From Thermoleophilia bacterium (lineage in GTDB: Bacteria; Actinomycetota; Thermoleophilia; BMS3ABIN01), in the NCBI GenBank assembly GCA_014874265.1, contig JACWAM010000026.1:1-47756 (forward strand): a stretch of 47,756 bases of DNA. Direction: 5' to 3'. This document shows, piece after piece, positions 1 to 47,756 of this stretch. The notes under the pieces are model-generated. The model saw only the letters and a list, made by a program, of their open reading frames with translations. It searched no databases and was not told where the DNA came from. Position numbers and translations under genes: made by a program. Positions within the stretch are counted from its first letter, which is position 1; each line of letters opens with the position of its first letter.

Positions 1-272
1 ACCGTGATCTCTGCCCCGGGAGCCGCCTTTTCCCGAACGGCTGCCAACAGTTCCCCAAGCAGGCTGGCTCCCAGCACAACCGGCGTGCCCCCGCCCAGGT
101 AAACCGTTTCCAGCGAGGCGGGCGGCAAGTCGTAGCTGTCCATCTCGCCGATAAGCGCCTCAACGTAAGCCGGCGCCAGATCCAATTTGCCGGTGGTGGA
201 ATAAAAATCGCAATAGCCGCAGCGGCTCATGCAAAAAGGTAAATGAATGTATAAATGAGAAACCGGATTCAT
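1..272 (-). CDS. hemW: HemW-type radical SAM protein, 5' part only
   Basis: The N-terminal ~90 residues of a radical SAM protein are visible; the gene runs off the left edge. The ATG at 272-270 opens a reading with C14, C18 and C21 (CMSRCGYC), the CxxxCxxC site for the 4Fe-4S/SAM cluster, preceded by the LYIHLPF stretch typical of HemW/HemN. A VYLGGGTP segment follows near residue 55, also a family hallmark. HemW is a heme-binding protein that was long annotated as oxygen-independent coproporphyrinogen III oxidase; the N-terminus alone cannot separate HemW from HemN, but the short lead before the cysteines favours HemW. It is divergent from the HprK-like gene (gap about 105 bases) and probably marks the conserved chromosome beside the surface-polymer locus. 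Confidence 0.9.
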   Translation of the reverse strand, partial: MNPVSHLYIHLPFCMSRCGYCDFYSTTGKLDLAPAYVEALIGEMDSYDLPPASLETVYLGGGTPVVLGASLLGELLAAVREKAAPGAEIT

Positions 273-377
273 CTTTCGCGGAGTCAGGCAATATCTGGTT
301 TGAAACTTGATATCTATGCTATCATCGCTTCAACTAGGGTTCCACGATTGCTATATTATGTCAGTCCGCATGCGCCC

Positions 378-1412
378 ATGACCAGCCTCAATACAATCGA
401 CAAGATCATTGAATACGGACAGCGGTCAAGCTCCGGTAAATTCATCATCAGCGATTATAACGTCCACGGTATTTCCACCCGGCTGATCACTGACTCTACG
501 AAAGTTTCGCAGGCGGTTGATGGCCTCCTCGATGGATTCAAGCCCGGGGCGGCGAAAGAGGACCCTGCGATTGAATTCTCTATCTTTTCGCGGGATGAGC
601 TGGACGGCGGGCCGGACGCGCCGGAGGGAACACCGCTACTCTATGACTGGGACGCGGTCAAGATCTTTCATGCAGATGACCGCCGGTACCTCCATCTCGA
701 CCGCCGCGCGCGCGTCAGCGCCGATTTAAGCCAGAGCCGCGCCGCCGGTTTCGTCCTCAGGGAGTCACTGGACTATGCGTGGCTCATTTCGCACCAGGTC
801 TTTTATCCTCTTTGGGGACAGATGATGAAGGAGCATGGTCTTTATCCCTTTCACGCCGCCGGTCTCACCCATAACGGAAGCGCCTTTCTCTTCTCCGGCC
901 GGAGCGGCAGCGGTAAATCTACCCTGTCTCTGGAGCTGGTGAGGAGCGGCTACGGGTTCTTAAGTGATGACACCGTGTTTTTACGGGAGAGCAACGGAGT
1001 AGTGGAAGCACTTTCCTTCCCGGAAGAGATCAATGTCACCGATGAGACACGGAAGCTGATCCCTGGACTTGATAAGGTGAAGAAGTTTAATATCGATATC
1101 CTGAGGCAGAAGTCGTCTTTTGCAATCGAGTCCCTCTTCCCCGGTTGCCGGCAGGATAGTGGCGTTCCGTCGATAATAATGTTTCCGGAAGTCACCGGCT
1201 CTGATACAACGGCATTCTTGCCGATGACACGAACAGAGGCGCTTGCTTTTTCGATGCGGTTTGGCTTTTTTTTCATTGACCCATCGACTACCGGCCGCCA
1301 CTTTGAGATACTTTCACTGCTGGTAAAGCAGGCGCGGTGTTACCGCCTGATGACGGGAACCAACCAGGAAGAATGGCTGCGGATGGTGACCAGCCTGCTT
1401 GACGGCTCCTGA
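378..1412 (+). CDS. HprK-like P-loop kinase (HPr-rel type)
   Basis: 344 residues from the ATG at 378. The P-loop GRSGSGKST starts at residue 174, preceded by PFHAAG and followed by a YGFLSDDT segment that resembles the Walker B region of HPr kinase/phosphorylase C-terminal domains. Such HprK-related proteins accompany PqqD-like and nucleotidyltransferase genes in HPr-rel and lasso-peptide-type clusters; in lasso clusters some phosphorylate the peptide. An in-frame reading reaches back to about 255, but that would overlap the divergent hemW start and adds no family sequence, so 378 was chosen; no clear ribosome binding site is visible. The PqqD-like gene follows 85 bases later on the same strand. 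The substrate is unknown. Confidence 0.82.
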   Translation: MTSLNTIDKIIEYGQRSSSGKFIISDYNVHGISTRLITDSTKVSQAVDGLLDGFKPGAAKEDPAIEFSIFSRDELDGGPDAPEGTPLLYDWDAVKIFHADDRRYLHLDRRARVSADLSQSRAAGFVLRESLDYAWLISHQVFYPLWGQMMKEHGLYPFHAAGLTHNGSAFLFSGRSGSGKSTLSLELVRSGYGFLSDDTVFLRESNGVVEALSFPEEINVTDETRKLIPGLDKVKKFNIDILRQKSSFAIESLFPGCRQDSGVPSIIMFPEVTGSDTTAFLPMTRTEALAFSMRFGFFFIDPSTTGRHFEILSLLVKQARCYRLMTGTNQEEWLRMVTSLLDGS

Positions 1413-1497
1413 GATGCCGCAAGGATGTGAAAGCAAGGTTGCTCCCGGCAGGCGAACCATGTGAAAGGAATTTTGAAAGGCTTAGTGAAAGGCACCG

Positions 1498-1800
1498 ATG
1501 ATTCAAAAAGACTCTTATCTGATTAAAGACAGCGACGTCGTGTTTACTTCCATGGGCGAAGACGCGGTGCTCCTGCACGTCCAGCGGGGAGATTATTACA
1601 GCCTGAACAAGGTCGGCGCCCGGCTCTGGGTTCTCAGCGACGGCACCAAGAGCGTTAGCGATCTGGCCGATCTGATCACCCGGGAATTCGAGATCTCCCG
1701 CGACCAGGCTGAAGCAGATGTCATCGAGCTGGCCGAGCAGCTGGAAAAAGAAGGCCTGGTGAGCGCCAGCGCCTCGCCCCAGGAAAGCAAACCGGCTTAA
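1498..1800 (+). CDS. PqqD-like peptide-binding protein
   Basis: 100 residues, the usual size for a stand-alone PqqD-family protein (winged-helix RiPP recognition fold). The central YSLNKVGARLW segment and the following DLADLITREF helix match the PqqD pattern. These domains bind a leader peptide and present it to a maturation enzyme (radical SAM, B2 protease or kinase). A GAAAGG stretch lies 5 bases before the ATG, and two further GAAAGG copies lie upstream. It sits between the HprK-like kinase and the nucleotidyltransferase, the order known from HPr-rel systems. No obvious precursor peptide adjoins it. The C-terminal ~12 residues are polar and probably unstructured. Confidence 0.85.
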   Translation: MIQKDSYLIKDSDVVFTSMGEDAVLLHVQRGDYYSLNKVGARLWVLSDGTKSVSDLADLITREFEISRDQAEADVIELAEQLEKEGLVSASASPQESKPA

Positions 1801-1987
1801 GACCAACGCCGCACTATTTGGCTTTCGGCCCTGTCGATTCAAGATGAACTTCGGCAAGGTCGACCATTCTGTTCTTCATTGCTCAACTACGCAGATTGTT
1901 CCACCGCACTTCAATTCTACTGCCGTTTAGCGTCAGATTTTTCTTTTAACATTTTGGTACATATGCTATTGTCTTTTTTACTCACCC

Positions 1988-3196
1988 ATGAATAACGAAT
2001 CAGAAAACAATTTAATTCTGGAGTCGGCCAGAACACTCTTAAAATCTGCAGATGATGCAAAATTTGCCAAGCTGCTGGCGAGATACCTGGACTGGGATTA
2101 TTTACTTGAAACTCTGAACCGTCACAAGCTGACGCCTCTTTTTTTTTGGCGCCTGAATGAATCAGGCCTGAGTGATCTTATAGCCGCCAACCAGTTTGAG
2201 AAACTAAGAACCATCTACCTGTCAAGTGTACTCAATAACCACAAGCTGTATCAGCACCTTTCCCGGGTGCTGGCCCTTTTTGCGGAGAAAGAAATCCCGG
2301 TCATCCTGCTCAAGGGCGCCGCTCTCGGCATCAACACTTATCCGGATTCAGCCCTGAGGCCGTTTGGCGACCTTGACATCATGGTCCATAAAAAAGATGT
2401 CAGGCAAGGCCAGAAATTGCTGGGGGATCTCGGCTACCAGCTTGTCAAAAATATCTATTTCCCTGTGCCCGATGAAAGAAACGACGAGCTGGGGTGCGAA
2501 TGGACATATCATCTCGATTCAACCGTGGTTGAATTACATTGGTCCTTAATTGACAAGCTCAACCCGTTTAATGTTGACATTGAGCGCTTCTGGAATAACG
2601 TCGAGCCAGTAAACGTGAATAAACAAAGAGCACTAGTTTTAAATCCGGCGAACCAGATTCTTCATCTCTGCCTGCATCAATCTAAACATCTCTGGAAGCA
2701 TTTGAGAGATCTGACAGACATCGGCCTGATTATGGAAAATTTCGCCGCTCGGATCGATTGGGAAAAGCTTTATTTCGATGCAAAATCCCAAGATCTGGAC
2801 TTATGTATTTTTTATTCGATCAGCCTTGCTCAAAAGGTCTTGGAAATTTCAGTCCCACCCGATGCAACCGATATTATGACCAAATTGAATCATTCCACTT
2901 TTATCGGCAAAGGCCTTGAGGAAATGATCGCTGCACATATCCTAGAAGAGCACTTGCCGCGCCGCTTTTGGAAATTGCTGACAGTTAAAGGAGCAAAAAA
3001 CAAGGTGATCTCGGCGACCAGCGCTCTATCTCATCCTTTGCCAAGATCACAAGAACGCACCAGCATTTCTGACATCAGAAAACCAGTTTCTTTTTTAGGG
3101 AAGGTGAGCGCAGCGTTTAAATCATCTTTTTATTACCGAAAACTGTTTTTTGAATTCCCACGTTACTTGGTAAAGAGTCTCTCACGAAAGCGCTGA
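1988..3196 (+). CDS. Uncharacterised nucleotidyltransferase family (NTP_transf_5-like)
   Basis: 402 residues. LLKGAAL (around residues 107-113) followed by RPFGDLDIMV (D128 and D130) is the metal-binding signature of the nucleotidyltransferase fold in the PF14907-type family. A conserved ELHWSL region follows near residue 180, and the C-terminal half is helical. Members occur beside PqqD and HprK-like genes in lasso-peptide and exosortase/HPr-rel loci; their acceptor is not established. The gene starts at ATG 1988, 187 bases after the PqqD-like gene, and ends 25 bases from the convergent secreted-protein gene. The last ~60 residues are basic and may be a tail. Confidence 0.8.
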   Translation: MNNESENNLILESARTLLKSADDAKFAKLLARYLDWDYLLETLNRHKLTPLFFWRLNESGLSDLIAANQFEKLRTIYLSSVLNNHKLYQHLSRVLALFAEKEIPVILLKGAALGINTYPDSALRPFGDLDIMVHKKDVRQGQKLLGDLGYQLVKNIYFPVPDERNDELGCEWTYHLDSTVVELHWSLIDKLNPFNVDIERFWNNVEPVNVNKQRALVLNPANQILHLCLHQSKHLWKHLRDLTDIGLIMENFAARIDWEKLYFDAKSQDLDLCIFYSISLAQKVLEISVPPDATDIMTKLNHSTFIGKGLEEMIAAHILEEHLPRRFWKLLTVKGAKNKVISATSALSHPLPRSQERTSISDIRKPVSFLGKVSAAFKSSFYYRKLFFEFPRYLVKSLSRKR

Positions 3197-3221
3197 ACAT
3201 ATAACCCTGACAGATGCAGTC

Positions 3222-4895
3222 TTAATTGCTGGCGACATCTCCAAAATATGTTAGAAATTGACTTACACCGGGTGGCACTTTATAAAACACGGTGAAAGCT
3301 TTCGACGAACCTCCGGCCAAATCTCCCAAGCCCAGAGGTAAATCAGTTTCTGTTTCCACTCCGTTTGAGTTAACAATTGAGCCAATGTTTACCGAATGAA
3401 CTGTAGCCTGGCTGTTATTAGTTAGTTGAAAATCAACAGATAATTTGCCATCCATATAATCACTTAAATTCGCCCAGCCGGTAGATTGCTCAGTCAAATT
3501 TAGTCCGGTTGCTGAGCGGATGGTGGCATTACCAGGTGTTGTTATCTGATAATCCCCACTTTCCGCCAAATTGCCCTGGGAATCCGAGCTCTTGATTCTG
3601 ATTTCGTAAGTGGTGCCACTTTTAAGGTCATTAAGTTGCAACGAATGAATATTTGTCATGCTATCGTCATATTTATCAACTGTCCAATTACCGCCATTCG
3701 ATTTAATCTCTACAACCGAATTCGCAATAATATTTGTATTCCAGGCAATGTTGGCAAGATTTGAGCCTTGGACCTGAGTAGAAACTGAGGAGATGTCGGG
3801 GCCCACGTTTGGGATGCTCTGAGCAAGATCGATTCTGTATGTATCTGTCCACGACGTACCGGCAGGCAACCAACGATAGCGGTTCCCTTGGGGTGGGTTC
3901 CCGCTCCACCACGCCATCCAGCTAATGATTTGCGAACCTGCCATGCCGCCCAGAATTGAGCATTGCTCCTCCATTGGATCTGCAGATGTGCCCCAGGCTT
4001 TCATTCCAATCTGGTAAGAGCCACTGCCGCGGAAACCTTCTCCATTATTGTCGGCGGACATGATCACGGTGGGCGCTTTGGTTGAACCGGTGAAAGCCGC
4101 CCAATCGGGCTGAAATTGGTTTAGCTGATCCCAGCATTGTGCTGTTTCATCAGCAATGCCCGTACTGCCCAGCAGATAGCGCGGTGAATTCGATGATTCT
4201 GCCCAGCCACGGCCATATTTGACGAAACGGTCCCATCCGAGATTGTAATTCCAGTTATCTCGCACAGCCAGTTCTGAGAAATATCCCGATGAAAGCAAGC
4301 TCCTGCTCACTTGAAGATGTATCGTACCTGCTGGTTCAACAGTCCAGGTTTTAGTCACTTCATACCATTCTTTGCCGGTCGTCTGGTTATGTACTTTATA
4401 TGTAAAAGTCAAAACCGCATCGCCTTGGCTATCAATAGAAGCCGAATGCGACTGAAGCACACCACTCAAATTATTATCAGAGATTAAATCAGTGAAATTA
4501 TTATTTTGATCAGCACCTGGTTTGATATCTGCCGCATAGAGATCGGTGCTGCCAACTCCACCAATTCCAGCCCAAATATTTGTTGAAGTTGGATAACCGT
4601 ACTTTATGTAAGATACAAGATTGTAAGATTGTGACGGATCCATGGGTTTATAGTAAAGTTCATACAGATTGCCACCGCCTTGGTTATAGTTATCAACCGC
4701 AATAGTTTTGTAATGCCAAACCGCTTTGATCGTGTTTGTCTCGACAGTCACGTATCCGTTGGCAACATCCTCATGAATTGCGAGCGAATCGCCCAATGCA
4801 GAAGCCTGATTCTGAGAAGAGAAACTGACTGGTAGCAAGACAGATGCCAGAATAACTAGCAATATTTTCAATTTCTTTTGCACTTTAGCTTCCAT
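3222..4895 (-). CDS. Secreted beta-sandwich protein with FN3 domain, riboswitch-linked
   Basis: About 557 residues. The N-terminus has a lysine-rich segment, a hydrophobic core (ILLVILASVLLPVSF) and a QASA site, giving a Sec signal peptide. Residues ~35-360 form a long beta-rich, aromatic-rich region that resembles carbohydrate-active or mutarotase-like sandwiches only in general character. An FN3-like domain spans about 365-455 (GTTYEIRIKSSDSQGN is diagnostic), followed by a ~90-residue C-terminal beta domain. No sortase, TM or PEP-CTERM tail is seen. The ATG at 4895 abuts the aptamer; a GTG at 4883 with GGAAG five bases upstream is an attractive alternative start that keeps the whole signal peptide. 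A matrix or polysaccharide-acting exported protein under cyclic-dinucleotide control is the likely role; the activity is unknown. Confidence 0.8.
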   Translation of the reverse strand: MEAKVQKKLKILLVILASVLLPVSFSSQNQASALGDSLAIHEDVANGYVTVETNTIKAVWHYKTIAVDNYNQGGGNLYELYYKPMDPSQSYNLVSYIKYGYPTSTNIWAGIGGVGSTDLYAADIKPGADQNNNFTDLISDNNLSGVLQSHSASIDSQGDAVLTFTYKVHNQTTGKEWYEVTKTWTVEPAGTIHLQVSRSLLSSGYFSELAVRDNWNYNLGWDRFVKYGRGWAESSNSPRYLLGSTGIADETAQCWDQLNQFQPDWAAFTGSTKAPTVIMSADNNGEGFRGSGSYQIGMKAWGTSADPMEEQCSILGGMAGSQIISWMAWWSGNPPQGNRYRWLPAGTSWTDTYRIDLAQSIPNVGPDISSVSTQVQGSNLANIAWNTNIIANSVVEIKSNGGNWTVDKYDDSMTNIHSLQLNDLKSGTTYEIRIKSSDSQGNLAESGDYQITTPGNATIRSATGLNLTEQSTGWANLSDYMDGKLSVDFQLTNNSQATVHSVNIGSIVNSNGVETETDLPLGLGDLAGGSSKAFTVFYKVPPGVSQFLTYFGDVASN

Positions 4896-4896
4896 T

Positions 4897-4975
4897 GGCA
4901 ACCAGGCTGTCTCTCTAAGAGAGACCCTTGGCTTTGCGCCCCTACCTCACAGCAGGTTTGCTTTTGTCTGAAGGC
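4897..4975 (-). promoter_or_regulatory. GEMM-I cyclic-dinucleotide riboswitch aptamer
   Basis: Read on the minus strand, the conserved GEMM-I blocks occur in order: GCAAACC (4961-4955); a P2 hairpin with a GUGA (GNRA) tetraloop (4956-4941, loop 4950-4947); GGCGCAAAGCC (4940-4930); a P3 arm with a perfect 7-bp GTCTCTC/GAGAGAC stem (4925-4909); and AGCCTGGTTGCC (4908-4897). By alignment to the Vibrio Vc2 aptamer, the base before GCAAACC that corresponds to G20 is A (position 4962). G20 is typical of c-di-GMP sensors, while A20 marks the Geobacter-type variants that bind 3',3'-cGAMP or both ligands. The aptamer ends directly at the start of the secreted-protein gene, so control of translation initiation is likely. 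Confidence 0.88.
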
Positions 4976-5141
4976 TAAGTGCTTTGAACGGGTGGGCTCT
5001 TCTCCCCATAAGGCACACTATTCAATCAGTGTGCACCTGCCCCAAACGTACTTATTAATTAATTCGGCATTTTTATTAATTTATTAATTGCTTTCTGAAA
5101 CCGACGAATCGTTAAAAAAGAAAAGGGACTTGAGGCTGAAA
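4976..5141 (-). other. Leader/promoter region upstream of the riboswitch
   Basis: This gap between the methyltransferase stop and the aptamer should hold the promoter of the riboswitch transcript. It contains a perfect 7-bp hairpin, GCACACT/AGTGTGC with an 8-base loop (5013-5034), not followed by a T run on either strand and so unlike a terminator. Further from the gene is a very AT-rich tract (5052-5089). No convincing -35/-10 pair could be fixed. Confidence 0.45.
5052..5089. repeat. Three copies of TTATTAATT upstream of the riboswitch
   Basis: TTATTAATT occurs at 5052-5060, 5073-5081 and 5081-5089 in an AT-rich tract upstream of the riboswitch leader. It could be an UP-like element or a binding site for an AT-preferring DNA-binding protein, or simply low-complexity DNA. 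Confidence 0.5.
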
Positions 5142-6065
5142 TTACGATATCCTTTTAATCCAGAAACTGCCAGGAAAAGTTATGCCAGGTTGATATGACG
5201 CAAAAGCCTCACTAAGTTTTTCGGGAAAATTTTGATTAAAGTAATTTCCGGACCAGACTACTTCGAAGCAGTTATTGAATGACATGAAGGCTTGTAACAG
5301 ATATTGTTCATTCCAAAATACATGTTTTTTTATAACCCACTTTTTGGGATATTGCGCGGGTAGAAAAATATCATGGATATGAATTAATACTCCTGCATTG
5401 ACACGAGGGATAATTTCCAAATACTCAAACTGAACATCACTGCCAATTTTTAGCACGTGGCTTGAATCAATGAACAAAATATCATTTGGCCCCAATGTTT
5501 CAAATAATGAATAAGAGACTTCTTCAACAGGCTGTTTGATAACCTTTGTTAATTCTGGAAACCCTCTTTCTATGACACTGGTTGGATAAGGATCAATAAC
5601 CGTCAATTCGCAATCATAATTCTTGTTTTCTTCCTTTGTTTTTCGAATTGCCTGCCCTGAGATCAAAGTAGAAAAACCTGAACCTACCTCGAGGATCTTT
5701 CGTGGCTGAAAAAATCGCACCATTGAATATAATATTTCAGCATCAACAGACTCATAGCTGCCATTTTCTAAAAAAAAGCGATGATTTTTACTTGGAGTTT
5801 GCTGCTTAGGAAATTGGCTATATTCCTGTTTATATCTAGCAGAAAAAAAACTAAGTAATTCAAGTTGTTTTTTTTCATTTATATTTAATCCAATCATTTC
5901 GGAATTGTTTCGCCAAAGACTTTCGTTTAGTTTACGGGTATCAGGTATTGGTTCATAAAAATGATTTTCAACCAAATGAATTCCTAATTTTTGCGCCATC
6001 GGAAAACTTACTTTTATTCCGCGTTTTAAAATACCATGATAAATTTTTGACAGATTAATGTTCAT
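5142..6065 (-). CDS. Class I SAM-dependent methyltransferase (Methyltransf_24-like)
   Basis: 307 residues. The SAM-binding motif I is ILEVGSGFSTL, about 140 residues in; an acidic VIDPYP follows, then DILFIDSSH and a late IHIHDIFLPAQYP segment typical of the Methyltransf_24 group, often linked to sugar or small-molecule O-methylation. The first ~110 residues are a lysine- and aromatic-rich helical extension. It overlaps the GT4 gene by 11 bases and is the last gene of the minus-strand block. It is notably AT-rich compared with the genes on the right half of the window. A sugar O-methyltransferase of the polymer is plausible but not proven. Confidence 0.8.
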   Translation of the reverse strand: MNINLSKIYHGILKRGIKVSFPMAQKLGIHLVENHFYEPIPDTRKLNESLWRNNSEMIGLNINEKKQLELLSFFSARYKQEYSQFPKQQTPSKNHRFFLENGSYESVDAEILYSMVRFFQPRKILEVGSGFSTLISGQAIRKTKEENKNYDCELTVIDPYPTSVIERGFPELTKVIKQPVEEVSYSLFETLGPNDILFIDSSHVLKIGSDVQFEYLEIIPRVNAGVLIHIHDIFLPAQYPKKWVIKKHVFWNEQYLLQAFMSFNNCFEVVWSGNYFNQNFPEKLSEAFASYQPGITFPGSFWIKRIS

Positions 6066-7203
6066 TATCCAATATTACGTGTTCATAAAGTTTTATTAGT
6101 TTCTTAATCATAATATCTTCCGAGAAGTATTCTTTTACTTTGCGCTTGCCGCTAGAAGCTAATGATTTGCGCAATTCTTCATCTTGAGCCAATTGGATGA
6201 TCGCCTTCGCCATCGCGTTATAATCGCCTGGCGGGATCAGTATGCCATCTTCCCCGTTAGCGACAACTTCAGCCGAGCCTCCACCTCCTGTTGCGATCAC
6301 GGCGCGCCCTGACATCATTGCCTCCAAAATCACGATGCCCAATCCTTCGGGCCGAATTGACGGAATTACAAATAAATTGCATTTCTCGAGGAACGGCTGT
6401 ATTTCGGTTTGAAAACCAACAAAATTTACCCGGCTGTCCAATCCTAGTTTACTGGCGAGTTGCTTTAACTCCTCTCGGTATCCATACCGGTTACCATAGA
6501 CATCGCCAACAATATACGCCTCAAGATTAATCCCGGTCTGAATAGCAAGTGCCAGGGCCTTCAGAAATACATCTTGACCTTTGTAAGGCGCGAGTCTTCC
6601 TACCGTGGTAATAACAAAACGGTCATCTTTACGTTCTGTCTTTGTAAAATCGAATAGGCCAGAGGGGATGCCATCGTTAATGATACTTCCTTTAAGTTTA
6701 AATCCTTTTAAAAAAAATTGTTCTTGCACTGCGGCTGTAATAAAAACGACCCGCTTTGAAAGCATGAGAACAAATGGTTCATATAAACGCAATACCCAGC
6801 CGAATTCATCCAGAATTTCTCTAAATTGCCAGACATGTGGAGTTCTGGTGATCTCCGATGCAACCGCACCACCAATAATCACACCTGTATTGGTATGTAC
6901 TAAGTCAAAATGCTCACTGCGAATCAATCGCACAAGTTGCCAAGTAGCAAGAGGGGTCCTAAGAAAAAGTTTTGCTAGCCCTGAAACTGATAAAACTTCT
7001 CTGCGGAACACGATAGGATCAAGAATATGAACGACGGCGCCGGCATTTGTCAATTCTTTTACTAATGGACCGGTAGAAGGCACTGTGACATGCAAATTCA
7101 CACCATTAGCGACCAAACCCTTGGCGGCGCTCAGCAAACATCTGTCTGAGCCGTATAATTCGGCAGACGAATGAACAATCAATATTTTTTTTCCGGCAAG
7201 CAA
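6055..7203 (-). CDS. GT4 family glycosyltransferase
   Basis: 382 residues in two Rossmann-like domains. The N-terminal part has a YGSDRCLLSAAKGL loop (acceptor side); the C-terminal part has VGRLAPYKGQD and the EX7E-type motif in PEGLGIVILEAM, which binds the nucleotide-sugar. This is a retaining GT-B enzyme acting on the cytoplasmic face. The start is a TTG at 7203, seven bases after the stop of the O-antigen ligase/polymerase gene, with GAAG just upstream. Donor and acceptor sugars cannot be deduced. Confidence 0.87.
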   Translation of the reverse strand: MLAGKKILIVHSSAELYGSDRCLLSAAKGLVANGVNLHVTVPSTGPLVKELTNAGAVVHILDPIVFRREVLSVSGLAKLFLRTPLATWQLVRLIRSEHFDLVHTNTGVIIGGAVASEITRTPHVWQFREILDEFGWVLRLYEPFVLMLSKRVVFITAAVQEQFFLKGFKLKGSIINDGIPSGLFDFTKTERKDDRFVITTVGRLAPYKGQDVFLKALALAIQTGINLEAYIVGDVYGNRYGYREELKQLASKLGLDSRVNFVGFQTEIQPFLEKCNLFVIPSIRPEGLGIVILEAMMSGRAVIATGGGGSAEVVANGEDGILIPPGDYNAMAKAIIQLAQDEELRKSLASSGKRKVKEYFSEDIMIKKLIKLYEHVILDNEH

Positions 7204-7209
7204 AATGCT

Positions 7210-8640
7210 TCATATCTCTTTAGCTGTTTGAGACTCCTGCGCAGCTATCTCGGCTACTGCAACTGCGAGACCAGCAAAAATCCAGGGAAATCCTAACCAT
7301 ATAAAAGAAGAAGCCTGCGAGGCAATAAAGATGACAACACTGGCTACGGCAAATCCAGCCAATGAAGCACGATAAAAAGGATCTTTAGTTCTACGATAAC
7401 CGCGCAAAACGATAACAATAACTCCAACATTGAACCATAAAAGAAAACCGAGGCCTACTATTCCAGTGTCATGAAGTGCCTGGACTACCGAACTGTATAA
7501 CCACGAACCTGCTGTCGATGATCCTGAGATAGCTAAATTCTTAGGAAATGAAAGCGTGCCGTTTCCCAGCATGACTGCATTTTCCCAGCGGTCTAGTGCA
7601 ATTTTTTCGACATTTATTCTTCCAACCGTTGATACAGTACCAAAATTAAGAATGTCATTAACACGTTGGGAAATGCCACCACTTGTAAGGGCGTTTGTAA
7701 AAGGTATGGCAATGACAAATACAGTCGCCAATATCGCTATCGAGGCAGCGGCTGCACGTGGATTAAAAATGTTCCGGGAAGGTTTTTGCAAAAATATTAG
7801 AAATAAAAGACCAACTCCAAACCCTACCCAAGAAGCACGGGTATAGGTCATAGCCACAACGACTAAAACCAGCACGAGGCCGAAAAGTGAAAAAGATTTT
7901 TTTATCTGTGTTTTTTTAGCAGTCATCAAGGCAAGAAATATTATGCCCATCGCAACCCCGAAGGCACCTAAAAAATTAGGCTCTTCAAAACCGCCTTGCA
8001 AGCTTGTCTTCCCTTGAATCTGGTTTTCTGCCACACCCAAAAGGTCAATGCCTGCGTGATGAGCCGTAAAAGCGATCAGGGCATAAATACACTGAAAAAT
8101 TCCCAGCGCCAACATTATTTTTACCACAGATTTAAGCTTCTTCGGATGGTCCCTAAGCACCATGACGCTCATCACATACATCAGCGCATAAATGCCAAGC
8201 TCAAACGCCCACCTGTAACTGTCAGGCCTATCTAACGCGTAAAGATTTGTGGAAATGAAGTTAACTGCAATATAGAGTGTGATTGGCAATAATAATGGGA
8301 CTCTGTTCAATTTTGCCCTGCCTATTAGCAAGGCAGGAATCCAGCCCAATAGTAGGATCAACAACGCAAGTTGTTCTGGATGAATTGTTAATCCCCCAAG
8401 AACAAATTTGGTCTCGCCCAATGTGGAAGCAATAAGTAATAGCAGCCAGGCTCGATAAGTGTTTAAACCAATTAAGAAAAGGATTAACCCACCAAGTAGA
8501 ATAATTATTAACAACCATCCTACGTTTCGAAACATTAAACTTAACAACAAACCAAAAAACAGACCAAGAGCTATTTGCTTGAATAACTTACTTTGGTCTG
8601 ATGGAGTTATTAAGTTTGAGCTTTTTGCCAAATTATTCAT
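7210..8640 (-). CDS. O-antigen ligase/polymerase family membrane protein (Wzy/WaaL-like), copy 1
   Basis: 476 residues with about 11-13 hydrophobic segments and one larger extracytoplasmic loop (around residues 310-385), the layout of the Wzy_C superfamily. A GGFEEPNFLGAF motif precedes a membrane segment, and an arginine in a YTRASWVG motif lies about 55 residues later, as in this family. It would polymerise repeat units or ligate the polymer to its carrier at the outer face of the membrane. It lies between the Wzz-like gene and the GT4 gene. It is clearly diverged from the other two copies (20142 and 38332), which carry a YHRSSST motif instead. Confidence 0.85.
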   Translation of the reverse strand: MNNLAKSSNLITPSDQSKLFKQIALGLFFGLLLSLMFRNVGWLLIIILLGGLILFLIGLNTYRAWLLLLIASTLGETKFVLGGLTIHPEQLALLILLLGWIPALLIGRAKLNRVPLLLPITLYIAVNFISTNLYALDRPDSYRWAFELGIYALMYVMSVMVLRDHPKKLKSVVKIMLALGIFQCIYALIAFTAHHAGIDLLGVAENQIQGKTSLQGGFEEPNFLGAFGVAMGIIFLALMTAKKTQIKKSFSLFGLVLVLVVVAMTYTRASWVGFGVGLLFLIFLQKPSRNIFNPRAAAASIAILATVFVIAIPFTNALTSGGISQRVNDILNFGTVSTVGRINVEKIALDRWENAVMLGNGTLSFPKNLAISGSSTAGSWLYSSVVQALHDTGIVGLGFLLWFNVGVIVIVLRGYRRTKDPFYRASLAGFAVASVVIFIASQASSFIWLGFPWIFAGLAVAVAEIAAQESQTAKEI

Positions 8641-8718
8641 TTTTGGAAGGCGATCAGGAGAGCATCATCATCTATACCACTACAATTTGAACAACTAGAA
8701 TTCTAATGTATTGTCAAA

Positions 8719-9480
8719 TTACAATGACTTACGAACTGACTCGCTAATAAAAGCGAGCACAATACCGCCGATTAAACCAATGACCAAAGCAATAGCAATT
8801 TTTTCAGTATTAGCCATGCCCACTCTTTGATAAGTATCTGCGGCACTCGTCACGCGGACATCGCCTGCATCTGTCTCTTGGCTTATCAGACTTTCATAAT
8901 CTTTGGCAATGGCATCCCTACGATCCTGCAATGCTTTAACTGTAGAAGTGTCGACATTTGGTGATGAGTTTTGTTGATTAATCTGCTTTTCGACATCCTG
9001 TAACTGATTTGTCATCTCATTTTGAGCATCTTGAAAGCTGGTCTTGCTGACATCGCTAATGTATCCCACGAATGCGTTTGATACAGAATTTGCGAGCAAT
9101 TGTGCTCTACCAGGATCAGTATCCGTGACAGTTATACTTAATACTGGCGTATCCTGGGTATTTGATGCTGATACTTCAGAACGCAAACGAGTTGTAGACC
9201 AATTTAATTTTGCAACTTGAAGGGCTTTTTGCATCACGGGATCTGCTGTCACCAGCTCAACAAATGTTGCGCTAATTCCCTGCCCGCTTGCCGCGATATT
9301 GACCCCTTGACTACCAGAAGAAGTAATTTGTGATAATCCAGCAACCAGAGTCGTATCAGCCTCATATGAACTTTGGCTCCGCGTACTACTGAAGATCACA
9401 TAAGCCGTAACGACAACGATTACAGCCAACACCATCCATTTCCATCTTTTAATTACTCCAATAAATTCAACTAAATCCAT
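8719..9480 (-). CDS. Wzz-like polysaccharide co-polymerase (chain-length determinant)
   Basis: 253 residues with an N-terminal TM helix (about 14-31), a periplasmic or extracytoplasmic helical coiled region rich in Q, N and E (about 125-190), and a C-terminal TM helix (about 224-244) ending in a short basic tail. This is the PCP topology. There is no tyrosine-kinase domain or Tyr-rich tail, so it resembles a PCP-1 or an adaptor of the CapA/Wzz type. GAGAG lies seven bases before the ATG. A 58-codon frame ends on the start codon (TAATG). It is placed next to a Wzy-like gene, as expected for a Wzx/Wzy-dependent system. Confidence 0.85.
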   Translation of the reverse strand: MDLVEFIGVIKRWKWMVLAVIVVVTAYVIFSSTRSQSSYEADTTLVAGLSQITSSGSQGVNIAASGQGISATFVELVTADPVMQKALQVAKLNWSTTRLRSEVSASNTQDTPVLSITVTDTDPGRAQLLANSVSNAFVGYISDVSKTSFQDAQNEMTNQLQDVEKQINQQNSSPNVDTSTVKALQDRRDAIAKDYESLISQETDAGDVRVTSAADTYQRVGMANTEKIAIALVIGLIGGIVLAFISESVRKSL

Positions 9481-9656
9481 TAATTACTCTCTTTCATTGA
9501 ATAATCATAACCCATTCCCAGAGGATTCATTGGACAATTTTTTTCGATGTCATCCAGATTGTTTATTTCCAACAGAATTGCCCCAAAAATATTCGACCAC
9601 TTGTGAAAAAACCTTTTGTATTTAGTTTTCGCCCCGCTTGCATGAAAAAAATTCAA
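9480..9656 (-). CDS. Possible small protein (58 codons) coupled to the Wzz-like gene
   Basis: The 188-base gap between the GT2 and Wzz-like genes is mostly filled by an open frame of 58 codons from TTG 9656. It ends in TAA whose last A is the A of the wzz-like ATG (TAATG), the spacing seen in coupled genes. The predicted product is lysine-rich at the N-terminus and has NNLDDIEKN near the middle; no family is recognised and no clear ribosome binding site precedes the TTG. A shorter version (30 codons) could start at an internal TTG with GGGG eight bases upstream. It may be a real small gene, a remnant, or chance. Confidence 0.3.
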   Translation of the reverse strand: MNFFHASGAKTKYKRFFHKWSNIFGAILLEINNLDDIEKNCPMNPLGMGYDYSMKESN

Positions 9657-9668
9657 ATAAATTATTTT

Positions 9669-10676
9669 TTAAATCGAAACCTTCAACGAAGTTCCTCGAT
9701 ATTTCGCTTCCAGCTCGGAGCAAAATGAATATGCATATTCAGTATTATGAAGACTAAGATGCAATGCTGTTCTTGTATATGCGAACAGCTCCGAATCTTT
9801 TGTCTGGAAACGTTGCCTGCCCTGTGTCGTTAGCTTCAATGCCAGCACAGTTAAAAAACGAACAAATAAAGATGTGGTTAGAAAAAGGCCAAATAAACAA
9901 TAACGAAATCCTTTGAGCTGGCCTAAAGAGGATGCAATACAAAAATAGCTGCCTAACCAAAGGAGATTAATGGGTGCGACGGTGGTGCTGCTGGCGCCAC
10001 CATAATGGACTACCCTAATATGGGGTAACAAATGTAATTGCCAACCGGCGCGTCTCAGACGCAAACCATACTCGATATCCTCTGCATACATGAAGTGTTT
10101 ATCATCAAGAAGACCAACTTGATCAACAACTTTTTGCTTAATCACTATGCAAGTTCCCGCTAGCCAGTCTACTGACTGGATCCCCTCTTTTTGCTTTGCT
10201 CTTATTTTTAACCCACGCGGCGTACCTCTTAACGTTCCCAAGCCGGCAATTTGCCTCAGCGCCGCCGTCAATGAAGGCTTATAACCAGCGCTATCCTGCA
10301 TTCTGCCGTCTTTGCCAACTAATTGTGGACCAACCATCGCGACTTTATCATTCTTTTCCAAGTAATCAATAAATATTGTAAAAATATCGTCAGGTACAAC
10401 GGTATCTGAATTTATCAATGCAATAAAACCGGTGGTGCTGCTGCTCTTGATTCCCTGGTTAACTGCTCGTGGAAATCCCACATTATGATCATTCTCATGC
10501 ACTTTTATGCTTGAGAAGGATGATCGAACCATGCCCACACTATCATCCGAAGAGGCATTATCAATCACAATTATTTCATGATTTATATCAGCTGCGGCAA
10601 TTTCGACAGATTCCAGACATTTCCTTAATAAATCTCTGGTATTGAAGCTGACAATTATTATTGATAATTCTGGCAT
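9669..10676 (-). CDS. GT2 glycosyltransferase (WbbL/rhamnosyltransferase-like)
   Basis: 335 residues. It begins with LSIIIVSFNTRDLLRKCL, typical of GT2; the metal-binding acidic motif is in ALINSDTVV, and a MYAEDIEYGLRLRRAGW segment supplies the ED catalytic-base region. The C-terminal ~90 residues contain a hydrophobic stretch that may contact the membrane. This is an inverting GT-A enzyme of the WbbL group, several members of which transfer rhamnose, in keeping with rmlC/rmlD downstream. A close counterpart is the gene at 25478-26443; both lie next to a SPASM radical SAM gene. Confidence 0.87.
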   Translation of the reverse strand: MPELSIIIVSFNTRDLLRKCLESVEIAAADINHEIIVIDNASSDDSVGMVRSSFSSIKVHENDHNVGFPRAVNQGIKSSSTTGFIALINSDTVVPDDIFTIFIDYLEKNDKVAMVGPQLVGKDGRMQDSAGYKPSLTAALRQIAGLGTLRGTPRGLKIRAKQKEGIQSVDWLAGTCIVIKQKVVDQVGLLDDKHFMYAEDIEYGLRLRRAGWQLHLLPHIRVVHYGGASSTTVAPINLLWLGSYFCIASSLGQLKGFRYCLFGLFLTTSLFVRFLTVLALKLTTQGRQRFQTKDSELFAYTRTALHLSLHNTEYAYSFCSELEAKYRGTSLKVSI

Positions 10677-10734
10677 TTATATTCAGTACAACGGTGTTTA
10701 GGGATAAAACATACAAGGTCCATCAGCTGTATAA

Positions 10735-11853
10735 TTACGTTTGTGGTCTTCCCCACAGAGGCCAAAGATATTTATAAATCTTGACGTTCTGAATCGTGCG
10801 TTCACATCCCAGGCAACGGCTTTTCGGAAGTGATTCTTGCGTTCTATGCATTTTCAAAGCCATATCATTTAGCTCCCGATGGCGCTTGTTAAACCAGATC
10901 GACTCGAAGGATTCATTGCCTAGATTTCCCATTACTTCACGGCTCACACAACAATATGTGACATCCCCATTAGCCAAAATGAAAGGAAAAAGCCAGCCGG
11001 CAAAACACGGCGCAGGAATAATTTCATTTTCACGAATTGCTTGTAACTCATTATACGAATCGATATCTGTACCTATTTTGTTTTTTACCGCTATTGGTTT
11101 TACCAGCGAGAAAAACTCATCCAAGTTTCGCAGGTCGTTTTTATCCATTTCATACCGCGATATATTAGAGAAAATATGAAGTGGTCGATAACTAACAAAG
11201 TTCGCTCCTGTATCAATACCAACCTGCATCATGTCAGGTACTCTTTGATAATTCAGCTTACTAATCACATTAGATAATGACAATTCTGGTTTTCTAAGAG
11301 ACCGGGAAAGTTTAAATTCCTTAAGCCAAACAAGTTTCTCTACTATTCTGTCAAATACTTCATTTTCTTGATTGGCGTGAACCAACCCGTATTCATCACT
11401 GGCACCAGCATTTAAACTCACGCTAAGAACGTCAAGGTCCGCATCGATCAGTTCTTCAAGTAGTTCCTCTGTCATTAATGAACCATTTGTTGTCAAACGC
11501 ACATTCATCTTTAATGATTTTGCAAAAGCTACCGCCTCTACAATTCGTTTATGTAACAGCGGTTCACCAATTCCGGCGAAACATATACGACGGTTGCCGG
11601 TTTTATGGAGGCTTGTTATGAGTTTCTTGTAAATATCAAAATCCATTACCGTAGCTTTGTTCTCTTTATTGGCATGATAATTACGAGCCAATTCATCGGC
11701 CCCCCAGCCTTCCAGTTCAGACGAATGCTCCCAGCACATAATGCACCGATAATTACATGCATCAACAATGCTCATTTGAACCGAAAGCGGCCCGGCAATG
11801 ATTTTCCTTGAAATAATGCCAGATATTATTTTTGCACCGAGCGCATATTCCAT
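10735..11853 (-). CDS. Radical SAM/SPASM protein, copy 1
   Basis: 372 residues from ATG 11853 (GGAA lies nine bases upstream); a TTG at 11868 would give 377, exactly the length of the paralogue at 26588. The CxxxCxxC site is C33, C37 and C40 (ACNYRCIMCWEHSS). The C-terminal SPASM part has CFAGWLFPF, VTYCCVSREVMGNL and SRCLGCER cysteines for auxiliary Fe-S clusters. FAGIGEPLLH matches the GGEPL-like SAM-binding loop. Known relatives modify peptides or act on carbohydrate or lipid precursors; the substrate here is unknown. It lies between the GT2 gene and the Wzx flippase gene. Confidence 0.87.
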   Translation of the reverse strand: MEYALGAKIISGIISRKIIAGPLSVQMSIVDACNYRCIMCWEHSSELEGWGADELARNYHANKENKATVMDFDIYKKLITSLHKTGNRRICFAGIGEPLLHKRIVEAVAFAKSLKMNVRLTTNGSLMTEELLEELIDADLDVLSVSLNAGASDEYGLVHANQENEVFDRIVEKLVWLKEFKLSRSLRKPELSLSNVISKLNYQRVPDMMQVGIDTGANFVSYRPLHIFSNISRYEMDKNDLRNLDEFFSLVKPIAVKNKIGTDIDSYNELQAIRENEIIPAPCFAGWLFPFILANGDVTYCCVSREVMGNLGNESFESIWFNKRHRELNDMALKMHRTQESLPKSRCLGCERTIQNVKIYKYLWPLWGRPQT

Positions 11854-11927
11854 TAGATACGATTCCAATAAATAAATGTCGCCAAAGCAATCAATCGTTA
11901 CGAACCCAGGCTAAAGTCCTCAATCTA

Positions 11928-11953
11928 ATGCGGACAAAAGCTCTTTTCCGCAT
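11928..11953. other. Inverted repeat between SPASM and Wzx genes
   Basis: ATGCGGA (11928-11934) and TCCGCAT (11947-11953) form a 7-bp stem, with a nested AAAG/CTTT-type symmetry inside. No T run follows on either strand, so it is not a standard terminator. The 148-base gap also holds an AT-rich stretch (11975-12012) that could carry a promoter for the SPASM gene. Confidence 0.45.
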
Positions 11954-12016
11954 CAGCAAATCGATAGAATTAAACATCTTCCATACTTAAATACTAAGTT
12001 AAATTTTATCACGTTC

Positions 12017-13558
12017 TCATCCCGCAACCTTTGCTCTGGCAAGTTTAGCTCTTAACTGGCTTAGCATCGCTGAATCGTCCTTATCTATTCCCATAAGAAT
12101 AATTGAAGCACCGTAAAGTGTAATCAACACCAGAGTCCAGACAATAACCGAGGCAATTCCGGACCCGAGCGGCGCGAGATTGAACCCTAGCAAAGTTAGA
12201 AGACAGGCGATTGAACTTGCTACGCCCAGTTTGAAGAAATTTAAACTATAGGGGTGAACTTTCATCAACCAATATACTTCCAAAGCCCTGAGAATGTTCA
12301 CCGATGCCGCAGCTGATGCGTTGGCGATCGCCGCACCGGGAATGCCCCATCGGGGAATTAGAATTACACAAATGACCAAACTTATTATCCAACTTAATAA
12401 ATTATTAAATAACTCCAGCCCTGAGCGACCTGACATAATAATCATCACACCGACAGGCCCTGTCAAAACGTTGATCATTTGTCCTACAGCTAATATAATT
12501 AAACTTCCTGAGACCACCGTAAATTGCGTGCCGAATACTTTTAGCATATATGAAGGAAATATCATTAGTGGTAAGAAAACTGGCAAGCTCAACATGATAG
12601 TCCAGCGAGTAACTTTTGTATAAAGCTCGGCCAGTTCACCATGCCTGCTGCGAGTAATTAATTCAGAAATCACAGGCGCAAACATCGTACTGAAAGCCAC
12701 CTGCACTGTGGCTGCGATTATTATGATGCGTACTGCAACGCTATAAAGCCCAACTTGGTGTGCGGTCCCATAATAACCCAGTAAAATCGTATCCATATAC
12801 AATAATAAATAAGCCAAAACCTGTGACATCCCCATGGGGGCTGAAAATTTGATCGTCTCTCTAATCCGCATCTGTATTTTTTCCTTGCTCGTAACCATTG
12901 GGTAAACTTTTTCGAGAAAGTACAACGAAATGACCGTAACAACTGCGATGGCTATTAAATTCGCCCACAATGCACCCCCCAGTTTTAACCCGAGCAAGAA
13001 CAAACCTGCCGTCAGAAAAAATCGAAGTCCTTGCTCTATGATGTCCCTATAGACGGCATAGCGCATGATTTGAAAACCTTGGGTAGCCGCATTGAAAATG
13101 CGCGCCAGTAACAATAGAGGTATCGTCAAAGCAAACATTTTTAAAGGAAATGCAAAATCGCCGTTGCTGAACACCAGATTGGAAATAGGCTCCGCGAAAA
13201 ATATCAAGAGAATGGAAAAAATGATACTTACTGGCAAAGATATCAAAATTGAGCTAAAAAAAGCGCCACGCAGCTTTCTAAAGTCGCGTTTCGCAAAATA
13301 GGCAGAAATATAACGCCATAGACCCATATCCAGGCCAAATCCACAAGCGTAAAGACCCACAAAAGCCAATGCCGTACCAAAAGAATAATATCCTAAATCG
13401 GAGACGGTGAGGACGTGAGAAATCACCAGCATGGTTCCGAAGCTGAAGATCGTCCTTAAAATAGTGCCGAAGAAATTAACACCGGCTCCAGACGCAATGT
13501 GTAACATATCGATGGAACCAGGTGTTCTCTGTTTTTCTAAATCTGAGTTATTTGACAC
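12017..13558 (-). CDS. Wzx-type polysaccharide flippase, copy 1
   Basis: 513 residues with 12-14 hydrophobic segments, the MOP/MVF superfamily size. The sequence around FNAATQGFQIMRYAVYRDIIEQ is shared with the two other flippases of the window. It would move lipid-linked repeat units across the cytoplasmic membrane. The start is GTG 13558; an internal ATG 17 codons in is also possible because the first residues are polar and variable. It follows the AP-superfamily gene at 33 bases on the same strand, the pairing repeated twice more on the right side. Confidence 0.87.
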   Translation of the reverse strand: MSNNSDLEKQRTPGSIDMLHIASGAGVNFFGTILRTIFSFGTMLVISHVLTVSDLGYYSFGTALAFVGLYACGFGLDMGLWRYISAYFAKRDFRKLRGAFFSSILISLPVSIIFSILLIFFAEPISNLVFSNGDFAFPLKMFALTIPLLLLARIFNAATQGFQIMRYAVYRDIIEQGLRFFLTAGLFLLGLKLGGALWANLIAIAVVTVISLYFLEKVYPMVTSKEKIQMRIRETIKFSAPMGMSQVLAYLLLYMDTILLGYYGTAHQVGLYSVAVRIIIIAATVQVAFSTMFAPVISELITRSRHGELAELYTKVTRWTIMLSLPVFLPLMIFPSYMLKVFGTQFTVVSGSLIILAVGQMINVLTGPVGVMIIMSGRSGLELFNNLLSWIISLVICVILIPRWGIPGAAIANASAAASVNILRALEVYWLMKVHPYSLNFFKLGVASSIACLLTLLGFNLAPLGSGIASVIVWTLVLITLYGASIILMGIDKDDSAMLSQLRAKLARAKVAG

Positions 13559-13591
13559 GATAAACGTTTAACATTTATGACTTGATTATTG

Positions 13592-15292
13592 CTAAAGGTA
13601 TCCTAGGTCCTCTAGACGCGACCGGATAATTTGTTCTTCGTCGACGTTATAACCAGACTTTCCAACATCAACTTTTCCAAGCATATTTTCGCCGGAAATC
13701 AAAGACATGCTATCTGCCGGCTGGTAATTTATCGCCGTCGCAAGAATCTTGCCATTGAATTCCCGCTGCAGAGGCAGATTGAGCAAAGACATTATCGTCG
13801 GAGCGAGATCTATGATGCTAACCGTTCCCATATCACCCGGCCGGATATCTGGTCCGTTCATCGCCACCATCCCTTCACGGCGGTGAATTCCGGTGTTGCC
13901 AAGATAGTTATATTCAGGGCAGGGTGTAAAGATAATCTCTTTCTGATCGAGCTCAGCTGAAGTTGAATAAACACCTCGATAAGCATAATCCCTCATTACA
14001 TAAACGGCGCCGGGCATACGGGAGATAAAAGGCCCTTTAAAAATGTCTTCTCGAAAGTCAAAATTTGTAATTATTGACTTGCCATCATCGGGATTAACAT
14101 AGCCGGTCAGCGCCTTCTGCGCGTCAGCCAAAACAGCCTTTCGTTGGCTTTCACTTGATATCGCTCCAAAAGGATCTCTGCCTCTAATATTTGTAAATAA
14201 GCAACCATACTGACCCAGAGAGTAAACTTGAGTCCGCTCCCAATCGATGTCAGCAAGCAATGAGTCGGATAAAAGAGAACCTACCCCCAAACGCTTACGT
14301 GCAAATTTGCCAACAAAGTCGTGGGCTTTGCTGGGCAGCCTTGAATATGCCTGGTGAGAAATATACTTCCGGATGGAACGGCGCATCGTTTTCTTTTTGA
14401 AATTCAACAACCCAGCCGCTGCCAGAATCTTGTTGACACAAACATCTTTTTCGAGAACCCCAAAACCATGATCTGACATAAATATGAGGTTATGGGAAGC
14501 AGAATTTAGCCATCGCTCGCCAAGCTCTAAGTCAATCCTCTCATAACAATCAAATATCCCTCTGGCGCGATTTACTTCATCCTCATCAACATTTTCCTCA
14601 CCATGGATCATGACCATTTCCGCTGATTTCCAAAATACATGCTGAAGAGTATCTGTTGACCTGATTACAGAAACAAAAAGATCCCAGTCTTCAAGCTTTC
14701 GCAGGTAATTAATAACTGCCAGTTCAGACTCCAGATGCGCCAGCATTTTTTCTTTAAATTCTCGAACAGGATCAGTCGAATGCTTTTCCAAAAAAAGTGG
14801 ATTAATAGAAAATTCTATTTGAAAATCTGGGAATCGCTTCGAAAAACTGTCCTTGAAATCACGAGGATAAACTGCGTACTCATCAAAGTGAGGAGAATCC
14901 ATACCGGAAATCATGATGCCGTTGACAGGCGTCGCAGGATATGTCATGGGAACGTTGTGGACACAAACGCGCTTTCCACTTTTACTTGCCTGAGCCCAAA
15001 TCGGCAGTCCCTTGACGTCAGCACCGCATACCGGCTTCAACAGATAACTACCGCTATCTTTTTGAAAAAAATCATATACTCCATGACCTCCGGGATTGCG
15101 ACCGGTAAAAAAAGATGCCCAGGCTGCCGGAGTTATCGGGGGAATAGTTGAATTTAAGGTGCCGCGGTTTCCAGAAGAAATAAATTTCTCAAAGTTTGGC
15201 AATCGCCCGCGGCCAATTAAGTAATCAATTATCAAAAATGACCCACCGTCCAGGCCAATAACCATGGTTTTATTTTTAATATTTTTGATCAC
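13592..15292 (-). CDS. Alkaline-phosphatase-superfamily phosphodiesterase (NPP-like), copy 1
   Basis: 566 residues, without a signal peptide or TM segment and so predicted cytoplasmic. The fold signatures are VIGLDGG (metal ligand D15), PPITPAAWASFFTG with T54 as the predicted nucleophile, TDTLQHVFW (D and H ligands), FMSDHGFG (D and H ligands) and a late GIHRREG histidine. These match type I phosphodiesterase/nucleotide pyrophosphatases. Members hydrolyse phosphomono- or diesters or transfer phospho groups; the substrate here is unknown. GTG 15292 overlaps the stop of the DUF1972 gene (GTGA). It is close to copy 3 (44260) and distant from copy 2 (41292). Confidence 0.85.
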   Translation of the reverse strand: MIKNIKNKTMVIGLDGGSFLIIDYLIGRGRLPNFEKFISSGNRGTLNSTIPPITPAAWASFFTGRNPGGHGVYDFFQKDSGSYLLKPVCGADVKGLPIWAQASKSGKRVCVHNVPMTYPATPVNGIMISGMDSPHFDEYAVYPRDFKDSFSKRFPDFQIEFSINPLFLEKHSTDPVREFKEKMLAHLESELAVINYLRKLEDWDLFVSVIRSTDTLQHVFWKSAEMVMIHGEENVDEDEVNRARGIFDCYERIDLELGERWLNSASHNLIFMSDHGFGVLEKDVCVNKILAAAGLLNFKKKTMRRSIRKYISHQAYSRLPSKAHDFVGKFARKRLGVGSLLSDSLLADIDWERTQVYSLGQYGCLFTNIRGRDPFGAISSESQRKAVLADAQKALTGYVNPDDGKSIITNFDFREDIFKGPFISRMPGAVYVMRDYAYRGVYSTSAELDQKEIIFTPCPEYNYLGNTGIHRREGMVAMNGPDIRPGDMGTVSIIDLAPTIMSLLNLPLQREFNGKILATAINYQPADSMSLISGENMLGKVDVGKSGYNVDEEQIIRSRLEDLGYL

Positions 15293-16428
15293 TTGGATAT
15301 TCCATCATCGTATTTTTTATCCGCTTTTTTTCTCACGAGTTCTAAAAACAGCCGCTCATACTCGTCTGTGATGATATCCCAGGTATATCTTTCTTCAATG
15401 CGGTCGCGGGCTTTGTTGCGAAAGGACTCGGCGCGCTCTCCGTCGGCGTCAATCTCATCGATCAAGCCGGTCAGCTTTTTGATGTCCTTGCCAAAAAGAA
15501 TTCCGTATTTTCCGTCCACGAGGACCTCACGGTTAAAAACCGTGTCCAGCGCCAGAATGCAGTTTCCGTAAGCAAGCCCTTTAAGCAGCGCCGGATTTGT
15601 TCCCCCAAACTCATGCCCATGAATGTACGCGTAAGCATTGCAGTGAAGCTCCTTTACGAGCTGAAAATCATCAATGTGGCCGAGAAACATAACTCGTTCA
15701 TCAGCCGTGCTTCTAAGTGCATCCTCGAAGGGATTTTTGTAGACGGTGCCGCCGGCGATTGCCAGTTTTCTCTGGCTGTTTGATTCAATAAAAGCCTTTA
15801 CTATCAGGTCAGCATTGTTATCAGGGACCAGTCTGCTAGCGATTAGATAATAGTTGAAAGGCTCCAGGCCGAACTGCCTGACTGATTCCGGCTTATCTGC
15901 ATACATAATGTCTGCGCCGTAGGCGATGTCTGTTGAGCGGCAGCTGAAATTTTGCAGATAATAATCCTGCATGCCCTGGGCATCGGTCACGACCCGGTTA
16001 AAAAAGATAGTGGAGCAGCGGGCGCCAAATTTAAAGTACCGCTTGGCCAGATCATTCCACTTTGGCCTCATCCATTCCAGCCCGTCAACATTTATGGCGC
16101 ATTTCTTGCCAAAAGCCCGCAGAATCAGCCCAAAGGGTCCATTAGCGCAGTTACAGAAGAGAACGACATCAGAATCCGAGAAGGAAACTTTAAAGGACGC
16201 CAGCAGCGAATGCGAAAACTGGGAAGTATTTTTTCCCTTCAGAGAAGGAAGATAGATCTGTCGTATCCCCCGGTAGCTCGCCGCTCTTTCGGGAAACATG
16301 TGCTTGTGGGCATAAATCGTAACATCATGACCCCGCTTTACCAGCCGGCTGCCGATCTCTTCAGCAAAAGTCTCGTAACCGCTGTAACCTGAAGGTATGC
16401 CGCGAGTGCCCAAAATTGCTATCTTCAT
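15289..16428 (-). CDS. DUF1972/GT4 glycosyltransferase, probable rhamnosyltransferase
   Basis: About 379 residues from the ATG at 16428, which overlaps the rmlD stop as ATGA. The N-terminus MKIAILGTRGIPSGYSGYET is the DUF1972 signature found in Cps2T/WchF-type rhamnosyltransferases. The GT4 C-terminal half has SRLVPDNNADLIVKA and HEFGGTNPALLKGLAYGN with the conserved glutamate region. It follows rmlC-SDR-rmlD directly, which supports use of dTDP-rhamnose or a related sugar. An upstream in-frame extension into rmlD was discarded because it lacks family sequence. Confidence 0.87.
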   Translation of the reverse strand: MKIAILGTRGIPSGYSGYETFAEEIGSRLVKRGHDVTIYAHKHMFPERAASYRGIRQIYLPSLKGKNTSQFSHSLLASFKVSFSDSDVVLFCNCANGPFGLILRAFGKKCAINVDGLEWMRPKWNDLAKRYFKFGARCSTIFFNRVVTDAQGMQDYYLQNFSCRSTDIAYGADIMYADKPESVRQFGLEPFNYYLIASRLVPDNNADLIVKAFIESNSQRKLAIAGGTVYKNPFEDALRSTADERVMFLGHIDDFQLVKELHCNAYAYIHGHEFGGTNPALLKGLAYGNCILALDTVFNREVLVDGKYGILFGKDIKKLTGLIDEIDADGERAESFRNKARDRIEERYTWDIITDEYERLFLELVRKKADKKYDDGISK

Positions 16429-17282
16429 TGATAATTTTCCTCGATGAAAGCCGTAAGCGCTTCCCGCCACGGAGGCATCTGGTTCAAGCCGACTCGGTTG
16501 AGGTGGTCATTTTCCAGTACTGAATAAAATGGCCGCTTTACCGGTGAGGGAAAATCAGACACGCTACACGCTGAAAGCGGTGTCTTTAATTTCATCGTTT
16601 CAAAGATGACCAGCGCAAATTCGTACCAGGAGCAGCTGCCTTCGCAGGTCATATGATAAAGCCCAAATTCTTCCGTTTCTACAAGCGATAATGTATTACC
16701 GGCGATGGCACTCACCGGCGTTGGAGTCAAAACCTCATCATTAACGACTTTGACCTCCGGCCTCTCGGCAGCGGCTTTTACCATCGTAGTGATAAAGTTT
16801 CCGCCTTTGGCGCGGCAAGGAACACTACCATATATTCCGGAGACTCTGATAACAAAACTTCGTGAGCAATAATTGAGGGTGAAATATTCTCCCGCCAGCT
16901 TGGTGGCCGCATAAACATTAAGAGGGTTTGGCTTGTCGCCCTCAACGTAAGGCTGTTTCTTGACCCCGTCGAAGACATAATCCGTGCTAAAATGAGCAAC
17001 CTTGCAACCAAGCTCGCCCGCCGCCCACGCCAGGTTTAACGCGCCGAGTCCATTGACTTGAAAAGCCTTGTCCGCATTTTTCTCGCATTCGGGAACAACA
17101 TGATCGGCGGCAGTATTTACAATTAAATCCGGCTGCATTCGGCCAAGAACATTTAAAACATTTTGGCCGTCCGAGATCTCAATGTCATCATGCGTCAGCT
17201 CTAAAACCTCGTGCTGCCCGGAAAAGACACTACAAAGCTCGGACCCAAGCTGTCCGTTCGCACCGATTACTGCAATCTTCAT
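16425..17282 (-). CDS. rmlD: dTDP-4-dehydrorhamnose reductase
   Basis: 285 residues, the normal RmlD length. The Rossmann motif GANGQLG is at 7-13; the SDR pair Y124 and K128 (NVYAATKLAGE) and the DYVFDG loop identify the family. It reduces dTDP-4-keto-L-rhamnose to dTDP-L-rhamnose. A GAAGGGA ribosome binding site precedes the ATG. It is downstream of rmlC and an SDR gene and coupled by ATGA to the DUF1972 GT. rmlA and rmlB are not in this window. Confidence 0.92.
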   Translation of the reverse strand: MKIAVIGANGQLGSELCSVFSGQHEVLELTHDDIEISDGQNVLNVLGRMQPDLIVNTAADHVVPECEKNADKAFQVNGLGALNLAWAAGELGCKVAHFSTDYVFDGVKKQPYVEGDKPNPLNVYAATKLAGEYFTLNYCSRSFVIRVSGIYGSVPCRAKGGNFITTMVKAAAERPEVKVVNDEVLTPTPVSAIAGNTLSLVETEEFGLYHMTCEGSCSWYEFALVIFETMKLKTPLSACSVSDFPSPVKRPFYSVLENDHLNRVGLNQMPPWREALTAFIEENYQ

Positions 17283-17315
17283 GAAATCCCTTCTGCGCGC
17301 CAGGAGGCAGCAATA

Positions 17316-18272
17316 TCACAAGTCCAGCGTTTTGAAAACCTGAATGTTATAATAAATCGGGTTTGAGAAATCCTTGAATTGATCCAAATTTTGTACCAGT
17401 GTCTGCAGAATTGATTCGACTCCATGCTTTGGCTTGAAACTGAGAACTTTGATGGCCTTCTTCACGCTGACCTTGTAATTACGGTAATCCTGGATATGCT
17501 TGATCGAAAGCTTAATCTTCAAATCCAGTTCCTTTTCGATGGTATTTCGCACCAGATCGCCGACCTCACCAACCGTGTAATTGCCGGAAGCGATATTAAA
17601 AATACCCGATATTTCATCGCTGGCCTCAACTGCTCTGATATAAGCGTTAACCGCGTCTTCCATGCTCAGGATTGGCCGCCAGATCGACGGATTATTGACA
17701 ATTATTTCATTTGTCTCAAGCGCCGTCTTGAACATCGTGTTCACGATCAGGTCAAGCCTCATCCGGGGGCTATAGCCGCTAATTGTGCCCTGCCGAAAAC
17801 ATATGACGGAAAAACCATCATCCTGCATCCCCATGGCGGCCTGCTCCCCTTGCAGCTTGGAAATACCGTAGGGATAGTTTGACACAGTCGGATCGGTCTC
17901 ATCGTAAAGCTGATTAACGGTATAGCCGTATACAGAGCATGAGCCTGCATAAATGTAACGCCTGACCCCAGCCCGCTTCGCTATGTATCCCAGGTAAGCG
18001 GGCGCGGCGGCGTTTTGAACGAAGTTAACAGAGGGAGAGAATTCAGCCATCGGGTCATTAGAAAGACCCGCGAGAAATATTACCTGGTCGAAGCCTTTCA
18101 GGTCCGTTTCATCAAGGTCGAAAATGTCTTTTTTGAGTACATTAACTTCGGCGGGAAGATTATTGTTAAACCACAATAGATCGACAACGTCAACATTATA
18201 ATTGCGGTCAAGCAGTTTCGGCACCAGCGCCGATCCGATGTAGCCGGCGCCTCCAGCAATCATTATCTTCAT
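17316..18272 (-). CDS. NAD-dependent epimerase/dehydratase (extended SDR)
   Basis: 318 residues. GGAGYIGS (7-14) is the NAD(P)-binding loop, and Y135 with K139 (YPYGISKLQGE) form the catalytic pair. The substrate half has RQGTISGYSPRMRLDLIVN. It is an extended SDR of the nucleotide-sugar type and, from its position between rmlC and rmlD, may act on a dTDP- or UDP-sugar. It is not a typical RmlB (shorter, with different motifs). The ATG is preceded by a G-rich GGTGGGTGGG stretch. The exact substrate is unknown. Confidence 0.82.
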   Translation of the reverse strand: MKIMIAGGAGYIGSALVPKLLDRNYNVDVVDLLWFNNNLPAEVNVLKKDIFDLDETDLKGFDQVIFLAGLSNDPMAEFSPSVNFVQNAAAPAYLGYIAKRAGVRRYIYAGSCSVYGYTVNQLYDETDPTVSNYPYGISKLQGEQAAMGMQDDGFSVICFRQGTISGYSPRMRLDLIVNTMFKTALETNEIIVNNPSIWRPILSMEDAVNAYIRAVEASDEISGIFNIASGNYTVGEVGDLVRNTIEKELDLKIKLSIKHIQDYRNYKVSVKKAIKVLSFKPKHGVESILQTLVQNLDQFKDFSNPIYYNIQVFKTLDL

Positions 18273-18297
18273 CTTTTACCCACCCACCTGTTTGAGG

Positions 18298-18864
18298 TTA
18301 ATACTGAAAATTATTGGAATCCATAGTTGCCAGCCACTGCGCCAGCGTCTGGGCGCCACTGTCTTTATCCGACAGCACCGGATTATCCACCGGCCAATCT
18401 ATGCCAATTTCCGGATCATTCCATAAAATTCCGGATTCAGCCCCGCTGTTATAAAGGCCGGTGCATTTATATTGAATCTCAGTGAAATCAGATAAAACGC
18501 AAAATCCTCTGGCAAAACCGGCTGGCGCCCAAACCTGTTTCTTATTTTTTGCCGATGCCTCCAGGCCGAACCACTGGCCCAGCGTCGGCGATCCTTTTCG
18601 AATATCCACCGCCACCAGGAAAGCACTGCCGTATGTAACTCGCATAAGCTTGCCCATCGGCGGTTCCCACTGAAAATGAAGCCCCCGTAAAACATTTTTT
18701 GCTGAGCGAGAGTGGTTATCCTGAACAAATTCGGAAGGGATGCCCATTTTCGAAAACTGATCCTTGCGGTAAGTTTCCATAAAAAAACCGCGTTCGTCTT
18801 CGAAGACCTCGGGCACAACTACCGCTACTTCCCCTATATGTCTCGACTCCACGTTTAATTGCAC
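18298..18864 (-). CDS. rmlC: dTDP-4-dehydrorhamnose 3,5-epimerase
   Basis: 188 residues, a single cupin as expected for RmlC. H63 lies in the conserved RGLHFQ motif (catalytic base) with R60 nearby; the YNSGAESGILWNDPEIGI segment provides the tyrosine and the DP motif. The usual AHGF appears as ARGF (R119). It epimerises C3 and C5 of dTDP-4-keto-6-deoxyglucose. The start is GTG 18864 with GGGGAG six bases upstream. It appears to be the first gene of the rmlC-SDR-rmlD-GT run. Confidence 0.92.
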   Translation of the reverse strand: MQLNVESRHIGEVAVVVPEVFEDERGFFMETYRKDQFSKMGIPSEFVQDNHSRSAKNVLRGLHFQWEPPMGKLMRVTYGSAFLVAVDIRKGSPTLGQWFGLEASAKNKKQVWAPAGFARGFCVLSDFTEIQYKCTGLYNSGAESGILWNDPEIGIDWPVDNPVLSDKDSGAQTLAQWLATMDSNNFQY

Positions 18865-18915
18865 TTAAGGCTCCCCAGGTATTCTTTAGCAGAAAACTAC
18901 CGGCCGTAAATAACA

Positions 18916-18921
18916 ATTATA
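18916..18921 (-). promoter_or_regulatory. Perfect -10 hexamer upstream of rmlC
   Basis: TATAAT occurs on the minus strand at 18921-18916, about 50 bases before the rmlC GTG. The region where a -35 box should lie holds no good match to TTGACA, so the site is only a candidate promoter for the rmlC run. Confidence 0.35.
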
Positions 18922-18940
18922 AAGCAGATGACATAAAAAA

Positions 18941-20149
18941 TCAGTAACCTAATACGTTTAATGCTGTTTCAGCGATATGATCGCCAATCGCCAGCGACGA
19001 TGTGGCCGCCGGCGACGGCGCGTTGCAGACGTGAATTATACCTTTATCACATAGAATGTAGAAATCATCAAGAAGCACGCCGCTGCGGTCACAAGCCTGC
19101 GCCCGAACGCCGGCTCCCCCCGGCTGGAGATCGCCGTCGCCAATTTCAGGAATCAGCTTCCTGAGCTCCTCCACAAATGCTTTTTTGCTTAGTGAACGGT
19201 AAACCTCGCCGAGGCCGGTCTTCCAATACTTCCCGATGATCCGGTAAAATCCGGGCCAGGTGAAGGTCTCCTTGGTATCGACAAGGCTAAAAGCAGCGTC
19301 CTTTCCATACGCTTCGCGTTTAAAAGCCAGCACGGCGTTGGGCCCCGCCTCGACTTGGCCATCGATCATGCGCGTGAAGTGGACGCCCAGAAAGGGGAAT
19401 GCCGGATCGGGCACCGGATAGATAAGAGAATTTACCAGGCCCCTTTTTTCCTGCTTCACAACGTAATATTCACCACGAAAAGGAATAATCCGGAGCGGCA
19501 GGTCCGGCTGTGTCTTTCGAGCCAACCGGTCCGCCTGAAGTCCGGCGCAAGCAACCAGGACCTTCGCCAGATAAGTTTGTCCGCCGGTAATTACCTCGGT
19601 GGCATTTCCCTGACGGCGGATATTGCTCACCCCGCAGCCAAGCCTGACTTCTACACCGTTTTCCTGGATAATTTCTGCATATCTATTCGCCAGGGAAACA
19701 AAATCAATAATGCCTGTTTGGGGAACGTAGATTCCCTTTACCCCTTCAGCATGTGGCTCGTGTTCTCTTATCTCTGCCGGTGAGATCTTCTTTATGCCGC
19801 CGAGACCGTTGGCAATGCCACGGTTAAACAATTCATCCAGAGTCGCAAGCTGGTCACCTGATGTCGCAACGATGATCTTGCCACATATCTCATAGGGAAT
19901 GCTTTCTTCTTGACAAAAAGTGATTAATTGATTATATCCATTTACACAGTTCTGCGCCTTGGCGCTTCCCGGGCGGTAATATATGCCTGAATGAATAACG
20001 CCGCTGTTGTGTCCCGTTTGATGTTTGGCAATCTCCCCTTCCTTCTCCAGCACGATGATTTTCAGAGAAGATTTCTTTTTCACCAGTTTCAGGGCGCAGC
20101 CTAATCCGACTATTCCAGCGCCGATGATAACTACATCGTAATTATTCAT
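18941..20149 (-). CDS. lhgO: L-2-hydroxyglutarate dehydrogenase/oxidase family flavoprotein
   Basis: 402 residues. The FAD-binding GAGIVGLG is at 10-17, followed by the hallmark GHNSGVIHSGIYYRPGSAK and the late PGGAGVRAQA and NAPSPAATSSLAIG segments of LhgO proteins. The family oxidises L-2-hydroxyglutarate to 2-oxoglutarate. Its presence inside a surface-polymer locus is odd; it overlaps the upstream ligase/polymerase gene by 8 bases, so it is likely co-transcribed. It could recycle a by-product of an aminotransferase or oxidise a sugar-acid-like substrate. Confidence 0.88.
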   Translation of the reverse strand: MNNYDVVIIGAGIVGLGCALKLVKKKSSLKIIVLEKEGEIAKHQTGHNSGVIHSGIYYRPGSAKAQNCVNGYNQLITFCQEESIPYEICGKIIVATSGDQLATLDELFNRGIANGLGGIKKISPAEIREHEPHAEGVKGIYVPQTGIIDFVSLANRYAEIIQENGVEVRLGCGVSNIRRQGNATEVITGGQTYLAKVLVACAGLQADRLARKTQPDLPLRIIPFRGEYYVVKQEKRGLVNSLIYPVPDPAFPFLGVHFTRMIDGQVEAGPNAVLAFKREAYGKDAAFSLVDTKETFTWPGFYRIIGKYWKTGLGEVYRSLSKKAFVEELRKLIPEIGDGDLQPGGAGVRAQACDRSGVLLDDFYILCDKGIIHVCNAPSPAATSSLAIGDHIAETALNVLGY

Positions 20150-21500
20150 TAATTCTTTGTCTCTCTGCTTGCGCTCTAATTAATCCCGCGGTAGTCCAGA
20201 ATACGACCATGCATGGCCAGAGTACTATTGATTCGGTGACTAGGCCATCGATGAGTACGGCCATTAAACCAAAAAATGCTGTCAAAACAAAAATGGAATG
20301 ATCACTGTTTATTCTGATCATTTTCCAGGCTTGAGTGCTAAATAAAAATATAACCAATAAAAAAAGTATAAACCCAATCAATCCCTCTTCGACTAATGTT
20401 GATATGTATATATCGGAAATTGCAGCATTGCCGCCTCGTATGGCTTCTTTCTTTTGAACAAGAATTTTATATACATCAGCTGCCCCTTCCCACATTCCGA
20501 CGCCCATCATGGGGTGACTCTTTATTACCGTCAATGAATTAGCCCACATCGACCAACGAAGATCATAACTTTCCCGCTGACGTTGATTTGAAAAAGTATT
20601 GTATTTTAAATCCTGAAAACCAATGACACCCAAAGTTGTGATAATAAGAATGCATAATAATGTAAATATTGTAAAAGCCGCCTTGAGTTGTTTTGAAAAT
20701 TGCGGCCTGCGCCAAATATATAAAATGATTCCTAATATCAAAAGCAGTAAAGCTGTTACCCAGCTGCTCTTAGCAAATGTGACGAGTAGCGCGCTAGCTG
20801 TCACAGTCATAGCCAATCCCCAAAATAACCTGCGAATGAAAGAGGCAGCGCGAATAAAATAAAAAACCAAGAAAGGAATAATTTGAACAAGAATAATACC
20901 CAAGACAACCGGATGACCGATTGTGGAACTGCTCCGGTGATATCCGGCGCTCGCCAAATTTTCGGGCACTTTTATCGCGGTAATGCCGCCATAAAGAATG
21001 TTGTATCCCGCGACAAACTCCACGATTGCGTAACTTGCAATTATGACGCCAAGTATTGCCAGGCTAAAAAAGACTGCTCGTAGAGCAGCATTTTTCTGAG
21101 CTAATATAGCAATCCCGTAATAAAGCATGATGGTGTAACATGCAAAACCAACCAGCAGAGCAAGCTCGTCGCCATGAAGCCCGGCAAATAACCCCCTAAC
21201 GGTCACAAAAGCGACATATGCCAGCAAGAATGCATCGATAATGCCCAAACGAATCGATCGGCGCAGCCACCATGCGTAAAATCCAACCGGTGGCAAAGCA
21301 ATAATAAACAAAATCAAGGTTGCGCTGATACGAAAACCGTCGAAATGAAAACCGAGACTGGAAAATGTGTCGGGATAGAGTAAAGTTCCGGCCAACAACA
21401 AGATCACAGCACCCAGCGCCGGCTGGAAAAAAGAAATACCAGTTCTAGTTCGGATCAGGACGCCCGGCCGAGCATTTAGGCTTATTTTGCTTCCTACCAC
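20142..21500 (-). CDS. O-antigen ligase/polymerase family membrane protein, copy 2
   Basis: 452 residues with about 11-12 TM segments and a large loop around residues 295-360 (QRQRESYDLRWSMW, then MMGVGMWEGA). The motif YHRSSSTIGHPVVLG before a TM helix is shared with copy 3 at 38332 (YHRSSSTLGQPDVLG), so these two are close paralogues. It polymerises or ligates lipid-linked glycans at the outer face. The start is GTG 21500, without a clear ribosome binding site. A short coding-like remnant ends 17 bases upstream. Confidence 0.83.
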   Translation of the reverse strand: MVGSKISLNARPGVLIRTRTGISFFQPALGAVILLLAGTLLYPDTFSSLGFHFDGFRISATLILFIIALPPVGFYAWWLRRSIRLGIIDAFLLAYVAFVTVRGLFAGLHGDELALLVGFACYTIMLYYGIAILAQKNAALRAVFFSLAILGVIIASYAIVEFVAGYNILYGGITAIKVPENLASAGYHRSSSTIGHPVVLGIILVQIIPFLVFYFIRAASFIRRLFWGLAMTVTASALLVTFAKSSWVTALLLLILGIILYIWRRPQFSKQLKAAFTIFTLLCILIITTLGVIGFQDLKYNTFSNQRQRESYDLRWSMWANSLTVIKSHPMMGVGMWEGAADVYKILVQKKEAIRGGNAAISDIYISTLVEEGLIGFILFLLVIFLFSTQAWKMIRINSDHSIFVLTAFFGLMAVLIDGLVTESIVLWPCMVVFWTTAGLIRAQAERQRINE

Positions 21501-21516
21501 TAATTTGCTAATTTGA

Positions 21517-21690
21517 CTAGTTTATTTCATACCACAATGTCGCTGTTTGCGAGGCTGCCAGCTCTAACAGATCTGCTCGATTGACTCTTTCACGCGGAGC
21601 CTCCCGAAGTTGTACTTCTCCACCCGTCCAGCCACGCTCATGAAAGAGAATCCCAAAACGGAGATTCCCAGCTATTAATTTACCATGATT
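21517..21690 (-). pseudogene. Coding-like remnant, 3' end of a lost gene (tentative)
   Basis: The minus strand is open for 57 codons to a TAG at 21517-21519, with no ATG, GTG or TTG start in frame. The conceptual product includes FGILFHERGWTGGEVQL and NRADLLELAASQTATLW, which look protein-like rather than random. It ends 17 bases before the copy-2 ligase/polymerase start. It may be the tail of a deleted gene. No family is recognised. Confidence 0.3.
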
Positions 21691-21855
21691 TTAACTACTA
21701 TGATATTATTCTTAAGTTAGTAACAACTATAGCTTGTTTTTCATTTTCTGCAATACTTATGATCAGGATTTAAAGCCGGCGATATCTGATTTCAAGCTAT
21801 GACTTCAGCCGGGTCATAGTTGCCAGGAAAATCCAGTGATTGTAAGTGAAGCTAA
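21691..21855. other. Upstream region of the B2-like gene, with a hairpin
   Basis: This part of the 355-base gap holds no gene. CTATGAC (21797-21803) and GTCATAG (21813-21819) form a perfect 7-bp inverted repeat with a 9-base loop, extendable with a G-U and an A-U pair. It lies 37 bases before the B2-like start and could be an operator or leader hairpin. Upstream DNA (21684-21770) is AT-rich and may carry promoters for both directions. GAGAATCCC and GAGATTCCC occur as near direct repeats around 21645-21670. Confidence 0.4.
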
Positions 21856-22347
21856 GTGAAACTGCTTAAAATAATTAACAGGCTAAAGTACCCGCGCGAC
21901 CTCTGGCTGTTTCTGCAAATTCTCCTGACGCTGATGCTGCTACCCCGAGAGATAGGTAAACGGTCTTTGCCCGACCTGCTTTCCCGGATTGATCCAGGCG
22001 CCGTTCAGGGCCCGAGAGATACGTTGAGGCTGGAAAAGACCGTCCGGTTTATTGAATCGCTGCTCAAATACAGTTTTTTTCGCCGCTACGGTTACTGCCT
22101 GCTTCGCTCCTTGGTCCTGTTTAAATTCCTTCGACGTCAGGGGTGGCCGGTAACGATCCATTTTGGTGTCCGGAGGGGGAGGGCCGGGGACGAAACCGCT
22201 CCCGCTCCGGCCATGCCCGTCCGGGCAACTCCGGCCGCGCATATCGGCATTACCGGCCACAGCTGGCTCATGTTGAATGGAAAACCATTTCTGGAAGCAG
22301 AACATCAAGAAGGGGCTTACACGGAAACCTACTCATACCCGCATTGA
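21856..22347 (+). CDS. Lasso-peptide B2-like transglutaminase-fold protein
   Basis: 163 residues from GTG 21856, the usual size for stand-alone lasso B2 leader peptidases. C81 lies in YGYCLLRSLVLFKFLRRQG, matching the family C-L-x-R-S/A block, and H135 lies in GHSWLMLNGKPFLE, the second catalytic block. The third residue, usually Asp just before G-x-P, appears as N141, so activity may be altered. About 20 residues between the blocks are an alanine/proline-rich insert. B2 proteins cleave leader peptides presented by a PqqD-like partner; the PqqD-like gene here is 20 kb away. The stop overlaps the next start as TTGA. Confidence 0.78.
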   Translation: MKLLKIINRLKYPRDLWLFLQILLTLMLLPREIGKRSLPDLLSRIDPGAVQGPRDTLRLEKTVRFIESLLKYSFFRRYGYCLLRSLVLFKFLRRQGWPVTIHFGVRRGRAGDETAPAPAMPVRATPAAHIGITGHSWLMLNGKPFLEAEHQEGAYTETYSYPH

Positions 22348-24242
22348 AGTTAAAGCTTCACCAACCTGGCCTTTTTGCCGTTTACGTTCTGGTTGCACTG
22401 GCCGGTTTTGCCGCTGGCGGCGTTTTCGGGCCCGCGATCAGAGAAAGCCGGCTGTCGCTCGCTGGCATTTTCTTTCCCGGACTTGCGGGCGCTATCCTGT
22501 TAATCTGCGCCTGGCTCGCCGTTTCAGCTCTGGCAGCGCGCGGTAGCGGCACCGCCACCGCCATAAGTCATCGGACCAGCCGTCTGGGCGTCCGGTTTGC
22601 CGCTTCCATGCTGCCCCTGATCTCTTATCTTCCCTACCTGGCGCACCGCTCGGGCTTAAGCGGAAACATCGCCGAACTGCCGCCGCTGGGCTCCCGGTAT
22701 TCGGCAATTATGCTTCTGGTCTGGTCGCTGATAATGCTGTCGGTTCTCCTCTGGCTGGCGCTTCGCGGTAAAATCTCGCGCACCGTTCGCTTGCTTGCCG
22801 GCCGGCCGGCGGTAACCCTGTCCCTGATGATCGCCACCTGGCTGGCCGTCTTCTTCCCGCTGGACGTGCTGAAAATCCATTACATGCAGGTTACTACCTT
22901 AAACAGCGCCGTCTTCCGCGAAGCAATGACGCACGTCCTGGACGGTCGCGGCTTTATGTACAGTCATCTGGAGCAGGCGACAGGATCAACAATTTACGGC
23001 GTCCACATCAATGTTATTTATTTGCTAATAACGCCACTCTTCCGGATTTTCCCCGATTACCGGTGGATGCTGTTTATCTCCGATGCCGCCCTGGCTCTCG
23101 CCGCCTGGCCCCTCTACAAGCTGTCGCGGCGGCATTTTACACCAAGCCTGAGCCTGATGTTCTCGGCAATGTATCTCCTCCTCCCTATCATCGCCGCGCA
23201 GCCGGGCCGGTCGGACATTTCCGAAATACGTTTCATGCCCCTGTTTTTCTTTACCGCCCTGTACATGCTTGAGACCAAGCGCTTTTTGTGGTTCCTGGCG
23301 GCGGCGGCGCTCCTTTTAAGCATCCGGGAGGATATGGGCATCTTCGTTGCTTTTTTTGGCATTTACGCTCTGATGCGCCGCTATCCGTTAAAGTGGATTC
23401 TGGCGCCTCTGGCCGCAGGATCGCTTTGGTTTATCGCCAGCGTCGATTACGTGCTCCCTCATTTGAGCACGACTGGAACTACCGTCAGGTCAACAATACG
23501 CTATGGAGACCTGGGCTCCACCGGTAGTGGCATTGTCAAAACGCTCCTCTTCAAGCCTTGGGTGGCCGTCCGCGTAATTTTTTCCGACGCTTCTCATATT
23601 GGCGCCACATATGGCCTGCTAATTGGGTTTGGCGCCTTGATCCCGCTGCTGTCAGGAACGGTCATTTTTGCCATTCCGGCTGTAGCAGAGGTGCTGTTAC
23701 AGCAAAGAACCGATCTGGTTAACTTTATGGCTGTACCCTCCGCGGCCGCATTAATGGTTGCGTTAATCTATGGCCTGGCGCGGCTGGATCGCGTCGCCGT
23801 CAGACGCTGGAGCGCCGGCAAAGGCAAGGTCGCCGCAGTCGTGGGCGCCGCGGTGTTTTTCATTGGCCTGGCGCCATTTCATACCTGGTTTAATCCGGGA
23901 ATTTACCGCTCGCGTTATAACTACGACGCTGCCGTTGCCGCTTTTGACAGGGTTCCGGCAAACGCGAGCGTGCTGCTCCCGGAATTTATGCTGATCGATA
24001 GCACCCCTGCTCAAACAGTGAGTGGATATCATCAAATCGAATATCAGCAGGACGTTGACGGCCGCGCCATTGTTAACGAGGATTACATTATCCTCGACGA
24101 GCGAATCCCATCACTAATGGGGGACACGCGTTACTACCAGGGTTTGCTGAAAGTTGCCGGCTACTTGCGGAATTCACCCGATTACCACAAGGTCTTTGAG
24201 CGGGATGACATCGCGCTTTATACGAGGAATGGTCAAAAATAA
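22344..24242 (+). CDS. DUF2079 integral membrane protein
   Basis: 632 residues with about 12 TM helices. NVIYLLITPLFRIFPDYRW, WPLYKLSRRHF and SIREDMGIFVAFFGIYAL match the DUF2079 family, which has a GT-C-like layout. The last ~110 residues form a soluble extracytoplasmic tail (LLPEFMLIDSTPAQTV). The start TTG at 22344 shares bases with the B2-like stop (TTGA), implying translational coupling. The reading stays open further upstream, but only over the B2-like gene in another frame. The function of DUF2079 is not established; transfer of a polyprenyl-phosphate-linked sugar is plausible. Confidence 0.83.
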   Translation: MKLKLHQPGLFAVYVLVALAGFAAGGVFGPAIRESRLSLAGIFFPGLAGAILLICAWLAVSALAARGSGTATAISHRTSRLGVRFAASMLPLISYLPYLAHRSGLSGNIAELPPLGSRYSAIMLLVWSLIMLSVLLWLALRGKISRTVRLLAGRPAVTLSLMIATWLAVFFPLDVLKIHYMQVTTLNSAVFREAMTHVLDGRGFMYSHLEQATGSTIYGVHINVIYLLITPLFRIFPDYRWMLFISDAALALAAWPLYKLSRRHFTPSLSLMFSAMYLLLPIIAAQPGRSDISEIRFMPLFFFTALYMLETKRFLWFLAAAALLLSIREDMGIFVAFFGIYALMRRYPLKWILAPLAAGSLWFIASVDYVLPHLSTTGTTVRSTIRYGDLGSTGSGIVKTLLFKPWVAVRVIFSDASHIGATYGLLIGFGALIPLLSGTVIFAIPAVAEVLLQQRTDLVNFMAVPSAAALMVALIYGLARLDRVAVRRWSAGKGKVAAVVGAAVFFIGLAPFHTWFNPGIYRSRYNYDAAVAAFDRVPANASVLLPEFMLIDSTPAQTVSGYHQIEYQQDVDGRAIVNEDYIILDERIPSLMGDTRYYQGLLKVAGYLRNSPDYHKVFERDDIALYTRNGQK

Positions 24243-24320
24243 ATTTAGGCCGATCCACGGGGATAATTCATGGATTGGTTTCCCGGCAAAGCGAAGGATC
24301 TAATTTTTAAAAATTTGATA

Positions 24321-25481
24321 TCATGGTCTAGTTTTGCCATTAATTGAATCCATGTAGGCATCGAATCTCTCCACGAAAAGATCCCAGTCATACTGCTGAA
24401 CGTTCTCCACGCCGGCCTCGCCCAGCCTGCGGGTTAGCTCCGGATCGCCGGCCAGGCGGGCCATCGCCTCCGCGAAAGCGCCCGGCTCCGGCGGCACCAG
24501 AAAACCGGTTTTGCCGTCGATGATGCTTTCCGCTGGTCCTCCCTGCTTCACCGCGATTACCGGCTTACCAAAGCCCATCGCCTCCAGCGGCGTCATCCCC
24601 CAGTCCTCGTTGAGGCTGGGGAACAACAGGCAATAACTTGAGCGATAGGCAGAAATAAGCTCCGCCTCAGTGGGATCGCGCTTAAAAATCACGTCCCCGC
24701 CGCTACCGGCAATATGCTTGAGCTCAAGCAGATAATCTTCACTGCCCGCCTCCACCAGCCCGGTGATCCGCAGCTTAAAATCGTCAAACTCCGTGTGACG
24801 GCGCTTGAATTCGTGGAAGGCCTCGATAGCCAGCTCCAGATTCTTCCACCACTTGATGCGTCCCACCACAACGAAGTATCTCTGATACTCCCAGGAGGGC
24901 ACCATGCAGCTGACATCCAGGCCGGGAGAGAGCACCTCCACTCTATCCGCCGGTGCCAGCCTGGCCTTGAGGATACGGCGCCGCACCTCCTGGCTGTTGC
25001 AAAAAACATGTTGGTAGTGTTTCCAGGCCTGCCGGTCCATAAATTTAAACGTTTCTGAGAACAGAAAAAACCTCGTTCTCATTTGTGGATTCTCGTCCAG
25101 ATATCTTCTGCGAATAAACGGGTCATGTATTACTTTTAAGGGAGTATGACAATAGCAGATAATTGGTTTAGCGTGATTGCGAAAAGTGATAAAGTCGCCC
25201 AAACCTTCTGACGAGACAACCAGCACATCGAAATCAGTCAGATCGATTTTCTCCTTTATGATTGTCAGGGCTGCCTTGCCGACGGCCGAATATCCACGGT
25301 TAACTGGCACCCGGGAAAGCTCGACTATTTTCAGGCGGCTGAACTCTGGATAAGTCTGATCCGGAAAATAATGGCTGGTGAAGATTGTCCAATCATGGCG
25401 GCTGCGGCTCACCAGCTCCAGGATCATGCGCTCGACACCCGAGCGAAGATACAGCCACGGATAGTACAGCGCTATCCTCAT
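24321..25481 (-). CDS. GT4 family glycosyltransferase
   Basis: 386 residues. VGRIKWWKNLELAIEAF and PSLNEDWGMTPLEAMGFGKPV (EX7E type) define the GT4 C-terminal domain. The N-terminal domain has ICYCHTPLKVIHDPF, a pattern common in WbaZ-like mannosyltransferases. It acts in the cytoplasm on lipid-linked intermediates. ATG 25481 overlaps the stop of the GT2 gene (ATGA), so the two are co-translated. It converges with the DUF2079 gene; the 78-base gap has only weak symmetry and no clear terminator. Confidence 0.87.
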   Translation of the reverse strand: MRIALYYPWLYLRSGVERMILELVSRSRHDWTIFTSHYFPDQTYPEFSRLKIVELSRVPVNRGYSAVGKAALTIIKEKIDLTDFDVLVVSSEGLGDFITFRNHAKPIICYCHTPLKVIHDPFIRRRYLDENPQMRTRFFLFSETFKFMDRQAWKHYQHVFCNSQEVRRRILKARLAPADRVEVLSPGLDVSCMVPSWEYQRYFVVVGRIKWWKNLELAIEAFHEFKRRHTEFDDFKLRITGLVEAGSEDYLLELKHIAGSGGDVIFKRDPTEAELISAYRSSYCLLFPSLNEDWGMTPLEAMGFGKPVIAVKQGGPAESIIDGKTGFLVPPEPGAFAEAMARLAGDPELTRRLGEAGVENVQQYDWDLFVERFDAYMDSINGKTRP

Positions 25482-26443
25482 TCGGTGCTATCCGGTTGAG
25501 TCCCCGTAAACATCCGTTTTAACTTCCTCAGCCCGGAGCCCCTTCCGATCATGCCCTGGGCCGTCCACCCTAGTGCTTTGATTCCATAGCCAAACCAGAC
25601 GATGGAGCGAAAGATTATCGTATCAACTGGTCTGTGATATTTTGCATAAAAAGCAACCATGCTTGATGCGTGCGCCCCCACCGCCCTGCCGTTTTGCCGC
25701 TTCATGCTTTCACCGCCGTAGTGGTTCACGGCCGCCGCATGTACGTAGCCAATTCCCCAACCGGCCCTTTTGATCCGGTAACACCAGTCCACATCTTCAA
25801 AATACATAAATGAATCTGCATCAAGAACTCCCACTCGAGCCGCCGCGGCGGGCCTCGCCATCAGTGCGCAGCCGCTCAGCCAGTCGATGCCGGGCGCATC
25901 CGTGCCGGTCCGGGGCTCATAAAACTCAAGCGACCTGGTCCGGCCCCGCTTTACCCGGGAGGGCAGAAAAAAATGAGCCAGCGCCCTGGGAATGGACGGA
26001 AAATACCCTTTCGATTTCAATTGCGGGGATCCGTCCAGGTTCAGCACCTCCGGACCACACAGACCAATGCTTTCATTTTCATCCATGAAAGCAACCAGGC
26101 GAGGAAGCGTATCCCGGTACAGAATCGCATCACTGTTGAGCAAGAAAAGATATCGGCCCCTGGAGGCTTTTATGCCTTGATTGCTCGCCCGGGAAAAACC
26201 GAGGTTTTGAGGATTTTGAACGAGCACTGCTTCCGGAAACTGTTCCGATATAGCAGCGACGCTCCCGTCGGTGGAACCATTGTCAACCACGATCAACTCG
26301 ACCCCCAAACCGGCGCCGGACTCCCGCACGCTTTGAAGGCATTTGAGAAGCACGTCCCTCAGATTCCAGTTAACGACGATTACTGAAACATCGATCCTCA
26401 CACCCCAAAAGGCGCCATCCCTTGATGACCCGCTAGTGTTCAC
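25478..26443 (-). CDS. GT2 glycosyltransferase (WbbL-like), second copy
   Basis: 321 residues from GTG 26443; a GTG at 26401 (giving a start close to the SVIVVNWN core, as in most relatives) is equally possible, and neither has a clear ribosome binding site. LLNSDAILYRD is the acidic metal site and MYFEDVDWCYRIKRAGW the catalytic-base region. It resembles the GT2 at 9669-10676 in order of motifs, and both neighbour a SPASM radical SAM gene. Rhamnose or a related deoxysugar is a reasonable donor guess. Confidence 0.86.
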   Translation of the reverse strand: MNTSGSSRDGAFWGVRIDVSVIVVNWNLRDVLLKCLQSVRESGAGLGVELIVVDNGSTDGSVAAISEQFPEAVLVQNPQNLGFSRASNQGIKASRGRYLFLLNSDAILYRDTLPRLVAFMDENESIGLCGPEVLNLDGSPQLKSKGYFPSIPRALAHFFLPSRVKRGRTRSLEFYEPRTGTDAPGIDWLSGCALMARPAAAARVGVLDADSFMYFEDVDWCYRIKRAGWGIGYVHAAAVNHYGGESMKRQNGRAVGAHASSMVAFYAKYHRPVDTIIFRSIVWFGYGIKALGWTAQGMIGRGSGLRKLKRMFTGTQPDSTE

Positions 26444-26489
26444 ATAACTATGTTAACAGCCAGCCTCGATTGCGTCCAGAGTCCCGTAC

Positions 26490-26502
26490 TCATTGTCAAT
26501 GA
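26490..26502. promoter_or_regulatory. 13-bp palindrome upstream of the SPASM promoter
   Basis: TCATTG-T-CAATGA is perfectly symmetrical and lies 18 bases upstream of the candidate -35 box in the divergent GT2/SPASM spacer. It could be an operator for either direction. Confidence 0.35.
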
Positions 26503-26520
26503 CTTTTCTGGTGGTGGGGA

Positions 26521-26550
26521 TTGAGATGGGATGGTATCATCTTTTTTAAT
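26521..26550 (+). promoter_or_regulatory. Candidate sigma70-type promoter for SPASM copy 2
   Basis: TTGAGA (26521-26526, 5 of 6 to TTGACA) and TTTAAT (26545-26550, 5 of 6 to TATAAT) are 18 bases apart. Transcription from here would begin near 26557 and give a ~30-base leader to the ATG at 26588. It argues against the upstream in-frame ATG at 26531, which lies inside the promoter. Confidence 0.5.
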
Positions 26551-26587
26551 AATACTTTTCTGCGCCCTAGCCGGACCGCCCGACGCC

Positions 26588-27721
26588 ATGAAGGAAAATC
26601 CAATCAACGACTACTGGCACAGCGCCAAGATCCTGACCGGCATCCTGTCAGGACGCGTCCTGACAGGACCCCGATCGGTCCAGGTTAGCATAGTCGACAA
26701 CTGTAACTACCGGTGCGTAATGTGCTGGGAACATTCTTCAGAGATCAGCGGCGGGGGCGCCGACGACCTGGCCCGCAATTATCATGCCGGCAAGAAGAAC
26801 AAGGCCAAGGTGATGGATTTTGAAGTCTACGAGGCCTTTATCCGCAACCTCCGGAAAACCGGCGGCCGCGACATCAGCTTTGCCGGCATTGGCGAGCCGC
26901 TGCTTCATAAACGCATCGTGGATGCCGTAGAGCTGGCTAAATCCCTTGGCATGCGCGTTTGGATCACAACTAATGGCTCCCTGCTTCAGCCCGATCTGAT
27001 GGCGGAACTGGCCCATGCGGGGCTTGACGATTTAAATGTCAGCATAAATGCGGGCGCCGCTCGGGAATACGGCCTTTTACATGCCGGCCAGGATGTCAAA
27101 CAGTTTGACAAGATCGTCGCTAACCTGACCTGGCTGCGGGATTATAAACGCAGGTCGGCACAGGAAACGCCGCGGCTGATGCTTTCCAACGTCATCTGCA
27201 ACCTAAACAGTCATCGAGCCTTTGACATGATGAAAACTGCTGTGAGCATAGGCGCCGATGCCATCAGTTACCGGCCGATTGACATTTTCCAGCAGACGTC
27301 GAAATACGCCCTTTCTCCAGGCGACAAGGAACGGCTTGCAGGGCAGTTTCTCTCCGCCGGCAGGCTGGCCCGCGACAGCGGCATTACAACCAACATCGAC
27401 TCGTTTTACCAGCTGCTGGAGTTGCGCGCTTCGGGCACAATCCCCTCTCCATGCTTTGCCGGCTGGCTTTTCCCGTTTGTCCTTGCCAATGGCGATGTCA
27501 CTTATTGCTGCGTCAGCCGCCAGGTACTTGGTAATTTGGCGGAGCAAAGCTTTGAATCGATCTGGTTTGATCCGGCGCGGCGCGCTTTGAACGATGCCGC
27601 CGTAACCATGCACAAGACCCAGCGGCCGCTCCCCAAGAGCCGCTGTCTGGGTTGCGAGCAGGCTCTTGCCAGCTCGCGCATATACCGATATCTGTGGCCG
27701 CGGTGGGGTGGAGCAGCTTAA
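26588..27721 (+). CDS. Radical SAM/SPASM protein, copy 2
   Basis: 377 residues from ATG 26588. C39, C43 and C46 (NCNYRCVMCWEHSS) bind the SAM cluster; CFAGWLFPF, VTYCCVSRQVLGNL and SRCLGCEQ carry the SPASM cysteines. It aligns over its whole length with the gene at 10735-11853 and uses more GC-rich codons, so the pair has diverged in different base-composition backgrounds. The start was chosen because it matches the paralogue length and sits after a promoter-like pair. It is divergent from the second GT2 gene. The substrate is unknown. Confidence 0.88.
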   Translation: MKENPINDYWHSAKILTGILSGRVLTGPRSVQVSIVDNCNYRCVMCWEHSSEISGGGADDLARNYHAGKKNKAKVMDFEVYEAFIRNLRKTGGRDISFAGIGEPLLHKRIVDAVELAKSLGMRVWITTNGSLLQPDLMAELAHAGLDDLNVSINAGAAREYGLLHAGQDVKQFDKIVANLTWLRDYKRRSAQETPRLMLSNVICNLNSHRAFDMMKTAVSIGADAISYRPIDIFQQTSKYALSPGDKERLAGQFLSAGRLARDSGITTNIDSFYQLLELRASGTIPSPCFAGWLFPFVLANGDVTYCCVSRQVLGNLAEQSFESIWFDPARRALNDAAVTMHKTQRPLPKSRCLGCEQALASSRIYRYLWPRWGGAA

Positions 27722-27813
27722 GTGAAAAAGAGGATTAAATCATCAACCGCTTCTTAAAAAATTCCATAATTAAGGAAAATTTCTTTGTTTTTGTTTTATT
27801 TGCTGCGGCAGCA

Positions 27814-29274
27814 TTGCTTTCCTATTTTACGATCTTGAACAATTCGCCGGTTGCTGATGACTTTGGACACCTAACCCGGGTTAGCAACATACCTGCCACA
27901 CAGCTATGGCGTTTGATGACTGTCCAATCGCCTCTCTTCATCCGCCCGATTCCCTTTTTGCAGATCTGGATATTTTACAAGTTTTTTGGCATGGATTGGT
28001 TGCCATCGCACTTGGTCAATGTCCTTATGCATGCCGGCGCCGCGCTGGCGATTTTTTGGTTACTGAAAAAAATAGGCGCCGCGGCTCTTACGGCTTTTTT
28101 AGCAGCAGGTCTTTTTTTATTGACACCGTTGGCGACCGAGGCAGTGACGTGGACCGCGGGCAGATTTGACGTTTGGTGTTTGCTTTTCCTGATTTTGGCC
28201 CTGGGCGTATATATTATCGCAATCCAAAAACAGAGCTTGCTGGTATTTTCCGGCTCGATGGGGCTCGCTTTAATAGCCCTGTTCAGCAAAGAAACTGCGA
28301 TGATCCTGGTGGTCCTCTTGCCAGCCCTGGAGCTTCTATATATTTTTTATAACTCCCCTCATGTGGTGTGGAAATCTGTTATTCGCGGCCCCGGTTTTCG
28401 ACAGACAATATTTAGGCTTTTCATTTTCTTTATCATCTTTGCTGCATTTATTGCAATGCGCTACGAAGTCATGGGCAGGATGGGCAATTATCGGAATGCA
28501 GTCTTTTTTGGCGTGCCGCATATCAGAACTTCTGCCCGGACTCTGCTAACCCTATGGGCGCCGTTAGATATTCTTGAAGTCTCGAGCAGGGCAATTCAAG
28601 CCTTGCGAATTTACACTGCGATTATATTTACTGTTTCGGTGATCGTTGCCATCACGCGCTGGCGTCATGGTTCGCCTGGGGCCCGCCGTGCCTTTCTTTT
28701 TTCATGCATATTCTTCTTCTCTTCATTGCTGGTGGTGTTCCAATCCGCTTTTATCACAGGGCTGACTAATTATCTAGGAGACAGCCGTTTCTTTTATATA
28801 CCAGCTGCCGGCCTTTACGGAATCATGGTTATCGGCTTGCTTGAATTCGGCTGGAAAAAAAGATTTTGGCAAATTGGTACAATTCTGGCAATTATCATCC
28901 TTGTGCCTGCTTTTATCTGGGGAATAAACAAGAACAATCAAGCCTGGCGGTATGCAGCTTCAATTAACGAACGCATAACTGACGAGACATATAAATTACT
29001 GCCGGACCCGCCTGCCAACGCAATCATATATTTTGACTATATTCCGAAAGACTGGGGCGGCCATATACTTGCAAACGGCGCCAAGGAAGCCTTGCGTCTC
29101 AAATATAACCGTCCTGCCCTTAACATACAGTACGCCTTTCCGCTTATGGTCAATCCACATGGCATACCCATGCTTCGAATCAACAACACCGATAACGGCT
29201 ATTTATTTGCTTTTGATTGGAAGACTCAGAGGATAATCATGATCCATTTGCCCAAATCTGCCGTGGCAAACTGA
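27814..29274 (+). CDS. TMTC-like GT-C membrane glycosyltransferase, 5' end unclear
   Basis: At least 486 residues with about 11 TM helices. VADDFGHL in the first loop gives the acidic catalytic residues, and PLATEAVTWTAGRFDVW and LFSKETA are hallmark segments of TMTC-type and related GT-C enzymes, which use polyprenyl-phosphate sugars. The only standard start in frame is TTG 27814, which would cut TM1 in half. The frame stays open back to 27739 (adding the NFFVFVLFAAA segment), where an ATC follows AAGAGG by five bases; a GTG at 27723 lies in another frame. A frameshift or non-standard start is suspected. Confidence 0.78.
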   Translation: MLSYFTILNNSPVADDFGHLTRVSNIPATQLWRLMTVQSPLFIRPIPFLQIWIFYKFFGMDWLPSHLVNVLMHAGAALAIFWLLKKIGAAALTAFLAAGLFLLTPLATEAVTWTAGRFDVWCLLFLILALGVYIIAIQKQSLLVFSGSMGLALIALFSKETAMILVVLLPALELLYIFYNSPHVVWKSVIRGPGFRQTIFRLFIFFIIFAAFIAMRYEVMGRMGNYRNAVFFGVPHIRTSARTLLTLWAPLDILEVSSRAIQALRIYTAIIFTVSVIVAITRWRHGSPGARRAFLFSCIFFFSSLLVVFQSAFITGLTNYLGDSRFFYIPAAGLYGIMVIGLLEFGWKKRFWQIGTILAIIILVPAFIWGINKNNQAWRYAASINERITDETYKLLPDPPANAIIYFDYIPKDWGGHILANGAKEALRLKYNRPALNIQYAFPLMVNPHGIPMLRINNTDNGYLFAFDWKTQRIIMIHLPKSAVAN

Positions 29275-29283
29275 TCCTGCCTT

Positions 29284-29297
29284 TGCCGGCGACGGCA
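29284..29297 (+). terminator. Short hairpin after the GT-C gene
   Basis: TGCCG-GCGA-CGGCA forms a 5-bp stem with a GNRA loop ten bases after the GT-C stop, followed by TGCTTTTCT. It is short and the T tract is broken, so it is a weak intrinsic terminator candidate between convergent genes. Confidence 0.35.
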
Positions 29298-29304
29298 TGC
29301 TTTT

Positions 29305-30309
29305 CTAATCAACAACTCGCTGATATTCCCCATCTTCATCCATTGCGGGATTTTCCCGGTGCGGAGCCGGTCCGATCTCCTGTTCGACGATCACCAGCGG
29401 CCTCTTTTTCACCTGCTGATAGATGCGGCCCAGATACTCACCGATAATCCCCAGAAACAGCGCATTTAGACTAATCGCAAGCAGAATGAGAATAGTCATG
29501 GTTGCGAAACCGGCGGGCCAATCTGCGCCAAAAAATAACTTCCCTGCCAGGTACCCGATAGTTCCCAGAAATGTTAGAACCGAAATTATCAAGCCGAAGA
29601 AAGTGGCTATTCTGAGGGGGACGATGGAGTGGTTAAGAATTCCATCCACGGCCAGCTTGGTCATCTCCCGCCAATTGAACTTGCTTTTGCCCCGCTGACG
29701 ATCCGGCCTTTCGTATTCAATCCCCACCTGCCGGAAACCCATCGCGGCTATCTCGCCCCGCAGATACGGCTGATAGTCGTTGAATTGCTTCAAAGCCTCG
29801 AGTATCTTTCTGTCAACGAGACGGAAGTCACCAGCATTATGGGGAAGACGGTCTTCGCTCAACGTATCTATCAGACGATAAAATAATCGCCGCACGCCGC
29901 TTTTAAGACGACTCTCCTGGCGGGAGTGGCGGATGCCAAAAACATTCTGATATCCCTGCTCCCACTTTGCGATGAACCGCGGGATCATCTCAGGCGGGTC
30001 TTGCAGATCGCAGTCGATTTGAATGGCCGCGTGGCCGCAGGCGTTCACCAGTCCGGTATATACTGAGCGCTGAAAACCCCAGTTTCGCGAGAAACGCAAC
30101 ACCCTGATCCTGTCATCCGCCTTGGCCAGCTCAGCAAGTTTTTGGAAGGTTCCATCAGTGCTGTGATTATCAGTAAAAAGAAGCTCGAAACGATACCGGT
30201 CGCTTAAGGGATCGATGACGCCGCAAACTCGCTGATAAAAGGAAAAAATATTTTCCTCTTCGTTTAATACGGGCACTGTAATCGTTATCAGTTTAATTGG
30301 TTTATCCAT
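29305..30309 (-). CDS. Polyprenyl-phosphate sugar synthase-like GT2 (GtrB/DPM1 family)
   Basis: 334 residues from ATG 30309. VPVLNEEENI starts the GT-A domain; QIDCDLQDPPE carries the DXD-type metal site and GDFRLVDRKI the downstream family motif. Two TM helices (about 228-255 and 265-292) end the protein, the GtrB topology. It would move a sugar from a nucleotide donor to polyprenyl phosphate at the cytoplasmic face, providing the donor for the GT-C proteins nearby. It overlaps the methyltransferase gene by 8 bases. An upstream start at 30330 falls inside that gene and was not used. Confidence 0.88.
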   Translation of the reverse strand: MDKPIKLITITVPVLNEEENIFSFYQRVCGVIDPLSDRYRFELLFTDNHSTDGTFQKLAELAKADDRIRVLRFSRNWGFQRSVYTGLVNACGHAAIQIDCDLQDPPEMIPRFIAKWEQGYQNVFGIRHSRQESRLKSGVRRLFYRLIDTLSEDRLPHNAGDFRLVDRKILEALKQFNDYQPYLRGEIAAMGFRQVGIEYERPDRQRGKSKFNWREMTKLAVDGILNHSIVPLRIATFFGLIISVLTFLGTIGYLAGKLFFGADWPAGFATMTILILLAISLNALFLGIIGEYLGRIYQQVKKRPLVIVEQEIGPAPHRENPAMDEDGEYQRVVD

Positions 30310-30976
30310 CCTTCTTCCCGGCAATCGCATACTGCGCTCCCAGGGGGAGCCAACCCAGAAAAGATTCGAGCGGACGCAGCCATCGAAGCTGGCCGGGAAA
30401 GAAAGAAATATAATCCCGGGCGCTGATCCGCATTCCCCCTCTCAAAAGATATCCGGCTGTCTCCGCAGGAGCCAGCAATTTTGACCCCTTGTCAAATTCG
30501 CACCGGTCGACGATCTTGCGCGTCAATGGGTTGAATGGATTGTGCTCAAAAATAACCATCATCCCCGAATGTGAAAGCCGGTGAGCAAGGTCGCCGATCG
30601 TATCACTGCGGTCCGCTAAGCCAATGTGGTGCAGTACATTTGATAGAATGATTATGTTGTAGTCAGACCCAATGTTTGAAATGTCATCAGTAAATAAGCC
30701 GTCGATTTTGAGCTCTTTGTTTATTTTGGCTATGCTCAATGGCGATATATCATAGCCACCGATCTTCGCCAAAGGGAAATGCTTTGCCAGACATGCAACG
30801 AGCAATCCAACCCCACATCCGTAATCAAGGATTTGACCCCGATACTCCGTCGGAAGAAGCCGCTCCAGGTAACAGGCTTTATACTCCGCGAAGTAATCAG
30901 AAGATTCTCCTGTAAATTTTAGACATTTGTCAAGTTCTTGCTGGTAACTTGCTGAGTATTTGTCAAAATCGGCCAT
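30302..30976 (-). CDS. Class I SAM-dependent methyltransferase
   Basis: 224 residues from ATG 30976 (a TTG two codons upstream is the alternative). ILDYGCGVGLL is motif I and GGYDISPLSI motif II; IIILSNVLHHI is the post-I region of small-molecule methyltransferases. A C-terminal ARDYISFFPGQLRWLRPLE segment resembles those next to DPM1-like glycosyltransferases in glycan clusters. It overlaps the GtrB-like gene. The acceptor is probably a sugar or lipid intermediate; unknown. Confidence 0.82.
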   Translation of the reverse strand: MADFDKYSASYQQELDKCLKFTGESSDYFAEYKACYLERLLPTEYRGQILDYGCGVGLLVACLAKHFPLAKIGGYDISPLSIAKINKELKIDGLFTDDISNIGSDYNIIILSNVLHHIGLADRSDTIGDLAHRLSHSGMMVIFEHNPFNPLTRKIVDRCEFDKGSKLLAPAETAGYLLRGGMRISARDYISFFPGQLRWLRPLESFLGWLPLGAQYAIAGKKDG

Positions 30977-30994
30977 CTTCAATCACATATATTC

Positions 30995-31954
30995 TCATCC
31001 ACACCCAAGACTAATTTTGCTGTCCATTGCAGCTACCATTTGTGTAATTCCTTCCTCGAGGTCAATTCTCGGGCGCCAGTGTGTTGCGCTCTTGTACAGC
31101 CTGTTATCACCGACAAGCCACATCGGCTCATCTTTACGGTATTCGCGCTCGCCCATCCTTAGAATTTGTCTCGGTTTATTCATCAACCGCGCAACCAATA
31201 CGGCTACTTCTGCGACGCTCACCGCTTTGCTGGAACAGATATTGAAGACATCACCTTGCTTGAAATCGGACCTCTCCACCGCAGCCATAAATGCAGCGGT
31301 AACATCATCAATATAAAGCAGGTCCCTGATTTGCTGGCCTCCTGTGAGATCAGCTTCTAGATTGTTTTTTAACCTATTGATCAAGTATGGTACAAGCCGC
31401 TCCTGACCCTCACCGTTTCCGTAAACACCAAATAGCCTCAGCGTTATCATCGTTATGCCCAAATCCGCTGCCAGCGCGTTTCCTAAAAGGTAGCTTGCCG
31501 CCTTGGCGGCGCCATACAATGAACAAGGACGCAGAGGATCTGCTTCTTTTATAAGCACTTCCCCAGCTGGCGGCGCATACTCGGAACAGCTCCCGGCATG
31601 CACGAAAATCCTTAACGGCCAGGCAGATGTTACCTGCAACAGCGCCGAAAGGAGTGACACGTTGCCGTTGATCATCAACAGGGGATCCCGCTCGCTCCGC
31701 TTGACGCCATATGAAGCCAGGTTTAATACGACTTGCGCTGACAATCCATCGAGGCCAGCCGAAAGCGAATCGAAATCAAAAACGGGCACGGTCACAATAT
31801 TAATTCCCCGGATGCGACTCAAGTTGACACGATTGGGGCTGTTTGGCCGTATCAGGCAGATGACCCGGTAGCCAGCGCCTGCCAGCCGCCGGGCCAGGGC
31901 GCCTCCAATAAAACCGCTGGCGCCCGTGAGGAGAATTGTTTCTTTTTTATTCAC
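30995..31954 (-). CDS. Extended SDR, possible CDP-sugar reductase/epimerase
   Basis: 319 residues from GTG 31954. LLTGASGFIGGAL (8-20) is the NAD(P) loop, and SLYGAAKAASYLLG carries the YxxxK pair. NLASYGVKRSERDP resembles the substrate loop of CDP-abequose/paratose synthases (RfbJ/RfbS). It overlaps rfbG by 8 bases and follows rfbF, so it probably acts on the CDP-4-keto-6-deoxy sugar. rfbH, needed for 3,6-dideoxy sugars, is not in the window, so a CDP-6-deoxyhexose is the simplest product. The identity of the product is inferred. Confidence 0.82.
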   Translation of the reverse strand: MNKKETILLTGASGFIGGALARRLAGAGYRVICLIRPNSPNRVNLSRIRGINIVTVPVFDFDSLSAGLDGLSAQVVLNLASYGVKRSERDPLLMINGNVSLLSALLQVTSAWPLRIFVHAGSCSEYAPPAGEVLIKEADPLRPCSLYGAAKAASYLLGNALAADLGITMITLRLFGVYGNGEGQERLVPYLINRLKNNLEADLTGGQQIRDLLYIDDVTAAFMAAVERSDFKQGDVFNICSSKAVSVAEVAVLVARLMNKPRQILRMGEREYRKDEPMWLVGDNRLYKSATHWRPRIDLEEGITQMVAAMDSKISLGCG

Positions 31955-33014
31955 CGCTCAGCCGGCTGCTATATGCCATTATCTGACGCCCCGTCATTTC
32001 AGGAGCACCAGAAGGTTCTTCATGGAAAGAGCGGTACCAATCGACGGTTAAATCAATCGTCTCGCTGATATTGAGCACCGGCTTCCATCCCAGCCGGTGT
32101 CGCGATTTGCTGGAGTCAAGCTTCAGCAGGGGGGATTCCTGAACCGCTACCTCATCATCTCTAATTGTCAAAGTCCCTTGGCCCCATGAACTTATAAATT
32201 TTTCAGCCAGCTGCCTGACTGTCAGGTTTTCATTTTCTGATGGGCCGAAGTTCCATGCCTCTGAACAACCTTCGCGATTTTCTAAAAGATGTTTACCAAG
32301 TAACATATATCCTGTTAAAGATTCCAGCACATGCTGCCAGGGCCTGATGAAACCGGGGTTGCGCAAGACTACCGGCACCCCGCATGTCAGTGAACGCACA
32401 ATATCGGGAACAAGCCTGTCTTTGGCCCAATCGCCGCCGCCAATCACATTGCCTGAACGGGCACTGCCGATACGAGCAGCATTTTCTCCACTGAAGAAGG
32501 ACTTACGGTATGCCTCGGTGATGAGCTCGGCGCAGGCCTTGCTCGAACTGTAAGGGTCCCTCCCGCCCAACGAGTCATCTTCACGGTAACCCCAGATCCA
32601 GTTGCGATTTTGATAGCACTTATCGCTGGTTATCACAACGATGGCGCCGACAGCCGAACATCGCCGGGCAGCTTCCAGCAGGTGCGCCGTGCCCAGAACG
32701 TTGATAGCATAAGTCTCAACCGGCTCCCGGTAAGAGCGCCGAACGAGTGATTGTGCAGCCAGATGAAAGATTAATTCCGGCCGGGTTTTATTAATCGCAG
32801 CCGCTATGGAATCCGGGTTGCGGATATCACCATATATTGAATTTATTTCCTGCCCGGCGCCCATGATCTCAAACAGCAAGGGCTCGCCATCATTCGGAGG
32901 TAGTGAAAAACCGGTGACCGCAGCACCGGCCCTCGTTAGCCAAGACGACAACCATGAGCCCTTAAAGCCCGAGTGCCCTGTCACAAATACATTTCTACCA
33001 CTAAAAAAAGACAT
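31947..33014 (-). CDS. rfbG: CDP-glucose 4,6-dehydratase
   Basis: 355 residues, the usual RfbG length. GHSGFKGSWL (13-22) is the family-specific NAD-binding loop; HLAAQSLVRRSYREP, TSDKCYQN and DPYSSSKACAE are diagnostic. It converts CDP-glucose to CDP-4-keto-6-deoxyglucose. It directly follows rfbF (18-base gap) and overlaps the next SDR gene, so the three form a short CDP-sugar operon. Confidence 0.94.
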   Translation of the reverse strand: MSFFSGRNVFVTGHSGFKGSWLSSWLTRAGAAVTGFSLPPNDGEPLLFEIMGAGQEINSIYGDIRNPDSIAAAINKTRPELIFHLAAQSLVRRSYREPVETYAINVLGTAHLLEAARRCSAVGAIVVITSDKCYQNRNWIWGYREDDSLGGRDPYSSSKACAELITEAYRKSFFSGENAARIGSARSGNVIGGGDWAKDRLVPDIVRSLTCGVPVVLRNPGFIRPWQHVLESLTGYMLLGKHLLENREGCSEAWNFGPSENENLTVRQLAEKFISSWGQGTLTIRDDEVAVQESPLLKLDSSKSRHRLGWKPVLNISETIDLTVDWYRSFHEEPSGAPEMTGRQIMAYSSRLSGE

Positions 33015-33032
33015 TTTTCGAGAAAAAAGTAG

Positions 33033-33800
33033 TTACCAAAGCTGCCATTCGGCACGGCCACTGGCCCATAGTTTCTCCAGCAGAATCCTGTCACGCATCG
33101 TATCCATTGGTTGCCAGAAGCCATTATGTAAGAACGCCATCAACTGACCGGCGTGCGCCAGCTTCTCCAGCGGCTCCCTTTCCAGGGCGATGCCGTCCCC
33201 GCCAATGAAATCGAGCACCTCGCGCTGAAAGACGAAAAAACCGCCATTAATCCACCCTTCTCCGGCCTGCGCCTTTTCTGTAAATTTGCGCACCGTGTTT
33301 CCCTCGAGCTCCAGGCCGCCGAAACGCGCAGGCGGTCTAACCGCAGTGACGGTTGCGAGCCTCCCGTGCTGCTGATGAAATTCCACGAGCTTGGCAATAT
33401 CAACATTGCCAACCCCGTCGCCGTAGGTGACCATGAAATATTCATCTTTGAGCCATTCTTTCAAGCGCAACAAACGCCCGCCTGTCTTGGTTTTACGACC
33501 TGTATCAATGAGAGCCACCTTCCATCGCGCTTCACATGGATTGATTACTTTCTGCGAGCCATCAGTCAGATCAACCTGCCAGTCGCTGTTATGCAGAAAA
33601 AAATTATGAAAATATTCCTTGATGATTTCTCCCTTGTATCCGCAAGCTATTAAAAATTCCTCGAAACCGAAATAAGCATAGATATTCATGATGTGCCACA
33701 GTATTGGTTTGCCGCCAATCTCAACCATGGGCTTTGGTCGAGTTGCGGTTGCTTCCGATAGGCGCGTGCCCCGCCCGCCAGCCAAAATCACAGTTTTCAT
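33033..33800 (-). CDS. rfbF: Glucose-1-phosphate cytidylyltransferase
   Basis: 255 residues, matching RfbF. LAGGRGTRL (6-14) with RPKPMVEIGGKPILWHIM is the nucleotidyltransferase signature; WQVDLTDGS and YGDGVGNVD are family-specific. It makes CDP-glucose from CTP and glucose-1-phosphate. It heads the rfbF-rfbG-SDR run and starts 12 bases after the GT39-like gene ends. Confidence 0.94.
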   Translation of the reverse strand: MKTVILAGGRGTRLSEATATRPKPMVEIGGKPILWHIMNIYAYFGFEEFLIACGYKGEIIKEYFHNFFLHNSDWQVDLTDGSQKVINPCEARWKVALIDTGRKTKTGGRLLRLKEWLKDEYFMVTYGDGVGNVDIAKLVEFHQQHGRLATVTAVRPPARFGGLELEGNTVRKFTEKAQAGEGWINGGFFVFQREVLDFIGGDGIALEREPLEKLAHAGQLMAFLHNGFWQPMDTMRDRILLEKLWASGRAEWQLW

Positions 33801-33812
33801 AATCTGCCTGCC

Positions 33813-35369
33813 TTAGTTATCGCGAACATAAAGCCGAAGTAAATACGGAGGGAAGCTCATCTGCTGCTTGACATGCCATTGTGGTGCAAGTATTTTATAT
33901 ACGGCTTCTGCACGCTTGATGCGTGCGACCGATCCGTCTCCACCAAGAACCCACACCCTGCCCGCGTTGCCCATGTCGGTGATTATCCGTTGTTTCAGCT
34001 TTTTTCCTGAAAGCAGTTTTGGGAGGCCAAATTTATTGTCGGTGTCATATCCGTCCCAGACGATTCCAGGAGGATAAAATTTGATGCTGTTAATATTATT
34101 GATATAACCGCCTCGGAAATTCGGTCCGTCATGCAAATAATGATCAGCAGCCGTGGTGCATTCGGAAAGAGGATAGCAAAGAAGAATATCACCTTTTTGT
34201 TGCTCTGTGTTGATCGTTGACATAATTCCACGATAGTTATCATAGTAATAAACATGCAAGGACCATGCTGTAATACCAAATGAACCAATTATGGCGATTG
34301 AGCCAACTATTGCTCCTATTCTCCTGGGCATTGCGGCAAGCAAGATAGCCATCAGCAACAAGAAAGGAATAACGCCCCAGGCATAATAACGGACGCTTGT
34401 GTAATAGTTTCTTAGCAACTGGCTTATCACCGGTCCTGCAGTTGCAATCAAAATCAGCAGAACCAGTGCCAGAATCTTTCGATCCAGCACTCGGCGTCGA
34501 AAATCTCCGGAGAACCACAGCAGGGAGGGAAGCATTATTAAGGCGCCGGCAACGATCATATAAATAATTTTATTGGCGCCGGGAAAGCTTATGTCACCAT
34601 TATTCAAGGGCAAGATGAATCCCATCATGTCAATCGGCCCATGAAAAAAAACGTCTTGAAGAACTGTCAATGGTTTGGGCGCGTTGAAGGAAATCCACCG
34701 CGCGCTTTCTATATTACTGATCCCCCAGAAAGCAACGATTAACGCCAAGATGAACTGACTCGTTAACCAGGATCGTAACCGCAAATGCTTTCTATCATAC
34801 GCCGTAATGAAAAAAATGACTTCGCCAATGACCACAAATAAGCCGTAAAAATGCGCAAAGAGAACGGTAGCGGTTGCCACAACATACCCAGTCCAGTTCC
34901 GCCAGCCGCCTCTATTCATGCTGCGTACGAAAAAGTAAAGTGAGACGGATGTAACAAGAATGTCTAAGGACTTATCGGTGGCTTCGCGGGAATAGTAGTA
35001 CAAGAACGGTGAAACCGCTGCCAGCGCCGAAGCCCAAAGGCCGGCTCGTCGGGAAGCAAATTCCTTTCCCAGCAGGTAGATGACCCCAATGGTAGAAACG
35101 CCACAGGTGAATGAGATTGTCCGTATCCAAACATCATTCGAACTGACAGACAACCATAGAGAAGTGAGGAGGTTATAAAGCAGGGGATGTCCGGACGCAG
35201 CGCCCTGAGCAATCATCTCTTTTAATGGCAAGCCGCCAGCCCAAACTGTAAACAGCTCGTCAAACCACAGACTTTCGCGACCAATGTATAAAAAACGCAG
35301 AGCAGCGCCAGCTATAATAATAGACGGCAGAAGAATAAAAGAGTAAAATCTGGTTCGTTTTATTGACAT
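33813..35369 (-). CDS. GT39/ArnT-like GT-C membrane glycosyltransferase
   Basis: 518 residues with about 11 TM segments. LWFDELFTV in the first outer loop provides the acidic DE pair of GT39/PMT_2 enzymes, and HPLLYNLLTSLW and SREATDKSLDIL follow the family pattern. The C-terminal ~110 residues are soluble and outside. It would transfer a sugar from polyprenyl phosphate to an exported glycan or protein; the GtrB-like enzyme at 29305 could make the donor. It overlaps the methyltransferase gene at 35360 by 10 bases. Confidence 0.84.
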   Translation of the reverse strand: MSIKRTRFYSFILLPSIIIAGAALRFLYIGRESLWFDELFTVWAGGLPLKEMIAQGAASGHPLLYNLLTSLWLSVSSNDVWIRTISFTCGVSTIGVIYLLGKEFASRRAGLWASALAAVSPFLYYYSREATDKSLDILVTSVSLYFFVRSMNRGGWRNWTGYVVATATVLFAHFYGLFVVIGEVIFFITAYDRKHLRLRSWLTSQFILALIVAFWGISNIESARWISFNAPKPLTVLQDVFFHGPIDMMGFILPLNNGDISFPGANKIIYMIVAGALIMLPSLLWFSGDFRRRVLDRKILALVLLILIATAGPVISQLLRNYYTSVRYYAWGVIPFLLLMAILLAAMPRRIGAIVGSIAIIGSFGITAWSLHVYYYDNYRGIMSTINTEQQKGDILLCYPLSECTTAADHYLHDGPNFRGGYINNINSIKFYPPGIVWDGYDTDNKFGLPKLLSGKKLKQRIITDMGNAGRVWVLGGDGSVARIKRAEAVYKILAPQWHVKQQMSFPPYLLRLYVRDN

Positions 35370-35968
35370 TTCATGATAATAATAGTATATGGTATATGAA
35401 GCACTTTGGTTGCAATTTCTGTTTTTACATCTGCAAAATGATAATTTGCAAGTTCAGCGTATTCTTCTTCAGTCCTGACAAAATTTCCCCTGTCCAGTTT
35501 CAGGATTAATTTCGTCATCAAAGTCTGCTCCCTTGTAAAACAACCATCAAATGTAATTAATTTTCCCCCTTTGATTAAAAAAGTTCTTGCGAGCTCAAAT
35601 AGCCGCACTGCCTGATCATCTGGTAAATGATGCAAAATACCAAAAGCCAGGATAATATTAAAAGAGTTTTTCTCGATTATATTATCGTTTAATAAATCAT
35701 CATTTATGTCATCACAAAAGAAATATCCACGATCCTTGTAATGTTTCTTCGCTGATTTAATATAATTTTTGTTGTTATCAAGTCCTGTATAGTTAACATC
35801 TTTCGGCAGATATTCAAGGATATCAGCAGGACCGCAGCCCATATCCAGTATCCTGTCACCCGGTCTTATTCCCAGTCTTTCAACTGCTTTAATTCTCGCT
35901 TGCAAAGCGCCGGTTAATTTCTGAAAAGAAGAATATAAGAAAGAGCTCTCGAGCAAGAATCCACGCAT
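35360..35968 (-). CDS. Class I SAM-dependent methyltransferase
   Basis: 202 residues. ILDMGCGPADIL is motif I, GLDNNKNYI motif II, and ILAFGILHHLPD the post-I region; GGKLITFDGCF follows. It lacks C-terminal membrane segments. It is AT-rich compared with its right-hand neighbours, like the methyltransferase at 5142. It is first in the 35968-to-29305 run; the 290-base space upstream should hold the promoter. Confidence 0.82.
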   Translation of the reverse strand: MRGFLLESSFLYSSFQKLTGALQARIKAVERLGIRPGDRILDMGCGPADILEYLPKDVNYTGLDNNKNYIKSAKKHYKDRGYFFCDDINDDLLNDNIIEKNSFNIILAFGILHHLPDDQAVRLFELARTFLIKGGKLITFDGCFTREQTLMTKLILKLDRGNFVRTEEEYAELANYHFADVKTEIATKVLHIPYTIIIMKCQ

Positions 35969-36258
35969 ATAAGATAAGATCCTGGTGCAGAAAGTCAGCC
36001 TGAAGCTGCCTGTTTATGCCCGGTATCACGCCAGCCGGTGAGAAGACAGACTAAAACTGTCAACGCATCCTCACGGCTCTAAGGCACAGCAGAGGCTTCT
36101 GAAAGGATTAAAAATAACAAGCTCAATAAAACAACCCATCACCCATGCCGAATAGGCTAGTGTTAATTACATTAAACGGTTGTCAAGAGATTGGCAAGAA
36201 CAGAACGATGAATTCCTCTTCAATTATTACGGCAATAATGGCTCTGCGCATCAAACTT
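35969..36258. other. Spacer before the 35968 operon, no gene seen
   Basis: No coding region was found. It contains a minus-strand TTGACA (36186-36181) without a clear -10 partner, and a 5-bp hairpin GACAG/CTGTC (36045-36061). Confidence 0.4.
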
Positions 36259-37431
36259 TCAGATCGGTGAATTTATGGTGTGTATATATAATTCTTCGAC
36301 TCGTTTTACCATTTTTTCTGCCCGAAACCGGCGCTCCCACAGCTGCCTGGCCGCAGCACCCATCGTTTCACGCTCCTCTTCGTTAGCCAGCAGCTTTTCC
36401 ATAATATCCGCGAGCACCCTGGCTTCGCCCGGCGGTGCCAGCAAGCCCGTCTCGCCGTTCCTTACTATTTCCGGTATGCCGCCGGTATTGCTCGCCACCA
36501 CCGCCCGGCCGCACATCGCCGCCTCCAGCAGCGTCAAGGGCAGGCCCTCAGAGAGGGAAGGAAGCGCAAAAAGGTCCGCGGCGGCAATTATCGCCACGGC
36601 GTCGGCGCGCCGGCCGGCGATGATCAATCTTTCTGCCAGCGGAGTTGCTCCTGATCGACGCTGAAGCTCAGCTTCCATAGGCCCTTCACCCACCATGACA
36701 AAACGGGTATCGGGTAGACGCTGTGCAACTGCCGCAGCGGCGTCGGCAAATAAGCCGGCGCCCTTGTGATAAGCGAGCCGGCCGACAAACACCACCAGCC
36801 TACTGTCCGGCCGGCAGCCGAGCTGCTGGCGCAACTCCTGTAGCTGTTGTTCGGCAAAATTCTGCTCCTCAATTCCGTTGTAGACTATTTTAACTTTTGA
36901 TGCCGGTATCCCCGCGTGCTCGATCAGGTCACGTCCGGTTGCTTCGCTGACGGCAATGAACCGGTCTGCCAGGTGGCCGGTGAGCCTGTCCATGCTGTTG
37001 TATTTGAGCCGGCGCAGACGTTTGTGTATACCGCCAAACTCTTGCTCGTGGCCAAGGACAAACTGGGTGAAGGATCCATGCGCTGTTGACACCAGGGGGA
37101 CGAAGCTATTGCCGCGAAGCGCCAGCCCGGCAAAGAGGTGCGCCCGCGGGCCATGACTATGGACGAGGTCAGGATGGCGCTGAGCGACAGTGTCCCTGAC
37201 AAACCTCCCGGCCCGCAGCCATGTCAATGGATTTGCGTTAATTTTGCGCCCCAGCGCCGGCGCGATAGCTACCGGGAAGCCGTCCGTTTCAAATTTTTTA
37301 ATCATGGGGCCATCACTCATGCTCAGGATCTCAACCTGATGCCCGCGCTCCCTTAGTCCTCGCGCCAACGTCAGCACATGCAACGGCAAACCGCCGTAGT
37401 CAGCGTTGGCCGGTATCTGGATGATTTTCAT
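36259..37431 (-). CDS. GT4 family glycosyltransferase
   Basis: 390 residues. The N-terminus has ADYGGLPLHVLTLARGL, the glycine-rich acceptor loop; VGRLAYHKGAGLF and PSLSEGLPLTLLEAAMCGRAV (EX7E) define the donor domain. It is a retaining GT-B enzyme of the cytoplasm. ATG 37431 overlaps the zinc-ribbon methyltransferase stop (ATGA). It is the last gene of the right-hand block. Sugar specificity is unknown. Confidence 0.87.
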   Translation of the reverse strand: MKIIQIPANADYGGLPLHVLTLARGLRERGHQVEILSMSDGPMIKKFETDGFPVAIAPALGRKINANPLTWLRAGRFVRDTVAQRHPDLVHSHGPRAHLFAGLALRGNSFVPLVSTAHGSFTQFVLGHEQEFGGIHKRLRRLKYNSMDRLTGHLADRFIAVSEATGRDLIEHAGIPASKVKIVYNGIEEQNFAEQQLQELRQQLGCRPDSRLVVFVGRLAYHKGAGLFADAAAAVAQRLPDTRFVMVGEGPMEAELQRRSGATPLAERLIIAGRRADAVAIIAAADLFALPSLSEGLPLTLLEAAMCGRAVVASNTGGIPEIVRNGETGLLAPPGEARVLADIMEKLLANEEERETMGAAARQLWERRFRAEKMVKRVEELYIHTINSPI

Positions 37432-38366
37432 CGTTTCCTAATTTGGGCAATCATATAAGGGTTTACCCAAGTAGTCAGAAAACGGCCCGGCATATTGTTT
37501 ATCCAGATGCCAGCCAGCCTGCCAAAAGGTCTCAGCCAACCTGATTTGAACATATCAAGCGCAAAATATCCCCGCACCGGCAGCGGCGTGAACTCGTTCA
37601 TGCTGTCTGGCCCACAAAATAACTGTCTCGTTTCGCTGTAGGAAAGCAGATGATATTTGCCCCAGATGCGATGTATATTAAGATGCGTTCTTTGATAGAT
37701 GGCATCGCGAAGCTGCGTTGTCAAATTTTGAGGGCTATGCACATCTTTTACAGTGTGCTGTGGGTCCACCGGAAAACGCTTGTTGGGGCAGGTCACCAGA
37801 ATACGGCCCCCTTGCCTGGTGACGCGTAATAACTCATCAGCGTATTTCTGCCGGAGGCGGTGGAAATCTTCCATCATGGTGAACTCCCCGCCTAACGTTC
37901 CGATGTGCTCGATAACACCGAGCGAAATGACGCTGTCGAAATAACCGTCCGGGAAAGGCAGACGGACAGCGTCGCTGATGAAAAATCTTTTCGGACTTAA
38001 GCCGCGCTCCTGCCAGAACCTGGCGAGACAAGGCAGATCAATTCCATAGGCATCAACCCCCTCAGCAAGCAGCCTGCTGACCGTGCGGCCAACCCCGCAG
38101 CCGACATCGAGCACACGGTTTACCGGTTCCCGCCTGATAAAGGGAAGGATATATTCTTCATCAAGCCGGACAGCGCCACTGTCTTCCTGCCGTTTCACAT
38201 GATCGTCTGTGGTTGATTCCAAATCATGAAGATCAGACTTGATGACAAATTCAGTATAGCCGTGGCCTTCCGGCAGATACGTCCACCTACAGGCCTGGCA
38301 CTGCAGGCTTCCGGCAGACCCTTGCAACGGCTTATGACAAAGCGGACAGACTATCATATTTGTCAT
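37428..38366 (-). CDS. Methyltransferase with N-terminal zinc ribbon
   Basis: 312 residues. C7, C10, C23 and C26 form a CxxC...CxxC zinc ribbon (Trm112-like). VLDVGCGVGRTVSRLL is SAM motif I, followed by YGIDLPCLA and SVISLGVIEHIG. The layout is typical of methyltransferases in glycan loci. A second ATG three codons in is possible. It overlaps the ligase/polymerase gene by up to 35 bases. The substrate is probably a sugar of the polymer. Confidence 0.83.
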   Translation of the reverse strand: MTNMIVCPLCHKPLQGSAGSLQCQACRWTYLPEGHGYTEFVIKSDLHDLESTTDDHVKRQEDSGAVRLDEEYILPFIRREPVNRVLDVGCGVGRTVSRLLAEGVDAYGIDLPCLARFWQERGLSPKRFFISDAVRLPFPDGYFDSVISLGVIEHIGTLGGEFTMMEDFHRLRQKYADELLRVTRQGGRILVTCPNKRFPVDPQHTVKDVHSPQNLTTQLRDAIYQRTHLNIHRIWGKYHLLSYSETRQLFCGPDSMNEFTPLPVRGYFALDMFKSGWLRPFGRLAGIWINNMPGRFLTTWVNPYMIAQIRKR

Positions 38367-39696
38367 AATGATTTTCCTGCCGCTCAGATACTTGAGTCAG
38401 AGCACGCAACATTCCCGCGATTAGCCAGAAAACCACCATAATCGGCCAGATCATCAGGTTGCTGGTAACGACACCCTCGATCAAAACTGCCGCCATGCTT
38501 GCCGCTAACGGCCATCCCCAGGACCGCGTGAACCCGCTTGCTTTTATTGTCTTAAATCCTTTGCTGCCAATCGACCAGAAGGCACCGGCAATTAAAATAG
38601 TTCCAACCAGGCCTTGTTCCACTATTACCGTCATGTACAGGTTATCAATCGCCGTAGGACGGTTCTTAAGATTGGGCGCCGGATTCACCCGAAAGATCTC
38701 TGCATTTCCCTGGTATAAACCTGCGCCAAACAACGCATTTGCCAGAAATGTTCGGGGTACTCGCTCCCACATATACTCTCGCGGTTTGATACTCTCACTT
38801 GTGCGTGCCTTGGATATAGTTCCGGCCTGCACTGTGGAATAGAAGATCGATGTGAAGAAACCTATGCCCACAGCCAAAACCAGCATCAGTATTAGCAATC
38901 GTCTGGAAAGGCCGCGCCGGCGCCAAACCAGCCAGCCCAGTCCTGCCACAGCCAGTACCAGCGCTGTAATCCATGAGCCTTTGCTATAGGTCGCGAGTAA
39001 CGCCAGAAATACCAGTAGAATGGCCGCACCCCAAAGCGTCGTTCTTACTTTGCCCGCCGCACGTAAAAAAAAGAAGATTAGAAATGGCGCTACTTGAATC
39101 ATGAATATGCCCAGCACGTCAGGTTGACCCAAAGTGGAACTGCTGCGATGGTAACCCGTGCCCGTAAACGGCAATAGGCTTTTCTTGATGATGCCGCCGT
39201 AAAGTACGTTATCTTTTAAAACAAACTCAACCAGTGCATAGGCGGCGGCGATAATGCCCATCGTTACCAGCATCCCGAACAGGACCTTCAAGCGGTTCTG
39301 GCCGACCATCGCGGCACCGTAATAAAGCAAGATTATGTATCCTCCGAATGCCAGCGCCAGGCCCAGTTCGTTTCCGTTTGTTGCCGTCATGGACCCCCGG
39401 ATGACAACAAAAGTTAAAGCCGTAATCAAAAATAAGTCGATGGCGCCCCAGCTCAGTCGGGAACGATTCTTGACCACAAACCAGGCAATAGCGGGCGTCG
39501 CCAGGACAAACTCCAACGCCAAGGGACTGACACGAATCGGACCCGCGTGCAAAGCCACGTTAACGGCTGTGTCCGGATAGGCCAGATTCCCCACTACCAA
39601 AAGGCCCAGCGAGACCAGCGCCGCCAGGTTCAAACGGCGGTTATTGCCGCTAAGGGCGGCGCCCTCGCCTCTGAGATCTTGAGCCAGATAACCCAT
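38332..39696 (-). CDS. O-antigen ligase/polymerase family membrane protein, copy 3
   Basis: 454 residues with about 11-12 TM segments. YHRSSSTLGQPDVLG is shared with copy 2 (20142), and the outer loop has the KPREYMWERVPRTF region where copy 2 has a comparable RW-rich segment. It polymerises or ligates glycan. The ATG is preceded by AGGAG at five bases, one of the best ribosome binding sites in the window. It lies ten bases after the flippase stop. Confidence 0.84.
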   Translation of the reverse strand: MGYLAQDLRGEGAALSGNNRRLNLAALVSLGLLVVGNLAYPDTAVNVALHAGPIRVSPLALEFVLATPAIAWFVVKNRSRLSWGAIDLFLITALTFVVIRGSMTATNGNELGLALAFGGYIILLYYGAAMVGQNRLKVLFGMLVTMGIIAAAYALVEFVLKDNVLYGGIIKKSLLPFTGTGYHRSSSTLGQPDVLGIFMIQVAPFLIFFFLRAAGKVRTTLWGAAILLVFLALLATYSKGSWITALVLAVAGLGWLVWRRRGLSRRLLILMLVLAVGIGFFTSIFYSTVQAGTISKARTSESIKPREYMWERVPRTFLANALFGAGLYQGNAEIFRVNPAPNLKNRPTAIDNLYMTVIVEQGLVGTILIAGAFWSIGSKGFKTIKASGFTRSWGWPLAASMAAVLIEGVVTSNLMIWPIMVVFWLIAGMLRALTQVSERQENHYDKYDSLSALS

Positions 39697-39705
39697 GAGC
39701 GCTCC

Positions 39706-41295
39706 TTACCCCTCACCTGCTCCCGGGAGCCTCTTCCGGACCAAACGCAGCACCAGTTTGTCCTGGCCTGACAGCCCCAGCGCCATCGTAACCACCAGAT
39801 AAACAGCCGCCATTACCACCGCCTGAAACGCAATCCGGACGATGCCACCGCCGCTACGTATCCATAGCTCCATCATCAGGACCGCAGCCGCAGCAGCCGC
39901 AGCCGCAGCCAGCGGCTTCAAATATCCGTAGTCATAAGCATGGATTCTCATGAGCAGCCAGACCTCCGCCGCCCGCATCATGTTTATTGCCGCGGTTGCC
40001 GACGCGTTTGCAATCGCGGCGCCGATCAGGCCATACCTGGGAATCAATATCAGGCATACGGCAATGTCAATTATAAGTGTGAACGTGATGTTCACCAGTT
40101 CCAGTCTGGACCTGCCAGACATGATCACCATCGAGCCGGCAGGCCCAGCGACGGCGTTAATCAGCTGCGACAGCGCCAGGATCATTAGCGCGGCGCTGCC
40201 GGAGTTAAAACCATCGCCAAACATCTTCATTACCGGGCCCGCAAAAAGAAGCTGAAGCAGCACCAGGGGCAAGGATAAGATAAAGACCCACCTGGTCACG
40301 GTCTTGTAGAGCGCGCCCAATTCCCCCGCCCGGCGTTTGTTGTAAAGATCAGAGATGACAGGCATAAACACCGTGGCAAAAGCCAGGAATAAGGCCGAGC
40401 TGGCGACGCCGACGCGCAGGGCCGCGCCGTAGTAGCCAACCTCGGTTGAGTTGCGCAGAAAGCCCAGCATCAGCAGGTCCACCCATACCAGCACCATTCC
40501 CAGTATGTTCGAAAACGCAAGTGGCAACGAGTAACGAAACAGGCGTTCTCTTGGTTGACGAGTCGGTCGTTGCGCGGTCTGCATGTCCGCGCCCATTGGC
40601 AAAACCTTGATCGCAAACATCATCGACATGAGCGTCGCGATGACCAGAGCGGCCACGTTCGCCCAGATGACCCCGGCCAGGCCGGCGCCCGCAACCAGCA
40701 AGGCAGCCGTGAGGAGAAATTTGATAAACTGTTCGCCGATGTCACGGCTGTAAACCTGGTAGCGCATCCAGTGAAGACCCTGGGTCGTGGCGTTAAACAG
40801 TTTTGCCGCCGCCCAGAAGGGTATAGAAATGGCGAAGATGCGCAGGGCCGTCACCGCCGCCGGATCGCCGCCCATCAGCCGGGCCGCTACAGAAGGCGCC
40901 AGAAATATGGTAGCAACCATCAACGCCACACCTATAGGTACCGCGGTCAGCAATGCGATGGCCAGCGTTCGGCGCGCCCTCCGGAATCTTGCTTCCCCGG
41001 CGTAAAGGGAAACATAACGAACCAGCCCCAGGTCAAGTCCGACAACACTGGCAAGGCCGAGGATATTCCCGATTGTCACGATGAGAAAATAATAACCCAG
41101 CGCGCTCACCTGAAGCATCCGGGCCAGCATCACGGTGTATCCGTAGGCCAGGACAGTCCGGCTGGCCGTCCCGGAAAGATTGATCATAGCGCCCTTGGCG
41201 ATACGTGGCAGATAGGCAGGAGTTGCTTCCGGCGCCAGCAGCTGCCCGTCGAAAAGGTCATCCATCGGCTGCGGCTCTACGTCTGACGAGCTCAT
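39706..41295 (-). CDS. Wzx-type polysaccharide flippase, copy 2
   Basis: 529 residues with 12-14 TM segments. The segment FNATTQGLHWMRYQVYSRDIGEQ is shared with copies 1 and 3; VVGLDLGLVRYVSLYAGE pairs it more closely with copy 3. A run of nine alanines (DNA 39883-39909) sits at the start of a late TM helix. ATG 41295 overlaps the AP-enzyme stop (ATGA), the tightest of the three Wzx-AP pairings. It would flip lipid-linked repeats. Confidence 0.87.
   Translation of the reverse strand: MSSSDVEPQPMDDLFDGQLLAPEATPAYLPRIAKGAMINLSGTASRTVLAYGYTVMLARMLQVSALGYYFLIVTIGNILGLASVVGLDLGLVRYVSLYAGEARFRRARRTLAIALLTAVPIGVALMVATIFLAPSVAARLMGGDPAAVTALRIFAISIPFWAAAKLFNATTQGLHWMRYQVYSRDIGEQFIKFLLTAALLVAGAGLAGVIWANVAALVIATLMSMMFAIKVLPMGADMQTAQRPTRQPRERLFRYSLPLAFSNILGMVLVWVDLLMLGFLRNSTEVGYYGAALRVGVASSALFLAFATVFMPVISDLYNKRRAGELGALYKTVTRWVFILSLPLVLLQLLFAGPVMKMFGDGFNSGSAALMILALSQLINAVAGPAGSMVIMSGRSRLELVNITFTLIIDIAVCLILIPRYGLIGAAIANASATAAINMMRAAEVWLLMRIHAYDYGYLKPLAAAAAAAAAVLMMELWIRSGGGIVRIAFQAVVMAAVYLVVTMALGLSGQDKLVLRLVRKRLPGAGEG
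39883..39909. repeat. Alanine-codon microsatellite in the Wzx copy 2 gene
   Basis: Nine consecutive GCT/GCG alanine codons on the minus strand make a (GCNGCN)n tract inside a TM helix. The other two flippases lack it. Changes by three bases would keep frame. Confidence 0.7.
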
Positions 41296-42596
41296 GCCTG
41301 TCCGTGCCGTGCCTTGAGCAGTAACGAGCTCAGGCCGCGAATATGATCCGGAGGCTCAGCCTCAATGCCGGAGCCAATAAAAACAAAAGCGTCATCGTGA
41401 GTGTGCATTCCTGACAGCACTCCCCGCTCCTTAAATACTTCCGTGGACATTCGCCCTTTAAGATCATATCCCCGGCGTGGCACAGCCACGAGATCGGGAC
41501 CAGACGCTACCAGCGGCCCCTCAAAAAGACTGCCGCCGGTCTCTACCCGCTCGACCACGGGTTCATCGATCTCAGGATCCAGCAGCGACATCAGGTATTG
41601 CTCTACTTCGTCGGCGAGGCCGGCGGCATCGCCGGCGTTCACCCTGCCGCCGGGCTCCCGTCCCTGGCGGTTAAAATAAATCCTTCCCGGATCCAGGCAA
41701 TAGGCAAGCGTCTTTTCCGGGATGACATCGGCGATGGTTTTCGCGTCCGGGCCCAGCGCCAGCAAGCCTTTTTCCTCAAGAAGCCTGTTTGGAAAAACTT
41801 CCTGCTTGATACCGCAAAAGCCATGGTCGGAAAGCATGAACAGGGCCGCTTCATCCGGTATCTCGGAGACAAACTCGCCAATGATCTCATCCAGACGGCG
41901 GTAATAACGCAAAAAATCATTTTTATAAACAGGATCATTCTCTTCATAATGGCGCCAGAAAAAATGATGCAGCCGGTCGGTGCCGGTAAAGACGTTCATG
42001 AAGAAATCCCAGCGCTCCCGCGCCCAGAAATGGAGCATCGCTTCCCGACGTTTCTCGAGGGTTTCATGCAGATCTTCCAGCAGGATATCAAGTGACTGGT
42101 GGCCTTTGGCGGCGTCAACATCGATCCGGTAGCCAGAACTTCGTAAATATTCAAGGGCATCGGCGGGATAAACAGCCCGTTCCAGACTCGGCGCCACAAA
42201 CCCGGAGACGAGGACTCCATTGAGGGCGCGGGCCGGATAAGTCGAGGGTACATTGAGGACGCAGCAGCGCCCCCCCTCCCCGCTGATCCGGTCCCACAGC
42301 GGCTCCGCCCGCACGTGTGAATAATTGGGAAAGTAAAGCTCCCAGGCGCCGGGCCGGCGGTCGGTAAAACCGAAAATCCCGTGCTCGCCGGGGTTGACAC
42401 CAGTCATAAATGAGGCCCATGCCACGGAAGAAATGGTAGGGATCTCTGTATCCATCCGGGCCAGCTGCCCGCGGCTCCTTAGCTCAGCCATATGGGGCAG
42501 ATTGCCGGCTTCAATCTCGCTTTTTAAAAAACTGTGCGGTGTCCCGTCCAGGCCGACCACGATCACCTGCCGGGCATCTTTCTTGCTGACGCGCAT
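41292..42596 (-). CDS. Alkaline-phosphatase-superfamily phosphodiesterase, copy 2 (Ser variant)
   Basis: 434 residues, about 130 shorter than copies 1 and 3. VGLDGT (D17) and LSDHGFCG supply metal ligands, TDRLHHFFW the D/H pair, and SGMHTHDD the late histidine. The nucleophile block reads PTISSVAWASF, so the threonine of copies 1 and 3 aligns with S56. No signal peptide or TM is seen; predicted cytoplasmic. GGGAGG/AGGG lies upstream of the ATG. It is coupled to Wzx copy 2. The substrate is unknown. Confidence 0.84.
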   Translation of the reverse strand: MRVSKKDARQVIVVGLDGTPHSFLKSEIEAGNLPHMAELRSRGQLARMDTEIPTISSVAWASFMTGVNPGEHGIFGFTDRRPGAWELYFPNYSHVRAEPLWDRISGEGGRCCVLNVPSTYPARALNGVLVSGFVAPSLERAVYPADALEYLRSSGYRIDVDAAKGHQSLDILLEDLHETLEKRREAMLHFWARERWDFFMNVFTGTDRLHHFFWRHYEENDPVYKNDFLRYYRRLDEIIGEFVSEIPDEAALFMLSDHGFCGIKQEVFPNRLLEEKGLLALGPDAKTIADVIPEKTLAYCLDPGRIYFNRQGREPGGRVNAGDAAGLADEVEQYLMSLLDPEIDEPVVERVETGGSLFEGPLVASGPDLVAVPRRGYDLKGRMSTEVFKERGVLSGMHTHDDAFVFIGSGIEAEPPDHIRGLSSLLLKARHGQA

Positions 42597-42722
42597 ACTT
42601 ATAACCCTACCTCCCTGGATCAGTACCCCCGAAACACTGCAATGTTCACTTAATTAGTTATAAATGATTTTAAAGTGAGACCTGGACTTAGTCAAAGCTT
42701 CCATCAGCCTGCCGGCATGAGG

Positions 42723-44201
42723 TCATGTTTCACTTTTTGCCAGCCGCCCCCGTCGGCCTATATATGGCAGCAGCCGGCGCATGATCCGGCTGAGCGCGCT
42801 CTGCCTGTCTTCGAATTTCCGCTCCAGCCATTCCAGCGCCGGCAGCTCCAGCGGCAAAGCGAAATTGTAATGCGCCAGCCGCCAGTAAGGCATCCTGCTT
42901 ACCAGCGGCACCCGCAGGTTTCCCAGCGACAGCAGCAGCGCGTAGCGGGTAGCGCGGATAAAATCCTCCTGATCCCTGTCCGTGACCCAGGGGGCCCAGG
43001 GCAAATCGCGCTTCCGGTAAGTCCGGTTTAGCACTTCCCAGTCCTCCGTCCGCTGCGGCGGCACATACCCTGACTTAATCACCTCATCATACAGCGGCAC
43101 ACCTGGGAACGGCAGGAAGGTCCCCAGCGAAACCTGAATGCGGGGATGGATCCGCCAGAGCTTGAGACATGTTTTAACTGTGTTTATGACTTCCTGTCTG
43201 GTTTCTGTGGGATTGGCAAGAATCAGCGTTGCGGAAAATCTGATCTGAGGATATTTCGCCATCACTTCCACCCCCCTGATGATATCCTCGACGCTCTGGC
43301 CCTTGTTGATCAGTTTCAGGATGCGGTTGTTGCCGGATTCAATACCAAAACAGATGCCCTGACATTTTGTGTCCGCCAGTTTCCGCGCCAGCTCATCATT
43401 GATATACCCCACCCGGAATTCACCTTCCCAGGGAAGGTCCATCTTTTCCAGGATCTCAAGCGCCCGCTTCTTTCTGCCAAACAGGTTGTCGTCATAGAAC
43501 CTGACGCCGTCAACGCCATAGCGCTCCTTCAGGCTTTTTAGCTCGTTGAGAACGAACTGCGTCGAGTGGCCCCGCCAGTGACCCCTGTTGAATCTGAGGT
43601 TGTAACAAAAGCCGCACTTGAACTGGCAGCCCCGGGAAGTGACGAAATTGATCACGCGCCGCCGGCCCCACATTGGCACCAGATACCTTTCGATGTCAAT
43701 TAAATCCCAATCGATTCGGTACCGGTCCAGATCATCGATCAGCGGCCGCTCCCCGGTAAACATCAGGCAGCCGTCCTTCTTATAGCCGATGCTTTTTACT
43801 TCTCCCATGGCTCGCCCGTTTTCCAGGGCCGCCGCCAGCTCCACGGCGGTCTCCTCGCCCTCGCCCACGACAACCATGTCTACGAACGCTTCGGACAGAG
43901 TCTGCTCGGGCACCAGGGAAGCGTGGACACCGCCCCAGACAATCGGAGCGCTGGAGCGGGCTTTGATCTTGCGGGACAGCTCGGCAGAGAATTTCGTCTG
44001 GTTACAGGTGAAGGCGGAGATGCCGACAAACAGGGGATTTTTAGCCGCGATCTCCTCCGCCCGCCGCTCGATCTCATCCGGGGTGAAATGGAGCACCTCA
44101 ACTTGATGACCGGCCTGCTTGAGAGCACCACCGACATAGAGAATGCCCAGGGGTGCAGTAGTGATAAATTCTGGTGCAGTGACACTGACAAGGATTATCA
44201 T
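42723..44201 (-). CDS. B12-binding-domain radical SAM protein
   Basis: 492 residues. The first ~130 residues resemble a cobalamin-binding Rossmann domain (APLGILYVGGALKQAGHQVE; VVVGEGEET), though no clear DxHxxG is seen. C192, C196 and C199 (CQFKCGFCYN) bind the SAM cluster. FGIESGNNRILKLINKG and LANPTETRQEV are typical of the class-B methylase-like group. It lies between two AP-superfamily genes with a 58-base gap to the right-hand one. Roles in the family include C-methylation and ring changes; none can be assigned. Confidence 0.86.
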   Translation of the reverse strand: MIILVSVTAPEFITTAPLGILYVGGALKQAGHQVEVLHFTPDEIERRAEEIAAKNPLFVGISAFTCNQTKFSAELSRKIKARSSAPIVWGGVHASLVPEQTLSEAFVDMVVVGEGEETAVELAAALENGRAMGEVKSIGYKKDGCLMFTGERPLIDDLDRYRIDWDLIDIERYLVPMWGRRRVINFVTSRGCQFKCGFCYNLRFNRGHWRGHSTQFVLNELKSLKERYGVDGVRFYDDNLFGRKKRALEILEKMDLPWEGEFRVGYINDELARKLADTKCQGICFGIESGNNRILKLINKGQSVEDIIRGVEVMAKYPQIRFSATLILANPTETRQEVINTVKTCLKLWRIHPRIQVSLGTFLPFPGVPLYDEVIKSGYVPPQRTEDWEVLNRTYRKRDLPWAPWVTDRDQEDFIRATRYALLLSLGNLRVPLVSRMPYWRLAHYNFALPLELPALEWLERKFEDRQSALSRIMRRLLPYIGRRGRLAKSET

Positions 44202-44259
44202 TTATGTTTCTTTCAATTCTAAATAGACTATCAATCCCTACCCTTGCTTTATCACAAAA

Positions 44260-45942
44260 TTACAAATAGCCCAGGTTTTGCAAACGTTTCCTGATCTCTT
44301 CCTCGTCCTCTTCAGAATACACCCGGCCGCGGGAGCCGTGCTCCGCCTTCCCGTAAACAGATCTGCCGGGATCGGCGACAGCCGAACCGTCAACGAGGGC
44401 TTCCTCCAGCACGCGGCCATCCCATTCGGCCAGCATGGGGAGACCCATTAGACTGGCAACGGTAGGTGCTATGTCAACCATGCACGCGGTCCCCAGGCAC
44501 GCCTTTTTCACTCCCGGACCATTCAGGACAAGGATGCCTTCCCGCCTGTGAGTGCCCGTATATGACAGACGGCCCAGCTCTCGCTGTGGCCTACAAATAA
44601 TGTCTTCCTGCGCCAATTCTTCGCCCGTGTTGTATATGCCGAGGAACGCATAATCCCGCAGCTCAATGACCAGGTCTGGCATCTCGTTCATCAAAGGACC
44701 ATGGTACAGTTCTTCGCCGCGATAAACTTTTGATACGAGCGGTTTGCCGTCTTCAGGATATAAAAGCTGCGACAGCGCTCTCTCCGTTTCAGCAATCACC
44801 GATTCCCGTTCGGCCTCTCCCTGGACAGGCGCCAGCGCGTTCCGTCCCAGGTGATTGATATAAAGACAACCAAACTGGGCAATGGAGAAAACACGCGTCT
44901 TGGTAAAATCGATGTCCTCAATCAGCGAGTCTACCCAGAGTCTCCAACGTTTGTCCGTATCATCGTGCCTCATCGCCCGCTTCAAGCTCTGCCTCGTTGC
45001 CCGGGGCAGATAATCCTGTAACTTGCTTTTGATAATCTTCGCCGATCGCCCCCTACTGCCCCGGCGCCGGAATTCAAGCAGCCCTGCCCTCTCAAGAAAC
45101 CTGTTGAGACACACTTCGCTCTTCAACTCGCCAAAGCCGTGATCTGACATGATGACCAGGTCGCGCCCCTTTAGCCACTCCAGCCAGCGGCCGCCTATTC
45201 CCTCATCGATCCTCTCGTAGACCCCAAAGACAGCCTCAGCCCGCCGCTCGTCTCCGGCACGGGGTGCTCCGGCCATCACCCTGGCGGTTGAGTCCCAGAA
45301 GATGTGCTGAAAAATATCAGCCGACCTGAGGACCGCCACGAACAGATCCCAGTCATCCTGCTCCATCAGGTAGGTGATCGCCGCCATCTCGACCTCAAGG
45401 TGCGCCTGAAGCTGACGGATGCACTCAGCCTCGGGGTCGCGATGGTGCCTGGCCAGATAGCGGTAATCCACCGAAGATGAAATATCAAAATTTGGAATAG
45501 CATCAAGAATTTTTTGGCGCAGTTCGCTCGGATAGATCGATCTGGCATCGAATCGCGGCGCATCCATGCCCGAGATCATGATGCCGTTCAGGGGCGAAGC
45601 GGGATAGGTTACCGGCACGTCATAAACGCAGACCCGCCGTTTTTCGCCGCTCGCCAGCGACCAGAGTGAGGTTCCCCTGACTGCGCTGGCGTTCATCGGC
45701 TCCAGACGATAGGTGCCGGGCCGGAAGCGGAAGAAACCTACCGATCCATGCTTTCCCGGATTTGTTCCCATATAAAAAGAGCTCCAGGCAGCCGGAGTTA
45801 TGGGAGGGTTGGATGACATTAAAGTGGCCCGGCTTCCTCGTTCCATCAAACCGGCAATATGTGGCAGCCGCCCCCGGGCTACCAGATGATCAATGACGGT
45901 GAAGGTGCCTCCATCGAGGCCGATGACGCAAACTTTTGACAT
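44260..45942 (-). CDS. Alkaline-phosphatase-superfamily phosphodiesterase, copy 3
   Basis: 560 residues with no signal peptide. VIGLDGG (D10), PPITPAAWSSFYMG (predicted nucleophile T49), SADIFQHIFW, IMSDHGFGEL and YTGTHRREG are the metal and catalytic blocks. It matches copy 1 (13592) block for block, including the C-terminal RKRLQNLGYL tail, where copy 1 has RSRLEDLGYL. It lies 31 bases downstream of Wzx copy 3. A shared, conserved C-terminal tail suggests a docking or regulatory role. The substrate is unknown. Confidence 0.86.
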   Translation of the reverse strand: MSKVCVIGLDGGTFTVIDHLVARGRLPHIAGLMERGSRATLMSSNPPITPAAWSSFYMGTNPGKHGSVGFFRFRPGTYRLEPMNASAVRGTSLWSLASGEKRRVCVYDVPVTYPASPLNGIMISGMDAPRFDARSIYPSELRQKILDAIPNFDISSSVDYRYLARHHRDPEAECIRQLQAHLEVEMAAITYLMEQDDWDLFVAVLRSADIFQHIFWDSTARVMAGAPRAGDERRAEAVFGVYERIDEGIGGRWLEWLKGRDLVIMSDHGFGELKSEVCLNRFLERAGLLEFRRRGSRGRSAKIIKSKLQDYLPRATRQSLKRAMRHDDTDKRWRLWVDSLIEDIDFTKTRVFSIAQFGCLYINHLGRNALAPVQGEAERESVIAETERALSQLLYPEDGKPLVSKVYRGEELYHGPLMNEMPDLVIELRDYAFLGIYNTGEELAQEDIICRPQRELGRLSYTGTHRREGILVLNGPGVKKACLGTACMVDIAPTVASLMGLPMLAEWDGRVLEEALVDGSAVADPGRSVYGKAEHGSRGRVYSEEDEEEIRKRLQNLGYL

Positions 45943-45973
45943 TACGATTTAATATTGAGAGGAAGCAATAAGA

Positions 45974-47548
45974 TTAGCTCATTCTGATTCCGGCCAGCTT
46001 GGTTCCGAAATTCTTAAGAACGGCTCTGTCGCTCTCATTCAGACCCATGGCAACCATGATTAAAACATAGAAGAAAACAAGGGTTAAGGCAAGAATTGCC
46101 AACTGTTTGAATCCGATGCTGCCAGGCAAAAATCTGCCAATGAAAAAAGTTACAGCCGCTGCCGCGAAACCGGCGAGGAGAGGCTTCACATAACTGCTGT
46201 CATAGGCAATCATGCGCATCAGAATCTTGATCTCGACAACTCTCATCAAGTTAACAAGCACCAGAGAAGTCATATTTGCGATGGCCGCGCCGTCCAGCCC
46301 GTAGCGGGGAATCAGCAAATAACATAAAAGAGCATCAATAAACAGGGCTGTCGTCACATTTGCCAGTTCGAGCTTGGACCGTCCGGACATGATCACCATA
46401 ACACCGGCAGCGCCGGTGGCCGAATTAATCAGTTGACCTACCGCCAGAACAATTAAAGCGATTGTGCCCGCCGTGAAACCGGCGCCAAAAACTCTCATCA
46501 CCGGCCCGGCAAACATCATCATTATGAGAAAGAAAGGAAAACTCAATGTAAATATCCAGCGGGTGACGGTAATAAAAAGACTGTTAAGCTCCGCCGCTCT
46601 GCTCTGGTGCCACAAGTCGGCAATCACCGGCGTGAAGACAAGTGAAAAGGCGGTAATGATCTTGGAACTAATAAATGAAACTTTTAGAGCTACCCCAAAA
46701 TAGCCGACCTCCTTCGTGGTACCGAGCAGTCCGAGCATCAAGGTATCAACCTGAAGCCCGAGCGCCACAAGAATGTTGGAAAGAGCCAGCGGGTAAGAGT
46801 AACCGAGCATTGCCCGCGAGGGCGAACCGGGTGAAGCCAGCTGTTTCTTTGCGATTAAAACGTTTTGAGCATTACTCCCTTTTCGTGTCAATAGGAGCCA
46901 AGCGAAATAAAATGACATGACCGTCGCCACAACCAGTGCCGCCACGTTGGCCCAAACGACCCCAAAAAGGCCGGCACCGAGCATCAGCGCCACGGCGGAA
47001 AATCCCACTCTTAAAACCTGCTCGCTCATATCCCGCGCGTAGACCTGGTATTGCATCTTGTGCATTCCCTGGGTGGTCGCGTTGAATAATCTGGCGATCA
47101 CCAATAAAGGAATTGACAGGGAGAAAATCCTGATCGCGCTCACCGATCCGCCGGCGCTGTCAAAAAAATGACGGCTGATAAAAGGGGCCTGCCAGGCAAC
47201 GGCCGCCGCGAACACCAGACCCACGGGAGCTCCCACTAGCAGGCCGGTGGCAAGTACCTTGCGCGCCATCGCCAGCCTGCCCTCGCCGGCGTACAGCGCC
47301 ACGTACCGGACAACGCCGTAATCAAGCCCCACAACCGCCGCCAGGCCCGCCAGGCTGATAATTGTCACCATCAGGAAATATTGTCCCACCTGGCTTACCG
47401 GCAGCGAGCGCGCCAGCAGGAAGGTGAAGACATAAACCAGCAACATCCGGGAAAAGATGCCTGTAAAGTTGATGATGGCGCCGCCGGCGACGTGCGGCAG
47501 GTAGGAGGAAAAAGCTTTCCGCTGAGAATGGTTATCCGGTTTGGTCAC
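45974..47548 (-). CDS. Wzx-type polysaccharide flippase, copy 3
   Basis: 524 residues with 12-14 TM segments. FNATTQGMHKMQYQVYARDMSEQ and VVGLDYGVVRYVALYAGE are shared with copy 2. The start is GTG 47548, preceded only by a weak AAGAA. It leads the 47548-to-36259 run and is followed by AP copy 3. It would flip lipid-linked units; whether it handles a different repeat from copies 1 and 2 is unknown. Confidence 0.87.
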   Translation of the reverse strand: MTKPDNHSQRKAFSSYLPHVAGGAIINFTGIFSRMLLVYVFTFLLARSLPVSQVGQYFLMVTIISLAGLAAVVGLDYGVVRYVALYAGEGRLAMARKVLATGLLVGAPVGLVFAAAVAWQAPFISRHFFDSAGGSVSAIRIFSLSIPLLVIARLFNATTQGMHKMQYQVYARDMSEQVLRVGFSAVALMLGAGLFGVVWANVAALVVATVMSFYFAWLLLTRKGSNAQNVLIAKKQLASPGSPSRAMLGYSYPLALSNILVALGLQVDTLMLGLLGTTKEVGYFGVALKVSFISSKIITAFSLVFTPVIADLWHQSRAAELNSLFITVTRWIFTLSFPFFLIMMMFAGPVMRVFGAGFTAGTIALIVLAVGQLINSATGAAGVMVIMSGRSKLELANVTTALFIDALLCYLLIPRYGLDGAAIANMTSLVLVNLMRVVEIKILMRMIAYDSSYVKPLLAGFAAAAVTFFIGRFLPGSIGFKQLAILALTLVFFYVLIMVAMGLNESDRAVLKNFGTKLAGIRMS

Positions 47549-47709
47549 TTCTTGAATGTCAACTCTGCGGTTAAGTTACGCTTGCACTCGGAAGGGTAAT
47601 ACAGCATTCAATATTCAGGCTCTGTTCTTATAGTTTACTGATCATACAACTCGTTCAGGAACGGTTAATTGAGCATAAGTAACCGGCTCTGTAAAACGAG
47701 CGCAGCGGT

Positions 47710-47756
47710 TTAGAACCCGGCGAAAAAGATCGGTTCGCTGGCCTCGCCGGTTGAAC
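47710..47756 (-). CDS. Possible 3' end of another minus-strand gene (tentative)
   Basis: The last codons before a TAA at 47710-47712 read TGEASEPIFFAGF on the minus strand, with G/C in most third positions as in neighbouring genes. Another frame is also open to 47642. Too little is visible to assign a product. The remaining DNA to 47549 holds an AT-rich stretch with TATAAG (minus strand, 47632-47627) that could serve the flippase operon. Confidence 0.2.
   Translation of the reverse strand, partial: STGEASEPIFFAGF

Follow-up and report, generated by a model that had tools for sequence, protein, structure and literature searches.

Introduction

The RNA described in this work has a GEMM-I (c-di-GMP-I) aptamer, and its closest described relatives are Vc2, the c-di-GMP-I riboswitch of V. 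cholerae (RF01051), and the GEMM-Ib or 3′,3′-cGAMP riboswitch of Geobacter (4YAZ). Three bases contact the ligand, that is, G20, A47, and C92 in the numbering of Vc2: position 20 is the ligand discriminator, the A47 equivalent stacks between the bases of the ligand, and the ligand's other G forms a base pair with the C92 equivalent. Control in Vc2 is based on P1; Vc2 is described as a translational OFF switch, and its position 20 as contributing to selectivity without being a hard filter (PMC9262584). The G20A variant of Vc2 binds cGAMP (PMC7288161, PMC6274999) and has been crystallized (3MUM), also with cGAMP (4YB1) (PMC10671752, PMC6274999). One report gives a Kd of 0.011 nM for the complex of Vc2 with c-di-GMP (PMC9049102), and a 30,000-fold loss of affinity upon mutation of G20 is quoted in another (PMC4744006).

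In the Geobacter riboswitch, A14, A41, and C75 are the equivalents of A20, A47, and C92 (PMC6274999), and the first base pair of P2 is C15-G40; its control is ON, that is, the transcripts with cGAMP riboswitches drop when the cGAMP synthase is deleted (PMC6456294). In the Hypr GGDEF enzymes, Ser or Thr occupies the position of Asp344 of PleD (PMC9140294, PMC6456294). Rfam also contains the variants c-di-GMP-I-UAU (RF03168) and c-di-GMP-I-GGC (RF03167); judging from the model consensuses, their names appear to record positions 20/47/92 (U20/A47/U92 and G20/G47/C92, respectively).

We analyzed a contig of 47,756 nucleotides (the window; G000:C3) from the 2.0-Mb, 97% complete genome of a sediment actinobacterium.

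A GEMM-I aptamer with A at the discriminator position

In a cmscan of the whole window, a single RNA family exceeds its gathering score; it lies at 4893–4971 on the minus strand. The top Rfam match is RF03168 (E 1e-12, 68.0 bits against a gathering score of 65.9); RF01051 matches at 4894–4972 on the same strand (E 4e-13, 67.2 bits against a cut-off of 35). The aptamer and its pocket bases are as follows.

4893–4971, minus strand: GEMM-I (c-di-GMP-I) aptamer (RF03168, 68.0 bits; RF01051, 67.2 bits)
4962, minus strand: A at the Vc2 G20 position, the ligand discriminator (cmscan alignment, model position 10; A likewise in L036/L049)
4961/4936, minus strand: base pair G21-C46, adjoining position 20 in the cmscan alignment
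4935, minus strand: A47 equivalent (cmscan alignment)
4898, minus strand: C92 equivalent (cmscan alignment; C here, whereas the UAU consensus has U)

The blocks of the aptamer are complete, that is, J1/2, the pairs G21-C46 and C22-G45, CAAACC, P2 with a GUGA (GNRA) loop, and P3. The three-helix fold, A47, C92, G21-C46, and the GNRA loop of P2 are shared with Vc2; unlike Vc2, the window RNA has A for G20, so two of the three ligand contacts are present (A20/A47/C92). Membership in the GEMM-I fold stands, and the canonical ligand contact at position 20 is absent; this is a known fold with a rare discriminator base and not a categorically new one. The initial annotation had recognized a GEMM-I aptamer from its ordered blocks, GNRA P2 loop, and P3 stem, and the RF01051 and RF03168 matches and the alignment bear this out; it had also assigned A (the complement of 4962) to the equivalent of Vc2 G20, which is right to the base. 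The boundaries of the span that it had proposed, 4897–4975, are approximately four bases off the model limits.

The UAU model scores best in the window, and the aptamers of the relatives score best with the GGC model, including the orthologous aptamer L036 (GGC, not UAU); by its key nucleotides, however, the window RNA belongs to neither variant. It has neither the U20 nor the U92 of the RF03168 consensus (A20 and C92 are found), and the UAU name is misleading for an RNA that is A/A/C.

Distribution and origin of A20

The same leader in a second species (G014, leader L036; public record L049), which encodes a protein that is 88% identical, also has A20; because this orthologous leader shares the base, A20 in the window is not a sequencing or assembly error. 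G20 is found in the orthologous leaders from two species of the window's genus (L031 and L035) and from two other genera (L053 and L066), whose proteins share 46–55% identity, as well as in the more distant leaders L041 and L044; A20 is confined to the window leader (L001) and L036/L049. At the pocket positions compared, the A20 and G20 orthologous leaders differ by no further change. By parsimony, we infer that G20A arose once in this leader, in the ancestor of the two species.

The 19 genomes of the family contain 59 GEMM-I aptamers, of which 56 have G20 and three have A20; the remaining three GEMM-I aptamers in the window's genome are all G20. The third A20 aptamer of the family is L059 (G005), with G20 in its close relatives, and the first P2 pair is G21-C46 in all three. 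An automated base census had listed L028 as a fourth; read by eye, it is G20. A class-wide search for the A20 pattern (399 genomes) matched non-GEMM-I sequences as well, and only confirmed GEMM-I aptamers were counted; it yielded two more, L152 (G076) and L156 (G045). L059, L152, and L156 are apparently independent A20 GEMM-I aptamers. Because G20 prevails in the orthologous leaders and in the aptamers of the family, and the A20 members are scattered, these alignments indicate that A20 is a rare, repeated, and derived change.

Two further observations concern the GEMM-I aptamers in general. Two GEMM-like aptamers close to a start codon, L076 (G008:C2, 42.5 bits) and L077 (G006:C2, 40.7 bits), are divergent: in them, GGCGACC replaces GGCAAACC and GCAAGCAAAGCC replaces GACGCAAAGCC. 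They form a possible variant class. Pairs of GEMM-I aptamers approximately 10 kb apart on opposite strands are found in G001:C39, G003:C8, G006:C17, G008:C6, and G018:C7.

The controlled gene and its locus

The aptamer precedes a gene for a secreted protein, with exopolysaccharide genes on its other side.

3222–4883, minus strand: controlled gene, secreted protein of 553 aa (signal peptide, FN3 at approximately 367–449, C-terminal Ig-like region; GUG start at 4883–4881)
5142–13558, minus strand: exopolysaccharide genes (methyltransferase, GT4, Wzy_C, Wzz, GT2, radical SAM, and flippase, from Pfam)

The AlphaFold model of the controlled protein has low confidence (pLDDT 59.5), and Foldseek matches FN3/Ig only; no assignment of the N-terminal domain was gained. 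The related records retrieved with this protein are actinobacterial MAGs. When 20-kb regions from seven genomes were compared, the orthologues were found to adjoin GT4, Wzy, Wzz, flippase, or NTP_transf_5 genes in G014, G008, G010, G017, G007, and G015; in G011, the contig starts at the leader, so the polysaccharide side is invisible and only an HprK-like gene is common. The proximity of a secreted protein to a polysaccharide locus, also put forward in the initial annotation, is confirmed and is mostly conserved among the compared genomes. On the plus strand of the window (255–3196), a gene for an HprK-related kinase followed by an NTP_transf_5 gene adjoins the exopolysaccharide locus, and these are located near it in several relatives.

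A predicted expression platform upstream and downstream of the aptamer

The leader contains the following elements in addition to the aptamer.

4969–4982, minus strand: 5′ strand of P1, GCACUUAGCCUUCA, common to P1 and anti-P1 (folds and duplex test)
4880–4894, minus strand: 3′ strand of P1, UGGAAGCUAAAGUGC, containing the Shine-Dalgarno sequence and the GUG start (folds)
4889–4893, minus strand: Shine-Dalgarno-like GGAAG (sequence and alignment; AAGGAG or AAGGAAG in most leaders)
5033–5047, minus strand: conserved anti-P1 strand, GUUUGGGGCAGGUGC, complementary to 4966–4982 (alignments, nascent folds, duplex energy against shuffles, pair count)
5013–5034, minus strand: hairpin GCACAC...GUGUGC (arms invariant in five of six leaders, with G-U changes in the sixth; two-base overlap with the anti-P1 strand)
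5002–5007, minus strand: conserved GGGGAG of the upstream element (alignment)
5063–5068, minus strand: GCCGAA, weakly similar to a -10 of the sigma-28/WhiG promoter type (conserved in leaders)

In the predicted folds, P1 covers both the Shine-Dalgarno sequence and the GUG start, which is conserved across the aligned leaders. An AUG at 4895–4893 is in frame, but it is not conserved and has no Shine-Dalgarno sequence, so it was rejected in favor of the conserved GUG at 4883. The state with P1 over the Shine-Dalgarno sequence and start is the predicted energy minimum in five of the six orthologues, and the pairing of the P1 strands beats shuffles in four of six leaders (p<0.04); this pairing is poor in G017 (p 0.75 against shuffles), which counts against the generality of the switch. 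P1 is very stable in the thermodynamic model even when ligand-free; therefore, a switch would need kinetic control.

A second conserved element (4974–5047, minus strand) directly precedes the aptamer. Its first 15 bases, the 5033–5047 strand that was absent from the initial annotation, complement the 5′ P1 strand together with part of J1/2. This anti-P1 duplex has an energy of -18 to -22 kcal/mol, compared with shuffle means of -8 to -10 kcal/mol (p≤0.002 in all six leaders, that is, at most two of 1000 shuffles equal the observed energy in each), and 94% of cells pair in register compared with 33–48% when the strands are slid. Covariation in anti-P1 is not above that in shuffles of the six leaders because most positions are invariant. 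In nascent folds, the anti-P1 helix is wholly or partly formed in all six leaders; in those of the window, it persists up to nucleotide 160, until the 3′ strand of P1 has been made, and P1 is present from nucleotide 170 onward. The GGGGAG(G) and the GCACAC/GUGUGC hairpin (5002–5047, minus strand; also in L031, L035, L036, L053, and L066) are conserved beyond the needs of an anti-P1 strand.

A covariance model of the upstream element (R1), run on the 19 genomes, matches six places, each directly 5′ of this aptamer; with no match away from this leader in these genomes, and no Rfam match at E≤5, the element was rejected as an independent riboswitch. Instead of an anti-P1 strand, the element could still be an operator at the DNA level or another aptamer: GCACAC-N10-GTGTGC is an inverted repeat close to the presumed promoter, and no role is assigned to the conserved GGGGAGG. 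We consider this unlikely, since the spacer varies in length (10 and 13), the R1 matches are restricted to this leader (six of 19 genomes), no Rfam family matches the element, and it complements the P1 strand far better than shuffles do.

As for the promoter-like box, the pattern TA(A/G)A-N13-17-(G/C)(C/T)CGA(T/A) occurs before 13 of the 53 GEMM-I leaders of the family that were scanned, compared with 0.8 expected in shuffles (e.g., L043, L045, L053, L054, and L067); the window leader itself deviates from this sigma-28/WhiG-like pattern in its -35.

Ligand and mechanism

In our best reading, to which we assign a probability of roughly 0.6, the leader is a c-di-GMP switch that turns translation OFF and in which A20 lowers affinity or relaxes specificity. 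The leader (4881–5047, minus strand) would be a two-state GEMM-I riboswitch in which ligand turns off translation of the secreted protein. The nascent RNA would first form anti-P1 (5033–5047 with 4966–4982), holding the 5′ strand of P1 away and leaving the Shine-Dalgarno sequence open, and the ligand-free RNA would stay in this state long enough for ribosome loading; once the aptamer is complete and ligand is bound, P1 would replace anti-P1 and bury the Shine-Dalgarno sequence and the GUG start. We infer this folding order and the OFF direction from the folds and duplex tests, which predict an OFF switch of the Vc2 kind with an upstream antisequestor, in contrast to the ON control of Geobacter GEMM-Ib (PMC6456294). 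Also unlike Vc2, the window RNA has a conserved anti-P1 strand 5′ of its aptamer, and this arrangement of the expression platform is probably new.

G20A most likely lowers the affinity for c-di-GMP and relaxes specificity, so the switch would fire at higher c-di-GMP than its G20 orthologues. By our own arithmetic, the quoted 30,000-fold loss applied to the reported 0.011 nM would give approximately 0.3 μM c-di-GMP, plausibly within cellular reach. The window's genome contains 16 GGDEF matches, 13 with Asp and one with Asn at the Hypr signature position; the other two are a degenerate match that lacks the GGDEF motif and a contig-end fragment without the signature position. Thus, 13 of the 14 readable domains carry the Asp of diguanylate cyclases, and none has the Ser or Thr of a Hypr GGDEF. 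A SMODS (DncV-like) domain was not found in this genome and is absent in 17 of 18 relatives (the E. coli control was detected; the CD-NTase search used the SMODS model only). Given that Asp-type diguanylate cyclases are present and no cGAMP synthase is recognized, the most economical explanation is a c-di-GMP switch that has been detuned or relaxed.

Alternatively, A20 could be loss-of-function drift, in which case the aptamer would be unresponsive and P1 alone would fix a constant low translation. The rarity and scatter of A20 (three of 59 family aptamers) and the large loss of affinity quoted for the G20 mutation in Vc2 (PMC4744006) are consistent with drift; however, apart from A20, the aptamer is conserved between the two A20 species, whose proteins are 88% identical, as are the anti-P1 strand and P1, and we regard drift as improbable.

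The initial annotation had linked A20 to 3′,3′-cGAMP. A true cGAMP sensor resembling GEMM-Ib would share the A20/A47/C92 triplet with Geobacter (PMC6274999), Vc2 G20A does bind cGAMP (PMC7288161, PMC6274999), and cGAMP might be supplied by an unrecognized enzyme, for example, an unusual GGDEF protein with Asn at the substrate-reading position that is conserved in the family (G000:C68:15337-15837, L013/L121; a GGEEF protein with GHQAGN, in which Asn replaces the guanine-reading Asp). This protein, however, is present in 17 of the 19 family genomes (16 orthologues, L122–L137), including those in which the orthologous leader is G20; therefore, it is a lineage trait and was rejected as a partner that explains A20. 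(L194 in G045 resembles this protein.) The window RNA is derived from a G20 leader, the other three GEMM-I aptamers of the genome are G20, and the first P2 pair is G21-C46, unlike C15-G40 in Geobacter, a pair that may not be defining. The GGDEF domains in the other A20 genomes (G005, G045, and G076) include no Ser or Thr among those that are readable, several being unread. Thus, with neither a Ser/Thr-type Hypr GGDEF nor a SMODS CD-NTase recognized in a 97% complete genome (one GGDEF fragment unread), the genome gives no support for the link to cGAMP, and the synthase search removes its main support; we judge a cGAMP sensor to be slightly less probable than drift. Less probable still is a cGAMP pathway outside the deltaproteobacteria, with A20 leaders sensing cGAMP from the Asn-signature GGDEF and G20A having moved one gene from the c-di-GMP to the cGAMP regulon.

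Implications

These leaders provide a natural experiment, in which one leader in front of one gene carries A20 in two sister species and G20 in others. The set could reveal what a single base does in nature, be it a retuned affinity, a relaxed specificity, or a switch of signal. In addition, the expression platform of this GEMM-I subgroup can be tested directly through its conserved upstream anti-P1 strand.
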